A DNA stretch of 48,310 nt from a virus. This document shows positions 1 to 48,310 of the stretch, piece after piece. A program made the translations under genes and the position numbers. Where the stretch lies: positions 1 to 48,310 of the IMG/VR virus record IMGVR_UViG_3300018920_000002. One strand, 5' to 3'. The notes under the pieces are model-generated. The model was not told the origin of the DNA. It was given only the letters and a program-made list of their open reading frames with translations, and did not search any database. Each line of letters begins with the position of its first letter. The stretch's first letter is position 1.

Positions 1-123
1 TCACGAAATACCGGAACCCTGAGACCGGCATGGTTCGCCTGAGGAAGAGCGAGCTAGACGACGCTTTCCAGCCGGTGTTACCGGTTGGAGAGATCCGGTC
101 CGAAGCGCTCAGTTTTCGGTAGA
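1..123. repeat. Terminal direct repeat, left copy
   Basis: Bases 1-123 are identical to 48188-48310. The left copy holds the last 40 or so codons of the HTH gene that starts at 48097; its TAG stop falls at 120-122 here. The likely cause is an assembler overlap of a circular or circularly permuted phage genome. A true short terminal repeat is less likely because the join runs through the middle of an intact gene. The true unit length would be about 48187 bp. Confidence 0.95.
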
Positions 124-216
124 CGGCATAAAAACGGACCGGACCCGGAGAGCTTCAGCTCAATCCGAATCCGGCCCGTGGTCCCGACGAAGGTAACCAA
201 GGAAAGGGTCTCACAC

Positions 217-2169
217 ATGCTCTTCAGCGACAAGCCATGCCGGATTCCCCGGTCGGGGACGTTCGACTTCGCTACTGAGGTGAACGCCGTTTACACGGTC
301 GGGCGGGATCACGTTGGGCGCGCGCTCGAAGACCTTCTTAACGACACCGAAGAGGTTTCCGGCGATATCGAGACGTTCGGCGTAGGTGTGGCCGGTCGCC
401 GGTTGAAAGCCGTTTCATTCTCGGATGACCACCGGGCTATCGTTCTCGATCCCCGCGACCCGTACCAGGCTGATTGGGTCCGGCGAGTCTTCGAGAACGC
501 GCGAGAGATCATTTTCCACAACTCTCCCTTCGACATCCCGAATCTGTATATCAATGGCCTGATTCGGTACGAAGACATCAAAAAGGTCACGGACACGCTG
601 ATTTATGCGCGTCTGGCGAATCCTGGCGAGCGCGTACGGAAGCGGCTCGCGGAGTGCGCGGATCGGTACCTGAACACCGGCAAGGGTGACGAACTCGCGA
701 AAGCCTTCAAGGCTCTAGGGCTTTCATCGAAAGACGGCTTCCGGATGTTCGACCTTGACCGGCCGATCTATCAACAGGGTGCAGCTTCGGACCCCCTGAT
801 CACTCACCGGCTCCGGAATGTTGTCCGGAAAGCGGCTCTCACGCGCCACACGACCGAAAACCCGTTCAAGACGCGCGGTCTCAGCGTGCCGGAAGCGAAA
901 GAGCTAGTTGAGCGTGAGCAGAAGATCAATCGGTTCATCACGCTTCCCCGTACCTGTAAGGGCTTTCGCGTTGACTTCGACTACCTAGAGCAGTATCAGG
1001 AGACGAACGCGGCAGAACTCCGGGACGCGGAACAAGTGCTAGCTGAGCTGAACATCAGGCCCGGCTCCGGCCCCGATCTCGCGAAGGTGCTGATCGACCG
1101 GGGAGAGATGCCGGAAGACTTCCCTCGGACGGACAAGACGAAACAGCCTTCGATGACTGCCGACAACATCGAAAAGCTTTCGTCTCCGGTTGCTCGAAAG
1201 TTCGTCCGACAAAAGCAGATTGAGAAGATCGGGAAGGACTATCTGAAGAAGGTTGTCGATCTCGCTCACGAAGGACGGATTCACTCTCAGGTCAACCTTC
1301 TGACTGCCGCTACCGGCCGGATGTCCTACGGGGAACCGCCTTTTCAGCAATTCTCCGGTCCGGCTCGCGGGATCGTGCTCGCCGACGAAGGGGACGCGCT
1401 CACCTCCGTTGACTTGTCTCAGGGTGAGCCGGTCACGATCGCGAACGCGGCTCACGACATGGGGGTTCTCGAAGGCTACGAAGCCGGAACCTCTGATCTG
1501 TATACGGAATTGGGCGTCAAGGCGCGAATGTTGCCGGTCGGCACGACCACGCTCGATTGCGAGATGGACAAGTCTAAGAAGCTGATCCGGGCGCAACTGA
1601 AGCAAGCGCTTCTAGCTCAGCTTTACGGGCAGGGTCTCCCGCTTCTTACCGCGAAGCTTGGACTTTCACCGGAGCCGTTCGGTCCGCCGTCGGATTGGGA
1701 AGTGAGCAAGCGCGGATACGACAAGGGGAAGCTTTACCCGAAATACGCTCAGGCGGCTTATCTTCGGGAACAAGTCTATGCCGCGATGCCGGAGACGGCT
1801 AAGTTCATTGGGACCTTGAAGGGTCTTTCAACGAAATACGGCAAGATGATTACCATTTCGGGTCGGGTAGTTGATATCCCGTACTCGAAGGAATTCGGCC
1901 GGTACGCGGCACACAAGGGGGTTAACTACTTCTGCCAGGGTGGACAGTATGACCTGATCGCGGATGCACTGATTCGCATCATTGACGCTGATCTGCACGA
2001 AGCTATCTATCTCATGCTTCACGATGAACTCGTTACGTCCACGTCAGCTAGTCGCGACATCCGTAAGATTCTCGAAACGCCTTCGGAGAGACTGTGTTTC
2101 TGGGCTAAGCGTCGCCCGATCCTCCGAACGGACATGAAAGACCTAGGCGAAAGGTGGGCGGACGCTTGA
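217..2169 (+). CDS. polA: Family A DNA polymerase (PolI-like) with 3'-5' exonuclease domain
   Basis: This is the replicative polymerase of the phage. The N-terminal third carries a DnaQ-like proofreading domain: an Asp-x-Glu pair in GDIETFG near residue 50 and the second motif HNSPFDIPNLY near residue 110. The polymerase domain follows with motif A (VDLSQGEP), motif B (KQALLAQLYGQG) and motif C (MLHDELV). No 5'-3' exonuclease domain is present, as is usual for phage enzymes. The frame is open from a TTG at 85, but the ATG at 217 is preferred: it follows the phage leader CCGACGAAGG (184-193) and a GGAAAGG ribosome site, and it avoids overlap with the upstream HTH gene. The next gene overlaps its end by 16 bases. 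Confidence 0.93.
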   Translation: MLFSDKPCRIPRSGTFDFATEVNAVYTVGRDHVGRALEDLLNDTEEVSGDIETFGVGVAGRRLKAVSFSDDHRAIVLDPRDPYQADWVRRVFENAREIIFHNSPFDIPNLYINGLIRYEDIKKVTDTLIYARLANPGERVRKRLAECADRYLNTGKGDELAKAFKALGLSSKDGFRMFDLDRPIYQQGAASDPLITHRLRNVVRKAALTRHTTENPFKTRGLSVPEAKELVEREQKINRFITLPRTCKGFRVDFDYLEQYQETNAAELRDAEQVLAELNIRPGSGPDLAKVLIDRGEMPEDFPRTDKTKQPSMTADNIEKLSSPVARKFVRQKQIEKIGKDYLKKVVDLAHEGRIHSQVNLLTAATGRMSYGEPPFQQFSGPARGIVLADEGDALTSVDLSQGEPVTIANAAHDMGVLEGYEAGTSDLYTELGVKARMLPVGTTTLDCEMDKSKKLIRAQLKQALLAQLYGQGLPLLTAKLGLSPEPFGPPSDWEVSKRGYDKGKLYPKYAQAAYLREQVYAAMPETAKFIGTLKGLSTKYGKMITISGRVVDIPYSKEFGRYAAHKGVNYFCQGGQYDLIADALIRIIDADLHEAIYLMLHDELVTSTSASRDIRKILETPSERLCFWAKRRPILRTDMKDLGERWADA

Positions 2170-4682
2170 TCGGAAACGACAAGTTCGTAAGTCTTTTCGG
2201 GATGGTTCCCGCTGGTGATCTCGAATCCCTGATTCCCGTTGTGAGTAACGCGGTTCGGGAAGGCATCGCTATCGTTCTCAACCACCCGGGAACGAAGAAG
2301 CCGCTGTGCATCCTGACTCCGGCCGACCGGAACAAGGCTGACAAGGCGGCTCGCGATGCCGCCGCGAGCATGGGCGACCCCCGGTGGCACATGCGGAAGC
2401 ACGATTGCGGACTCTCGCACGCGCTCACGGTGGAATCGTTGGGTGGAGATCCGGCGAAGGTCCGGACGAAGGTCGGCGCCGTTATCCGGCGCATGACGAA
2501 GGTTCACGGGGCTACGCCGAACATCGGTGTGGAGGTAGGGCTTTCGAACCTTCTCGTCGTGGACGTGGATACTCAGGCGGAAGCCGACGGGTTCGCGAGC
2601 GATTGGGGTAAGTCCACCGGGGACCGGCTTCCGGGCATGACGGTCTCTTCCCCCGGGAAGAAGAACGAAGCCGGGAAGTGGGTTCACAAGCACGGTGGGC
2701 ACTACTGGTTCACGATTCCGGCCGGAGTCGAAATGCCTGCCGGACAAGGGATCTATAAGGCCCCGGCCGGTTGGGTCGCGATGTGGAACCGTCATCAGGT
2801 TCTCGTTCCGCCGTCGGTCCGCGAAGAAGGCCCTTACGAAATCGTCGGACAGATCAACGTCGGGCCGGAATGGCTTACGGGCCGGTTAGTTACGGAAGCC
2901 GAAGCTCGAATCGACCGGGCCGGTAAGAAGTCTCAGCTTCCCGACGGAACCGGCGACATTGACCAGTATTTCGCGGCTCTGCCGTGGACGGATCTCCTTC
3001 TGCCCGAAGGATGGGAAGACACCGGATTGGTTGACCGGTGCTCTTGCCCGGTGTTCACGGCTCCGGGCGACCACTCTTCGCCGAAGTCGGCTACGGCTCA
3101 CGATGCCGGATGCAACCGGCCCGAATTCGATGCCAGTATGGGACACTGGCCGATTCACGTCTGGACGGACACCGGCCCGGAATGGCTTCAGGACGCGATC
3201 CGGCGCACGGGTCACAAGACGTTCACGAAGCTTCAGTGGCTCGCGTGGCGCGACCACGACGGAGCTTCGCGCGCCGTTCTGAACGAACTTGGTTTAAACG
3301 CCGTGGACGAAGAGTTCTCCGGCGCCTACGTGCCGGACGACTTCGAGAGCCCGCTTGCGAAGTCCATGCGCGAGCAAGCGGAAGCCCTGAGCGCGCCGGA
3401 GACGGCTTCGTTCGACCCTTTCGAGACGGCCGGACCGGGGGGAGGTGAAGAAGCCGCACAGACCCCGACGGACGCCGGAGCGAGCGCGCCGGAGCCTGCC
3501 CCTTCCGTTGACCCGGTGGAGGCGTTCCTAGGTCAGCTCAAGAGTTCCGAAGAGCTGGAATCCATCGAAGATCCGGAATTCCTGATCGAAGGAATCATGG
3601 ATCTCGACACCGTGACCCGGATTACCGGAAAGTCGGGACACGGTAAGACTTTCGTGATGATGGACATGTCCGCGTGTATCGCGATGGGTCGCCCGTGGCA
3701 TGGGTACCCGGTCACTCAGGGGCTTGTCGTCTACATGGTGGCGGAAGGTGCTCGCGGATGGCGGAAACGGCTCCGGGCATGGGAAAAGCGTTACCTTGAC
3801 GGCGCTTTCATCCCGAAGGAAGCCCTGATGATTCTGCCGATGCCGATTCAGTCCACGAACCGGGAAGAGTGGAATCTGTGGCGCATGGCGCTTTCTCGGC
3901 TCAAGCCGTCTCTCGTCATCATGGACACGCAAGCGCGTGTGACCGTAGGCGTTGACGAGAACGACGCGAAGGAAATGGGTATCTTCGTGGAACGGCTGGA
4001 ACAGATCAGGCGCGAAACCGGCGCTTGCGTTGTGACGGTTCACCACTTGGGGCACGAAGGGCAACACGGCCGGGGATCGACGGCCGTTGTCGGCGCTCTG
4101 GGGTCTGAGATCCGAGTGAAGAAGACGGCGCCCGGAAAGCTTCAGGTTGAGTGCGAAAAGATGAAGGACGCTGAGGAATTTGAACCGATCAAGTTCGAAC
4201 TTGAAACGGTAGTTCTCGGCGAATCGCCGTCTAAGAAGCACGATTCAGCTATCTTGAAGCGGGACGGATGGGATCCGTACGCCGATGAGTTCGATGCGCC
4301 GGAACAGGTCGCGGAAAAGGATTCCATCGAATATCGGATTATTCGCTACCTGTGGCACGAAAAGTACATGACCGGCGCAACTCAGACCGAAGTGCGTAAA
4401 GCGCTTCGCGATGACCAGATGATGAAGTACGGAGACACGAAGGGGCTTTCAGACGGAAACGTTAACAAGGTGTGGCAACGGCTGATTGAAGAGGAAAAGA
4501 TCGAACCGAAGACCGGTCGGGTGACCCGGACGGGCGCGTTCGTCACCTCCGAAGCCGTTGTGAAGGCTCTCGGCGTTCCGTTGCTCCGGGTGGCTCCATC
4601 ACTCCCCCCGGCCGGGGGGATCGCGGGAGACGACACGTCAGAGCCGGAGGAAGGCGAAGCCGGAGCCGCCAACACGGCTTGA
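2154..4682 (+). CDS. Bifunctional primase-polymerase / RepA-type helicase
   Basis: A large two-part replication protein of 842 residues. The N-terminal part resembles a primase-polymerase domain: VVDVDT near residue 142 offers the paired acidic metal ligands, and HKHGGHYWF near residue 180 the conserved His/Trp stretch. A Pro/Glu-rich linker (about 400-460) precedes a RecA-fold helicase like RepA/KaiC: Walker A GKSGHGKT near 491, Walker B LVIMDT near 588, then VVTVHHLGHEG and a GRGSTA loop. A winged-helix-like tail follows. It starts at a GTG inside the polymerase gene (16-base overlap), so it is probably translationally coupled. The iteron region directly downstream suits a gene that opens its own origin. 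The exact start is uncertain; TTG 2166 and ATG 2202 are alternatives. Confidence 0.87.
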   Translation: MGGRLIGNDKFVSLFGMVPAGDLESLIPVVSNAVREGIAIVLNHPGTKKPLCILTPADRNKADKAARDAAASMGDPRWHMRKHDCGLSHALTVESLGGDPAKVRTKVGAVIRRMTKVHGATPNIGVEVGLSNLLVVDVDTQAEADGFASDWGKSTGDRLPGMTVSSPGKKNEAGKWVHKHGGHYWFTIPAGVEMPAGQGIYKAPAGWVAMWNRHQVLVPPSVREEGPYEIVGQINVGPEWLTGRLVTEAEARIDRAGKKSQLPDGTGDIDQYFAALPWTDLLLPEGWEDTGLVDRCSCPVFTAPGDHSSPKSATAHDAGCNRPEFDASMGHWPIHVWTDTGPEWLQDAIRRTGHKTFTKLQWLAWRDHDGASRAVLNELGLNAVDEEFSGAYVPDDFESPLAKSMREQAEALSAPETASFDPFETAGPGGGEEAAQTPTDAGASAPEPAPSVDPVEAFLGQLKSSEELESIEDPEFLIEGIMDLDTVTRITGKSGHGKTFVMMDMSACIAMGRPWHGYPVTQGLVVYMVAEGARGWRKRLRAWEKRYLDGAFIPKEALMILPMPIQSTNREEWNLWRMALSRLKPSLVIMDTQARVTVGVDENDAKEMGIFVERLEQIRRETGACVVTVHHLGHEGQHGRGSTAVVGALGSEIRVKKTAPGKLQVECEKMKDAEEFEPIKFELETVVLGESPSKKHDSAILKRDGWDPYADEFDAPEQVAEKDSIEYRIIRYLWHEKYMTGATQTEVRKALRDDQMMKYGDTKGLSDGNVNKVWQRLIEEEKIEPKTGRVTRTGAFVTSEAVVKALGVPLLRVAPSLPPAGGIAGDDTSEPEEGEAGAANTA

Positions 4683-4934
4683 GCGAGCGAGTTCACTCCG
4701 GCCGATTCCGGAGTGAACTCGCTACCCCGGCCGGGGGTGAGTGAACTTCTGAAAGTTCACTGAGTTCATTCGTCTCCGGCCGGAGTGAACTTTTTGGACA
4801 TAGCCTCTGACCAGGGCCGATGAGAAAAAGTTCACTGAGTTCACTTCTTCACACAAAAGTTCACGAACCCGGTATTCACTGAGTTCACTCACCCGGGGGG
4901 GCTAGGAACTAGCCCCCGGGTGAACTCAGTACCC
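4683..4934. repeat. Iteron and hairpin region, candidate replication origin
   Basis: A non-coding stretch packed with GTTCAC/GTGAAC. The 15-mer AGTTCACTGAGTTCA occurs at 4754-4768 and 4829-4843, with a 14-base copy at 4874-4887 and an inverted partial copy at 4920-4930. There is a perfect 16-bp inverted repeat (4686-4701 with 4708-4723, 6-base loop), an 8-bp one at 4741-4760, and a long nested palindrome at 4878-4930 with a G/C core. Such iterons beside a primase-helicase gene are typical of phage and plasmid origins. Some hairpins could also end transcription. The palindrome CCCCGGCCGGGG lies at 4725-4736. Confidence 0.6.
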
Positions 4935-5034
4935 AAATCGCTCAGGCACCAAATCCTGAAGCGCACCGGCCGGGGTGAAACCGGCTCCGGCACAGCACAT
5001 CTCAGGTACCGACGAACGAAAGGTGTTGCGAGAC

Positions 5035-5466
5035 ATGGTTAAGACCTACGCGAAGGGTCGTGGGCTTGAGTACGACGTGATCCACGACCTGAAGGCGAAG
5101 GGCTTCGAGACGATGCGTGCAGCGTCGTCGGCCGGAGCGATGAAGATTGACGTTCTGGCCGTTCGACCCGGCCGGGGTTATCACGTGGACGAAGGCAACA
5201 TGGCGGATTGCGTGTGCCATTCTGACGTTCTGACGATTCAGGCGAAGTTTTCAGCCAATATCGGTTCTGTGGAGTGGAACACGCTCTTGGAGTGGTCGCG
5301 CATCATTGTTGCTACTCCGATCATGGCTCAGCGCGGACCACGCGGGACGAAGGTCGTTTACACGGAACTTCTCCTTCCTCGGAAATTCGGTGAGAGATTG
5401 CGCCCGGATCAGTACCGGCCGTACGTGTTTCGTGTAAACTCTAGGCATGACTTCCCCCACGCCTGA
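5035..5466 (+). CDS. Holliday-junction resolvase-like nuclease (Hjc/PD-(D/E)XK)
   Basis: A 143-residue protein that fits the archaeal-type Hjc resolvase pattern: an early Glu (GRGLEYDV), a Gly-Phe plus Arg stretch (GFETMRAASSAGAMKIDV) with the catalytic Asp, then IQAKF where the family usually has Glu-x-Lys. Gln in place of that Glu is unusual and could reduce or alter catalysis. It probably resolves recombination or replication branches before packaging. A GTG at 4975 would add 20 residues but lacks a ribosome site. ATG 5035 follows a leader-like ACCGACGAACGAAAGG (5008-5023). Its 3' end overlaps the next gene by 20 bases and carries two copies of the GTTTACAC/GTGTAAAC motif at 5356 and 5432. 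Confidence 0.65.
   Translation: MVKTYAKGRGLEYDVIHDLKAKGFETMRAASSAGAMKIDVLAVRPGRGYHVDEGNMADCVCHSDVLTIQAKFSANIGSVEWNTLLEWSRIIVATPIMAQRGPRGTKVVYTELLLPRKFGERLRPDQYRPYVFRVNSRHDFPHA
5432..5439. promoter_or_regulatory. Operator-like GTGTAAAC just before the HTH gene
   Basis: One of 17 exact copies of GTGTAAAC/GTTTACAC. This copy ends 7 bases before the ATG at 5447, and a second lies 76 bp further upstream (5356-5363). If the HTH protein binds the motif, this would be its autoregulatory site. That is inference from position. Confidence 0.4.
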
Positions 5467-5758
5467 GGATCACCGGAAATTCGAAGCTGATCTGAACGCT
5501 TACCTGATGTCGGCTGAAAAAGTGCCCGTTACGGCAATTTTCAGCTCCGGTAACATTGCGGTCTTTTTCGGCGTGTCTCCGTCGGTTGTTACCAATTGGG
5601 CCATCCGAAACAGTGAATTCCCGCGTCCGCTACGTCAAGGATCGACGTATGGCCTTTACGACATCCGGAAGGTAGTTCAGTGGTGGATTCACTGGAACCC
5701 GGAGAATGGTCGGAAAGGTGGGCGCCTTCCTGAGAACTGGAAAGACTACCTGAATTAA
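5447..5758 (+). CDS. Small helix-turn-helix DNA-binding protein
   Basis: A 103-residue protein. The middle (IAVFFGVSPSVVTNWAIRN) reads as a helix-turn-helix of the AlpA/MerR/excisionase-like type, followed by a wing-like stretch (STYGLYDIRKVVQWW). It could be a transcription regulator, possibly the repressor for the dispersed GTGTAAAC sites, because one site abuts its start and another lies within 100 bp. No partner is visible that would prove this. It overlaps the resolvase gene by 20 bases and ends in a TAATG junction with the next frame. Confidence 0.6.
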   Translation: MTSPTPEDHRKFEADLNAYLMSAEKVPVTAIFSSGNIAVFFGVSPSVVTNWAIRNSEFPRPLRQGSTYGLYDIRKVVQWWIHWNPENGRKGGRLPENWKDYLN

Positions 5759-6051
5759 TGGCTATTCGAGTCTTCCGCTGTGACAAGTGCGAAAAGTACA
5801 GTTACGGCACGTCAATATGTAATTGGTGTAAGGCGTGGGACGATTACCGACGAAGGGAGTACGGAGATGGTACTTGGTATTTTGATTCTGGGTATTGGGA
5901 TCATCGTGATATTCGCTCGATTGGCGAATACGGCGCTCCGCATCCGGAACGAAAAGCTCAGGCAAGCCGCGATTCGGGTTCGTACGCAAATCGCTTCCGA
6001 GCGATTTTCCGGCGAGCGAGTTCCAGAGCCCGACATCAGCGAAAACGATGA
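5758..6051 (+). CDS. Zinc-ribbon-like small protein (real extent uncertain)
   Basis: The frame opens at a TAATG overlap with the HTH gene. The first 24 residues hold two Cys pairs (CDKC and CNWC), typical of a zinc ribbon, so the N-terminal part looks genuine. From about 5867 the same DNA also encodes a convincing membrane protein in another frame, with its own leader and start. The C-terminal half here is rich in Arg/Ser/Ala, as out-of-frame translations usually are. Either the two genes truly overlap by 185 bases, or this gene is a decayed or frameshifted remnant of which only the zinc ribbon matters. Confidence 0.4.
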   Translation: MAIRVFRCDKCEKYSYGTSICNWCKAWDDYRRREYGDGTWYFDSGYWDHRDIRSIGEYGAPHPERKAQASRDSGSYANRFRAIFRRASSRARHQRKR

Positions 6052-6067
6052 ATGGCCGGTGCTCTGA
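5867..6067 (+). CDS. Small single-span membrane protein
   Basis: A 66-residue protein with one strongly hydrophobic N-terminal helix (VLGILILGIGIIVIFA) followed by a basic then acidic cytoplasmic tail. The start is supported by the phage leader ACCGACGAAGGG at 5846-5857, nine bases before the ATG. It ends in a TGATG junction with the next gene, so it heads a chain of coupled small genes. Function unknown. Confidence 0.65.
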   Translation: MVLGILILGIGIIVIFARLANTALRIRNEKLRQAAIRVRTQIASERFSGERVPEPDISENDEWPVL

Positions 6068-6171
6068 TGCCGACTCCGGCGCAAATTGCGCAGAACAAGC
6101 CTAAACCGAAGCCCACTTCGATCAGTGACCCGACGCACGATCACGAACCCGAGAAAGAGCAGAAATACTAA
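6067..6171 (+). CDS. Tiny Pro/Lys-rich protein
   Basis: A 34-residue reading frame that starts in a TGATG overlap and ends in a TAATG overlap with the following gene. It is rich in Pro, Lys and charged residues with no recognisable fold. The coupling at both ends is the main argument that it is translated. Function unknown. Confidence 0.5.
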   Translation: MPTPAQIAQNKPKPKPTSISDPTHDHEPEKEQKY

Positions 6172-6341
6172 TGGCGAAGATGAACATCAATTCGGAGGCG
6201 GCCGACAAGAAAGTCGGCATGACTCTCGGCGAGCTGAAAGAGTTCCTCCGGCTCACTGACGATTACAACTTCGCTCCGGAAGACCTGATTCGAGTCAAGA
6301 TCGGGCTCAACGGGCAGATTCAGAGAATCGAGACGCGATAA
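6171..6341 (+). CDS. Small hypothetical protein
   Basis: A 56-residue protein linked to its neighbours by TAATG overlaps on both sides. The text (GMTLGELKEFLRLTDDYNF, then a short beta-like end) suggests a compact helix-strand fold. Small proteins of this look are common in actinophage early regions. I do not recognise a function. Confidence 0.6.
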   Translation: MAKMNINSEAADKKVGMTLGELKEFLRLTDDYNFAPEDLIRVKIGLNGQIQRIETR

Positions 6342-6541
6342 TGCGAAGCGACCGTTCTAAGGGTCAGGATACGACCGTTCTTCAGGCGAACGCCCCTGAG
6401 AGCAAGATCGTAGCTCTTCAGGGCAAGCTCTACGTCTTGGAGCCGAAGGAGGATGGTTCTCCGGGCTTCAGGACGACTCCGCTTCCGGCTCTTCAGAACG
6501 CCGATTGGATTACTCGGAGCGATCCGGAGCAATTCGAGTGA
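6341..6541 (+). CDS. Small hypothetical protein
   Basis: A 66-residue protein starting in a TAATG overlap. Its middle (KIVALQGKLYVLEPKEDG) looks like a small beta hairpin, and the ends are polar. The next gene starts in a four-base GTGA overlap with its stop. Function unknown. Confidence 0.55.
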   Translation: MRSDRSKGQDTTVLQANAPESKIVALQGKLYVLEPKEDGSPGFRTTPLPALQNADWITRSDPEQFE

Positions 6542-6687
6542 ACCGGCTTGATCATCCGTTCCGGTGGCATTTCGTGGTCGGTCTTGGGCTGACTCTCGGA
6601 ATCGGTGTCGGAGTGCTGATCTTCCTTCTAGGTCTCGGGTTCCTGTGCTGGAACGGGACCGGCGGATTCTGGTTCTGGGATTTCTGA
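6538..6687 (+). CDS. Tiny membrane protein
   Basis: A 49-residue protein starting at a GTG in a GTGA overlap. Residues about 10-45 form one or two hydrophobic spans (VVGLGLTLGIGVGVLIFLLG), followed by an aromatic tail rich in Trp and Phe. It belongs to the coupled small-gene chain from 5867. Function unknown; an early inner-membrane effector is possible. Confidence 0.55.
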   Translation: MNRLDHPFRWHFVVGLGLTLGIGVGVLIFLLGLGFLCWNGTGGFWFWDF

Positions 6688-6899
6688 TGAAAAAGCCTCT
6701 CTGTGACGTTTACATGTGCAGAGATCGGGCTTATCGAAGAATCTGGTTCGAACTGAACACGTTCTTCATGGGTCGGAGATACACCGTAGGTCTGAACTTC
6801 TGCGGAACTCATCTGAAGCGACAGGAAGGATTAGTGAAAGGCGCTCAGATCGTCGGAAGTATGCACATTGACGACTGGCGAGTCTCACAGTTCGACTGA
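6687..6899 (+). CDS. Small Cys/His-containing protein
   Basis: A 70-residue protein starting in a TGATG overlap, last in the rightward early chain. Cys residues near 6, 11 and 39 (CDVYMC and NFCGTH) could bind a metal. The rest is a basic alpha/beta-like sequence. A strong bidirectional terminator follows at once. Function unknown. Confidence 0.6.
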   Translation: MKKPLCDVYMCRDRAYRRIWFELNTFFMGRRYTVGLNFCGTHLKRQEGLVKGAQIVGSMHIDDWRVSQFD

Positions 6900-6904
6900 A
6901 CACG

Positions 6905-6939
6905 AAAAAGCCCCCTCCGGTCTCCGGAGGGGGCTTTTT
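6905..6939. terminator. Bidirectional intrinsic terminator
   Basis: A perfect 16-bp hairpin (6905-6920 with 6924-6939, loop TCT) flanked by five A and five T. It separates the rightward early genes from the leftward SprT gene and can stop both. Confidence 0.93.
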
Positions 6940-6945
6940 GCGGCT

Positions 6946-7638
6946 CTAGTTCTGCTCAACCATGTCATTGCCTTCCGGGCACTTCGGAAGACCCATGTCG
7001 AGCCACGTACGGGTTGTACGGACCGTGTATCCGGCACACCGGCAGAAGTCCGTTTCACACTGAACCTTGATCATGCGTGCTTTCTGCTTCGCCGGACCCG
7101 AAGAAATCCGTCCGCCTCCGGCCGCTGGAACCGGCTTCCCGTCCGGGCCGACCGGGCTCTCTTCGAGAATCCCCGTGATGTCCACCTGAGCCCCGGGGTA
7201 TTCGCCCAACGAAGCCGCGATCATTTCGAGCTTCATCAGAAGGTCACCTTCGACCGTAGTCGCGGTCATCTTCCCTGAAAGGCCCAATTTCACAGCGGCT
7301 TCAGCGAACCGGCCCCGGTGTCCATCCTGGTTGTTCAGAGCCGCGTGAATGAGTTCGTGGATCAGCGTTCCGAGCATCTTGCCCGTAGAAGCGTGCTCCG
7401 GCGAGATCCAAATCTCGTTCACCTTGTCGGCAGAACACGAAGTGTGGAGGCAGACTCCCAAGATCGTCGCGTTCTCAGCGCGAGCGCCATCCGGACCGAA
7501 GCCGACGGCGATACGAAGCTTCTCCGGGATGGGGAAGCCAATTTCCACGAACCAGGGGCGCATAATCGCGGTAGCAGCCTGAAGCCACGATTCGCGCTCG
7601 CCGTAGGTCTTCTGAGTCTGGTTCACGGTGTCGGTCAT
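6946..7638 (-). CDS. SprT-like zinc metalloprotease
   Basis: A 230-residue protein with the metalloprotease motif HELIH near residue 97 and a further His downstream (DGHRGRFAEA), the arrangement of SprT/Spartan-type zincins. Near the C terminus CETDFCRCAGY and a later Cys-Pro look like a zinc ribbon, also usual for this family. SprT proteins in bacteria and phages are linked to processing of DNA-bound proteins; the phage role is inferred. It is a single-gene leftward transcript with its own strong promoter at 7673-7701 containing the operator-like motif, and a ribosome site AAGGAAC before the ATG. Confidence 0.83.
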   Translation of the reverse strand: MTDTVNQTQKTYGERESWLQAATAIMRPWFVEIGFPIPEKLRIAVGFGPDGARAENATILGVCLHTSCSADKVNEIWISPEHASTGKMLGTLIHELIHAALNNQDGHRGRFAEAAVKLGLSGKMTATTVEGDLLMKLEMIAASLGEYPGAQVDITGILEESPVGPDGKPVPAAGGGRISSGPAKQKARMIKVQCETDFCRCAGYTVRTTRTWLDMGLPKCPEGNDMVEQN

Positions 7639-7672
7639 TTCTGTTCCTTACTTCGCCGGGTTGGTAGTGAAG

Positions 7673-7701
7673 ACTCTACACGCCCCGTGTAAACGGGTCA
7701 A
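7673..7701 (-). promoter_or_regulatory. Sigma70-type promoter with an operator-like motif in its spacer
   Basis: On the minus strand: -35 TTGACC (7696-7701), 17-base spacer, -10 TAGAGT (7673-7678). The spacer contains GTTTACAC (7687-7694). A protein bound there would cover the promoter, so the SprT gene is probably repressed by whatever binds this motif. Confidence 0.75.
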
Positions 7702-7789
7702 GTCCTGAGCCTGAGCACGTGCAACCTCCTTGCGCGCCGGACCTAGGCGAGCCCCTACAGAGACAGGTATATGCGCCTATCCTTGGGGC

Positions 7790-8218
7790 ATGACTCAGCC
7801 CCGACGAAGCCCTAGCCGTACTGGACGGAAGGAACGTCCATCCGGTGATCCTGCACTTAAGACGTATGAATGGGCTAAAGCTAAAGCTCATTGGAGGAAA
7901 CCACAGAACCGTAAGAACTGTGCAGTATGTGGGGGGAGTATTGATTATGACGGACCCTTCTACCTCCCCCCGGGTAGAGGTAGGGGGGGAGTAAAGAACC
8001 CCCGGTATCTGCACGTTGGGCACATCGTGGGTAGACATCAGGCTAGGGCTATGGGCTGGACTGAGGAACAGATCATGGCTATATCCAATACTCAGCCTGA
8101 GTGTGCAACGTGCAGTAATAGAACGGGCGCACAGTACGGTAATAGGATTAGGCGCACGCTTACTGCATTACCTACTATCTATCCACGTACCACGCTAGAC
8201 CAGAGTAGGGAGTGGTAA
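7790..8218 (+). CDS. HNH endonuclease next to terminase
   Basis: A 142-residue protein. CAVCGG near residue 45 and CATCSN near residue 110 form the two Cys knuckles, and YLHVGHIVGRHQARA holds the His of an HNH core. Phages of this type often carry an HNH protein beside the terminase, where it helps DNA cleavage in packaging; homing activity is an alternative. No good ribosome site precedes the ATG, and a TATATG box at 7769 could give a very short leader. The gene and the next one use A/T-ending codons far more than their neighbours, a sign of recent transfer. Confidence 0.75.
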   Translation: MTQPRRSPSRTGRKERPSGDPALKTYEWAKAKAHWRKPQNRKNCAVCGGSIDYDGPFYLPPGRGRGGVKNPRYLHVGHIVGRHQARAMGWTEEQIMAISNTQPECATCSNRTGAQYGNRIRRTLTALPTIYPRTTLDQSREW

Positions 8219-8490
8219 TGGCTGACAACGGGCGACCTATCCCATTCATTGTGATCAATGACGATACGTTGATACCTTTCATTGATTCACTCGATAGTAA
8301 TATTGATACAGGCTTAGTAATTAATATGGTGCAACCTTCGATAGATATTCTAAATAAATCTATCGAACAAATTATTATTGATGCGCTCGCGAAAAACGCG
8401 CGCAACCCGGGGGATGGGCATCGTGAAACTGGCCCGGACGTAGACCCCGCGACCGATACAGTTTTTTCCCACGATTTGAAGGGCCGGTGA
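8218..8490 (+). CDS. Hypothetical protein, AT-rich
   Basis: A 90-residue protein that starts in a TAATG overlap with the HNH gene. It is rich in Ile, Asp and Asn (LIPFIDSLDSNIDTGLVIN) and uses codons such as ATA, AAT and TTA that are rare elsewhere in the window. The last 30 residues return to GC-rich composition. It has no recognisable domain. It probably moved together with the HNH gene. Confidence 0.6.
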   Translation: MADNGRPIPFIVINDDTLIPFIDSLDSNIDTGLVINMVQPSIDILNKSIEQIIIDALAKNARNPGDGHRETGPDVDPATDTVFSHDLKGR

Positions 8491-8948
8491 CGCGTCGCAT
8501 GGCTCTGTACCAGCGAATTTGCACGGTCTGTAAAGATCCCTTCGATACGGATCAACCGACCCGAATCAACTGTGAACGGTGTTCTCCGCCCCGGAGGAAG
8601 GTTCCCCGGGAAACCGTGATTCCTCTGCCCGTCAACCGGCCCCCTGACTACGTTCCTCCGGCCGCACAGACCCCGAAGACTTCGGCGGAGCCGGAGAAGT
8701 TCGGCGAGCTTGAGGAACGCATCCGGACCCGGCTCGAAGAGATGGCGCTTCTCGAAGATTGGCGCGCTGAACTCGCCCTAGGGCTCGCTCGCGATTTAGA
8801 CCGGCCGGGGGTAACCGGCGCTCCGCGAACCAGCATGACGAAGCAACTCTTTACCCTGATGATGGAATTCGAAGGGAAGATTCCGCCGAAGGCTGACGAT
8901 CTCGATCTTCTCGGCGCCGACGTAGACAGGCTGAGGGACAACGCGTGA
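8487..8948 (+). CDS. Terminase small subunit-like protein
   Basis: A 153-residue protein. The N terminus has a zinc ribbon (CTVC and CERC near residues 12-32), a Pro-rich linker follows, and the C-terminal half (LARDLDRPGVTGAPRTSMTK) matches the helical pattern seen in actinophage small terminases: an LD-x-PG turn followed by helices. It would recognise phage DNA and regulate the large subunit, whose gene starts in a GTGA overlap at its end. The GTG at 8487 overlaps the previous stop; ATG 8499 is the alternative start. Confidence 0.68.
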   Translation: MTRRMALYQRICTVCKDPFDTDQPTRINCERCSPPRRKVPRETVIPLPVNRPPDYVPPAAQTPKTSAEPEKFGELEERIRTRLEEMALLEDWRAELALGLARDLDRPGVTGAPRTSMTKQLFTLMMEFEGKIPPKADDLDLLGADVDRLRDNA

Positions 8949-10537
8949 CGGAAAGAACCATTCCCTATGTCCAGCATCCTTCGACGCTATGGGTTCCAGA
9001 GCGTAAAGGGACGTACGGAGACGTAGCTAATGACTTCGGGGATAAGTTCGGCATTCCCCGGGACCTAGAGCAACGCCGAGACGTTGACGCGGTTATGTCA
9101 TTCGGTCCCGGTGGCCGGTGGCTCACGCTCGAAGTGTGCATGATCGAAGGAAGGCAGAACGGTAAAACGAAGTCGGTAATGATGACTTCAATGCTTACCG
9201 ACTTCTTCCTTCTGTCGTGGAAGAACCCGGACCGGTTTATCTGGACGGCGCACCTTATGAAGACCACCACGGACTCTTTCGAGTTCGTGAAGCTTCTCAT
9301 TGACACTTACCCGGAGCTTTCTCGTCGGGTCAAGGAAATCAACGAGAGTAAGTCCGAAATCGGAATCGTTCTGATGAATGGTTCTCAATTGGATTTCCTG
9401 GCACGTGTCGGTGGTGGTGGTCGTGGTCTGTCGGGAACGAAGCTCTTCTTCGATGAAGCGCTTTTCTTGAAAGCTCTGAACATGGGTTCGCTGATCCCTA
9501 CACTGTCCAGTAGGGATAACCCACAGATCCTTTACGGTTCGTCGGCCGGTATGGCAGACTCCGATCATTTGCGCGCGCTTCAGAAGCGCGGAAGGCGTGG
9601 GGGAGACCCTTCGCTAATCCTGATTGAGTACCGGGCGCCCGGTTCGTGGGAAGAGCCGACGTGCGCGAAGGGAACCGCTTGCACGCACCTACACGGAGAT
9701 GAATCGAACTGGGTTCAGCGTTGCGGGTGCGGACGGGAGAATCATCGGCATGATCCCGAACTCTTCGTTCCGACAGGCGTTTTCGACGGATGCGCTATGG
9801 ACAACCCCGAAAACTGGCGAGCCGCCAATCATTCCATCGGCGCCGGACGTATGCGAGAAACGTTCGTAGAAGCGGAGTCTCGTACTCTTCGCCAGAACCC
9901 GGAAGGTGTGCTTGAGTTCGGCCGCGAGCGCATGGGGTGGGAAGAGCTAGGGCTTGAGACGATGGACCCGGACAAGCTCTCTAAAGTCGTGTGGCAGAAC
10001 CAGGCTGACCCGATGTCGGAGATTGACGGCGCCGTGGTCTTCGCTATCGACATGACGCCTTCCGGATCTCATTGCACGATTAGCGTTGCCGGGTGGCGCG
10101 AAGACGGTTCCGTTCACATGGGAGTGATTGCCCACGGCCGGGGTTCATCGTGGGTACCTTCCCGCCTTGTCGAGCTTATGGCGAAGCACGACACGATCTG
10201 TGGGGTTAAGTGGCAACCGATGGGAAACGCCGTCGGTGGGATGAGGCAGGCTCTCAAGCAAGCCGGGGTGAACGTCGAAGAAGTCACGCTCACGGAGTAC
10301 GCCGAAGGTTGCGCCGCGTTTAAAGAGCGCATGATGAACGGTACTCTGTGGCATACGGGTTCAGAGCTTTTAGACACCGCGTTCGAAAACTCCGTGAGAG
10401 TTGTTCTCCCGGAAGGCGGATGGAGATGGGGACGGAAGAAGAGTTCCGGTGACATTTCGCCAATGGTCGGATGTACGCTCGCGGTTCTGGGAGTGGACGA
10501 GAACGGCGAAGCTAATCCGAGTGTTCTTTATTTCTAG
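8945..10537 (+). CDS. terL: Terminase large subunit
   Basis: The packaging motor, 530 residues. The ATPase half has a Walker A-like EGRQNGKTK near residue 68 and Walker B KLFFDEA near 167, with an SSAGM coupling stretch after it. The nuclease half begins with VFAIDMTPSG near 366, the first acidic residue of the RNase H-like fold. A Cys/His-rich insertion (about 242-265, CAKGTACTHLH and RCGCGRENH) looks metal-binding. It follows the small subunit with a four-base overlap and precedes the portal gene by 12 bases. Confidence 0.93.
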   Translation: MTERTIPYVQHPSTLWVPERKGTYGDVANDFGDKFGIPRDLEQRRDVDAVMSFGPGGRWLTLEVCMIEGRQNGKTKSVMMTSMLTDFFLLSWKNPDRFIWTAHLMKTTTDSFEFVKLLIDTYPELSRRVKEINESKSEIGIVLMNGSQLDFLARVGGGGRGLSGTKLFFDEALFLKALNMGSLIPTLSSRDNPQILYGSSAGMADSDHLRALQKRGRRGGDPSLILIEYRAPGSWEEPTCAKGTACTHLHGDESNWVQRCGCGRENHRHDPELFVPTGVFDGCAMDNPENWRAANHSIGAGRMRETFVEAESRTLRQNPEGVLEFGRERMGWEELGLETMDPDKLSKVVWQNQADPMSEIDGAVVFAIDMTPSGSHCTISVAGWREDGSVHMGVIAHGRGSSWVPSRLVELMAKHDTICGVKWQPMGNAVGGMRQALKQAGVNVEEVTLTEYAEGCAAFKERMMNGTLWHTGSELLDTAFENSVRVVLPEGGWRWGRKKSSGDISPMVGCTLAVLGVDENGEANPSVLYF

Positions 10538-10549
10538 GGAGGTTCGCGC

Positions 10550-11947
10550 GTGGGCTTGAAAGATTGGCTCAGTAAGCGCTTTTCGGCTCCGGGTATCGAG
10601 CCGTCCGGGGCTTCGGTCCTAACCACAACGTACGGGATGAACGGGAACGAAGCGATCCTTCCGTCCCTGGTTTATGCCGCTACCGAAGCGTACATGGGAA
10701 ACAGTGTCGTCTATGGCGCGATCCTTGCTAGGATCTCGCTCTTCAGTGAGACGACCTTCTGTTTCCGAAATCTGAAGGACAAGAGTCTTTCCGGTTCCTT
10801 CGAGCTGGACGGCCGGAGGAACACGGCGCTCCGCAAGCTCGAAAACCCTTGGCCTAACGGCAGTACCGGCGAACTTCTCGCGCGCATGATGCAAGACGCG
10901 GACCTAGCCGGTAACGCCTACATCTGGGACGCGGGAGAACGTCTCGTCCGGCTCCGGCCGGAATGGGTCACCATCGTCTCGGAAGAGAAGTACGATCCTC
11001 TCGGCCGTGCGTATCGGGAAGTCGTCGGCTACTTCTACGATCCGCCTCCGGTCGCGGATGAACAGTACGGTGGTCCACAAATCTTCACGGTGGACGAAGT
11101 AGCTCACTGGTCTCCGAACCCTGACCCGACTGCACAGTTCCGGGGAATGTCGTGGATTACTACGGTACTTCGCGAGATCGCGGCAGACAACGGCATGACT
11201 TCGTACAAAACGAAGTATCTCGCTAATGCCGCGAGCCCGAACCTTCTGATCAAGTATTCACAGAAACTCGGAACCGGCACGGTCAACCGGATTCGTGATC
11301 GCATCGAAGCGCGACACGGCGGAGTAGAGAACGCCTTCGGAACTCTGGTTCTGGACGAAGGCGCCGACGTTACGGTGATCGGTAACAGCTTCGAGCAAAT
11401 GAATTTCTCCACCGTGCAAGCGGCCGGAGAGAACCGGATTCTCATTGCGTCCGGTGTTCCCGGAATCGTGGTCGGCTCGAAGGAAGGTCTTCAAGCCGCT
11501 ACCTATTCCAACTATGAGCAAGCTATGCGCCGGTTCGCGGATGTCACCATGCGTCCGCTGTGGCGGAGCGCTTGCGCCGCGCTCGCGAAGCTTGTCTCTG
11601 TTCCGGTCGGTTCTCAGCTCTGGTACGACGTTAGCGACATCGCGGCGCTTCGTCAGGGTGAGAAGGAACGGGCGGACACGATGTTCATTCTCGCTCAGTC
11701 GGCTACTCAGCTAGTAGCGGCCGGGTATACGCCTGAGACGGTCGTAAAGGCTCTCAGCTCTGGGGACATCACCATCTTGGAGTTCAAGCCCCCTGAGCCG
11801 CCTCCGCCCCCTCCCGCGAAGGAAATCACCCCGGCCGGGGAGGAACCGGCGCCCGAAGATCCCCCGGCCGGGGCTGACCCGCCTCCGGCTTCTCTTCCCG
11901 CGCGAGCGCGTGTAAACGGTCACTCGAAAGGAATGATTCATGTCTGA
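10550..11947 (+). CDS. Portal protein (HK97 family)
   Basis: A 465-residue portal: the dodecameric ring at one capsid vertex through which DNA passes. The sequence has the usual HK97-portal features, including NAYIWDAGERLVRLRPEWV, a stem region, and GVPGIVVGSKEG near residue 300. The C-terminal 60 residues are Pro/Glu-rich, with two copies of the CCCCGGCCGGGG palindrome, and probably disordered. GTG start after GGGAGG. It overlaps the protease start by 8 bases. Confidence 0.93.
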   Translation: MGLKDWLSKRFSAPGIEPSGASVLTTTYGMNGNEAILPSLVYAATEAYMGNSVVYGAILARISLFSETTFCFRNLKDKSLSGSFELDGRRNTALRKLENPWPNGSTGELLARMMQDADLAGNAYIWDAGERLVRLRPEWVTIVSEEKYDPLGRAYREVVGYFYDPPPVADEQYGGPQIFTVDEVAHWSPNPDPTAQFRGMSWITTVLREIAADNGMTSYKTKYLANAASPNLLIKYSQKLGTGTVNRIRDRIEARHGGVENAFGTLVLDEGADVTVIGNSFEQMNFSTVQAAGENRILIASGVPGIVVGSKEGLQAATYSNYEQAMRRFADVTMRPLWRSACAALAKLVSVPVGSQLWYDVSDIAALRQGEKERADTMFILAQSATQLVAAGYTPETVVKALSSGDITILEFKPPEPPPPPPAKEITPAGEEPAPEDPPAGADPPPASLPARARVNGHSKGMIHV

Positions 11948-12725
11948 CACTCTCGGCGTTCGCTCCGTGGAACGCGCCGTTGCGCTGGACGACTTGCACG
12001 TTCGGTCCGACGGTTCCGGCCGCGTGGTCGAAGCGTATGCCGCCGCGTTTAAGAAGCGGACGGAGATTTACGATCAGGACGGGCACTACCGGGAAGAGCT
12101 TGACCCGAAGTCGTTTAACCGTACGCTTTCAATGAAGGGAACGAACTTCGGTGTTCTCTTTAATCACGCTCGCACTGTGGACGGCGAGCCTAATCCGCTT
12201 GCTACTATGCCGATTGGTGTTCCGCTTGAGGTTAAGGCGGATGACCACGGAATCTTCACGGCAACGCGATACTTGGACAACCCGCTAGCCGATAACGTGC
12301 TGGACGCGATTAAGCACGGAGCTATCCGGGCTCAGTCTTTCTCCGGCCGGTTCATGCGTTCGATGCGGACCTTCCCGGACGGTCGGGGAGGAAAGAACCT
12401 CCCGCTGATTACGCGGCACGAAATCGACATGCGGGAGTATGGTCCGGCCGTCTTCGCCGCGTACCCGGACGCTGTGATCCTGGGTACGCGATCGGCCACG
12501 CTCGCTATCCGGGCCTTCCTCGCGCTACCGGAGGAAGAGCGGTTAGAGTGGGCTCAGCAATTCGAGATCACGACCACTCCGACGGAACCGGTCGTATCTC
12601 CTGATGGCACTCCGGGAAACGGAACCGCCAACGGTGACGAACCGCCTTCGCACTCGTCCCGAAGCGAAATCGCGGAAAAGATCCGCAAGTTCCGCGAAAC
12701 TCATCCCGAGAGGAAAACTCAGTAA
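11940..12725 (+). CDS. Prohead protease (HK97/U35 family)
   Basis: A 261-residue capsid maturation serine protease. VLFNHARTVDGEPN gives the catalytic His near residue 73, and AQSFSGRF the nucleophilic Ser near 133. REYGPAVFAAYPDAVI is the typical final strand of the family. It cuts the N-terminal delta domain of the capsid protein. It lies between portal and capsid, as in HK97, and ends in a TAATG overlap with the capsid gene. Confidence 0.92.
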   Translation: MSDTLGVRSVERAVALDDLHVRSDGSGRVVEAYAAAFKKRTEIYDQDGHYREELDPKSFNRTLSMKGTNFGVLFNHARTVDGEPNPLATMPIGVPLEVKADDHGIFTATRYLDNPLADNVLDAIKHGAIRAQSFSGRFMRSMRTFPDGRGGKNLPLITRHEIDMREYGPAVFAAYPDAVILGTRSATLAIRAFLALPEEERLEWAQQFEITTTPTEPVVSPDGTPGNGTANGDEPPSHSSRSEIAEKIRKFRETHPERKTQ

Positions 12726-14158
12726 TGGGTAACCGCCTTAAGGAGATCCGTACTCGGCAGGCTGAGATTCAGACTGCTCTGAACGATCTCGAAATCATCG
12801 AAGACCCGTCCGAAGAGGACGCGCTTCGCACTGAGGCTCTGGTTCAGGAATTCGATGAGATCGAAGCCGAAGCCACGCCTCTTCAGGAACGGGCCGACGC
12901 TGTGTCTCGCGTTCGGGCTCTGATCCGCGACGAGAAGAACACCGAAGGCACCGACGGCGCGGGCTCCGCGACCGGCGCCCGGATGGGGAACGGTCCCGAG
13001 GTCATGCGCCGTGTCGATCCCTTCGCCGATCTGGACGGGGTTCGGAACGGCATGGTTCCCCCGAACCAGGTTCGTTCCCGCGCGCTCGCCGCTGTCGAGT
13101 CGTTCTCGAAGCGGAGCGACTTCTTCGCGCTGGACGACGAAGGCGTGACGGAGGTGACGCGGAAGCTGGAAAAGATGGGGGATCTCTTCGGAACCTCCTT
13201 CGCCCGGCAGATTCTCAGCACGGGGTCTCCCGAGTATCTGGCCGCGTTCCAGTCGTATCTGAACGATCCCACCGGGTACCAGAGCCGGGCGGCTCTGTCG
13301 CTCACGGCCGCGAACGGCGGATACCTCGTTCCGTTCACTCTCGATCCGACGATCATCCTCACGAACAACGGGGTTGTTAACCCGTACCGTGAGTACGCTC
13401 AGATCAAGACGACCACCACGAACGACTGGAACGGCGTCACTTCGGCCGGTGTTACGGCTGAGTGGACGGCGGAAGGCATCGAAGCCGCCGACGCTACTCC
13501 GACCGTCGGCCCGCTGAAGATCACCCCGCAGAAGGCGGACGCGTACCTCTTTGGTTCCTACGAAGTTCTCGGGGATTCCGACTTCGCTTCGCAGATGCCC
13601 GCGCTTCTCGCGGACGCGAAGGACCGGCTCGAAGAGTCGGCTTTCGCCGTCGGTACCGGCACGCTTCAGCCCTACGGCATCGTTCCCCGGGGAACCGTCG
13701 TCGCGGGTGCTACTGGTACGGCCGCGTCCGGCCCGACGGCCGCGAGCGTCTACGCGCTTCAGGCTTCGCTTCCCGCCCGGTGGCGCGGTCCGGCCGCGCG
13801 TAACGTGTGGCTCGCGAACCTGACCACGATCAACGCTCTCCGCAACGTCCCGAAGTTCACCGGATCTACTCAGAGCATCGTGGACGACTCTGGCCCGACC
13901 CCGACCCTTCTGGGCAAGCCGCTTCTCGAAAGCACGTCGATTACCGGCGCTTTCGCGAACGGTAACAAGGTTCTGGTCTACGCGGACATGCGGCAGTATT
14001 ACATCGTGGATCGCGTCGGCATGTCGGTCGTTTACGATCCGATCGTTCTCGGCGCGAACCGTCGGCCGACCGGTCAGGGTGCCTGGTACGCCTTCTGGCG
14101 AGTGGGCGCCGACGTTTCGACTTCGGCCGCCGTCCGGGTTCTGTCCCTGACCACCTGA
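12725..14158 (+). CDS. Major capsid protein (HK97 fold)
   Basis: 477 residues. The first 75 or so form a charged coiled coil (KEIRTRQAEIQTALNDLE), the scaffolding-like delta domain expected to be removed by the neighbouring protease. The mature part has HK97-fold signatures: NGGYLVPFTLDPTIILTN, a long alpha helix near residue 290, and DRVGMSVVYDPIVLG near the end. Cleavage is expected somewhere in the 90-130 range, but the exact site is not visible. It follows the protease directly. Confidence 0.94.
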   Translation: MGNRLKEIRTRQAEIQTALNDLEIIEDPSEEDALRTEALVQEFDEIEAEATPLQERADAVSRVRALIRDEKNTEGTDGAGSATGARMGNGPEVMRRVDPFADLDGVRNGMVPPNQVRSRALAAVESFSKRSDFFALDDEGVTEVTRKLEKMGDLFGTSFARQILSTGSPEYLAAFQSYLNDPTGYQSRAALSLTAANGGYLVPFTLDPTIILTNNGVVNPYREYAQIKTTTTNDWNGVTSAGVTAEWTAEGIEAADATPTVGPLKITPQKADAYLFGSYEVLGDSDFASQMPALLADAKDRLEESAFAVGTGTLQPYGIVPRGTVVAGATGTAASGPTAASVYALQASLPARWRGPAARNVWLANLTTINALRNVPKFTGSTQSIVDDSGPTPTLLGKPLLESTSITGAFANGNKVLVYADMRQYYIVDRVGMSVVYDPIVLGANRRPTGQGAWYAFWRVGADVSTSAAVRVLSLTT

Positions 14159-14204
14159 TCCGTTCCCGACTCAATTCGCTTCGAAGAGCTAAGGATTCGC
14201 ACAA

Positions 14205-14642
14205 ATGGCGACTACCTCTAGCGCGTCGGGTTCGTCCGGCGCGAAGGCCACTACCACCACGAAGCCGACTCCGGACGTTGCTCCGGTCGTCTCCTCCGAT
14301 GTCGAGCCGGAGATTGCGGCCGGTCAGTCGGTGGAGGAGACGAAGATTCCGGCCGGTTACGCCGGAACTCTCGGGTTCGATGAGCTGCACGGTGAGCCGG
14401 TGGCGGAGAAGCGGGCCGACATCATGGCGCGCGTCTCCGCGCTCGCTCCGCACGTGACGCCGGAATTCGTGAAGGCGTACGGGATTTCGGACGAGACGCT
14501 TAAGGACATCGCGGACGGCTTCGCTCCGCCTCCTCCGGCCATCGGTCCGAATCACACTTCGGACCTGTATCTCACCCCGGGCGGGTGGATTCAGGAGAAG
14601 CCGGGCCGGACCCCGGGCGAGACCACGGCTATCAGCCGGTGA
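14205..14642 (+). CDS. Hypothetical virion-module protein
   Basis: A 145-residue protein just after the capsid gene. The first 45 residues are Ser/Thr/Pro-rich and probably disordered. The middle (MARVSALAPHVTPEFVKAYG) is helical, and the C-terminal part is Pro/Gly-rich. It has an AAGGA ribosome site and is linked to the next gene by a GTGA overlap. A head-associated role is inferred from position only. Confidence 0.65.
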   Translation: MATTSSASGSSGAKATTTTKPTPDVAPVVSSDVEPEIAAGQSVEETKIPAGYAGTLGFDELHGEPVAEKRADIMARVSALAPHVTPEFVKAYGISDETLKDIADGFAPPPPAIGPNHTSDLYLTPGGWIQEKPGRTPGETTAISR

Positions 14643-14818
14643 GTCCCGAAATCACCCCGGCCGGGGATGCGTCCCCTCAGGCGACCCCGGCCGGGGCTTC
14701 GGACGGCTTCGGGGCTGAACTCTTCTACCGGGTAACGGCAGAGGTTCAGCATCACGCGCCGTGCGTTCCGGAATGTCCTGTCTGCTATCCCGAAACCCCG
14801 GAAGGGGGTACGAAATGA
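14639..14818 (+). CDS. Small Cys-rich protein in the head module
   Basis: A 59-residue frame starting at a GTG in a GTGA overlap and ending in an ATGA overlap. Two CCCCGGCCGGGG palindromes (14655, 14685) encode Thr-Pro-Ala-Gly in its first 20 residues. The C terminus (HHAPCVPECPVCYPE) could bind zinc. It may tether to another virion protein. Function unknown. Confidence 0.6.
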   Translation: MSPEITPAGDASPQATPAGASDGFGAELFYRVTAEVQHHAPCVPECPVCYPETPEGGTK

Positions 14819-15201
14819 CCGTAGGTCTTGCCGCTGCTCACGCGAACGGCATCCTGAGTGTCTACCGTGGAACGGCGCTCACCGCCGTTACTACGCCGTT
14901 CATTCAGCTTCACACCGGAGACCCGGGGGCGGCCGGAACCACGTCGGTCTCTGCCGGATCGACTACGCGGAACGCGATTACGTGGAACGCCCCGTCCGGC
15001 GGTTCGATGACGCTGAACACGCTCGCCGCGTGGACGAACGGCGGTACGTCGGAAACGATTTCGCACTGTTCACTGTGGGATGCGAGCACTGCCGGTAACT
15101 TTAAGCAGAGCTTCGCTCTTACGGCGTCTCAGGCGTGGGTTTCCACGAACACGCTCACGCTCACCACGTTCACGCTGTCGTATACGCCGATCGCGGCGTG
15201 A
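14815..15201 (+). CDS. Beta-rich virion protein, possible capsid decoration or fibre
   Basis: A 128-residue protein dominated by Thr/Ser/Ala/Gly beta strands (FIQLHTGDPGAAGTTSV, then a mid section ending SHCSLWDAS). Proteins with the HTGDPG turn are common in actinophage structural operons, where they are usually called capsid or tail-associated. It is coupled to the previous gene and closed by a strong hairpin. The structural assignment is inference from family resemblance and place. Confidence 0.65.
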   Translation: MTVGLAAAHANGILSVYRGTALTAVTTPFIQLHTGDPGAAGTTSVSAGSTTRNAITWNAPSGGSMTLNTLAAWTNGGTSETISHCSLWDASTAGNFKQSFALTASQAWVSTNTLTLTTFTLSYTPIAA

Positions 15202-15213
15202 CGTGAACCCTCT

Positions 15214-15247
15214 CGGCCGGTAGGGAGCTTCGGCTTCCTACCGGCCG
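15214..15247 (+). terminator. Strong hairpin within the head operon
   Basis: Arms 15214-15228 and 15233-15247 (15 bp, one G-T pair, TTCG loop) followed by TTT. It probably reduces read-through from the abundant capsid transcripts into the very large gene behind it, or protects the upstream mRNA 3' end. Confidence 0.75.
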
Positions 15248-15272
15248 TTTCGGCTTTAGGGGAGAGTGAGCT

Positions 15273-18200
15273 ATGACGGTTATTACCACGGAGACTTGGA
15301 CCGGAACCACCGGGGCCGCGTGGCCTTCTCAGTGGGCTACCGGAACCACTGGAACCGGTTCCAGTGCAACGATTCAGACGAACGTCGGCCGACTGACGAA
15401 TGGTACGGCCGCCGCGTATGCCGGAGCCGGACGGATCAGCCGTCGGCTGACTACGGGCAACATCGCGGACGGGTGCGTACTCTTCCGTTTCCGTTGGCCT
15501 ACTTCGGGATTGAACAATAACTACGTTGGGTTCTGGTTTCGGTCGAACGGTTCGAACGCGAACCTTCTGGACGGACAACGCGGTTTAATCTTTCAAGCTG
15601 CCGCCGACTTCGGCGGGTGGAAACTCACGGCGGCCGACGCTTACGGCGCGCTCTCTGGTTTCACCGAAGTAAGCGTTACGAAGTCGTGGGCTGTAAACCA
15701 GTGGTATTGGGTCCGTTTCGGCGTTGTCGGTTCGGATATCAAGGCGCGCGTCTGGAACGACGGAACGAGCGAGCCCTCAACGTGGGACGCGACTTCGACT
15801 CAGGGCAACCTTCTAACCGGAACCGGCGCATGGGGTTTCAGCATCGGTCAGGGTGCGAACCCTTCTGCCGTAACTGAATTCGATGACTTCAGCGCGGACA
15901 CCGCGTTTCCGGCAACGGCCACGAATTACAACGTCACGACGAGTCAGACCGTCACGGCGAACTCTGTCGTTACCGGCGTGGTCGGTAAGTCCGGCGTCGT
16001 CTCCGGCACGATCACGGCCGCGAGTCTGGTTCAGGCTCCGGCCGCGAAAACTAGCGCGCTGAAGGATACTTTCAGCTTCGATGATACTTCGAAGTGGGAT
16101 GGGTACGGAGATCCGAATCTAGCGACTTCAGGCGGACAACTTCGCATCACTCCGGCTCCGTCGTATCCGTCGATCTTCTCGCACAACCAATACAACTTCG
16201 TCGGCGACTCCGCGTCGCTTCAGGTTGTCCAGTATCCGAACACCGGTAACGGCACTGTTCAGGCGTTCATTCTTCAGCTCAGGCTTGACGGAAACAACGT
16301 CGTTCAGTGGCTTTTCACCGGAAGCTCGATCATTGCCGATTACGTGGTGGGCGGAGCCGGTACGGCGCTCGCTACCGCTACGCCGTCAACTGACTTCAAT
16401 TGGCTCCGGCTCACGGAGTCCGGTGGAGTCGTCAACTGGGACCGATCCACTGACGGCGTTACGTGGATCAACTTCGCGAGTCAGACTGTGCCGTATGCCA
16501 AAACGGCAATGAGTTATTACACGTCGGCCGGTTACTACGGGACGGAGCCGAATCCCGGTGTCCTGATCGTGGACAACCTGAACTTGCCTCCGATCGCGGC
16601 ATCGGTCTCCGGAACCGCTTCTGCCGGTTCAGCTCTCGTCGGTCAGACCGGCCGGGCTGGAGACGTGTCTATCGCGGAGAACGCCGTTTACACGGTGTCC
16701 GCCTCCGTCGGTCAGTCGTCCGGCACGTCGGCGACCACGGCGGCCGGTCACAGCGTCTCCGGCCGGGTCGGACTGAGTTCGACTGTGGCACAGACGATCA
16801 CGGCCGGATCGGTGATCGGCTCCGGCAAGACTTCCCCGGTCACCGGCACCGAAACCGCTACGTCCACGGTAACGGCGGCTCTCGGCCGCGTGTCCGGCAC
16901 TACGGCCGCAATCGCGAGCGCGCACGCGGTTTCCGGTGTTGTGGGCAAGGTTTCGGGTGTCATCGGTACCGAGACGATGGTTCCGGCCGTGAGTACCGGT
17001 GTTGCGGGCAATGTTTCGCAGACTGTGACCGCGCTCGCGAATGTGGACGGAGCGGTAACCGTTCAAGGTGCCGTGTCGTCTCCCATGAACATCGGCGGAT
17101 TCCTGTCGGCGGCCGATGGACTCTCCGGCGCCTTCACCGTGAATCAGGCGGTTCCGGTCGGCCGGTTCGTCGTGGTTAACGTCGTAACGAACGGAGCGAC
17201 CCCGGGCCTGAGTATTGCGGACTCGAAGGCGAATTCGTGGGCGCAAATGGCCTCCGCGAGTCGATCGACCGGAACCACTACTACCGCAACGGCTTTCTAT
17301 GCGTTCATCACGAACGCGCTCACCACGTCGGATACGATCACCGTAACCCGTTCTACCTCAGGAACTCTCCTCACGTCCGGCATGATGTTTACCGGCGTGA
17401 ACACCGTGACTCCGATCGACAACGGCGGAGTACAGGCTACGGCGAGCGGAACGAGTGCCACGCCGTCTTCGGGTGCTCTCGCGAATGTCGGATCTAAATC
17501 CGCCGTGGTGATGATTGCCGGATTCGGAACGTTCTACATCACGGCAATGCCGGGAACCGGATATACGGAATTCGCCGACGCTTCTTCAATGGGCGCGAAC
17601 GCTCGCGGCGCGACGGTTGTTTACCGAGACACGTCTTCCGGGGGAAGTTACACGCCTTCGGCTAACTTGGGCATGTCTAACGATTGGGTCGCTATGGGCT
17701 TCGCGCTCACGGCTTCCGGCGTTAGTGCCAACGTTTCTCAGGTAACCACGGCCGGTTCTACGGTTTCCGGCTCGATCGTGAAAACGTCCGGCGTTAACCA
17801 GATCGTCACGGCGGGTTCGGTGGTCTCCGGCGCGTCCGGCCCGGCCGGGGGAGTCACCGCGTCGGCGAGCGCCGGACACGTGGTCTCCGGCGCCGTCTCT
17901 CTGGGCTCGCTCACCGTCTACGGCACCGTGAACGCGGTGGCTCAGGTCTCCGGCCCGGTGGGCTCGATCGCGGCCGTCTCCGGGCAGGCTACGGCCGCTC
18001 ACACGGTCTCCGGCTTCGTCATCACCGGCCCGTCGGCTCAGGTCTCCGACACCGTGAGCCCGGTGAGCGTCACCGCCGTCCGGCTAGGGAAGACGGCCGG
18101 TGTAAACGCCTCAATCTCCCCGGCCGTCCAGACGGTTACCCGTCTCGGGATTCGAGCCGACACGATTGCCGGAGTGGTCATCGCGAGTCACGATGTCCGG

Positions 18201-18383
18201 CCGTCTCTCGGCGAGCGCGCTTCCGTGACCGGCACGGCTTCCGCGATCGCTACCGTGATCGGAATGGTATTGACCGGCAACGAAGTAACGTCCGGTTACG
18301 TCGTCGGGGGAGACGATCAGCGGTATTTCGTGAGAGAGAACCAGGATTTCGAAGCCGGACCCGTAGTTATTGGAGCTGAGTAA
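15273..18383 (+). CDS. Large repeat-rich structural protein, head-fibre or adhesin-like
   Basis: 1036 residues, the largest protein here. The first 210 residues look like a LamG/concanavalin-type beta sandwich (CVLFRFRWPTSGLNNNYVGF), and a second similar segment follows at about 265-440. The rest is a long series of short Val-Ser-Gly repeats (patterns like TAGSVVSG and AVSGVVGK) broken by another globular part near 600-815. It lies between the capsid gene and the head-tail connector, so a capsid-attached fibre is as likely as a tail fibre. It may bind host surface glycans. The start follows AGGGGAGAG. Confidence 0.7.
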   Translation: MTVITTETWTGTTGAAWPSQWATGTTGTGSSATIQTNVGRLTNGTAAAYAGAGRISRRLTTGNIADGCVLFRFRWPTSGLNNNYVGFWFRSNGSNANLLDGQRGLIFQAAADFGGWKLTAADAYGALSGFTEVSVTKSWAVNQWYWVRFGVVGSDIKARVWNDGTSEPSTWDATSTQGNLLTGTGAWGFSIGQGANPSAVTEFDDFSADTAFPATATNYNVTTSQTVTANSVVTGVVGKSGVVSGTITAASLVQAPAAKTSALKDTFSFDDTSKWDGYGDPNLATSGGQLRITPAPSYPSIFSHNQYNFVGDSASLQVVQYPNTGNGTVQAFILQLRLDGNNVVQWLFTGSSIIADYVVGGAGTALATATPSTDFNWLRLTESGGVVNWDRSTDGVTWINFASQTVPYAKTAMSYYTSAGYYGTEPNPGVLIVDNLNLPPIAASVSGTASAGSALVGQTGRAGDVSIAENAVYTVSASVGQSSGTSATTAAGHSVSGRVGLSSTVAQTITAGSVIGSGKTSPVTGTETATSTVTAALGRVSGTTAAIASAHAVSGVVGKVSGVIGTETMVPAVSTGVAGNVSQTVTALANVDGAVTVQGAVSSPMNIGGFLSAADGLSGAFTVNQAVPVGRFVVVNVVTNGATPGLSIADSKANSWAQMASASRSTGTTTTATAFYAFITNALTTSDTITVTRSTSGTLLTSGMMFTGVNTVTPIDNGGVQATASGTSATPSSGALANVGSKSAVVMIAGFGTFYITAMPGTGYTEFADASSMGANARGATVVYRDTSSGGSYTPSANLGMSNDWVAMGFALTASGVSANVSQVTTAGSTVSGSIVKTSGVNQIVTAGSVVSGASGPAGGVTASASAGHVVSGAVSLGSLTVYGTVNAVAQVSGPVGSIAAVSGQATAAHTVSGFVITGPSAQVSDTVSPVSVTAVRLGKTAGVNASISPAVQTVTRLGIRADTIAGVVIASHDVRPSLGERASVTGTASAIATVIGMVLTGNEVTSGYVVGGDDQRYFVRENQDFEAGPVVIGAE

Positions 18384-18385
18384 TT

Positions 18386-19222
18386 ATGCCTCTCGTCGGA
18401 TCGTCTCTTCCGTTCAAGACGACGGTTTACGATAAGGACCCGAATGCCGGAGGCGTTCTGTCGAACGCGCTTACGGCGTCTCTTGTCGTGACTCTGCCGG
18501 ACGGAACGACTTCGAACGTGAGCGTCTTGAGTCCCCCGGCCGTAGTTGGCAAGTACGAAGCTAACTACGGTCCGACTCTGATGGCCGGAAGATACGTCGG
18601 GCTATGGACTTTCACCTTCGCCGGTGGATTCACGACGAATTACTCTCAGGTCTTCGATGTCCAGCCTCAGGACCCGGGGCTTCTCATCTCGCTTAAGGAA
18701 GCGAAGCGTCATCTCCGCATCCCGGAATCGAACACGTCGAATGACGAAGCGATTATGGATTTCGTGGACGCGGCAACGGAGATGGTTGAGTTCTACGTGG
18801 GACCGTGCATCCCGCGTACGATCATTGAATACGTTGAAGCTGGACGGACTTTCGCGCTGAAGTGTCCCCCGGTCATCTCGGTTACGTCCATCGTCCCGTA
18901 TCGGTGGTCTGGTTCCTCGTTCGGTCCGGCCGATGTCATGGTGGACGAAGACGGAGTTATCCGGATGCTCACCACCGGAAGGGTTTTCGGCTTCGGCCCG
19001 TACGAAGTTACCTACGTCGCCGGACGCCGGGTCATTCCGGCGAACATCACGCAAGCCGTAAAAATCATTCTCGGCCATATGTGGGAGACGCAACGCGGCG
19101 CTTCCGGTCTCCCGTACCAGAATCAGGACAACCTAGCTCCGGTCCCGGGTCAGGGATACACGCTTCCTAACCGGGCTCTAGAGCTTTTGAAGCCGCATGA
19201 CTCCGGCCCGTCCGTCGGCTGA
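18386..19222 (+). CDS. Head-tail connector (gp6-like) with N-terminal Ig-like domain
   Basis: 278 residues. The C-terminal two thirds (LISLKEAKRHLRIPESNTS, then repeated helices) matches the HK97 gp6 / adaptor family that docks under the portal. The first 95 residues (ASLVVTLPDGTTSNVSVLS, ending TTNYSQVFDVQP) form an Ig-like beta domain not usual for a plain adaptor. It follows the large structural gene by two bases. Confidence is high for a connector, lower for the role of the extra domain. Confidence 0.8.
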   Translation: MPLVGSSLPFKTTVYDKDPNAGGVLSNALTASLVVTLPDGTTSNVSVLSPPAVVGKYEANYGPTLMAGRYVGLWTFTFAGGFTTNYSQVFDVQPQDPGLLISLKEAKRHLRIPESNTSNDEAIMDFVDAATEMVEFYVGPCIPRTIIEYVEAGRTFALKCPPVISVTSIVPYRWSGSSFGPADVMVDEDGVIRMLTTGRVFGFGPYEVTYVAGRRVIPANITQAVKIILGHMWETQRGASGLPYQNQDNLAPVPGQGYTLPNRALELLKPHDSGPSVG

Positions 19223-19257
19223 TCGACTATCCTCGGAACAGAGAAAGGAGTGAGACA

Positions 19258-19713
19258 ATGCGAGTCGTGATGTACTCCGTAAATGCGTATCTCCGCGAGA
19301 CGTGGAAAGCCGTACCGGCTTTCGCGGACGTGCATCTCATTTTCGATGGAATCGGCGTAAGTGGCGCGGGTTCTAGCGATCTTCTGATGCTAGGGGACGA
19401 CGGAGACCCGGACACTGAGGTTTCGTCCGAATGGAGTCAGAACTACGTCGATCTTGCGCAGAGCCGGAAACAAGAGACCGGCGTAATCCCTTGCGCCATC
19501 ATCAGTCAGACCGGCGACACGTACCAGCCTTCGGCGGAAAAGCGAGCCTTCGAACTTCTCGCGCTCGCGGTCACTCCACTCGAAACCGATCGCACGATGG
19601 GGGGACTCGTCTTTACGTGCGAGATTGCGACTGGCACTAAGAGAACGATCGTGAACTCTCAGGGGCTCGCGATTATTGCCCCTTTCGATATCGCTTACTG
19701 GGCATCGGCCTAG
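19258..19713 (+). CDS. Head-tail joining protein, probable tail terminator
   Basis: 151 residues following the connector, with a good ribosome site (AAAGGAG). The alpha/beta pattern with an LTPLETDRT-like segment and a final IIAPFDIAYWA strand is like the small joining or tail terminator proteins found before the major tail protein in siphoviruses. The function is inferred mainly from order. Confidence 0.6.
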   Translation: MRVVMYSVNAYLRETWKAVPAFADVHLIFDGIGVSGAGSSDLLMLGDDGDPDTEVSSEWSQNYVDLAQSRKQETGVIPCAIISQTGDTYQPSAEKRAFELLALAVTPLETDRTMGGLVFTCEIATGTKRTIVNSQGLAIIAPFDIAYWASA

Positions 19714-19728
19714 AAGGAGGAAAAGACA

Positions 19729-20052
19729 ATGCCTCTCGCGTCACTTCAGAGCATCACCCCGGCCGGGCTCGCTCCGGCCTACGCGACTCCGAACGCGACG
19801 GAGCAGATTGTTCCGAACGATCGGCAGTTTCTTCACGTGAAGAACGCTTCCGGATCGAGCATGAACGTCACGATCACTGACCCCGGGACCACTCCGGCCG
19901 GTAACGTCGCGACGAACCCCGTCATCGCGGTTCCGGCCGCTGGTGAGCGAATGATCTTTCTGAACATGAACTTGATGAATACCGTGACCGGTACGATTCA
20001 GGTCGCGTTCTCGTCTACCACGTCGGTCACGGCCGCCGTGCTTCGAGCCTAA
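19729..20052 (+). CDS. Small beta-sandwich virion protein
   Basis: 107 residues with the pattern DRQFLHVKNASGSSMNVTI, then IAVPAAGERMIF and a Val-rich final strand. This family recurs in actinophage structural modules as a small decoration or joining protein. A strong ribosome site (AAGGAGGAAAAG) suggests high expression. Capsid decoration is the best guess, not shown by sequence alone. Confidence 0.62.
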   Translation: MPLASLQSITPAGLAPAYATPNATEQIVPNDRQFLHVKNASGSSMNVTITDPGTTPAGNVATNPVIAVPAAGERMIFLNMNLMNTVTGTIQVAFSSTTSVTAAVLRA

Positions 20053-20064
20053 GGAGTCGCCGGT

Positions 20065-20451
20065 ATGGCCTTCTTCTTTATGGAGAACAAGGAATTGGGC
20101 GCGAAAGCGGAGTTCCCGGACGAAGACGGGGTGGAGGAATACTGGACGGCTAGGGGATGGGTTCGCGTCGATACACCGATCGAAGAGCCGTTCGTCCCCC
20201 GGCCGGAAAATACTCCGCCCGGAGATACCACCTTCGTCACGATGTGGCATCCCGAAGCGCGCGCTACCCACGACTTCCCGAACAACCCCGAAGCTATCTC
20301 CGGGGCTCAGGAAGCGGGCTGGACGCTCGATCTCCCGAAGGACGGACCGGAAGACCCGGAGCCGACGAAGGAGCCTCAGACCCCGGCTCAGAGCCGGAAG
20401 AGCAAGCCGAAGACCGAACCGACCGGTTCTGAGAAGGGAACGGAAAAGTAA
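20065..20451 (+). CDS. Hypothetical structural-module protein
   Basis: 128 residues. The N-terminal half (VEEYWTARGWVRVDTP) is folded-looking, with a Trp-rich stretch reaching ISGAQEAGWTLDLP near residue 95. The C-terminal 35 residues are Pro/Lys/Glu-rich and likely disordered. It sits directly before the major tail protein with no gap. Function unknown. Confidence 0.6.
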   Translation: MAFFFMENKELGAKAEFPDEDGVEEYWTARGWVRVDTPIEEPFVPRPENTPPGDTTFVTMWHPEARATHDFPNNPEAISGAQEAGWTLDLPKDGPEDPEPTKEPQTPAQSRKSKPKTEPTGSEKGTEK

Positions 20452-20931
20452 ATGGTTGACTCCAATACCGATGGCAGGATTCGAATCTATTCGGTTCCGT
20501 CCATCGCGAACATTTCCGCCCCGACCGTGGCGGAGCTGAACGCCGGTACTCAGCTTGACGGGTTGATCACCCCGGATGGGTTGATCGGCTTCGAGCCCGA
20601 TACCGGCGACGTGGATAACTCGAAGATCAATTCGACGTTCACGACCACCACGGCCGGGCGAGCTTCGTTCTCCGGCACCATGCTCCGTCTGATCAAGCAA
20701 GTCGGAACGGATGTCGTTTACAACACTCTGGTTGAGTATTACCAGACGAACATCGTCATTCGCCGAGATGTCGCGAGCGCTACCGCGTGGACGACCGGGG
20801 ACAAGGTTGAGACCTATCCCGTTCAGTGCGGTTTCGTGCGGAACCTCGCGCCGGAGGCGAACGCGGTTCACAAGTACGAAGTTCCCACGAAAATCACGGC
20901 TCAGCCCGCACTTCGGGCCACGGTCGCCTGA
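20452..20931 (+). CDS. Major tail protein
   Basis: 159 residues. Its place before the tail assembly chaperone and its beta-rich text (SKINSTFTTTTAGRASFSG, VEYYQTNIVIRRD, VETYPVQCGFVRNLAPEAN) fit the tail-tube subunit that stacks in hexamers. It follows the previous stop directly and ends in a TGATG overlap with the next small gene. Confidence 0.72.
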   Translation: MVDSNTDGRIRIYSVPSIANISAPTVAELNAGTQLDGLITPDGLIGFEPDTGDVDNSKINSTFTTTTAGRASFSGTMLRLIKQVGTDVVYNTLVEYYQTNIVIRRDVASATAWTTGDKVETYPVQCGFVRNLAPEANAVHKYEVPTKITAQPALRATVA

Positions 20932-21131
20932 TGCCTGAGTTCCTGTCGTTTTCGGCCGCGAATGCGGCGGCCGATGCGGGTTCTCCGGGTGAGGCGGCTT
21001 ACCGGGGGTACTTCGCGAAGTGCGAAGGGAAGTCTCTGGTTTCGGGTGCTCCGCTTCCGCTCTGGAACGATCAGGCGCCGGAGATCCGGGACGCGTGGGA
21101 AGCTGCCGCTGATGCGGTTCTCGCGCTATGA
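20931..21131 (+). CDS. Small hypothetical tail-module protein
   Basis: 66 residues, alanine-rich and helical (FLSFSAANAAADAGSPGEA, ending APEIRDAWEAAADAVLAL). It is coupled to the major tail gene by TGATG and to the next gene by ATGA. The phrase APEIRDAWEAAA resembles short actinophage proteins of unknown role. Function unknown. Confidence 0.55.
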   Translation: MPEFLSFSAANAAADAGSPGEAAYRGYFAKCEGKSLVSGAPLPLWNDQAPEIRDAWEAAADAVLAL

Positions 21132-21556
21132 CGTGGGACGCTGAAAAGCCTCTCGATCGGGCGGTTCTCGAAACCGCCCGATCGTGGGGTGTCTCGCCTT
21201 CCCGGCTTCTCGGAGCGGAGCGGAAGAGCGTGACCGTTTACACGCACGATGCTTCCGGCCGGGTGGTCCGGGCTGAGACCACCGAAGAGCCGGAGTGGAC
21301 TCAAGAGGATATGGACGGCGCGTTTAGCCTCCGGAAGTACGAAGCCGGTCTCTGTCCGAACTGTAAGCACCCGTTATCCGAAACCGCCGACGCTTCACAC
21401 GAATTCAGCTATCACGCTGGTCTACCGATTCGGTGTCACCGATGTACGGCTCAGGAGATCGCTTCTGAGGCGTACCAGAACGCGAAGAACCCGAACCCTC
21501 GTTCGGTGTTCATTCCAATTTCTCTGAGGGGAGAAGAAAATGATCCTGAGGTATGA
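21128..21556 (+). CDS. Zinc-finger-like protein in the tail module
   Basis: 142 residues. After a helical N terminus (RAVLETARSWGVSPSRLLG), the second half has CPNC near residue 77 and CHRC near 104, with His residues between, typical of a treble-clef or ribbon zinc site. Similar Cys-pair proteins are seen beside tail chaperones in actinophages, but their role is not established. It overlaps the chaperone gene by 17 bases. Confidence 0.58.
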   Translation: MTWDAEKPLDRAVLETARSWGVSPSRLLGAERKSVTVYTHDASGRVVRAETTEEPEWTQEDMDGAFSLRKYEAGLCPNCKHPLSETADASHEFSYHAGLPIRCHRCTAQEIASEAYQNAKNPNPRSVFIPISLRGEENDPEV

Positions 21557-21983
21557 CGACGGAACTTCCGTCCGCGACTGGAACGTTCACCCTGGCAAGC
21601 TTCTTTCGCCGGAAGTCGAAGCGATTGAAGATGTCGGCGCTTCCGGGTGGGACACGTTCGATGAGTGGGGACAGAAGTTTATGAAGGGCAACCGGCGCGC
21701 GTACCGGGCTCTTCTGTGGATTCTCCTCAAGCGTGAGAACCCGACGCTGAAGTTCAACGAAGTCAGCTTCTCTCCCGATTCCGTGACGTGGGATTTCGAC
21801 GCGGGAGAGAAAGAGAAGGTCATTGACGCGATCAACGCGGCCGGGGAAGAGCTGGACGAAGCTCAGCGGCACACGCTTACCGAAGTGCTAGGCGGGTTGG
21901 CGGGAAAAGACTCCGGGAATCGGTCCGAAACCTCCGACGAGAGTACCGATTCCGTATCGCCGAACGACTCCACTCCGGTCTGA
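21540..21983 (+). CDS. Tail assembly chaperone, short (zero-frame) product
   Basis: 147 residues. WGQKFMKGNRRAYRALLWI, then a Glu/Asp-rich region, is the helical core typical of siphovirus G-type chaperones that coat the tape measure protein. The final 35 residues are a Ser/Asp-rich tail. The gene carries a canonical slippery heptamer at 21902-21908 for making a longer product. The start lies in the 3' end of the zinc-finger gene after GGGGAGAAG. Confidence 0.82.
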   Translation: MILRYDDGTSVRDWNVHPGKLLSPEVEAIEDVGASGWDTFDEWGQKFMKGNRRAYRALLWILLKRENPTLKFNEVSFSPDSVTWDFDAGEKEKVIDAINAAGEELDEAQRHTLTEVLGGLAGKDSGNRSETSDESTDSVSPNDSTPV

Positions 21984-22048
21984 GAGAACAAGATGCGTGG
22001 ACGATTGAGGAATTCTTCTCCGCAATCGAATACCTAGACACTCACTGA
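21540..22048 (+). CDS. Tail assembly chaperone, long product by -1 frameshift
   Basis: Joins 21540-21908 to 21908-22048 after a one-base backward slip, giving 169 residues. The -1 frame stays open from the slip site to the TGA at 22046. It reads RLRESVRNLRREYRF and later LREQDAWTIEEFFSAIEYL, the classic T-part ending of actinophage chaperones. The short form alone lacks this domain. The ratio of short to long product is set by slippage, as known for lambda G/GT. Confidence 0.85.
21902..21908 (+). promoter_or_regulatory. Slippery sequence G GGA AAA for -1 frameshifting
   Basis: The heptamer GGGAAAA is set as G_GGA_AAA in the zero frame (codon starts at 21903 and 21906), the ideal X_XXY_YYZ pattern. 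After slippage the tRNAs re-pair with GGG and AAA. Confidence 0.85.
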
Positions 22049-22049
22049 A

Positions 22050-22100
22050 AGAGAGCCCGCATGTCTGTTGAGATGGACCCCCCGGACATGCGGGCTCTTT
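22050..22100 (+). promoter_or_regulatory. Hairpin covering the start codon of the next gene
   Basis: Perfect 14-bp arms 22052-22065 and 22085-22098, extendable by a G-T and an A-T pair, with a 19-base loop. The ATG at 22061-22063 and part of its ribosome site lie in the 5' arm. The 3' arm ends in TTT. It could hold back translation of the joining protein until ribosomes from the chaperone gene open it, or act as a weak terminator. Confidence 0.7.
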
Positions 22101-22498
22101 CGCGTAAACTGAAGGCGGCCGGTCAAGGCGACCTAGGGAAAGCGCTGAACAAGGAAATCAATCAAGCCGTTGGGCCACTTCGAAAGGCGTTCAAGGCGAG
22201 CGCGAAGAAGCGTCTCCCGAAGAGAGGCGGTCTCGCGGACAAGGTTTCGAAGACGCGTTACCGAACTCAGAAGAATAAGAACGGCGTTCGCCTGATTGCG
22301 AACAACCAATACGAACTAGAAAAGTTGGATCGAACCGGCATCGTTCGCCACCCGACGTACGGCGGGAAACCGTGGGTTGCACAGCATGTTCAGAAGGGGA
22401 TCTTCACTGACCCGTGGAACGAGAACGCGGATGACGTGAAAGCCGCTGTGGAGAAGGCCATTACGGAAACGATTAAAAAGATTGATGGTGAGTTCTAA
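22061..22498 (+). CDS. HK97 gp10-like tail/head-joining protein
   Basis: 145 residues. It has the Lys/Arg-rich helix and RTGIVRHPTYGGKPWVAQH stretch followed by a long C-terminal helix of HK97 gp10-type proteins. Such genes usually lie before the major tail protein; here it sits between the chaperone and tape measure genes, an unusual place. The start codon is buried in a hairpin (22050-22100). It ends in a TAATG overlap with the tape measure gene. Confidence 0.68.
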   Translation: MSVEMDPPDMRALSRKLKAAGQGDLGKALNKEINQAVGPLRKAFKASAKKRLPKRGGLADKVSKTRYRTQKNKNGVRLIANNQYELEKLDRTGIVRHPTYGGKPWVAQHVQKGIFTDPWNENADDVKAAVEKAITETIKKIDGEF

Positions 22499-25119
22499 TG
22501 CCCGTTCTGAATTTCGATGTCCTGTGGCGGGACAAGGGTGCCGAAGAAGGTCTTAAGGGTCTCGGCGATACGGCCGACAAGGCGGGTGGGAAGTTCGGCG
22601 ACTTCGCGAAGAAGGTCGGGGCTGGTGCTCTTGGCGCCGGAGTCGCGGCCGGTGGTCTGCTGACGAAGGGCTTCACGGACAACCTTGATCTTGAGACCGG
22701 CCGGGCGAAACTCTCAGCACAGCTAGGGCTTACGGAAGCTCAGTCGGAGAAGTCCGGCAAGGTGGCCGGTGAGCTTTACGCGAACAATTACGGCGATTCG
22801 ATGGAGGACGTGAACGAAGCGCTTAAGTCCGTCATGGGCAACATTGACGGAATGCGCAACGCGTCGAACGAGACTCTTCAGGACATCACGAAAAAGGTTC
22901 TGAACCTACAGAGTACGACCGGCGAAACCTCAGACGCTATCTCTAATGCCATTTCTCAGATGTTGCGGACCGGGCTCGCCGACAACGCGGACGAAGCCCT
23001 AGACATCGTGACGAAGGGTTTCCAGAACGGCGCGAACAAGTCTGAGGATTTCCTAGACACGCTGAACGAATACGGTACTCAGTTCCGGAAGATGGGGATC
23101 GACGGCGCGCAAGCTACCGGCCTGATCTCTCAGGGATTGAAAGCCGGTGCGCGAGATGGTGACTTGGTTGCCGACGCGATCAAGGAATTCAGCATCCGTG
23201 CAATCGACGGATCGGAAGCCACTAAAGACGGTTTCAAGTCTATCGGGCTCAGCGCGAAGGACATGCAAGCTCAGATCGCGAAGGGTGGCCCTTCGGCGAA
23301 CAAGGCTCTCGGCGAGACGCTGGACAAGCTTCGTGCCGTGAAGGACCCGGCCGAACGAAGCCGAATCGCCGTAGAACTCTTCGGTACTCAGGCCGAAGAC
23401 CTGGGAGACGCGCTATACGCGCTCGATCCGTCGTCGGCCGTCAAGGGTCTGGGAGATGTCGCCGGAGCCGCCGACAAGATGGACAAGACGCTAGGCGACA
23501 CCGGGCAAGCTCGAATCAACGGCATGACGCGCTCTTTCGAACAATGGACTCAGAGCATGGCCGCTACCGACGGACCGCTAGGCGGAGTCATCTCCGGCGT
23601 AGTGGCTTTCGGTGGACCGGCTCTCGGGATGGCCGGTTCGGTCGCGTCGATCATCTCCGGCTTCGCTGTGATGAACCCGGCTCTCGTCTTCGCCAAAATT
23701 CAGATGGGACTTACGGCCGCCGCAACCGGAGTATGGACGGCGGCTCAGTGGCTTCTGAACGCGGCGCTGAGCGCGAACCCGATTGCGCTTGTCGTGATTG
23801 CCATTGCGGCACTCGTCGGCGGATTGATCCTCGCGTATAAGAAGTCTGACACCTTCCGCGCGATCGTGGACGGAGCGCTACACGCCGTCGGAGACGCGGC
23901 ATCGTGGCTATGGGGCATTGTTCAGGATGTTTTCGGCAAGATCGGTGATGCCTTCGGCAAGGTAGGTGATGCCTTCGGAGCCGGTAAAGACATGATTGTC
24001 GGCTTCGTCAAGGATGCCGGAGGAATCCTGATGAAGCTGCCCGCTAAGGGAACTCAGATGATTAAGGGTCTGGGTAACAAGATTACGGGCATGGGCGGAT
24101 GGCTCGGAACTCAGGTCGGTAAGATCGTTGACCGGGTAGTGGACAAGTTCGCGGGTGCGGGCAAGTGGCTTGTCTCGGCCGGTAAGAACATCGTGAAAGG
24201 TCTATGGAACGGCTTCAATTCGCTCACTACGTGGATCGGCTCGAAAGAGCGTGCGTTCATTAACAAGGTGATCGACAAGTTCGACGGCGCCGCACGGTGG
24301 CTCGCGAGCGCCGGTAAGAGCATCGTGAAGGGTCTGTGGAACGGATGGAGTGGGCAAGCCGGATGGCTGATTTCGAACGCCGGTAGCTTCATCACGCGGA
24401 TTAAGAACAAGTTCAGCAACGCTCGCCAATGGCTAGTCAACGCCGGTAAAAACATCCTTCTCGGCCTGAAAGACGGTATGGCCGCTGCTGTTTCGGCGGC
24501 CGGTACTTGGGCCGCGAACATTGGTAGCCGGATCGTCGGCGCGATCAAGTCTTACTTCGGAATTCATTCGCCTTCCCGCCTGATGATGGGAATTGGTGGA
24601 AACCTGATGTCGGGTCTTGTCGGCGGTATGCTCCGCGCGAATCCCGCGAAGATCGTTCCGAAGGTGTTCGGTTCGATGCCGCGAGCGCTTGAGACGCTGG
24701 TGAACCGTGGACTCGTCTCGATCAAGAATCTTCCGAAGAAAGCCGCTAACGCGCTGATCGGTCTCGGCGGCTCGATCGGTTCCCGTGTCGGCGCTGTGTT
24801 CGGTGGAGTCGGCGGAAAGATCGGGAACGTCTTCGATGAAGGGGGCGTGGCCGGTGGGGTCGGACTTCTGGGGAAGAACACGATCGAGCCTGAGCGCGTC
24901 CTGAGCCCGCGTCAGACGGCCGCTTTCGAGAACCTGGTATCGGTGCTCACTTCCGCCCCGGCCGGGGCTTCAGCGGGTGCCGGAGAGGCTATCGACTATG
25001 GGAAGCTAGGCGCGTCGGTGGTCTCCGCGTTCGTTGCGTCGGGGATCAGTGTCCAGATGGATTCCCGAACCGTGGGTTCGATCATCGGTCGTCAAGCTCA
25101 GATGTTGGGACGTGCGTAA
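22498..25119 (+). CDS. Tape measure protein
   Basis: 873 residues; its length sets the tail length. The N-terminal two thirds is helical with Ala/Gly-rich coiled-coil text (DNLDLETGRAKLSAQLGLTE). There are hydrophobic spans near 365-450 (NPIALVVIAIAALVGGLIL), then repeated segments with GKNIVKGLWNGF and GKSIVKGLWNGW near 565-620, and a phage-tail-type ending (GIHSPSRLMMGIGGNLMSG). It follows the chaperones and precedes the distal tail proteins, the standard order. Confidence 0.93.
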   Translation: MPVLNFDVLWRDKGAEEGLKGLGDTADKAGGKFGDFAKKVGAGALGAGVAAGGLLTKGFTDNLDLETGRAKLSAQLGLTEAQSEKSGKVAGELYANNYGDSMEDVNEALKSVMGNIDGMRNASNETLQDITKKVLNLQSTTGETSDAISNAISQMLRTGLADNADEALDIVTKGFQNGANKSEDFLDTLNEYGTQFRKMGIDGAQATGLISQGLKAGARDGDLVADAIKEFSIRAIDGSEATKDGFKSIGLSAKDMQAQIAKGGPSANKALGETLDKLRAVKDPAERSRIAVELFGTQAEDLGDALYALDPSSAVKGLGDVAGAADKMDKTLGDTGQARINGMTRSFEQWTQSMAATDGPLGGVISGVVAFGGPALGMAGSVASIISGFAVMNPALVFAKIQMGLTAAATGVWTAAQWLLNAALSANPIALVVIAIAALVGGLILAYKKSDTFRAIVDGALHAVGDAASWLWGIVQDVFGKIGDAFGKVGDAFGAGKDMIVGFVKDAGGILMKLPAKGTQMIKGLGNKITGMGGWLGTQVGKIVDRVVDKFAGAGKWLVSAGKNIVKGLWNGFNSLTTWIGSKERAFINKVIDKFDGAARWLASAGKSIVKGLWNGWSGQAGWLISNAGSFITRIKNKFSNARQWLVNAGKNILLGLKDGMAAAVSAAGTWAANIGSRIVGAIKSYFGIHSPSRLMMGIGGNLMSGLVGGMLRANPAKIVPKVFGSMPRALETLVNRGLVSIKNLPKKAANALIGLGGSIGSRVGAVFGGVGGKIGNVFDEGGVAGGVGLLGKNTIEPERVLSPRQTAAFENLVSVLTSAPAGASAGAGEAIDYGKLGASVVSAFVASGISVQMDSRTVGSIIGRQAQMLGRA

Positions 25120-26511
25120 ATGCCTAGGGACAGAATCGAATTCGTAGACCAGATCAGCGCGAACGCGAGCGTCCGGCTTTCGCTCAGCGGGTGGCCGTGG
25201 TCGGTGCTGGACAACGGGACTTCTCTCCCGCCTCCGACGCTCCGGCGCGTGACGGTTTCTACGATGCTCGAAGACGGCGGCATCATCCCGGCCGCCGCAT
25301 ACGATAACCGGGTTCTGACGATCCACGTCCAGCTAGACGCGTCTACTCCGGCTGAGTCCGCTGTGCAGCTTCAGCGTTTAAACCGCGAGCTTGATCGGGG
25401 GATGAACGTTCTCAGGTGGCAACCCGAACCCTCTACTCCCCCGGTGTATTTCAAGACGTTCCGGGCGCCGGACTACGCGTTCAGCGTTGACCACGGAATC
25501 AACCTATACGACATCACTCTCACGATTGCGGCAGAACCGTTCGCGTACGGGGAAGTTGAGACGATTCCGAACGTGCTTGTTCGGAACAATCCTCAGGACC
25601 CGGATAACCCGAAGTTCTTCGAGTTGACCGGCGTGAAGGGGGATGTCGAGACTCCGATGGTGATCACGGCCGATGCCGTGATGTGGTACCACCAAACGGT
25701 TTTCGCTACGCGTCGGGGCGGGAACCCGTCGGCGGCTCCGCGTGTGCTCGAAGCTGAAGCTATGACGATGGGTACGAATACCGTCGTTACGGCGAGCGGA
25801 GCGGCGTACTCCGGAACTAGCTCGAACAACACGGCCGTAACGACTTTCACGACGAACGCGATCACCACGAACCGGCTCAGCGTGACCACCTTCCCGGCAA
25901 CGCCGTCGGTGGACGTGCGTGGGCTCTATAGGGTCTTCGCCCGTGTAAACGTGTCGGTGGCCGGTACGTCGTTCCAGCTCCGGCTAAATCACGGACAACG
26001 CGGGATCTTCAATGACTCTCAGGTCTATACGATTTCGAACCTGAATCGCCCGGTGATGGTGGACTGTGGGCTTGTTCAGCTTCCGGAAGGCTATAACCCT
26101 TCTGGCATCGGGCCTTCGAACTCTCCGCTCGCCGTAGCCGGTGGGAACTTCTCGTTCGGCGCTCTGCGGACGGCGGGAACCGGGAACCTGATCTGGGATT
26201 ACATCCTATTCGTTCCGGCCGATGACCATTTCTGCATTGTCAACTGGGGAACGGTCTCTACCTCTTCGTACGTGATGGACGGCTATAACCGCGCGATCTA
26301 CGGAATCGACGCGAGCGGCAACGTGATTGACATCGGGGCCGCGTACTTCACCGGAGATCCGCCCGTGGTCTCTCCCGGAAAGACGAACCGGATCACGTAT
26401 ATCAATGACGTGAGTCCGTCCCCCGGTGCTGACGATCAAGTCACGTGGACGACGAATCTCGATCTCTCTTACTACCCGCGCTATCTGTACGTTAGGCCGG
26501 TGAACCTGTGA
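25120..26511 (+). CDS. Distal tail protein (Dit-like)
   Basis: 463 residues. The N-terminal 150 (RLSLSGWPWSVLDNGTSLP, FRAPDYAFSVDHGINLYDI) matches the Dit ring domain that caps the tail tube. The remainder is beta-rich with a carbohydrate-binding look (RVFARVNVSVAGTSFQL). It starts directly after the tape measure stop and overlaps the next gene by four bases. Confidence 0.75.
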   Translation: MPRDRIEFVDQISANASVRLSLSGWPWSVLDNGTSLPPPTLRRVTVSTMLEDGGIIPAAAYDNRVLTIHVQLDASTPAESAVQLQRLNRELDRGMNVLRWQPEPSTPPVYFKTFRAPDYAFSVDHGINLYDITLTIAAEPFAYGEVETIPNVLVRNNPQDPDNPKFFELTGVKGDVETPMVITADAVMWYHQTVFATRRGGNPSAAPRVLEAEAMTMGTNTVVTASGAAYSGTSSNNTAVTTFTTNAITTNRLSVTTFPATPSVDVRGLYRVFARVNVSVAGTSFQLRLNHGQRGIFNDSQVYTISNLNRPVMVDCGLVQLPEGYNPSGIGPSNSPLAVAGGNFSFGALRTAGTGNLIWDYILFVPADDHFCIVNWGTVSTSSYVMDGYNRAIYGIDASGNVIDIGAAYFTGDPPVVSPGKTNRITYINDVSPSPGADDQVTWTTNLDLSYYPRYLYVRPVNL

Positions 26512-28154
26512 CGATTGCCGTTCCCCTGACTATCCGGCTGAAGTCCAGCCGGAAGGACACGGACATCACGAAAGAGGTTCAGAGCCTCAAGTTTCGGAAG
26601 CAGATTCCGGGCGGATTCCTCAGCGCTGAGTTCACGCTGAACCGGCCGCTTGACTTCACCCCGGAAGACGTTCGCTATTTCGCGAAGGTCTACATTTACG
26701 ACGCGCGGCACGGTGGAACGATCTGGGAAGGTGAACTTGAAGACCCCGGCCGGGGCGTTACCGACTCCGGCGAAGTCTGGCAGATTTCGGCCGTCGGAGG
26801 CATGGGGCACACGACGGACGAAACGTTCCCGATTATCTATATCGACAAGGGACTAGATAACTGGGTTCGTTCCAAGTATTCACAGGCCATTCGGTCGAAG
26901 ACGGAATACGGTGAATTGCCGGACGCGGCAACGGCCGCCGAAGACGGAACGCCTACGCTCTACTTCTACTCGGAACAAGGCACGACGATCACGGCTTCAT
27001 TCATCGGAGACATGATCTATCGGCCCGCGTGGAACATCGGGCAGAAGCTAGCGCGTGTGCGAGCGAACTTCGTATCCGGCCAGAACTCCACCGACTTCCG
27101 GGCTCAGGTGGTCGCTCGCGTCGCGGGCAATACGGCGAACTTCACTGTCTCCCGGCCGTTCTCCACTACCGAAGGCGTTATTGGTGCCGACATCGGAAAC
27201 GGGATGCCGATCGGCGACAACGTGATTTCATTCCGCATGGCTTACACCGGAGCCAACATCGTCACGGATGTTACCGCGTGGAACCACTTCTATAACGTCT
27301 CGCTCCGATGCACCATCTATAATAAGGATGGCACGGAGAACCTTACGAACAACTATCTCGATAACAACATCGAACCGTATGAAGTTGTCGGGGATCTTCT
27401 CGGCCGCAAGCTCTCCGCCGTTTTCGACGGAGCTAACGCGATTATGTATTCGTCGGGCGTACAGATCAACCAATTGACGTACCTTGACGGAACCACGGCC
27501 GGAAACATTCTGACCGACCTAGAGACCTTCGATCCTGGTTTCTACTGGGCAGTATGGGAAAGCAATCCGGCTAACGGGAAGTACCGCTTCGAGTATGTTC
27601 CGTGGCCTTCGACCGTGCGATACGAAGCCGACACGATCGACGGATTCAACTCGCCCGGATCGGCGGCCGATCTCTATAACTCCGTTGACGTTCGGTGGCG
27701 CAACGAAGCGAACAAGATCCGGCACACCGTGAGAACTCAAGCGGTTCAGGAACTTACGGACGCCGGAATCACTCGGCAATTCTACATTGATATTTCCGAT
27801 GAATTGGGGGATGCCGCTAACGCGGCTTACATCGGAGACAACTTCCTTGCAGAACACCGGTACCCGCCGAATGCTGGAACGCTTACGATTCAGCGTCCCA
27901 TTATGGACAATTACACCGGGCGCATGGTTCAGCCGCACGAAATCCTGCCCGGTTCTCTAATCCGTGTGCGCGGCGTGTCTCCTCGCGTGGACTCGCTAAA
28001 CCCGACGAACCGAGACGGAGTTACCGTGTTCCGCGTTATCAGTACGGAATACGGGTCTGACGACGCGAGCGCCGTACTAGAGCTAGACTCTTACTCGCGG
28101 ACGGTTGCACGTGCGCTCGCCGATCTCGCGAACAAGCGTCTCCGGAAACGATGA
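26508..28154 (+). CDS. Tail-tip protein (Gp37-like / Tal-like)
   Basis: 548 residues starting in a GTGA overlap. LKFRKQIPGGFLSAEFTLN, TIWEGELEDPGRG and later FDPGFYWAVWESN, AEHRYPPNAGTL match the siphovirus tail hub proteins related to ReqiPepy6 Gp37 and other Tal-type baseplate proteins. The C-terminal part returns to the hub fold (GSLIRVRGVSP). It would form the trimeric hub below the Dit ring. No separate fibre gene follows. Confidence 0.75.
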   Translation: MTIAVPLTIRLKSSRKDTDITKEVQSLKFRKQIPGGFLSAEFTLNRPLDFTPEDVRYFAKVYIYDARHGGTIWEGELEDPGRGVTDSGEVWQISAVGGMGHTTDETFPIIYIDKGLDNWVRSKYSQAIRSKTEYGELPDAATAAEDGTPTLYFYSEQGTTITASFIGDMIYRPAWNIGQKLARVRANFVSGQNSTDFRAQVVARVAGNTANFTVSRPFSTTEGVIGADIGNGMPIGDNVISFRMAYTGANIVTDVTAWNHFYNVSLRCTIYNKDGTENLTNNYLDNNIEPYEVVGDLLGRKLSAVFDGANAIMYSSGVQINQLTYLDGTTAGNILTDLETFDPGFYWAVWESNPANGKYRFEYVPWPSTVRYEADTIDGFNSPGSAADLYNSVDVRWRNEANKIRHTVRTQAVQELTDAGITRQFYIDISDELGDAANAAYIGDNFLAEHRYPPNAGTLTIQRPIMDNYTGRMVQPHEILPGSLIRVRGVSPRVDSLNPTNRDGVTVFRVISTEYGSDDASAVLELDSYSRTVARALADLANKRLRKR

Positions 28155-28180
28155 CCTACTGAGGGGAAAAGGAGGAAAGA

Positions 28181-29356
28181 ATGACTGTGGCCTATCCGAT
28201 GGGAAAGCTCCGGCTTCTGGGTAACCAGACTCAGCCGAAGATGCGATCCCACGACATCATCTGTCTTCATACGATGGTGGGCTATCTGACTTCTACGGAC
28301 ACGATGTTCAAGGCCAACGGATACGGTGGTCTCGAATCTCATTTCGGTGTCGGCGGGAAGTGGGGGCCGGATGCCGGGAAGTCTCTGGACGGAACCGTTT
28401 ACCAGTGGCAGGACCCGACCTATACGGCGGACGCGAACCTTGACGGGAATCACCGTGTGATCTCGATCGAGACGGCCGACAACGCGCCGCGCTCCGCCGA
28501 CGACATCGAACCGTGGACTCAGCGTCAGCTAGACGCGATTGTCGATCTCGTCGCGTGGCTCTGTAAGCGCTACGACATCCCGGCCGAACTCATTAAGGAC
28601 ACGAAGCCGGGCCGACGCGGAATCGCGTACCACCGGCAGGGTTGTCGGCATTCTCAGGGTCTCGGCGTTCCCGGGTTCCTGGTTGCCGGTGGAGAGAAGT
28701 GGTCGGCGAGCGTGGGCAAGGTGTGCCCGGGTACGCGCCGAATCGCTCAGCTTCAGAACATCGTCATTCCCCGGGTCAAGGCTCAGCTTTCCGGGAAGAA
28801 CATCGAAAAGGAAGAGGAAGAGATGCCTTTCACTGAGAAGGACGCGGAGCTTTTCGTCAAGACGCTTCTCGGCACCGAAGTTCCGATCTCGGAGGCTGAG
28901 GCGGCCGAGATGGACAACGCCGGTATTCCCCGGAAGAAGGGGGACAAGATCAGTCTCCGCTACTTCCTCGGATGGGGCGGAGCCGGTTCGTTCCGTAACT
29001 ACGGGATGCTTCTCGCGCTTCAGAAGAGCGTGGCCGGTCTCAGCGCGAAGAAGCTGATCGAAGAGCCGGACGCGGAGACCTTCCGGGCTTCGGCGCCGGT
29101 TGTCACCCCGGCCGGGGGAGTTGCGGCGTGGTCGCCGCAGCTCCGTCACCTTCTGGTTCTGCTGATCGGCTTCGGGCTTTCGTGGCTGACTACCGATCTG
29201 GTTCCGTTCCTGAGCGGTCAGACCGGCTACGGCGCGTTGCTCGCCGCGCTGATTTCGGCGGCGGTGGCCTACTTCACCCCGCTGGTTCCGTCCTATGGGA
29301 TCGGCAAGCCGGTCGGCCGATACCGGGCTTCCCGCAACGTGACTCCGCTGGACTGA
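28181..29356 (+). CDS. Endolysin: amidase with C-terminal membrane domain
   Basis: 391 residues. The first 205 are an amidase_2-type peptidoglycan hydrolase: ICLHTMVG gives the first zinc His, ESHFGVGG follows, and IAYHRQGC carries the later His/Cys ligand. A linker rich in Glu precedes a second part with two hydrophobic spans near 325-375 (LLVLLIGFGLSWLTTDLVPF and ALLAALISAAVAYF). An in-frame ATG at 28823 follows a strong AAGGAAGAGGAAGAG site and could give a 177-residue C-terminal product. Excellent start signal AAAGGAGGAAAGA. Terminator-like hairpin behind. Confidence 0.85.
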   Translation: MTVAYPMGKLRLLGNQTQPKMRSHDIICLHTMVGYLTSTDTMFKANGYGGLESHFGVGGKWGPDAGKSLDGTVYQWQDPTYTADANLDGNHRVISIETADNAPRSADDIEPWTQRQLDAIVDLVAWLCKRYDIPAELIKDTKPGRRGIAYHRQGCRHSQGLGVPGFLVAGGEKWSASVGKVCPGTRRIAQLQNIVIPRVKAQLSGKNIEKEEEEMPFTEKDAELFVKTLLGTEVPISEAEAAEMDNAGIPRKKGDKISLRYFLGWGGAGSFRNYGMLLALQKSVAGLSAKKLIEEPDAETFRASAPVVTPAGGVAAWSPQLRHLLVLLIGFGLSWLTTDLVPFLSGQTGYGALLAALISAAVAYFTPLVPSYGIGKPVGRYRASRNVTPLD

Positions 29357-29370
29357 GCCGGAACCTGTTA

Positions 29371-29400
29371 GGGGGTCGGGGTTTTCGAACCCCGACCCCC
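29371..29400 (+). terminator. Hairpin after endolysin
   Basis: 13-bp perfect arms (29371-29383 and 29388-29400) with a TTCG loop but no T run. It may be an RNA stability or attenuation element rather than a full terminator. Confidence 0.6.
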
Positions 29401-29421
29401 GAATCCGTAAGGGGGAGAACC

Positions 29422-29733
29422 GTGTTCGGCATTGATCCGGAGCTTCTGAAAGTCCTGTCCGGCCCGGCTCTCGCGACCCTTGTCGCTCTGTTCTTCATGC
29501 TCGGTATCGTCCGGCCCCGTTCAGCTATCAGGGAAGTCCGTGAAGACAGAGACGCGAGGATCGCTGAAGCGAAAGCTCAGACGGCAGATTATAAAGAGGC
29601 TTACCGACTTTCAGAGGAAGCACGGGCGGCCGATCGCGAAATCTCCCGTCAAGCGCTCGAAGTCGCCAGAACTTCCGAAGCCGCTATCAATGGGCTCCGT
29701 CAAGCTCTGGAACAGAGAGGACGCGAGACATGA
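29422..29733 (+). CDS. Holin-like membrane protein with coiled coil
   Basis: 103 residues starting at GTG after GGGGGAG. One hydrophobic helix (LATLVALFFMLGIV, residues about 13-30) is followed by a charged helical coiled coil up to the C terminus. Single-span proteins of this design beside endolysins are usually called holins or lysis-associated proteins. The assignment is from topology and place. Confidence 0.6.
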   Translation: MFGIDPELLKVLSGPALATLVALFFMLGIVRPRSAIREVREDRDARIAEAKAQTADYKEAYRLSEEARAADREISRQALEVARTSEAAINGLRQALEQRGRET

Positions 29734-29963
29734 GCCTTTTCAGGCGTAAGCGGAAAGGATGTGAGCCGGAGTCGGTTTCATCACAGACTGATGGAGCTGA
29801 AGCTAGAGCCGCATTAGAGAGAGCGAAACACGCTAAGGAGCAAGCCGAAAAAGATTTAGAGGAGATGCGCGCACACGCGAATCGGAGCAAGGAACAGCGG
29901 GTGGCGAATCACTTCGCTCCGACTATTTACGCCGTGCTTTCAAGTAGGCGGGGGGAGAGATGA
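29730..29963 (+). CDS. Small charged helical protein in the lysis cassette
   Basis: 77 residues starting in an ATGA overlap. It is Lys/Arg/Glu-rich and helical (EQAEKDLEEMRAHANRSKEQ), with no membrane segment. Its position between two membrane proteins suggests a cytoplasmic partner in lysis, but nothing in the sequence proves that. Confidence 0.55.
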   Translation: MSLFRRKRKGCEPESVSSQTDGAEARAALERAKHAKEQAEKDLEEMRAHANRSKEQRVANHFAPTIYAVLSSRRGER

Positions 29964-30298
29964 GAACCGCATTGATAACCGCTTCATTCGTGGCCGGACT
30001 TATTCCGACTGCCATCTTCCTTCTCTATTACGGGCTGAGAACCAAGTGGTACGAAACCCGTACCGGCATGGTTCTTTTCCTGATGACCTTGACCACCACG
30101 ATTAGTTACACGATTTCCATCCTGACTCTGACCATTCCCGAATACTTCGAAGCGGAACACGGCGAGTGGATTCGGATCACGGTCCGATTCGCGCTTGCCG
30201 GAGTATCGTGGTCTCTGCTCTGGTTGCTTATCAACGCTCAGATTGTCGGCGAGCGCAGAAGGAAGCGCGAAGCCGACGAACAAAAGGAGAAACTGTGA
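29960..30298 (+). CDS. Three-span membrane protein, holin candidate
   Basis: 112 residues starting in an ATGA overlap. Hydrophobic spans at about 4-24, 39-60 and 74-94 are followed by a strongly charged tail (GERRRKREADEQKEKL). Small multi-span proteins with a charged C terminus near endolysin are typical actinophage holins. The last four bases overlap the GTG of the glycoside hydrolase gene. Confidence 0.65.
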   Translation: MRTALITASFVAGLIPTAIFLLYYGLRTKWYETRTGMVLFLMTLTTTISYTISILTLTIPEYFEAEHGEWIRITVRFALAGVSWSLLWLLINAQIVGERRRKREADEQKEKL

Positions 30299-31554
30299 AC
30301 GTACGGCGTAAGTACGTCATCCCCGGAGCTGTGGGGATCGTGCTCGCGGGTTCGCTGAGTATGGCGAGCCTGAGCGCGGAAGCCGATTCCCCGGCTCCGA
30401 CGAAGGAAGACGCGTATGCGGCGCTCGCGCACATTGACCAGGATCAGGCGACGATCAAGGCGTATCTCGATTCCCTGAGCGCGCCGACTCCGACCCCAAC
30501 CGGCTCTGAGAGCCCGTCTCCGACGGCGACGACGGTTCCCCCGACCACGGAGCCGCCCGTCACGGTTTCGCCGACTGTGGAGCCCACTACGGCTTCTCCC
30601 CCTCCGACGGCGACGACTCCCCCGGCCGGGGTGAGCCGCGCGAGCGGTCTCCCGTGGTCGTCCGGTGTCAACCCGCAGTCTCAGACTGCCGCGCGTGTAA
30701 ACGCCTTCGTGTCCTTCCGGGGTCAGCCGGTGGACAACATCTCGATTTTCCCGGCTCGCGATTCGTGGACGACGCTTTCCGATCCGGGAAACATCACGGC
30801 CGCGCTTCCGGCTTCGTTCAACGCGACCCGTGACGATCTGGTCATGACTCTCCCGCTGTGGCCCGGAAACATGTCGGTTTCGAACACCGGCACGAAGGCT
30901 CAGTGGGAAAACCTCGCGAACGTGATCAAGGCGAAGGACCCGAACGCTCTGGTTCGTCTCGGATGGGAGATGAACCTCCCCGGGATGTACTGGAATCTCA
31001 ACTCTTCGAACAAGACTCAGTGGATCGCGTCGTATAACACGGCCGTCGGGTATATGAAGGGTGTCGCGCCCGATCTCCGTTTCGTCTGGAACCCGAACAA
31101 GGGGAACGATCAGACCACCGGATGCACGGGTTCGATGAACTGTAGCCGGAGCGCTTTCCAGAGCGTGAAGGCGAACGTCTACGCCTACGGGATCGACTCT
31201 TACGATTCGTGGCCTCCGGACAACTCCGACGCGAACTCTTCGACTCACCTGAACTCGCTTCTCGGCGAGTCGCTTTCGTATGCGAAGGCGAACGCGAAGA
31301 AGTTCGCCGTTCCGGAATGGGGCGTTGCGTGCAACGTTTCCGGGTGTCAGTGGTCGGGTAACGCGGGTGGCGATAACGCCCGTTATATCAACGATTACAT
31401 GACGTTCTTCCGGAACAACGCGCCGGACATGGCTTTTGAGGCTTACTTCGATGAGCCCGCGAGCTACATCCGGTCGGCGCTGAGCGTGACCCCGATCGGC
31501 ACGGCGGCTCCGGCCGCGTACAAAGCGAAGATCGCGGCTTACACGGCGAACTAG
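30295..31554 (+). CDS. Secreted glycoside hydrolase, GH26-like
   Basis: 419 residues. A signal peptide (basic VRRKY, then VIPGAVGIVLAGSLSMASL) is followed by a short helix, a Thr/Pro linker of about 60 residues, and a TIM-barrel-like domain from about 120. LGWEMN places a probable acid/base Glu at 225, and PEWG a probable nucleophile at 341, as in GH26 mannanase-type enzymes. Exported sugar-cutting enzymes could weaken the cell envelope or capsule late in infection; the substrate is unknown. GTG start in a GTGA overlap after AAAAGGAG. A very strong terminator follows. Confidence 0.75.
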   Translation: MNVRRKYVIPGAVGIVLAGSLSMASLSAEADSPAPTKEDAYAALAHIDQDQATIKAYLDSLSAPTPTPTGSESPSPTATTVPPTTEPPVTVSPTVEPTTASPPPTATTPPAGVSRASGLPWSSGVNPQSQTAARVNAFVSFRGQPVDNISIFPARDSWTTLSDPGNITAALPASFNATRDDLVMTLPLWPGNMSVSNTGTKAQWENLANVIKAKDPNALVRLGWEMNLPGMYWNLNSSNKTQWIASYNTAVGYMKGVAPDLRFVWNPNKGNDQTTGCTGSMNCSRSAFQSVKANVYAYGIDSYDSWPPDNSDANSSTHLNSLLGESLSYAKANAKKFAVPEWGVACNVSGCQWSGNAGGDNARYINDYMTFFRNNAPDMAFEAYFDEPASYIRSALSVTPIGTAAPAAYKAKIAAYTAN

Positions 31555-31607
31555 CTGGACAACGAAAAGCCCCCACCGGTTGCCGGTGGGGGCTTTTCGT
31601 TGTCCAG
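31555..31607. terminator. Very long bidirectional terminator
   Basis: 25-bp perfect arms (31555-31579 and 31583-31607) with a 3-base loop and A/T runs, between the convergent glycoside hydrolase and lipoprotein genes. Confidence 0.93.
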
Positions 31608-31609
31608 AA

Positions 31610-32005
31610 CTACTGAGCCGGAGCCACTTCGACATCGGGGACGATCGCGCCCGGCCGCAAGATGAAGTGGTACCGGCTCGCCGACGTGTCCGACGCTTCG
31701 AGTTGTTCCACGACAACCGTTACGTTGTCGGACTTCCCGAGAAGATGCTTGACGTACTTGTCATCGTCCGTCTTGCACGTGACGCCGTAGCGAGCCGGGT
31801 CCGCCATGTCCACGGAACACCGACCTTCGATTTCGAGCATGATCTTGTCCGTGATGCCGTTCACGAACGAAATCTTGCGGACGATGCGGAAGTTATCCGC
31901 GTCCGTTGCAAGGTTCTTGTTCACGTCGTCGGCTTCCTTCGTGCAACCGGCGAGACCGGCCGCGAGAACGAGGAAGATTCCGAGACCAGCGATCTTGCGC
32001 TTCAT
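31610..32005 (-). CDS. Small lipoprotein, possible superinfection-exclusion factor
   Basis: 131 residues from ATG 32005. A type II signal with lipobox (LAAGLAGC, lipidated Cys near 21) is followed by a compact secreted domain with two more Cys (RCSVDM and VTCKTD) that could form a disulfide. Phage lipoproteins of this size often act in superinfection exclusion, but that is inference. Start chosen after the leader CCGACGAAAGAG; a GTG two codons earlier is possible. Confidence 0.7.
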   Translation of the reverse strand: MKRKIAGLGIFLVLAAGLAGCTKEADDVNKNLATDADNFRIVRKISFVNGITDKIMLEIEGRCSVDMADPARYGVTCKTDDDKYVKHLLGKSDNVTVVVEQLEASDTSASRYHFILRPGAIVPDVEVAPAQ

Positions 32006-32030
32006 ATTCACTCTTTCGTCGGGATTGAAG

Positions 32031-32060
32031 CCCCCGACCGGTTGTCACACCGGCCGGGGG
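32031..32060 (-). terminator. Hairpin between zinc-finger genes and lipoprotein
   Basis: 12-bp arms (32031-32042 and 32049-32060, one mismatch) with a 6-base loop, in the leader of the lipoprotein gene. It may end the upstream leftward transcript. Confidence 0.6.
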
Positions 32061-32126
32061 TCTAGCGTTGTCCGGAGAACCACCACGCTCACCCGGACCA
32101 CCGATTTCCACTTCGGTGTGTAGAAC

Positions 32127-32258
32127 CTACCACTTCTTTCGCTTCGGCGGAACCCACTTCGTAGGAGCAGATTTCACCGGGCGGGTACATTCTTGCGAGA
32201 TGTGCGCGCGAATCCTGTCGGGCGGGAAGTCCTGAGAGCACCGTGGACACTGAGCCAT
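32127..32258 (-). CDS. Mini zinc-finger protein
   Basis: 43 residues: CPRC near position 4, then HISQEC near 19-24, a Cys2-His-Cys finger, followed by a basic Lys/Arg/Trp tail that could bind nucleic acid. It is coupled to the upstream gene by a TGATG overlap. Function unknown. Confidence 0.6.
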   Translation of the reverse strand: MAQCPRCSQDFPPDRIRAHISQECTRPVKSAPTKWVPPKRKKW

Positions 32259-32377
32259 CAGTTACCTACCGCCCCACAGTTCGTACACTTCGACCCGTTC
32301 CACGAACCTACCTTGAAACAGGCCGGACACTGGTTCTTCTCGTAAACATCGATCTTCACACGGAACCCCCGTTCCAT
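32258..32377 (-). CDS. Mini zinc-ribbon protein
   Basis: 39 residues with CPAC and CTNC pairs, a complete zinc ribbon and little else. A promoter-like TAGGCT box (32390-32395) lies 12 bases before the ATG, so the transcript may be almost leaderless. It ends in a TGATG overlap with the next finger gene. Function unknown. Confidence 0.6.
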   Translation of the reverse strand: MERGFRVKIDVYEKNQCPACFKVGSWNGSKCTNCGAVGN

Positions 32378-32397
32378 CGTCGTGTGAAGAGCCTACA

Positions 32398-33255
32398 CTA
32401 CATCGCGCCGATCGAGCGAAGATATCTGCGGATTTCGTCGCGAGCCGCATTCGCGCCGAGAGCCGCGATACGCCGTTTAAACCACGGATCGAGCTTGCCG
32501 AGAAGCCGCGCTAGCGGAAGGTTCTCGATCGGCTCCGGCGCCGGTTCGCTCGCCTTGACGAACGTAGTCACGTCGCCGGACTCACCTAAGAGCCGATCGA
32601 GAGTAGAGCCCGCGATGAAAGCGTTTCCCTTCTGACCCCATTCGGTCCCCCACGAATTCCGGAACTCGAAAAGGTCGTTCTCGGAGTCGTATCCGATCAG
32701 CGCGATTTCGTGTCCGCCGACAACGCTTGCCGTACGGCCGATCTCAACCACCCCGGCGGGGGTGGGATCGTAAAACGTTGAATACCAGTTGATTCCAGCG
32801 ATGGCCGGACCGTCCTGAAGCGCGAGCGCCACTCCGGCAACACCGCTCAGCACGTGCTGATACCCGCTGATCCAACCCCGGCCGGTCAGAGCCTTACCTA
32901 TCGAAAGTCCGTCGCACCCGGTGTCTTCGGGCGGGTAGTCGCCCTGATAGTCGTCAAGCCGGGTCGCTTCGGCGTACAGAGCTACCGCGTCGGCTTCCAC
33001 GAAGAGCCGGGCCTTCTCCGGTCCGCCCGGGATGTCGGAGGCGTAGGGCGCGCACGAAATCGCCGTGAGACCAGCGTTTCCCGTGCAAGATCCCACGGAG
33101 CCCTGATCGAACACACGGGCGGCCGGTTGCCACCGAACGGACTGAACGATGGTGTGGGGGGATCGGAAGGCGTAGCCGATGGAACGTTCGTCATGCTTGA
33201 CGTTCCGACCGAGACGCTTATCGGTCGTCGGCATCCTGAAGAAATCAACGGTCAT
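32398..33255 (-). CDS. Papain-like (C1 family) cysteine protease
   Basis: 285 residues. DQGSVGSC gives the oxyanion Gln51 and nucleophile Cys57, six residues apart as in papain; GGHEIALIGYD gives His182, and FRNSWGTEWG gives Asn200. All catalytic residues of the C1 fold are present. There is no signal peptide and no long propeptide. The last 60 residues are helical and charged. Papain-like enzymes are rare in tailed phages; here it sits among probable host-takeover genes. Targets are unknown. No good ribosome site precedes the ATG; Met8 at 33234 is an alternative start. Confidence 0.85.
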   Translation of the reverse strand: MTVDFFRMPTTDKRLGRNVKHDERSIGYAFRSPHTIVQSVRWQPAARVFDQGSVGSCTGNAGLTAISCAPYASDIPGGPEKARLFVEADAVALYAEATRLDDYQGDYPPEDTGCDGLSIGKALTGRGWISGYQHVLSGVAGVALALQDGPAIAGINWYSTFYDPTPAGVVEIGRTASVVGGHEIALIGYDSENDLFEFRNSWGTEWGQKGNAFIAGSTLDRLLGESGDVTTFVKASEPAPEPIENLPLARLLGKLDPWFKRRIAALGANAARDEIRRYLRSIGAM

Positions 33256-33282
33256 GCCGTAATCGTACCGCCCACAACGTGA

Positions 33283-33319
33283 TTCAGCCCCGACCGGAGA
33301 CCACCCGGCCGGGGCTGAA
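33283..33319. terminator. Terminator between small-gene operon and protease gene
   Basis: 15-bp arms (33283-33297 and 33305-33319, one mismatch) with a 7-base loop. It lies downstream of the tiny membrane gene on the minus strand. Confidence 0.7.
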
Positions 33320-33322
33320 GAT

Positions 33323-33336
33323 GTTTCACGTGAAAC
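33323..33336. promoter_or_regulatory. parS-like site 1
   Basis: Perfect 14-bp palindrome GTTTCACGTGAAAC, preceded by T, so 15 of 16 bases of the known ParB site consensus TGTTTCACGTGAAACA. Lies in the gap after the tiny membrane gene. Confidence 0.8.
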
Positions 33337-33417
33337 TTAGCGGTTCCGCTTCTCCGCGAAGTAGATGAAGCCCACTACTCCGACGATGATCAAAATGAAG
33401 CCAATCACATTCGCCAT
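33337..33417 (-). CDS. Tiny single-span membrane protein
   Basis: 26 residues, almost entirely one hydrophobic helix (VIGFILIIVGVVGFIYF) with a basic end. It starts one base after the TGA of the upstream gene. Function unknown; such micropeptides often sit in the inner membrane. Confidence 0.55.
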   Translation of the reverse strand: MANVIGFILIIVGVVGFIYFAEKRNR

Positions 33418-33418
33418 G

Positions 33419-33616
33419 TCAGTATCTCCCCCAATCCTCACTCTCGTAGGAACGTGGAACAGATTCGTTCTCCGTTTCACGTGAAACGGGCGGAGCCGCC
33501 TCGAAAGGCTCAGAGCGCCACTCGCCGACACAGTACGTCGGCAGACTGACTGACTCAGCGAAGCATCCGCGAGCCATACAGTCCATCCGGCTTGGGCAGG
33601 AAACTAGGATGATCAT
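33419..33616 (-). CDS. Small Cys-containing protein spanning a parS-like site
   Basis: 65 residues with four Cys in the first half (SCPSRMDCMARGCF, later TYC) that could bind metal. The C-terminal part is polar and includes PVSRET, which is the in-frame reading of parS-like site 2. It lies between two tiny membrane genes with almost no gaps. Function unknown. Confidence 0.5.
   Translation of the reverse strand: MIILVSCPSRMDCMARGCFAESVSLPTYCVGEWRSEPFEAAPPVSRETENESVPRSYESEDWGRY
33474..33487. promoter_or_regulatory. parS-like site 2
   Basis: Perfect GTTTCACGTGAAAC core inside a coding region, read in frame on the minus strand as Val-Ser-Arg-Glu-Thr. Confidence 0.78.
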
Positions 33617-33619
33617 CGG

Positions 33620-33697
33620 TCACATACCGAAGAGCATGATGAACATGCCTACCGTGATGACGACGAGTGTTCCGAGCAACATCGGTACGATTTCCAT
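33620..33697 (-). CDS. Tiny membrane peptide
   Basis: 25 residues forming one hydrophobic helix (MLLGTLVVITVGMFIMLFGM). It starts in a TAATG overlap with the HicA-like gene. Function unknown. Confidence 0.5.
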   Translation of the reverse strand: MEIVPMLLGTLVVITVGMFIMLFGM

Positions 33698-33930
33698 TAT
33701 CTGTCTGCCTTCTTCCTCTGCTTCTTCTTCGGAAGCTCTAACCCGGTTCCGCTCTCTATCTGACAGAGGAAGTTCTTCCATGCCCGATAGTCGGATGAGT
33801 GCTTACTGATGCCGGTCACGACACACCCTGTTTCACGTGAAACAACGTTCATATGTGAGCCCCCGTCGGGAACGAGATCGTAACCCGTTCCCGACAGGAA
33901 CCGCTTCAGTGACCGGAGATCGTTGATCAC
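33697..33930 (-). CDS. HicA-like small protein
   Basis: 77 residues resembling the HicA/YcfA dsRNA-binding-like fold: an N-terminal helix (LRSLKRFLSGTGYDLV), then GGSH with the key His, a beta hairpin, and a final helix (YRAWKNFLCQIE). In toxin-antitoxin systems HicA cuts mRNA, but no HicB-type antitoxin adjoins it, so the role here is open. VVSRET inside it is the reading of parS-like site 3. It starts at GTG in a GTGA overlap. Confidence 0.6.
   Translation of the reverse strand: MINDLRSLKRFLSGTGYDLVPDGGSHMNVVSRETGCVVTGISKHSSDYRAWKNFLCQIESGTGLELPKKKQRKKADR
33829..33844. promoter_or_regulatory. parS-like site 3, full 16-bp consensus
   Basis: TGTTTCACGTGAAACA, an exact match to the parS consensus bound by ParB in most bacteria. 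It lies within the HicA-like gene. Confidence 0.85.
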
Positions 33931-34070
33931 GCGTTCCGGGAAGCGCGCTCAGCGGCTTCCCGGAGCTTGTTCGGGTCAACGCCCGTGGTCTGGGCAACTC
34001 GCTCGCCGTACCGGGCGTTATGCTGCTCCGCCCACGTCGGGTTCACGTTCCCCGAAAGTGCCTGCCCCAT
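33927..34070 (-). CDS. Small hypothetical protein, first gene of leftward operon
   Basis: 47 residues, polar and helical (TWAEQHNARYGERVAQ, then VDPNKLREAAERAS). The start follows the phage leader GACGACGAAGGG, and a promoter lies at 34104-34133. It is coupled to the HicA-like gene by GTGA. Function unknown. Confidence 0.6.
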   Translation of the reverse strand: MGQALSGNVNPTWAEQHNARYGERVAQTTGVDPNKLREAAERASRNA

Positions 34071-34103
34071 GCCGTTTCCCTTCGTCGTCCGGCTGATGTC
34101 TAA

Positions 34104-34133
34104 AGACTACACGACATCCCCGGTTCTGTCTAA
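34104..34133 (-). promoter_or_regulatory. Leftward promoter
   Basis: Minus strand -35 TTAGAC (34128-34133), 18-base spacer, -10 TAGTCT (34104-34109), followed by the leader element before the ATG at 34070. Divergent from the promoter at 34157. Confidence 0.6.
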
Positions 34134-34156
34134 TTTTCCTGAGATCCTGGTTCGTG

Positions 34157-34185
34157 TTGCGTTTACACGTCGAACCGTGTAATGT
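34157..34185 (+). promoter_or_regulatory. Rightward promoter containing the operator-like motif
   Basis: -35 TTGCGT (34157-34162), 17-base spacer, -10 TAATGT (34180-34185). GTTTACAC (34161-34168) overlaps the -35 and spacer, as at the SprT promoter. Confidence 0.72.
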
Positions 34186-34222
34186 TCTTCTTGTCAGCAG
34201 GAAACGAACCAAGGAGAACGAA

Positions 34223-34441
34223 ATGAGCACGAACCTCCGATCCGCAGAGTTCAACGGGGTCACGGTCTACGCGGTCCGCATGGCGACGAAGTTCGTTTCG
34301 CTCTACTCCAAGGTTGGGGACAAGCCCGAAGACGGTTACCTGACCGTGGAACACCGGACAGAGAACGCGGCTCGCAAGGGTTCGTGGCAGTCCAAGGAAA
34401 TGCGGAAGGTGTGGGTTTACCGGGGTTACGTCGCGATCTGA
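34223..34441 (+). CDS. Small hypothetical protein
   Basis: 72 residues, basic, alpha/beta-looking (GVTVYAVRMATKFVSLYSKV, ending VWVYRGYVAI). It has a strong ribosome site AAGGAG and is the first gene of the rightward small-gene array, probably under control of the operator-like motif. A terminator closes it. Function unknown. Confidence 0.65.
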   Translation: MSTNLRSAEFNGVTVYAVRMATKFVSLYSKVGDKPEDGYLTVEHRTENAARKGSWQSKEMRKVWVYRGYVAI

Positions 34442-34448
34442 GAAAGTC

Positions 34449-34488
34449 GGTCCGGGGAGTTGAAAAACTCCCCGGACCTGTGTAAGCT
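34449..34488 (+). terminator. Terminator with embedded promoter
   Basis: 13-bp hairpin 34449-34461 / 34466-34478 with GAAA loop. The loop side supplies TTGAAA (34460-34465) as a -35, and TAAGCT (34483-34488) is the -10 after 17 bases, so one 40-base element stops one gene and starts the next. Confidence 0.7.
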
Positions 34489-34523
34489 CTACATCATAAG
34501 GAAACGACGAAGGGGATGCAGAA

Positions 34524-34937
34524 ATGACCGATCGTTGCCAGTGGGGAGTTACCGGGTTCGTCGGCCCGAACTGGACGGGGATTCAGTGCGACGGTGAGAA
34601 GATCCACGGGTACCGGACGAAGCTGGACGACGCTTCGGGTACGGCCACCGAATACCACCACGGGAACGTCACCTTCGGGGTTTACTGGAACGAAGGCGAC
34701 GAGAACGCCGTCGGGCCGGATGACCTGATGAAGCCGCCTCCGGTGGAGTCCGACCCGGAAGACCCGGAGCTGAGCGCTACCGAGTGCTTCGTGATTCAGG
34801 TGGACAATTACGAGAACGCCGAAGTTCTGGCCGTTGCCATGTCGAAGGCGGCTCGCGACACGTTCCTTCGGGTCTATAACCTCAACCGGCACACGGACGC
34901 GGCGAAGGCGGTCCGCACGACGCTTCTCGTCGGATGA
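34524..34937 (+). CDS. Hypothetical protein
   Basis: 137 residues. The N-terminal half (CQWGVTGFVGPNWTGIQCDG, EYHHGNVTFGVYW) is beta-rich, and the C-terminal half (ENAEVLAVAMSKAARDTFLR) helical. The two early Cys are unpaired elsewhere. Start after the leader ACGACGAAGGGG. It overlaps the next gene by four bases. Function unknown. Confidence 0.65.
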   Translation: MTDRCQWGVTGFVGPNWTGIQCDGEKIHGYRTKLDDASGTATEYHHGNVTFGVYWNEGDENAVGPDDLMKPPPVESDPEDPELSATECFVIQVDNYENAEVLAVAMSKAARDTFLRVYNLNRHTDAAKAVRTTLLVG

Positions 34938-35323
34938 GTCGGAAACGGTCTCTGTTCCGGCGCGTGGTCCGTGGGATCGCGCGCCGGTACGAAGCGAACC
35001 AGAAGGCGAAGAAAGCCGCCGAGAAGCGCCGTGAGCGCGCTCAGAAGGCCATTCTCCGGCAGAGCCGGACCACGGCCGGTGAGCTTGTCCGGTCCGGCGA
35101 TTACGAGTGGTCCGGCCCGGCTCTGCCGGATTCTACGAAGGTAGAACCGGTGATGGGACCGAACGGATGGGAGTTCGTTCCCGTGGCCGGAGCGAGCCGC
35201 ACACGGCCGAAGGCGGCCGGTTCCTCCCCGGCCGGGGCGAAGCTGTGTGGCGCTCGCACGAAGAACGGCACGGCGTGTAAACGTCGTGGTAAGTGCCCTG
35301 ATCATCCGCAGAAAGGAAGCTGA
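34934..35323 (+). CDS. Basic protein with C-terminal zinc motif
   Basis: 129 residues. The first 45 are a very basic helix (RKAKKAAEKRRERAQKAI-like), suggesting nucleic acid binding. The tail CGARTKNGTACKRRGKCPDH fits a short Cys3-His zinc motif common in phage and bacterial small proteins. It carries the CCCCGGCCGGGG palindrome at 35226 and GTGTAAAC at 35275. ATGA overlap start. Function unknown. Confidence 0.62.
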   Translation: MSRKRSLFRRVVRGIARRYEANQKAKKAAEKRRERAQKAILRQSRTTAGELVRSGDYEWSGPALPDSTKVEPVMGPNGWEFVPVAGASRTRPKAAGSSPAGAKLCGARTKNGTACKRRGKCPDHPQKGS

Positions 35324-35324
35324 C

Positions 35325-35522
35325 ATGATTTACCGAATGATCGTCTCGGAGGACAAGGAAAGCATGAACGCCGGTAAAACCGGTGATGGCACCGTGGATC
35401 TTCCGGCCCGTCCAGTCGTCGGCGATACCGTCATCATCGGTGGAATCCTCTACACCGTCACCGGAGTCACGATGACGGACGGCGAGCCGCTGATGACCGT
35501 GTTCGGTCTACTCAACGTCTGA
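35325..35522 (+). CDS. Small beta-rich protein
   Basis: 65 residues starting one base after the previous stop, with ribosome site AAAGGAAG. The text (VVGDTVIIGGILYTVTGVTM) suggests a small SH3-like or beta-barrel fold. A terminator follows. Function unknown. Confidence 0.6.
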   Translation: MIYRMIVSEDKESMNAGKTGDGTVDLPARPVVGDTVIIGGILYTVTGVTMTDGEPLMTVFGLLNV

Positions 35523-35528
35523 TTTCAG

Positions 35529-35574
35529 AAAAAGTCCCCGGGATTCGTTCCCGGGGGCTTTTTCGTGCTAAGGT
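35529..35574 (+). terminator. Terminator followed by promoter
   Basis: Arms 35529-35543 and 35549-35563 (one G-T pair), T run, then an extended -10 TGC-TAAGGT (35569-35574) before the next leader. Confidence 0.75.
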
Positions 35575-35611
35575 TTACCCATCAGCAAGAAACACCGACG
35601 AAGGAGACACC

Positions 35612-35869
35612 GTGAGCGAGATTCAGAAGGTCATCACCGGAATGAGCTTCGTGGACTACGAAACGGGAGTCAGCTACCGTTTCGAGCGGATCATCGGAGA
35701 CGTGTTCCGGATCTTCACCCGGGAGTGCATCATTGACCCGTGGGTTATCGCCGGAAGCTTCGAGGTGAAAGACGGGAAGACAGAGTTCTTCTCGGACGAA
35801 GGCGAGAGCTTCGAGACAATCGACTCAGTGGATAACTTCGAGATTCTGGCCTTCCTTCAGTCAATCTGA
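35612..35869 (+). CDS. Small hypothetical protein
   Basis: 85 residues, alternating strands and acidic loops (GVSYRFERIIGDVFRIFTRE, FFSDEGESFETIDSVD). GTG start after ACCGACGAAGGAGACACC. Flanked by its own promoter and terminator. Function unknown. Confidence 0.62.
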   Translation: MSEIQKVITGMSFVDYETGVSYRFERIIGDVFRIFTRECIIDPWVIAGSFEVKDGKTEFFSDEGESFETIDSVDNFEILAFLQSI

Positions 35870-35873
35870 TCAG

Positions 35874-35914
35874 AAGCCCCCGGGTTGCGAGACCCGGGGG
35901 CTTTCCTGTAAGCT
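35874..35914 (+). terminator. Terminator with embedded promoter
   Basis: 12-bp hairpin 35874-35885 / 35892-35903. TTGCGA in the loop (35885-35890) is placed 18 bases before a -10 TAAGCT (35909-35914). Confidence 0.72.
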
Positions 35915-35945
35915 CTACACATACACCGACGAAGGGACAGAGACG

Positions 35946-36344
35946 ATGAAGTTCGCACCTTGGAGTATCAGCACCGACGATCTGACGCCGGAGCGGATCG
36001 AGCTCTTCCGGAACCAGCTTCCTCCGCGCGTCATCATCTCCGACGACGAACTTAAGGCAGTCCTGATTTTCGGGATCGAGCACGAACCGTGCTCCGCCTG
36101 TGATGGAACCGGCGAAGAGAAGGTGCAGTGCGACGAGTGCCAGGGCTCCGGCGAAGGGGACGACACGTGCCCGGAATGCCAGGGCTCCGGCAATGACGAA
36201 GAGTACGGGGGCGACTGTGAGAACTGTGACGGGGAAGGCGAAGTTTCCCCGGATTCGTGCGATGAGTGCGACGGAGATGGGGAAGTGGACGGCGACTGCA
36301 CGGCGGACGGGTGCAACGGAAAGGGCTACGTGAAGCGCACGTGA
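35946..36344 (+). CDS. DnaJ-type zinc-finger domain protein without J domain
   Basis: 132 residues. After an acidic N terminus come repeats of Cys-x-x-Cys-x-Gly-x-Gly (CSACDGTG, CDECQGSG, CPECQGSG, CENCDGEG, CDECDGDG), the central domain of DnaJ/Hsp40. No HPD J domain is present, so it cannot stimulate DnaK in the usual way; it may bind host proteins or act as an anti-host or folding factor. Own promoter, leader and terminator. Confidence 0.75.
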   Translation: MKFAPWSISTDDLTPERIELFRNQLPPRVIISDDELKAVLIFGIEHEPCSACDGTGEEKVQCDECQGSGEGDDTCPECQGSGNDEEYGGDCENCDGEGEVSPDSCDECDGDGEVDGDCTADGCNGKGYVKRT

Positions 36345-36358
36345 TCTGAAAACCGCAG

Positions 36359-36403
36359 AGAAACCCCCGGAACTTGCGTTCCGGGGGTTTCTTCGTGTAG
36401 TCT
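36359..36403 (+). terminator. Terminator with embedded promoter
   Basis: 15-bp hairpin 36359-36373 / 36378-36392, loop TTGC. TTGCGT (36374-36379) starts in the loop, 18 bases before a -10 TAGTCT (36398-36403). Confidence 0.75.
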
Positions 36404-36449
36404 CTTCACATCAGCCGGAAACACCGGCTACCGACGAAGGGCTAAGAAA

Positions 36450-36944
36450 ATGGCTTCGATCCTCTGCCGCAACGGTTCCGAGCACCGCCACTCCTCCGTT
36501 CCGGAGTCCCGCGCGTGCTGGACGATCGGCCGGAACCCGTTCGCCGGTTCCTCCCCGGCCGGGGTGAAGCCGGAGACAAGTCCCGTTTACACGGCTCCGG
36601 TTCCCTTCGTCCCGGGGCCGGTCAAGATGCCTCCGGCGCCGGTGGAGGTGACCGAAGGTTTCTGGATTGTCGAAGACGAAGGCGGGAAGGCGCCGGAGTT
36701 CTTCAAGATTCAGATGTCCGGCCGGTCGGAGCGTCTGTACGGGAAGAAGCTCGAAGGTGAGTCCTTCGAATACTTCGCGAACGCTCCGCGCTACGTGTCG
36801 GCGAACTGGGGTCGGAAGCTCACGGCCGAAGACGCGAAGTGGTTCGGCAAGCTTTACGGCCGGTGCATGATCTGTGGCCGGACGCTCGAAAACGAAGAGA
36901 GCATCGCAAACGGCATCGGGCCGGTATGCGCCGACAAGCTCTGA
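36450..36944 (+). CDS. DUF6011-like zinc-binding protein
   Basis: 164 residues. The C terminus (GRCMICGRTLENEESIANG, then GPVCADKL) has the Cys-x-x-Cys ... Cys arrangement of DUF6011-type domains seen in many actinophages. The centre (LYGKKLEGESFEYFANAPRY) is a second small fold, and the N terminus is Cys- and Pro-containing, with one CCCCGGCCGGGG at 36553 and GTTTACAC at 36585. Start after ACCGACGAAGGGC. Function unknown. Confidence 0.65.
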   Translation: MASILCRNGSEHRHSSVPESRACWTIGRNPFAGSSPAGVKPETSPVYTAPVPFVPGPVKMPPAPVEVTEGFWIVEDEGGKAPEFFKIQMSGRSERLYGKKLEGESFEYFANAPRYVSANWGRKLTAEDAKWFGKLYGRCMICGRTLENEESIANGIGPVCADKL

Positions 36945-36956
36945 GAAATATTAAAG

Positions 36957-37001
36957 ATCCCCCGGGAAACCGGGGGATTTTCTCGTTTTTCGTGGTAAGC
37001 T
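36957..37001 (+). terminator. Terminator followed by promoter
   Basis: Hairpin 36957-36965 / 36970-36978 (GAAA loop) with T run, then extended -10 TGG-TAAGCT (36996-37001). Confidence 0.68.
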
Positions 37002-37037
37002 TCTCTTGTAAGCGAAACCGACGAAGGGACAAGGAAA

Positions 37038-37145
37038 ATGGGGCTCAAGATCCCGAAGCAGATCAAGTGCCCGATCTGTGGGAACTACGTCTGGTCTACC
37101 GTGTTCGCGGTTCACCTGATGGCACACGGCGCTAAGCGGAGGTAG
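37038..37145 (+). CDS. Mini C2H2 zinc finger protein A
   Basis: 35 residues: CPIC near 11-14 and HLMAH near 27-31 form a single Cys2-His2 finger on a basic background (KIPKQIK, AKRR). Leader ACCGACGAAGGG before the ATG. It resembles the next gene, suggesting a duplicated pair. It may bind DNA or RNA of the host. Confidence 0.65.
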   Translation: MGLKIPKQIKCPICGNYVWSTVFAVHLMAHGAKRR

Positions 37146-37148
37146 TTC

Positions 37149-37196
37149 GGAAAGTCCCCGGGAAACCGGGGACTTTCCCACTTTCTGTGCTAGACT
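37149..37196 (+). terminator. Terminator followed by promoter
   Basis: 13-bp hairpin 37149-37161 / 37166-37178 with GAAA loop, then extended -10 TGC-TAGACT (37191-37196). Confidence 0.72.
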
Positions 37197-37224
37197 CGTC
37201 TTACCGACGAAGGGAGGACAGAAA

Positions 37225-37311
37225 ATGGCTACCGCAACATGTTGCGGACGGAAGTTCAAGGTTCCATCATTCGCGTACTTGCTCCATCTCGCGATCGCGC
37301 ACGGCAAGTAA
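37225..37311 (+). CDS. Mini zinc finger protein B
   Basis: 28 residues: Cys-Cys near 6-7 and HLAIAH near 21-26, the same finger frame as the previous protein but with adjacent Cys. Leader ACCGACGAAGGGAGG before the ATG. Function unknown. Confidence 0.58.
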   Translation: MATATCCGRKFKVPSFAYLLHLAIAHGK

Positions 37312-37317
37312 GTACTA

Positions 37318-37346
37318 CCGGCCCCGGGGAATCTCCCCGGGGCCGG
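37318..37346 (+). terminator. Hairpin without T run
   Basis: Perfect 13-bp arms 37318-37330 / 37334-37346, no T run and no clear promoter behind it, so the next gene may be read through from the finger gene. Confidence 0.55.
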
Positions 37347-37368
37347 ACCCCGACGAAGGAGACCAGAA

Positions 37369-37551
37369 GTGATCACGATTGCATTCTTCCTCAGCGTGGA
37401 CGGCGGAAAGCCCCGGACCGAAGAGCACATCATGCCGGTTGTGCCGTACGTCGGTACAACCTTCGTCAACCGGGATGGATGGGAGTTTACGGTTACGGAG
37501 ATCCGGTTCCACGCGAACGGGCACGTTACCGTGACTGCCGAAGCTCAGTAG
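37369..37551 (+). CDS. Small hypothetical protein
   Basis: 60 residues, beta-rich (IAFFLSVDGGKPRTEEHIMP, ending VTVTAEAQ). GTG start after CCGACGAAGGAGACC. A terminator follows. Function unknown. Confidence 0.6.
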   Translation: MITIAFFLSVDGGKPRTEEHIMPVVPYVGTTFVNRDGWEFTVTEIRFHANGHVTVTAEAQ

Positions 37552-37559
37552 GAAACCTG

Positions 37560-37607
37560 AGAAAGTCCCCGGGATTTCGGTTCCGGGGGCTTTTTCTGTG
37601 CTAGTCT
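37560..37607 (+). terminator. Terminator followed by promoter
   Basis: Imperfect hairpin 37560-37595 ending in TTTTT, then extended -10 TGC-TAGTCT (37602-37607). Confidence 0.68.
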
Positions 37608-37643
37608 TCAGACATAAGCTAAACACCGACGAAGGGCCAGACA

Positions 37644-37805
37644 ATGAGTGCGAACGTTGAAATGATCCGGACAACGCCTCAGGGTCAGAAGATCGGGCTC
37701 CGGGTCTTCGCCAATGACGGAAGCGGACTTCGGATCGGGCTCACGAACGACGAAGCCCGGAAGCTGATCGAAGACCTAACGGAAGCGCTCGCACAGACCA
37801 CCTGA
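37644..37805 (+). CDS. Small hypothetical protein
   Basis: 53 residues with a strand-helix pattern (GLRIGLTNDEARKLIEDLTE). Leader ACCGACGAAGGG. Last gene of the rightward array; a bidirectional terminator follows. Function unknown. Confidence 0.62.
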   Translation: MSANVEMIRTTPQGQKIGLRVFANDGSGLRIGLTNDEARKLIEDLTEALAQTT

Positions 37806-37817
37806 GAGAGAAAAGCA

Positions 37818-37852
37818 GAAAGCCCCCGGTGACCCTGACACCGGGGGCTTTC
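37818..37852. terminator. Bidirectional terminator
   Basis: 14-bp arms (37818-37831 and 37839-37852) between the convergent small-gene array and the leftward operon. Confidence 0.85.
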
Positions 37853-37867
37853 GCGCGCTCAATCCGC

Positions 37868-38464
37868 CTAGCCGACGAAACCGGCGAAGAGCGCTAGGTG
37901 GGCTAAGGCGAGCGCGGCCGAAGCGAAAAGGCACACCTTCGAAGCCGGATCGCGCAACCCGAACCAGAGCTTCACTCCCTTCCGGTTCCGGCCGGTCTCG
38001 CTCAGTCCACCGGTCTCCCATCCTAGGCCACGGGCGCGACCTAGGACCTTGATCCGGCCATAGATCATGTCCCCGGAAAGGTGAGACCACCACCCGAATA
38101 GCGGGAAGCTCCAGATAGCCCACAGAGACGCTGAAATCGTCGCCGAAGCCTCCGGTACCCGGGAAACCAGATAGAGCCCCGGAAGACCCCACAGAAAGCT
38201 CAGGATCAGCGCGAACCACGGCCGGTGAGTCAATCCCCGATGTCCGCCGATCGCGTAGCCCCTTCGAGGCGGACCCGGAGCCCACGTGTGATCTATGTCC
38301 GGCGACAGATTGCCGCTCGCGAAGAACTGAGCCCCGAAAGCGGCAACGGCCGCCGACATCGGGTTAACCAGAAGGTCATGCCCGGTGCCGACGGCCGCCG
38401 CGTTTAAACAGTACGTCGTGCCTAACGTGTAGGTGATCGCGTAGGCCCGGTGCGTCCGCTTCAT
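37868..38464 (-). CDS. YdjM-like metal-dependent membrane hydrolase
   Basis: 198 residues. SPDIDH, GGHRGLTHRPWF and GWWSHLSGDM place the His/Asp metal ligands of the YdjM (LexA-regulated, DUF457) family among several hydrophobic helices. The family's chemistry is thought to act on membrane lipids, but the substrate is not known. It starts in a TGATG overlap with the gene before it and ends the leftward operon at a strong terminator. Confidence 0.75.
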   Translation of the reverse strand: MKRTHRAYAITYTLGTTYCLNAAAVGTGHDLLVNPMSAAVAAFGAQFFASGNLSPDIDHTWAPGPPRRGYAIGGHRGLTHRPWFALILSFLWGLPGLYLVSRVPEASATISASLWAIWSFPLFGWWSHLSGDMIYGRIKVLGRARGLGWETGGLSETGRNRKGVKLWFGLRDPASKVCLFASAALALAHLALFAGFVG

Positions 38465-38760
38465 CACGGGGCTTCAGCGCCGTTCTCAGGCGGTAACCAG
38501 GCTTCCCCGGATACTTGGATGAACCTCAGCGGCTCAAGCCCGGAGATCCCCGGCTCAGGGTTGTCCGGCGACATCTGGACGATACCGGTCACCGGGCGAG
38601 AAAACACCTTGCCTCCGGCTTTCTTGACTTGCTTCTCCCATTCCGTGATGCAACCCCGGGCGTAAATCTGAACCCGAAGATCGCTCTCGTCCCGACCCGT
38701 GAACTCCGGATCAAGCTGGAAATGCACGTTGAACCGTTCGATCTTCATTCCGTCGGTCAT
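38464..38760 (-). CDS. Hypothetical protein
   Basis: 98 residues. FQLDPEFTGRDESDLRVQIY followed by CITEWEKQVKKAGG suggests an alpha/beta fold. Start set at the ATG after GGAAGAGGAAG; it overlaps the upstream stop (ATGA). Function unknown. Confidence 0.6.
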   Translation of the reverse strand: MTDGMKIERFNVHFQLDPEFTGRDESDLRVQIYARGCITEWEKQVKKAGGKVFSRPVTGIVQMSPDNPEPGISGLEPLRFIQVSGEAWLPPENGAEAP

Positions 38761-39008
38761 TTCTGCTTCCTCTTCCAATCAAGGTAGAAGTCCATGAAAT
38801 CTTGCCGGTGGTCTACGCCGGTCCTGATCTGAAGCGAGTCCAGATAATCCCGGTGAATCTGAAGCATTTCCTGAGTCGCACGGAGCCGACGGTAAAACGC
38901 ATCCCATCGGGCTTCGATCCGGTTAATGATCTCGACTTTAGTCCGGTAATCGACGGAGAGCTTAAGAATAGCCGTCGGGACTAAAGGTCTCACTCTTCGA
39001 GTGCTCAT
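38757..39008 (-). CDS. Helical hypothetical protein
   Basis: 83 residues, nearly all helical and basic (YRTKVEIINRIEARWDAFY, RRLRATQEMLQIHRDYLD). It looks like a coiled coil. Coupled to the next gene. Function unknown. Confidence 0.6.
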   Translation of the reverse strand: MSTRRVRPLVPTAILKLSVDYRTKVEIINRIEARWDAFYRRLRATQEMLQIHRDYLDSLQIRTGVDHRQDFMDFYLDWKRKQK

Positions 39009-39010
39009 GT

Positions 39011-39178
39011 CTAATCCTCACTGAGCCATTGGGGAACTTCTTCTTCCGTGGTGAGTTCGATATTAGTCACAGCTCCCTTCAATGAATAGGGAGCGACATT
39101 TCGAAACGTAATATCCCCCCATTCAAGCGGAGCGTCCGGAAGCTCAAGAATCTTCCGGGCTAAGTCGTGACTGTTCAC
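39011..39178 (-). CDS. Small hypothetical protein
   Basis: 55 residues (HDLARKILELPDAPLEWGDI...). The GTG at 39178 is preferred: it lies four bases after AGGAGG and overlaps the previous stop as GTGA. An ATG one codon earlier is too close to the ribosome site. The motif resembles small phage proteins that start with an LARKLLELPD helix. Function unknown. Confidence 0.6.
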   Translation of the reverse strand: MNSHDLARKILELPDAPLEWGDITFRNVAPYSLKGAVTNIELTTEEEVPQWLSED

Positions 39179-39459
39179 CATTCCTCCTGAATCATCACTT
39201 CGCCGGAGTTCCAGCTTACCGTAAGAACCCACGTCCTAGGGTGCCGGAGCAGACAAATAATCCCGAACACCGGAACCCACAGACCTAGGCTCACAATGCA
39301 CATCATCGCGTGCGATTTGAGCTGAGCCTGAGTTAGCCCACCGGTTCCAATAATCACCGTATCGGGGCTCACGATCTTGAGAACGCGAGCCCCTTCGTTC
39401 TCCGCGAGGAAGGCGAGAGTCACAGACTCCCTCCTAGCCTCCATCTGAGCGAGATTCAT
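39175..39459 (-). CDS. Small membrane protein
   Basis: 94 residues with one hydrophobic span (MMCIVSLGLWVPVFGIICLL, about 51-70) between a helical N terminus and a beta-like C terminus. Coupled by ATGA to the DUF2637-like gene and GTGA to the next. It may belong to the same membrane complex. Confidence 0.6.
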   Translation of the reverse strand: MNLAQMEARRESVTLAFLAENEGARVLKIVSPDTVIIGTGGLTQAQLKSHAMMCIVSLGLWVPVFGIICLLRHPRTWVLTVSWNSGEVMIQEEW

Positions 39460-40295
39460 GCCGTCCTTTCCTGATCCGTCTTACCCGTCTTGTTCGCCCG
39501 GACCGGGCCGAACACGTTGGACTTGATCCGCTTCGCCGACGCGAGCGAGCAACCCAGAGCTTCCGCGATCTGAGCCGGAGTGAGCGACTGACCCCCCGAT
39601 TCCTTCTTGAGCCACGCTTCGCCCTGAGCCACAACGGAACCGCCCCGGCCGGTCCTTTTCTGAGCCTGAGCCACGACCGGCCGGGGCTTGAGCCGGGTCA
39701 CGTTCTGAGCCGAAGCGGGCTCAATAACCAGATGGCTCACTTCGACCGGCTCAGCCTGAGCCGGAGCCGTCGGGGGCTCAGGCTCCGTTTCCGGCTCAGT
39801 TGCCTCCGCCTGAGCCTGAGCTTCGACCGGCTCAACCGGGGTCGGCTCAGGCTCAGCCGGAACGATCGGCTCAGGCTCAGTGAACGCCTGAGCTGGAACG
39901 ATGACCTGAGCCAATTCGACCGGCTGAGCTTCCTCCGGCTCAGCGTCCGTTTCGAGCCACATCAGGAGCAGAGCCGCGACCGGGGGAAACAGAGCCACGA
40001 CGAAGCCGGAGGCTGAGCCAACGGCAGAAGCTCCGTTGACCCATAGCGTCCAGCTCAGCGAAACAGAGCCGAGAACGTACGCCTTAAAGTCCAGTTTCCC
40101 CCGGACGGCGAGCGAGATCAGGATCAGCTCAGGAATCGCGGCCGTCCCGATGGCGGAGCGCTGATAGAAATTCGTGTCCGGCGACCACTTCTGAGCCCAG
40201 TGAACCCCGTGAAGGTAAGAGTTCACGAAGGCGTAAGTCGTGAGCAGAGAGACAAGGCTCCGGCTCACGGACCGTCGGTTCATGCGGATCTTCAC
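39456..40295 (-). CDS. DUF2637-like four-helix membrane protein with C-terminal HTH
   Basis: 279 residues. The first 125 hold about four hydrophobic spans (AAIPELILISLAVRG and ASGFVVALFPPVAALLLMWL among them), resembling the DUF2637 proteins encoded beside TraB-type genes of Streptomyces plasmids and integrative elements. A Pro/Glu/Ala linker (130-215) leads to a C-terminal helix-turn-helix-like segment (LTPAQIAEALGCSLASAKRI). It could tether DNA to the membrane. Starts 2 bases after the translocase gene at a GTG. Confidence 0.65.
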   Translation of the reverse strand: MKIRMNRRSVSRSLVSLLTTYAFVNSYLHGVHWAQKWSPDTNFYQRSAIGTAAIPELILISLAVRGKLDFKAYVLGSVSLSWTLWVNGASAVGSASGFVVALFPPVAALLLMWLETDAEPEEAQPVELAQVIVPAQAFTEPEPIVPAEPEPTPVEPVEAQAQAEATEPETEPEPPTAPAQAEPVEVSHLVIEPASAQNVTRLKPRPVVAQAQKRTGRGGSVVAQGEAWLKKESGGQSLTPAQIAEALGCSLASAKRIKSNVFGPVRANKTGKTDQERTA

Positions 40296-40297
40296 GT

Positions 40298-42178
40298 CTA
40301 CTCCCGGTTAGCTGCAATGAGCCCGGAACCGTCTTCCGGACCTTCGTCGGTGTCGTCTCCTTCCGACTCGAAGCCGGGTGAAGACTGGTCAAGCTCCGGG
40401 ACCTGAGGCACGTTTTCGAACTGAGCCTTTAGGTACCCCCGAACTTGCTTAGCTCCAATATAGGGCCTTCCCGGCTCAATTCCAAACGGTTTCAGCGAAT
40501 CAGCCAAATTCTTGCCATTTACGCTGGTCAAGCCGTCTTCGTGCAGAAGCTCAATTAGTCGAGCCGTAGGGAGCACATCGGCTTCCGCACGTGTAAACGC
40601 CCGTAGAACGGTCCCGACCGGCTCAGGGTACCGAGACCCCATCGGGATCACGTTCGACGGCCGGTGAGCCGCACGAAGGCTCACAGCGGCGCTCGCGACC
40701 CGTTCCAGCTCTTCGAGTCCGACAAGGTGACACCGGGTCCGGCCGACTCCGACCGTGATGGAAACCCCCTTCTGATCCGGGTCCAGCCAATCGGCCCGAT
40801 ACATCGGTCCGGCTTTCCCTAGGATCGCTTGCGACCCGGAAACACCGGCAATGTAGAACGCCGTCCGACGAATCACCATGTCGCGGAGATCCACCGGAAT
40901 CACCTTCGAAGAAGGACGCTGGGACGCTAGAATGCAGAAGACCCCGAAAGCCGGTCCCATCTTCACGTTGGAAAGAAGGATGTCTAGGAAGTCCTCCACT
41001 TCGTCTTTGTGCTTCTTCAGGAGATCGGAAGTAATTACCGCCATCTCGTCAATAACGGTCCATTCCGTAGTAAGGTTCAGCTTACGGGCAACCGGCCCGG
41101 AAAGCTTCGCGTACTTCCCGAACATGAGTTGCCTACGCCGATTAATCTCTTTCTGCTGAGCCTTGACGTGCTGAGTAGCGAGCCGGAGAAGCTGAAGATC
41201 CGAGTAATTCGGGTTCGCAATGAACGTCTTCGCGACTCGCTCAACCGGCGCGAAGTCCACGGCTTTACCGTCGATCATGTGGAGTTCGGCCATCGGGTCA
41301 AGCATGATCGGGACGATGAGATTAGAAAGGAAAATGGTCTTTCCCTTACGCGGCGCTCCGCCGACGATCCATCCGCCTCCGTCGCCTTCTTCGACAAGAC
41401 GCGCGAGCCACGGAGAGGAATCCGCGAGAACGCCTAGATCGCATTCGTACTCCCACAGGTCGATCTGTCGCGGAGCGACAACGAGAGGGTTCGACGTGGG
41501 CGGGAGAGACCAGGGGTCACGGTCAAGGGACAGAAGCCGGACAAGCGAATCATCACCGGCGACGGACTGTGTAAACGTCGTCAGCTTGTCCTTCTGCATC
41601 TTCTGCGCAAGCGTGCCAACCCCGGCCGGGGAGAGAGCCTTCGACGCGTCGCCTTCGGACGGAATCCGCACAGTGACCGTGTAGCCCGTTCCCCGGGAAA
41701 GCCGGGCCGGAGGATCGACAATCGCGACAACGGGCGGAGTTTCCTTTTTGCGCTCGCTCGCCGGAATGGTAACCTCTTCGAAGATTCGCCGGATGAACGA
41801 CTCTCCGGCCATCCGCTTAGTCTGAACCTCCGTCATCACCGGATCGGTGTAGCCGATGAAGAATAACGTCGCGACGTGAACCCAAATGAACAGAGCCGCC
41901 CAATACCACGGCTGAACGATCGCGTAGACGAGAACCGTCGTCCAGAGGAAGACGAAGAGTCCCATCGTCCACCGACGGCGCATCGTCACTTCTTCGTGCT
42001 TCGTCGGGTTCGTCGCCCGTAGTTCTGCACGGTCGGCCGCATTCAAGAATTGGTGGCCCTTGCGAACTACCTTGTCGAGCCCACGGTATTCCGTGGCAAT
42101 CGTCTTTCCTAACGTCTTCGGGTGGAGTACGGATATAAGTCCGGCAACTCCCCGTTCGTACCAAGTTGACGCGTTCAC
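40298..42178 (-). CDS. FtsK/TraB-like DNA translocase
   Basis: 626 residues. Two membrane helices at about 72-110, then a RecA-like motor: Walker A GGAPRKGKT near 270 and Walker B WTVIDEMA near 374, with LASQRPSS as the sensor stretch. The C terminus has a winged-helix-like part and an acidic tail. The closest known design is the TraB/TraSA translocase that moves double-stranded DNA between Streptomyces hyphae. A phage could use it for DNA segregation, entry or transfer; this is inference. GTG start; GTTTAAAC (42180-42187) lies between the ribosome site and start. Confidence 0.8.
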   Translation of the reverse strand: MNASTWYERGVAGLISVLHPKTLGKTIATEYRGLDKVVRKGHQFLNAADRAELRATNPTKHEEVTMRRRWTMGLFVFLWTTVLVYAIVQPWYWAALFIWVHVATLFFIGYTDPVMTEVQTKRMAGESFIRRIFEEVTIPASERKKETPPVVAIVDPPARLSRGTGYTVTVRIPSEGDASKALSPAGVGTLAQKMQKDKLTTFTQSVAGDDSLVRLLSLDRDPWSLPPTSNPLVVAPRQIDLWEYECDLGVLADSSPWLARLVEEGDGGGWIVGGAPRKGKTIFLSNLIVPIMLDPMAELHMIDGKAVDFAPVERVAKTFIANPNYSDLQLLRLATQHVKAQQKEINRRRQLMFGKYAKLSGPVARKLNLTTEWTVIDEMAVITSDLLKKHKDEVEDFLDILLSNVKMGPAFGVFCILASQRPSSKVIPVDLRDMVIRRTAFYIAGVSGSQAILGKAGPMYRADWLDPDQKGVSITVGVGRTRCHLVGLEELERVASAAVSLRAAHRPSNVIPMGSRYPEPVGTVLRAFTRAEADVLPTARLIELLHEDGLTSVNGKNLADSLKPFGIEPGRPYIGAKQVRGYLKAQFENVPQVPELDQSSPGFESEGDDTDEGPEDGSGLIAANRE

Positions 42179-42210
42179 CGTTTAAACTCCCCTCAGAGTT
42201 GAAATGAAAC

Positions 42211-42251
42211 CGCCCCGGCCGGGGCTTCTTTCGAATGCTCCGACCGGGGCG
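42211..42251 (-). terminator. Hairpin upstream of the translocase gene
   Basis: 12-bp arms 42211-42222 and 42240-42251 with one G-T pair, including the palindrome CCCCGGCCGGGG (42213-42224). Confidence 0.6.
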
Positions 42252-42265
42252 TGTTTACTGGTAAA

Positions 42266-42835
42266 TCAGGAGTCGAACTCGTCCGGCTCCGGGTTGTCCT
42301 TCAACCACTGAAGAGCGGTCTCCTTCGCGGCGCTGGACGCGTCGCCGAAGGCGTAGGGCTTGTTCCCACCCTTCTTCGCCGGAGGAAGAACCATGATCTG
42401 AGCGAGGATCTTGCCGGAACCGGTACCCGCGAGCTTCCGCGAGTAAACCCCGTCCATCTGCTGACCCAACATTTGATTCGAGATGTAGAGGTCAGAAACC
42501 AGGAACGGGGGGACAAGGGGCTCTTCGAGCTCCGCCGTAACGTCGCCGTCCTTGTCCACGATTTCCGAAATCGGCTCGCCGTCCAGAACGACCACATCGG
42601 CCGTCCAGCGGTCAACCGGCGCGTTGTCCGGATACTGCGGGTTCACGTGCTTCCGATCGACCTTCTTCGGAATGACGAGAACCGTCCGGCCGACGCACTT
42701 CGCCACGGTCACTTCGGCCGGGTCACCGGCCGCGTAAGTCGCCTTCCGCTCCACACCGCCCCGGGAAAGCATCTTGATCGTGGGACGCTGAGAGAAGTTG
42801 ACCTTACCGGCGCTTTCGAACATGTCGTCCGACAT
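42266..42835 (-). CDS. Hypothetical protein upstream of the translocase
   Basis: 189 residues from an ATG after AAAGGAAT. The text alternates strands and loops (ERKATYAAGDPAEVTVAKCV, VVVLDGEPISEIVDKDGD) with a Gly/Lys-rich patch and an acidic tail (NPEPDEFDS). The acidic end recalls single-strand-binding type proteins, but no family is recognised. It is upstream of the translocase in the same direction. Confidence 0.6.
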   Translation of the reverse strand: MSDDMFESAGKVNFSQRPTIKMLSRGGVERKATYAAGDPAEVTVAKCVGRTVLVIPKKVDRKHVNPQYPDNAPVDRWTADVVVLDGEPISEIVDKDGDVTAELEEPLVPPFLVSDLYISNQMLGQQMDGVYSRKLAGTGSGKILAQIMVLPPAKKGGNKPYAFGDASSAAKETALQWLKDNPEPDEFDS

Positions 42836-42887
42836 TTTCCGTATTCCTTTTCGTAGACGTGACGTGAGGTAAACCATATTCAGTTAT

Positions 42888-43009
42888 CGAGTGGGGGCGC
42901 CGGATTCGAACCGGCACTTATGACGGGTAACGCCCGAATGCTCTACCACGGGTTCACGTTCTAGACCGCTCGCCCTTTAAGCTAAAACCCCCTCGAATAT
43001 TCAGTTATA
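42888..43009 (-). other. tRNA-like sequence, apparently degenerate
   Basis: On the minus strand a perfect T-arm (GCCGGTTCGAATCCGGC, 42900-42916) is preceded by GTGGTAGAGC, typical of a tRNA D-arm, and closed by GGGGG/CCCCC pairing. The candidate is about 103 bases, too long for a standard tRNA, and no 5-bp anticodon stem with a 7-base loop can be drawn. The block is flanked by TATTCAGTTAT at 42878-42888 and 42999-43009. It could be a decayed tRNA, a tRNA mimic or a rearranged pair. Confidence 0.4.
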
Positions 43010-43107
43010 AGTGACAGGGTACCAATTCGCCTGTCTCCCGGAGCAAATCACTAACCGATTCCATTCGGCGCTCTGCACCACTAGGAATCTCCGGCCCTTA
43101 CATTCGA

Positions 43108-43290
43108 TTACTGAGAAATCTGAGCAATCGCGAGAAGAAGAACAATCGCGGTGAACAGATTCCAGAAGAAGCTGATGACCTTGACGCTACCGCTCAGGGG
43201 CGGACGTTCCTTCGTCGTGTCGGCCGCCGAGATGACTGCCGTACTGATCACCTTACACCCGATCAGGAACCAGAGAAGAGGAAGGATCAT
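43108..43290 (-). CDS. Small two-span membrane protein
   Basis: 60 residues with hydrophobic helices at both ends (ILPLLWFLIGCKVISTAV and VISFFWNLFTAIVLLLAIA) and a charged middle. Overlaps the preceding tiny gene by three bases (ATGATG). Function unknown. Confidence 0.6.
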   Translation of the reverse strand: MILPLLWFLIGCKVISTAVISAADTTKERPPLSGSVKVISFFWNLFTAIVLLLAIAQISQ

Positions 43291-43379
43291 CGTGCAACCC
43301 GCTTCCCGGTAGACGGCTTCTCGGCGCGGAAATCCTCACGCTGAGCCTTCGGAGTCCACGGTTTCATGTGCTTCGCCAT
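43287..43379 (-). CDS. Tiny basic protein
   Basis: 30 residues, Lys/Arg-rich. The phage leader CCCGACGAAGG precedes its ATG, and a TGG-TAGGCT box (about 43435) could be its promoter. Its 5' end overlaps the 3' end of the larger frame from 43677. Function unknown. Confidence 0.5.
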   Translation of the reverse strand: MAKHMKPWTPKAQREDFRAEKPSTGKRVAR

Positions 43380-43677
43380 TGTCGGTGTTCCTTCGTCGGG
43401 GGAGTAATCTCGTCGGGATCATGCTCTGTGAGCCTACCATGCGTTCGGCGGCTTCGAACAGAAATTCTGGACTCGTTTCACGTGAAACGAGGCGGACCTG
43501 TGTAAACGGGCTAAGCCGGTCGGTCGTCATTCCGCTTGCGAACACCGGCCGGACCGCTCCGGCCCGAATGTCGATCTCCCATCCTTCGACCTGAAAGGCG
43601 CACATCTCGCCGTAAAGATCAAGAATGATGAGAAAGTCTTCGGGCCGGAGCGAACCGGTCACCCGGGGAGAGACCAC
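43336..43677 (-). CDS. Hypothetical protein spanning a parS-like site
   Basis: 113 residues from a GTG three bases after the upstream stop. The N-terminal 85 residues look folded (RPEDFLIILDLYGEMCAFQV, VRPVFASGMTTDRLSPFT). VRLVSRETS is the reading of parS-like site 4, and GTTTACAC (43500-43507) is also inside. The C-terminal 30 residues overlap the leader and start of the next tiny gene and may be dispensable. Confidence 0.5.
   Translation of the reverse strand: MVSPRVTGSLRPEDFLIILDLYGEMCAFQVEGWEIDIRAGAVRPVFASGMTTDRLSPFTQVRLVSRETSPEFLFEAAERMVGSQSMIPTRLLPRRRNTDNGEAHETVDSEGSA
43475..43488. promoter_or_regulatory. parS-like site 4
   Basis: Perfect GTTTCACGTGAAAC palindrome, 9.6 kb from the three-site cluster and again read as Val-Ser-Arg-Glu-Thr. 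Confidence 0.78.
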
Positions 43678-43680
43678 GAA

Positions 43681-44106
43681 TCAGGCTTCGACGGTCTCAC
43701 GCTTGACGAACCGGCCGTTGACGCGAGCCGGGCCGGTGGACTCGTTCTCGTCGGTCTCCGGCTCGCTCTCGTCGCCGGACTCGTCGTCCGACTCGATCTC
43801 GTCCGCGTCGTCGCTCTCGTCGCCGGACTCGTCCAGATCGGCGAGAGCCTCCGTGGCGGTCAGAAGCTTCTCGGCCGCGTCGATCTTCGCCGTGACCTTC
43901 TTAAACGCGACGCGAGCCTCCACCACGCGGGTATCGGCCCGCTTGACGGCCGCCTCAGCCGCGTCAAGCTCTTCCTGAGCCCGGTCCAGCCGAGACGGCT
44001 TCGCCTTGATCTCGGTACCGTCGTCGGCGACACTGGCCGGACGGCCGTCCCGGTAGAGCTTCAGGGTGTTTTCGGCATCCCGGCGGATCTGAGTAACGCT
44101 CGCCAT
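43681..44106 (-). CDS. Coiled-coil protein with acidic tail
   Basis: 141 residues. The centre is a long Ala/Glu/Lys coiled coil (RLDRAQEELDAAEAAVKRAD and on), then an Asp/Glu/Ser tail of about 35 residues. Leader CCGACGAACGAAGG and promoter at 44165-44194. The acidic tail might mimic DNA or hold a basic partner; this is speculation. Confidence 0.65.
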   Translation of the reverse strand: MASVTQIRRDAENTLKLYRDGRPASVADDGTEIKAKPSRLDRAQEELDAAEAAVKRADTRVVEARVAFKKVTAKIDAAEKLLTATEALADLDESGDESDDADEIESDDESGDESEPETDENESTGPARVNGRFVKRETVEA

Positions 44107-44164
44107 GATCTTTTCCTTCGTTCGTCGGAAGTCGTTTCCCGGTGTGTCCCGGGGTGATGTCTAA

Positions 44165-44194
44165 AACCTACATCATCCCCGGGACTTCGCGCAA
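44165..44194 (-). promoter_or_regulatory. Promoter inside an inverted repeat
   Basis: Minus strand -35 TTGCGC (44189-44194), 18-base spacer, -10 TAGGTT (44165-44170). The -10 lies at the centre of an inverted repeat running from about 44149 to 44188 with arms rich in CCCGGGG and TGATGT. Confidence 0.6.
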
Positions 44195-44200
44195 CCCGGC

Positions 44201-45205
44201 TCAGGGCTTGTCGATCGCGCCAATCGGCCCCAAGGTGTCCGGCGAGTCGAGAACGCTCGCCTGAAGCCTCAGAGAGCCCTTCCTAGAGCCCGCGATGCGC
44301 TTCGCGCGGTTCCGGTAGGCGAGCGTGAAACTGATCCGCTGAGCGGCTTCCCAACCCCACCGGATATCAACGGGGATGATCTCCGCCTTCTCCGGGGCGT
44401 TGATCGGTACCCAAGAGATCATGGAAACATCCTTGCGAACGTTCTCCGGCATCGGGATATAGCCGTTTACACTGTCCGGCTGACCCGGAGCCCAAATGTG
44501 AGTCGCGTTCGCATAGATCGCGAGCTGAATCGCGATCTCGTCCAGCCCCATCGGGGCGTTCTTCCCCGTCTTCGTGTCGTCCACGACGAGACGGCCGAAA
44601 GAGTCCAGCCGGAGCGCATCGAACCGGCCGCACAACCCGGTGTGAACGTCCAGATTCACGATGATCTGTTCACGCATTTCCGGGACGTACTGAATTCCGG
44701 ACTCTTCGTGCATCCGCATGAACGCCTGAATATGCTTCCTCCACTCCGGAGGAATGGACTTCAGGTCACGCATTCCGGCTTCAATCTGCTCAGTCCACGC
44801 ATGGAACGCGGTACCGAGATGCGCGCCGGACTTCGCTTCAGCCGCGTCGATCGCTTCGTGACCGATCTCGTTAAAGGGAATCCACCATCCCTTCGGCCGG
44901 TCCTCCATCGGCTCTTCGGGGATCGGCTCCGCGTTCGCACGGGCGTAAAGGCCACGGGTCTTCCCGATTCCGAGAGTCACCATGCCGATAAGCCATTCGT
45001 TCAGAACGTACTCATCCGCCCACAGTCCGGCATACTTCGAAGAGCGCGGGAACTTAGTCCGAACACCGGTCTCCGGATGCGGCATCCATCGGCTACCGCC
45101 TTCCTCCTGAATCGGGTTCGGCGGAGCCGCAAGCGGAGCTTCATCGAACGGATTATCGAAGAGCGGAACTCCCCCGGCCGGGGCGGTTTCGAAAACGTCA
45201 GTCAT
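44201..45205 (-). CDS. RecB/Cas4-like PD-(D/E)XK nuclease
   Basis: 334 residues. GTAFHAWTE, GRFDALRL, VVDDTKTGK and QLAIYA are the ordered motifs of RecB-type exonucleases: His, first Asp, second Asp plus Lys, then Gln-x-x-x-Tyr. It probably works in phage recombination or end processing, with the SF2 helicase upstream in the same operon. No Cys cluster typical of Cas4 iron-sulfur proteins is evident. Start at ATG 45205 after GAAGGAGA. One CCCCGGCCGGGG lies at 45172. Confidence 0.8.
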   Translation of the reverse strand: MTDVFETAPAGGVPLFDNPFDEAPLAAPPNPIQEEGGSRWMPHPETGVRTKFPRSSKYAGLWADEYVLNEWLIGMVTLGIGKTRGLYARANAEPIPEEPMEDRPKGWWIPFNEIGHEAIDAAEAKSGAHLGTAFHAWTEQIEAGMRDLKSIPPEWRKHIQAFMRMHEESGIQYVPEMREQIIVNLDVHTGLCGRFDALRLDSFGRLVVDDTKTGKNAPMGLDEIAIQLAIYANATHIWAPGQPDSVNGYIPMPENVRKDVSMISWVPINAPEKAEIIPVDIRWGWEAAQRISFTLAYRNRAKRIAGSRKGSLRLQASVLDSPDTLGPIGAIDKP

Positions 45206-45236
45206 TGCTTCTCCTTCATCGGGTGCGTAAAACAAG

Positions 45237-45276
45237 CGTACCGGCCACCACCGACAGTTTCGGGGTGACCGGTACG
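45237..45276 (-). terminator. Hairpin before the nuclease gene
   Basis: 13-bp arms 45237-45249 and 45264-45276 (one G-T pair). It may attenuate read-through from the helicase operon. Confidence 0.6.
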
Positions 45277-45281
45277 TGGAG

Positions 45282-45422
45282 CTAGGACGTGGGGGACTTC
45301 GAGAGACCGGCGAGCCGGTACCTCAGAAAGTCGAAGATGATGATCGGCTTCCCGAAGTTCCACACCGCGTCGGCCCGGTGCCAGTAATCATCAGGGAGAA
45401 CACAGTAATTCCGTTCTACCAC
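45282..45422 (-). CDS. Small hypothetical protein
   Basis: 46 residues starting at GTG in a TAGTG overlap with the zinc-ribbon gene (VLPDDYWHRADAVWNFGKPI...). The Trp/Tyr/Phe content suggests a folded peptide. Function unknown. Confidence 0.5.
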   Translation of the reverse strand: MVERNYCVLPDDYWHRADAVWNFGKPIIIFDFLRYRLAGLSKSPTS

Positions 45423-45646
45423 TAGATTCCGTTCCTTTCCACCATTGCCGTATTCGCCAGAAGATAAAGCTCTCGGAGGATCGCTCGCCGGATCTCCGGG
45501 CTCTTCTCGGCCGGACATACTTCCGTGCATCCGTAGCAGCACAGAAGAGGGGACACGCCTCCGTCTTCGTCGTATCCGGTGGCGAGTTCGTGAAGGTGAG
45601 CACAGTGCCCGCATAACGGGCACTGTGCGTGGGGGTTAGGCTGCAT
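45422..45646 (-). CDS. Small zinc-binding protein
   Basis: 74 residues with CPLCGHC near 9-15, HLHE, then CCYGCTEVC near 36-44: several Cys/His able to bind one or two zinc ions. The ATG overlaps the helicase 3' end by 11 bases, so it is translated after it. Function unknown. Confidence 0.6.
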   Translation of the reverse strand: MQPNPHAQCPLCGHCAHLHELATGYDEDGGVSPLLCCYGCTEVCPAEKSPEIRRAILRELYLLANTAMVERNGI

Positions 45647-47366
45647 TCAACTTCACGGCCGGAATCCGGTACCGATCGAGAACCTTCGTAGCGACCTTGA
45701 TCGAGATCATGTCGGAGAGTTCCGCCTTCGTCGTCTTTTCCGTGAACGCGATACCGAGACCGGTCGCGAACTTCTTCTGAGCGTCGCTAGGCGGAGTCTT
45801 CTTCTTTTTCCATGAGGCCGACTTAGTGGAGTAGGTTCCGGCCGGGTCAAGCTCAGCCGCTACCGATTCACCCCACGCCTTCGCGTATTCGAGGTTCATT
45901 CCGTCGCCGTACCGAACTCCCTTCTGATGGATTCCGCGACCGGAGAACATCGTTCCAATCATAAAAGTCGAATAGCTCTGGTCTTCCGGGTAAATGACGA
46001 GAAGGAAGTCTTTCAGCGGGATAAACCAGAACCCGCGCTCCGTCTGAAGCCACACCGACTTAGACGACGCGAAGAGATCAATGATCTCCGTCTTGATAGT
46101 CGTAACGTCTACGGAGTGCTTTTCCTTCTCCTTCTTCTCCCGACGCTCTTCGAGATCAATAAGCGTCTCGTCGTCTTCGATCTCCATTCCGGCCGTAGTC
46201 TCGGAGAGATCCGCGATCGTAGCGAGCTTCACGCCTTCGCCACCGGTCGGGCACAGAACCAGGCAATCGACCTTCGGGTTACGTCGCCAGATGAACGGCG
46301 AGTCCGCGTCGTGGTTGTCTGACGGGCGGAGCCCGCGACCTACCATCTGAGCGAAGAGACCTTCGTTCTTCGTCATCCGGGGAATGACGAAAGAAATCTG
46401 GGGAAGGTCGAACCCTTCCGTCAACACCATGCAATTGACGAGAACCTGAAGATCCCCGAACAACACCTTCTTAAAGATGAGTTCGCGCTCTTCGTCCGCC
46501 GTGCTGTCAATGATCAGGCCCGACGGAATACCGGCCGCGTTCAGCGCATCACAGACCAGCGTGGCCGAAGCCTGATCCGGCATGAACACGATACCCTGAC
46601 GATCAGAAGCGTATTCGCGGATCATGTGAGCGTAGACGTTCGCCGCGTCGCTCTCGATCATCGCATCGGCCACCGATTCATCGGTGTAGTCCGAATAGCC
46701 CTTAAGGCTCGCGATGTCCAGCCGGATCGCTCGCGCAATCGGATTGACGAGATAGCCCTTACGGATGCCGAACATGATATCCCGAGTAAACACGTTCTCT
46801 TGGAACGTATCGCCGAGACCCAACTTATCCGCGCGCTGAAGCGTGGCCGTGTAACCGGCGACGACAGTCTTAAAGTCCGGATCGAAAGCACCGAAGTACC
46901 GGAACACGCGCTGATAGATCGGAGCCGCGCCGTGGTGGGTTTCGTCCACGGTGATCCAAGAGAAGTAGTCCCGGGCGACTTCGAGGATCGTCTTCCCGTA
47001 GTCCGTACCGTCTTCGAGGATATCGCCGGACCGGCCTAGAGTGGCTACGGACGCGACAACCACGTCCGCATCCCATTGCCGGAGCCGCTTCTTATTGAGC
47101 GTGCCGACAACGCCGATCTTCAGCTTCGGGGCGATTGCGTGAAGCTTCGAGACGGTCTGTTTCAGAAGCTCATTCCGGTGAACCAGGATCAGCGTCCGGC
47201 CGCCGTGCTCCGTCTTCTCGATCTTCGCCAGATGGGAGAAGATCACCGTCTTCCCGAGACCGGTCGCCAGAAGCGAAGTGAAACGTCGAAGCCCGCACTC
47301 GCGAGCCTTGAAAGCCGCGCTGATCGCTTCGTCCTGATACGGACGGGGAGGAAGAATCTCCGGCAT
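45636..47366 (-). CDS. SF2 DNA/RNA helicase
   Basis: 576 residues. Motif I ATGLGKT at 34-40, motif II DETHHG near 142, GYTATLQRAD as motif III, and later the RecA-2 domain with FAQMVGRGLRPSD as motif VI. The C-terminal 180 residues, including a Lys-rich part and a final helical domain (DAQKKFATGLGIAF), are phage specific. It is likely involved in replication or recombination with the RecB-like nuclease. Coupled to the preceding gene by one shared base. Confidence 0.87.
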   Translation of the reverse strand: MPEILPPRPYQDEAISAAFKARECGLRRFTSLLATGLGKTVIFSHLAKIEKTEHGGRTLILVHRNELLKQTVSKLHAIAPKLKIGVVGTLNKKRLRQWDADVVVASVATLGRSGDILEDGTDYGKTILEVARDYFSWITVDETHHGAAPIYQRVFRYFGAFDPDFKTVVAGYTATLQRADKLGLGDTFQENVFTRDIMFGIRKGYLVNPIARAIRLDIASLKGYSDYTDESVADAMIESDAANVYAHMIREYASDRQGIVFMPDQASATLVCDALNAAGIPSGLIIDSTADEERELIFKKVLFGDLQVLVNCMVLTEGFDLPQISFVIPRMTKNEGLFAQMVGRGLRPSDNHDADSPFIWRRNPKVDCLVLCPTGGEGVKLATIADLSETTAGMEIEDDETLIDLEERREKKEKEKHSVDVTTIKTEIIDLFASSKSVWLQTERGFWFIPLKDFLLVIYPEDQSYSTFMIGTMFSGRGIHQKGVRYGDGMNLEYAKAWGESVAAELDPAGTYSTKSASWKKKKTPPSDAQKKFATGLGIAFTEKTTKAELSDMISIKVATKVLDRYRIPAVKLNAA

Positions 47367-47662
47367 TACTCAGAACCTCCTTCGTTGTGAACTTCCTCCA
47401 TCATAGCGCGGATTTCGTCTTCCGTCTCCCGTTTCTCGGATTCCCGGAGAAGTCTCGCGAAGTCCTGAGGAAACTCTTCGGTAAGCGCGAGCATCGCACG
47501 GCGCCGGACACGCTGAGCGCGAGCCATGTTCGCCCGACGCTGAGCGGATCGGGCGTACTGCCGTCCGTACTCCGCATGAGCCTTACGACAGGCTTCGTCG
47601 GTGTCTTCGCCACGCGCGATGTGTTGCCGGTATCTCTGCTCAGTTCCGCACACGAAGGCCAT
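47366..47662 (-). CDS. Basic helical protein with actinophage-type N terminus
   Basis: 98 residues. CGTEQRYRQHIARGEDTDEA resembles short actinophage proteins of unknown function that share a Cys-Gly-Thr ... Tyr-x-x-His start. The remaining part is Arg/Ala/Glu helical (RRANMARAQRVRRRAML). TAATG start overlap. Function unknown. Confidence 0.62.
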   Translation of the reverse strand: MAFVCGTEQRYRQHIARGEDTDEACRKAHAEYGRQYARSAQRRANMARAQRVRRRAMLALTEEFPQDFARLLRESEKRETEDEIRAMMEEVHNEGGSE

Positions 47663-47892
47663 TACGCGCCCGTTCGCTTGATAACCGGCTGACCGATCAG
47701 CGTCACGGAGTTCTCGGAAGACGAGAAGAGAATACCTTCGATCTCGCGCGTCTCGCCTTCGATCTGAACGAAGACGCGAGTAGCCCCGTACTCTTCGGAG
47801 GAAGACGTAAGCACAGAGACAACCGTCTTGAGAGACATCACCCCGTTATCGGGGTAGCCGAACTCAACGGCCGGATACTTGATACCCGCCAT
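47662..47892 (-). CDS. Small hypothetical protein, first gene of the helicase operon
   Basis: 76 residues, beta-rich (VEFGYPDNGVMSLKTVVSVL, FVQIEGETREIEGILF). Leader CCGACGAAGGG before the ATG and promoter at 47928-47956. It is probably made early. Function unknown. Confidence 0.65.
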   Translation of the reverse strand: MAGIKYPAVEFGYPDNGVMSLKTVVSVLTSSSEEYGATRVFVQIEGETREIEGILFSSSENSVTLIGQPVIKRTGA

Positions 47893-47927
47893 GAAATCTT
47901 TCCCTTCGTCGGTTCTGCTGTGTGCTC

Positions 47928-47956
47928 AGCCTACACAGAGCCGCAACCGTCCGCAA
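47928..47956 (-). promoter_or_regulatory. Leftward promoter of the helicase operon
   Basis: Minus strand -35 TTGCGG (47951-47956), 17-base spacer, -10 TAGGCT (47928-47933). The -35 overlaps the second of five CCGCA repeats. Confidence 0.65.
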
Positions 47957-47985
47957 GTGACCGCAGATAGCCGCAACCGGCCGCA
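47941..47985. repeat. Five CCGCA repeats spaced 10 bp
   Basis: CCGCA begins at 47941, 47951, 47961, 47971 and 47981, exactly one helical turn apart, between divergent promoters. This is the pattern of a protein-binding array on one face of DNA. Confidence 0.8.
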
Positions 47986-47992
47986 TCCGTGG

Positions 47993-47998
47993 TACGGT
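47993..47998 (+). promoter_or_regulatory. Candidate rightward extended -10
   Basis: TACGGT preceded by TGG, next to the CCGCA array, about 100 bases before the HTH gene. No -35 is evident, so activation by a bound protein is possible. Confidence 0.4.
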
Positions 47999-48096
47999 CT
48001 ACCCCATCACCCCGGCCGGGGAGGAAGAGCGGCACGGATCAAGCTGACGGGTACCCGGCCGGGGCGAACCAGAGCGCCGACGACGAAGGAGAGCGA

Positions 48097-48309
48097 ATGT
48101 CTCAGGAATGGCTGAGCCGGAAGGAAGCCGCTCAGTATCTCGGAGTGAGCGCGGATACCGTTGACCGGCTCGCTACTCGCGGAACCATCACGAAATACCG
48201 GAACCCTGAGACCGGCATGGTTCGCCTGAGGAAGAGCGAGCTAGACGACGCTTTCCAGCCGGTGTTACCGGTTGGAGAGATCCGGTCCGAAGCGCTCAGT
48301 TTTCGGTAG
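48097..48309 (+). CDS. Excisionase-like helix-turn-helix protein
   Basis: 70 residues. LSRKEAAQYLGVSADTVDRL followed by a wing with KYRNPETG is the HTH_17/excisionase (MerR-like winged helix) fold. Such proteins bind short direct repeats cooperatively, which fits the phased CCGCA array upstream. No integrase is present, so a regulatory rather than excision role is likely. ATG 48097 follows CGACGACGAAGGAGAG. Its 3' end is duplicated at the start of the window, and in the closed genome it leads to the DNA polymerase gene. Confidence 0.75.
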   Translation: MSQEWLSRKEAAQYLGVSADTVDRLATRGTITKYRNPETGMVRLRKSELDDAFQPVLPVGEIRSEALSFR

Positions 48310-48310
48310 A
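48188..48310. repeat. Terminal direct repeat, right copy
   Basis: Identical to bases 1-123; see the left copy. Marks the overlap of a circularly closed assembly. Confidence 0.95.

Follow-up and report, generated by a model that had tools for sequence, protein, structure and literature searches.

Predicted orphan parS sites of the chromosomal type in a tailed actinophage genome and in other phages

Introduction

Why would a phage carry what look like bacterial centromeres when neither a ParA nor a ParB gene can be detected in its genome? ParB is a CTP-dependent clamp, and the question was raised by a viral sequence of 48,310 nt (IMG/VR record IMGVR_UViG_3300018920_000002, positions 1 to 48,310; this whole stretch is referred to as the window). 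An initial annotation made from the letters alone had proposed that four copies of a 14-bp palindrome in it are chromosomal-type parS sites, which may recruit host ParB. The consensus of chromosomal parS in B. subtilis is TGTTNCACGTGAAACA, with one degenerate position (PMC7022226). A chromosomal par operon that contains only one parS is able to stabilise a plasmid that is otherwise unstable (PMC7022226).

Results

Four exact palindromes in the window

The 14-mer GTTTCACGTGAAAC was present in the window in four exact copies, starting at positions 33323, 33474, 33830 and 43475, just where the initial annotation had placed them, and no copies with one or two mismatches were found in the window. 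Such a 14-mer had been expected far less than once in 48 kb; the computed expectation was 1e-4 exact copies from base composition and 3e-4 from an order-3 Markov model. In 100 dinucleotide shuffles, the mean number of matches at up to two mismatches was 0.17, and four were never reached. The grouping of three copies within 520 bp was likewise seen (33.3 to 33.9 kb), and the fourth site was located at 43.5 kb. Compared with chromosomal parS, the window showed a 14 to 16 bp fit to the consensus (four exact 14-mers and one full 16-mer) and several sites in a short region (three in 521 bp).

Site 1 (33323..33336) is intergenic, has T..T flanks and lies between the stop codon of a 26-aa ORF and a peptidase gene. 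Site 2 (33474..33487) has C..G flanks and forms an 18-bp palindrome. Site 3 (33830..33843) is the full 16-mer TGTTTCACGTGAAACA, which agrees with the description of the third copy as the complete 16-bp consensus. Site 4 (43475..43488) has C..G flanks and forms a 20-bp palindrome. Sites 2, 3 and 4 are translated in frame as Val-Ser-Arg-Glu-Thr (VSRET) within small minus-strand ORFs of 65 aa (33419..33616), 77 aa (33697..33930) and 113 aa (43336..43677), respectively. The 77-aa product matched phrog_2089 (unknown function, E 4.5e-7), the 65-aa product had no PHROG match, and the 113-aa product had no family match. The 65-aa ORF ends shortly before the start of the 26-aa ORF (33337..33417, minus strand), which encodes a predicted membrane protein and whose stop codon abuts site 1. 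The peptidase gene adjoining the cluster (32398..33255, minus strand) matched phrog_16701 (E 6e-40).

No sigma-70-like promoter was found at 33.2 to 34.3 kb. A GC-rich hairpin is located at 33287-33317 beside site 1 (minus-strand RNA, z -5.3) and has no T run. A GC-skew origin at the parS cluster was considered and rejected, as there was no genome-wide turning point there and the maximum was near 37.5 kb.

Gene content of the window

The ends of the window are identical over 123 bp (1-123 and 48188-48310), and the record is therefore a complete genome, circular or terminally redundant. The end overlap of G053, the closest complete relative, has exactly the same length, which suggests that the identical ends arose in the assembly, as an overlap in a circular or permuted genome, and are not a biological repeat. 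The window contains genes of tailed actinophages, coding for a family A DNA polymerase, primase-helicase, terminase, portal, capsid, tape measure and amidase-type lysin.

Six-frame profile searches of the window gave no match to ParB_N (PF02195) at E<=10 and did not detect the ParA-type AAA_31 (PF13614), consistent with the earlier observation that no ParA or ParB gene is visible. No ParB family was among the PHROG matches of the window. Neither a tyrosine integrase (PF00589) nor a serine recombinase/resolvase (PF00239) was found in the six frames. The window has neither the parA nor the parB gene of a phage-encoded ParABS, and it has no tyrosine or serine integrase of the kind that marks an integrating temperate phage. 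As for a phage-plasmid, only an FtsK/SpoIIIE-like ATPase and the adjoining membrane protein point toward plasmid-type genes.

The ATPase (40298..42178, minus strand; phrog_1358, E 5e-21) is weakly similar to Streptomyces plasmid proteins and has a homologue in G053 with 42% identity. The membrane protein (39456..40295, minus strand) has a weak C-terminal helix-turn-helix and also has a homologue in G053. This pair recalls the conjugative modules of actinobacterial plasmids, and the ATPase region is possibly a plasmid-like module. Searches of named phages gave no match, either by megablast with the site region or by tblastn with the FtsK-like and phrog_2089 proteins. Single-protein searches of IMG/VR confirmed no relatives of the terminase or the FtsK-like protein.

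Relatives of the window and other actinophages

Relatives of the window were collected by a tail-protein search, independently of the motif. G053 (48,149 bp; ends overlapping by 123 bp) shares synteny with the window, and the proteins of the two genomes are mostly 30-78% identical, including the FtsK-like gene product. The parS cluster is absent from G053, which has a single degenerate site elsewhere, downstream of the capsid gene and beside a ribosome-binding site. No sites were found in four fragmentary relatives (G050, G051, G052 and G054), and in a distant relative (G031) a single exact site lies immediately beyond the late operon. Twelve other named actinophages with related genes had no site at up to one mismatch. 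Because G053 lacks the cluster and the fragments lack sites, the sites are gained or lost within this family; we infer that they may nevertheless be under selection within the window phage itself.

Conservation in Korravirus

One motif-bearing viral contig was identified as Arthrobacter phage Bennie. Korraviruses are lytic Arthrobacter phages, and phages of cluster AK have been described as lytic (PMC11468179). We sampled 13 Korravirus genomes down a similarity ranking by neighbourhood nucleotide matching, not by the motif. The 14-mer between the DNA polymerase gene and a purA-like gene (site B, 19 nt upstream of the purA-like start) was intact in all 13 genomes, and it was the only invariant 14-column window among 1422 in the alignment, across which pairwise identity drops as low as 78%. 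In Nubia, the C..G pair that flanks this site was replaced on both sides, giving T..A.

A second site was intact in 12 of the 13 genomes. In Litotes it reads GAGTCGCGTGAAAC, so that SRET is retained and the palindrome is lost. The initial annotation had regarded a retained peptide with a broken palindrome as evidence against parS; this pattern occurred once, at one of the two Korravirus sites, and the other 12 genomes weigh more heavily. Relatives of the window's own three VSRET ORFs for the same codon comparison were not found. The remaining Korravirus matches at up to two mismatches were all GTTCCACGTGAAAC, a variant at the position that is also degenerate in the B. subtilis consensus. The number of sites per Korravirus is 1-4, and their locations are largely fixed; ParB_N was not found in the seven genomes tested. 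The alignment argues strongly that the Korravirus sites are selectively maintained, as far as sequence comparison can tell.

The motif across viral contigs

Scanning IMG/VR with the 14-mer gave at least 120 loci. A one-base control 16-mer was also abundant (at least 119 loci); collection-wide abundance was therefore dropped as proof, and clustering was used instead. Raw counts prove nothing here, and the evidence from IMG/VR is clustering, flanks and the mismatch spectrum. A locus counted as clustered when it had two or more sites, whether exact or degenerate. Among the matches listed, clusters were found at 19 of 120 motif loci versus 2 of 119 one-base-control loci (Fisher p 1e-4), and the reversed palindrome gave 20 loci, none with a cluster. 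The reversed motif was absent from the 30 records examined. Two or more sites were present in 17 of the at least 120 motif-bearing loci listed, and these 17 multi-site records gave no match to ParB_N. Among 24 further motif-bearing records, two contigs encoded ParB.

The mismatch spectrum was obtained from 236 parS-bearing viral loci, in which 12 of 18 one-mismatch copies differed at the degenerate position of chromosomal parS (p 6e-7). T..A flanks were the commonest in an unselected viral scan (93 of 147). The motif with parS-type degeneracy was found in unrelated phages of 30-72% GC.

Several individual contigs showed other arrangements. In L139, an 18-kb contig of 41% GC, the 14-mer occurs in three close intergenic pairs (5526/5552, 12131/12155 and 15315/15353), some of which lie directly upstream of a gene start and are operator-like. 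Long inverted repeats are centred on the 14-mer in L295 (18404), L297 (6794), L304 (13920) and L305 (14127). In L397, a viral contig of 116 kb, a 14-kb stretch contains one exact site together with eleven degenerate copies of the TGTTCCACGTGAAACA type. The 14-mers of L142 at 9942 and 10817 have identical flanks, which form an imperfect inverted repeat.

The motif in an actinobacterial chromosome

The tail protein of the window has a homologue encoded in the genome of the actinobacterium Haloactinopolyspora alba. The identical motif is located inside and around parB of this chromosome; within parB it is read VSRET, and close to recF and dnaN there is a degenerate copy. These gene names were read from translated sequences and not from a profile match. 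H. alba may not be the host of the window phage.

Discussion

We consider it likely from the sequence data that the four palindromes are genuine orphan chromosomal-type parS sites that recruit host ParB, with positioning or partition as the likeliest use and other uses possible. Recruitment of host ParB by the window sites is itself highly probable, because the sequence evidence is joined by established ParB/parS biochemistry. The original suggestion of recruitment is thus well supported at this level by the Korravirus conservation, the degeneracy pattern, the viral clustering and the parB of H. alba. Segregation as an extrachromosomal prophage, one of the uses that it proposed, is unlikely as the only role, because the sites are conserved in phages described as lytic. 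Positioning or partition is favoured because the window has no integrase or Par genes, has three sites in 520 bp and encodes an FtsK/SpoIIIE-like ATPase with weak similarity to Streptomyces plasmid proteins.

After infection, host ParB would load at two places, the cluster of 33.3-33.9 kb and the site at 43.5 kb, and would then spread along the phage DNA. The ParB-coated DNA may contact ParA and SMC, resulting in positioning, and phage copies persisting through division would be inherited by both daughters. We infer both the binding of ParB and its consequence, which may be positioning or partition, titration, or transcriptional effects.

The main rival to this positioning role is that the sites act as a decoy: replicating phage DNA would multiply parS, pull ParB off the chromosome and disturb host segregation or the cell cycle. 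Lytic phages keep the sites although partition should matter little to them (PMC11468179), four sites on many phage copies would outnumber chromosomal parS, and the parS-like sites of SGI1 displace its helper plasmid (PMC10954446). However, a decoy does not need clustering within 520 bp, and the few, largely fixed sites of each Korravirus do not fit it well, so that we regard this explanation as unlikely. The palindrome could also be an operator, read by a phage regulator or another host regulator, or a place where bound ParB controls neighbouring genes. The positions of Korravirus site B, the L139 pairs and the G053 site, each close to a gene start or a ribosome-binding site, would suit such a role. 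Sites 2, 3 and 4 of the window nevertheless lie within ORFs, in a window whose cluster region gave no sigma-70-like promoter, and one phage regulator cannot explain the same parS-type degeneracy in unrelated phages of such different GC content. We consider an operator function quite improbable.

It is very improbable that the dyad acts in the transcript as an RNA hairpin or terminator. Against shuffled sequences, sites 2, 3 and 4 showed no clear gain in folding (z -1.0, -0.2 and -1.3), the strong fold near site 1 belongs to the neighbouring GC-rich hairpin and not to the palindrome, and a recurrent C variant breaks the dyad, while all copies keep the same 14 letters. In favour of this reading are the G033 site, which forms the middle of a strongly folding hairpin (z -6.0), and the similar long inverted repeats at sites in G040, G034 and G041. 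That chance or VSRET codon usage produced the matches deserves almost no credence, even though small ORFs translate three of the window sites as VSRET and Litotes retains SRET without the palindrome. This explanation is effectively refuted by the expected copy number and the Korravirus alignment, and other phages show both conservation and clustering. Host ParB recruitment for positioning or partition is thus the reading that we prefer.

SGI1 is the nearest precedent for a borrowed ParABS (PMC10954446). Like the window, it is a mobile element with parS-like sites, and it exploits the parABS of an IncC plasmid; it differs in that the ParB is that of a helper plasmid and its binding has been demonstrated, whereas the window is a phage with chromosomal-type sites known from sequence. 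B. subtilis-type chromosomal parS (PMC7022226) has the identical core, the same degenerate position and the clustering seen in the window, but in the window these sites belong to a phage in which neither ParA nor ParB was detected. Extrachromosomal cluster A mycobacteriophages (PMC7157519, PMC8612146) are, like the window, integrase-free actinophages that may need partition; they encode their own ParA and ParB, and the window encodes neither. In Corynebacterium glutamicum, AlpC of prophage CGP3 (PMC4446434) also concerns phage DNA localised inside an actinobacterial host, although CGP3 relies on a phage-encoded actin-like protein and our reading of the window involves host ParB. Searches confined to the open literature turned up no account of a phage with orphan parS of the chromosomal type, which hints weakly that the arrangement may be new.

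Tentatively, and with some doubt, we put forward a wider proposal: in many phages without ParB, some of them lytic, selection may maintain copies of the host centromere that tie the phage DNA to the host's ParB-ParA-SMC during infection. Such tethering may be a general and so far unrecognised means by which viral DNA is positioned, compacted or inherited. Since Korraviruses are grown on a laboratory strain of Arthrobacter, are lytic and have 1-4 sites, the idea is directly testable. The 14-mer provides a simple signature for phage annotation. If host ParB does coat phage DNA, the commonest bacterial segregation system would be exploited or disturbed via a 14-bp site alone, with no need for a viral protein. 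This would suggest how phages without an integrase or Par genes might persist.
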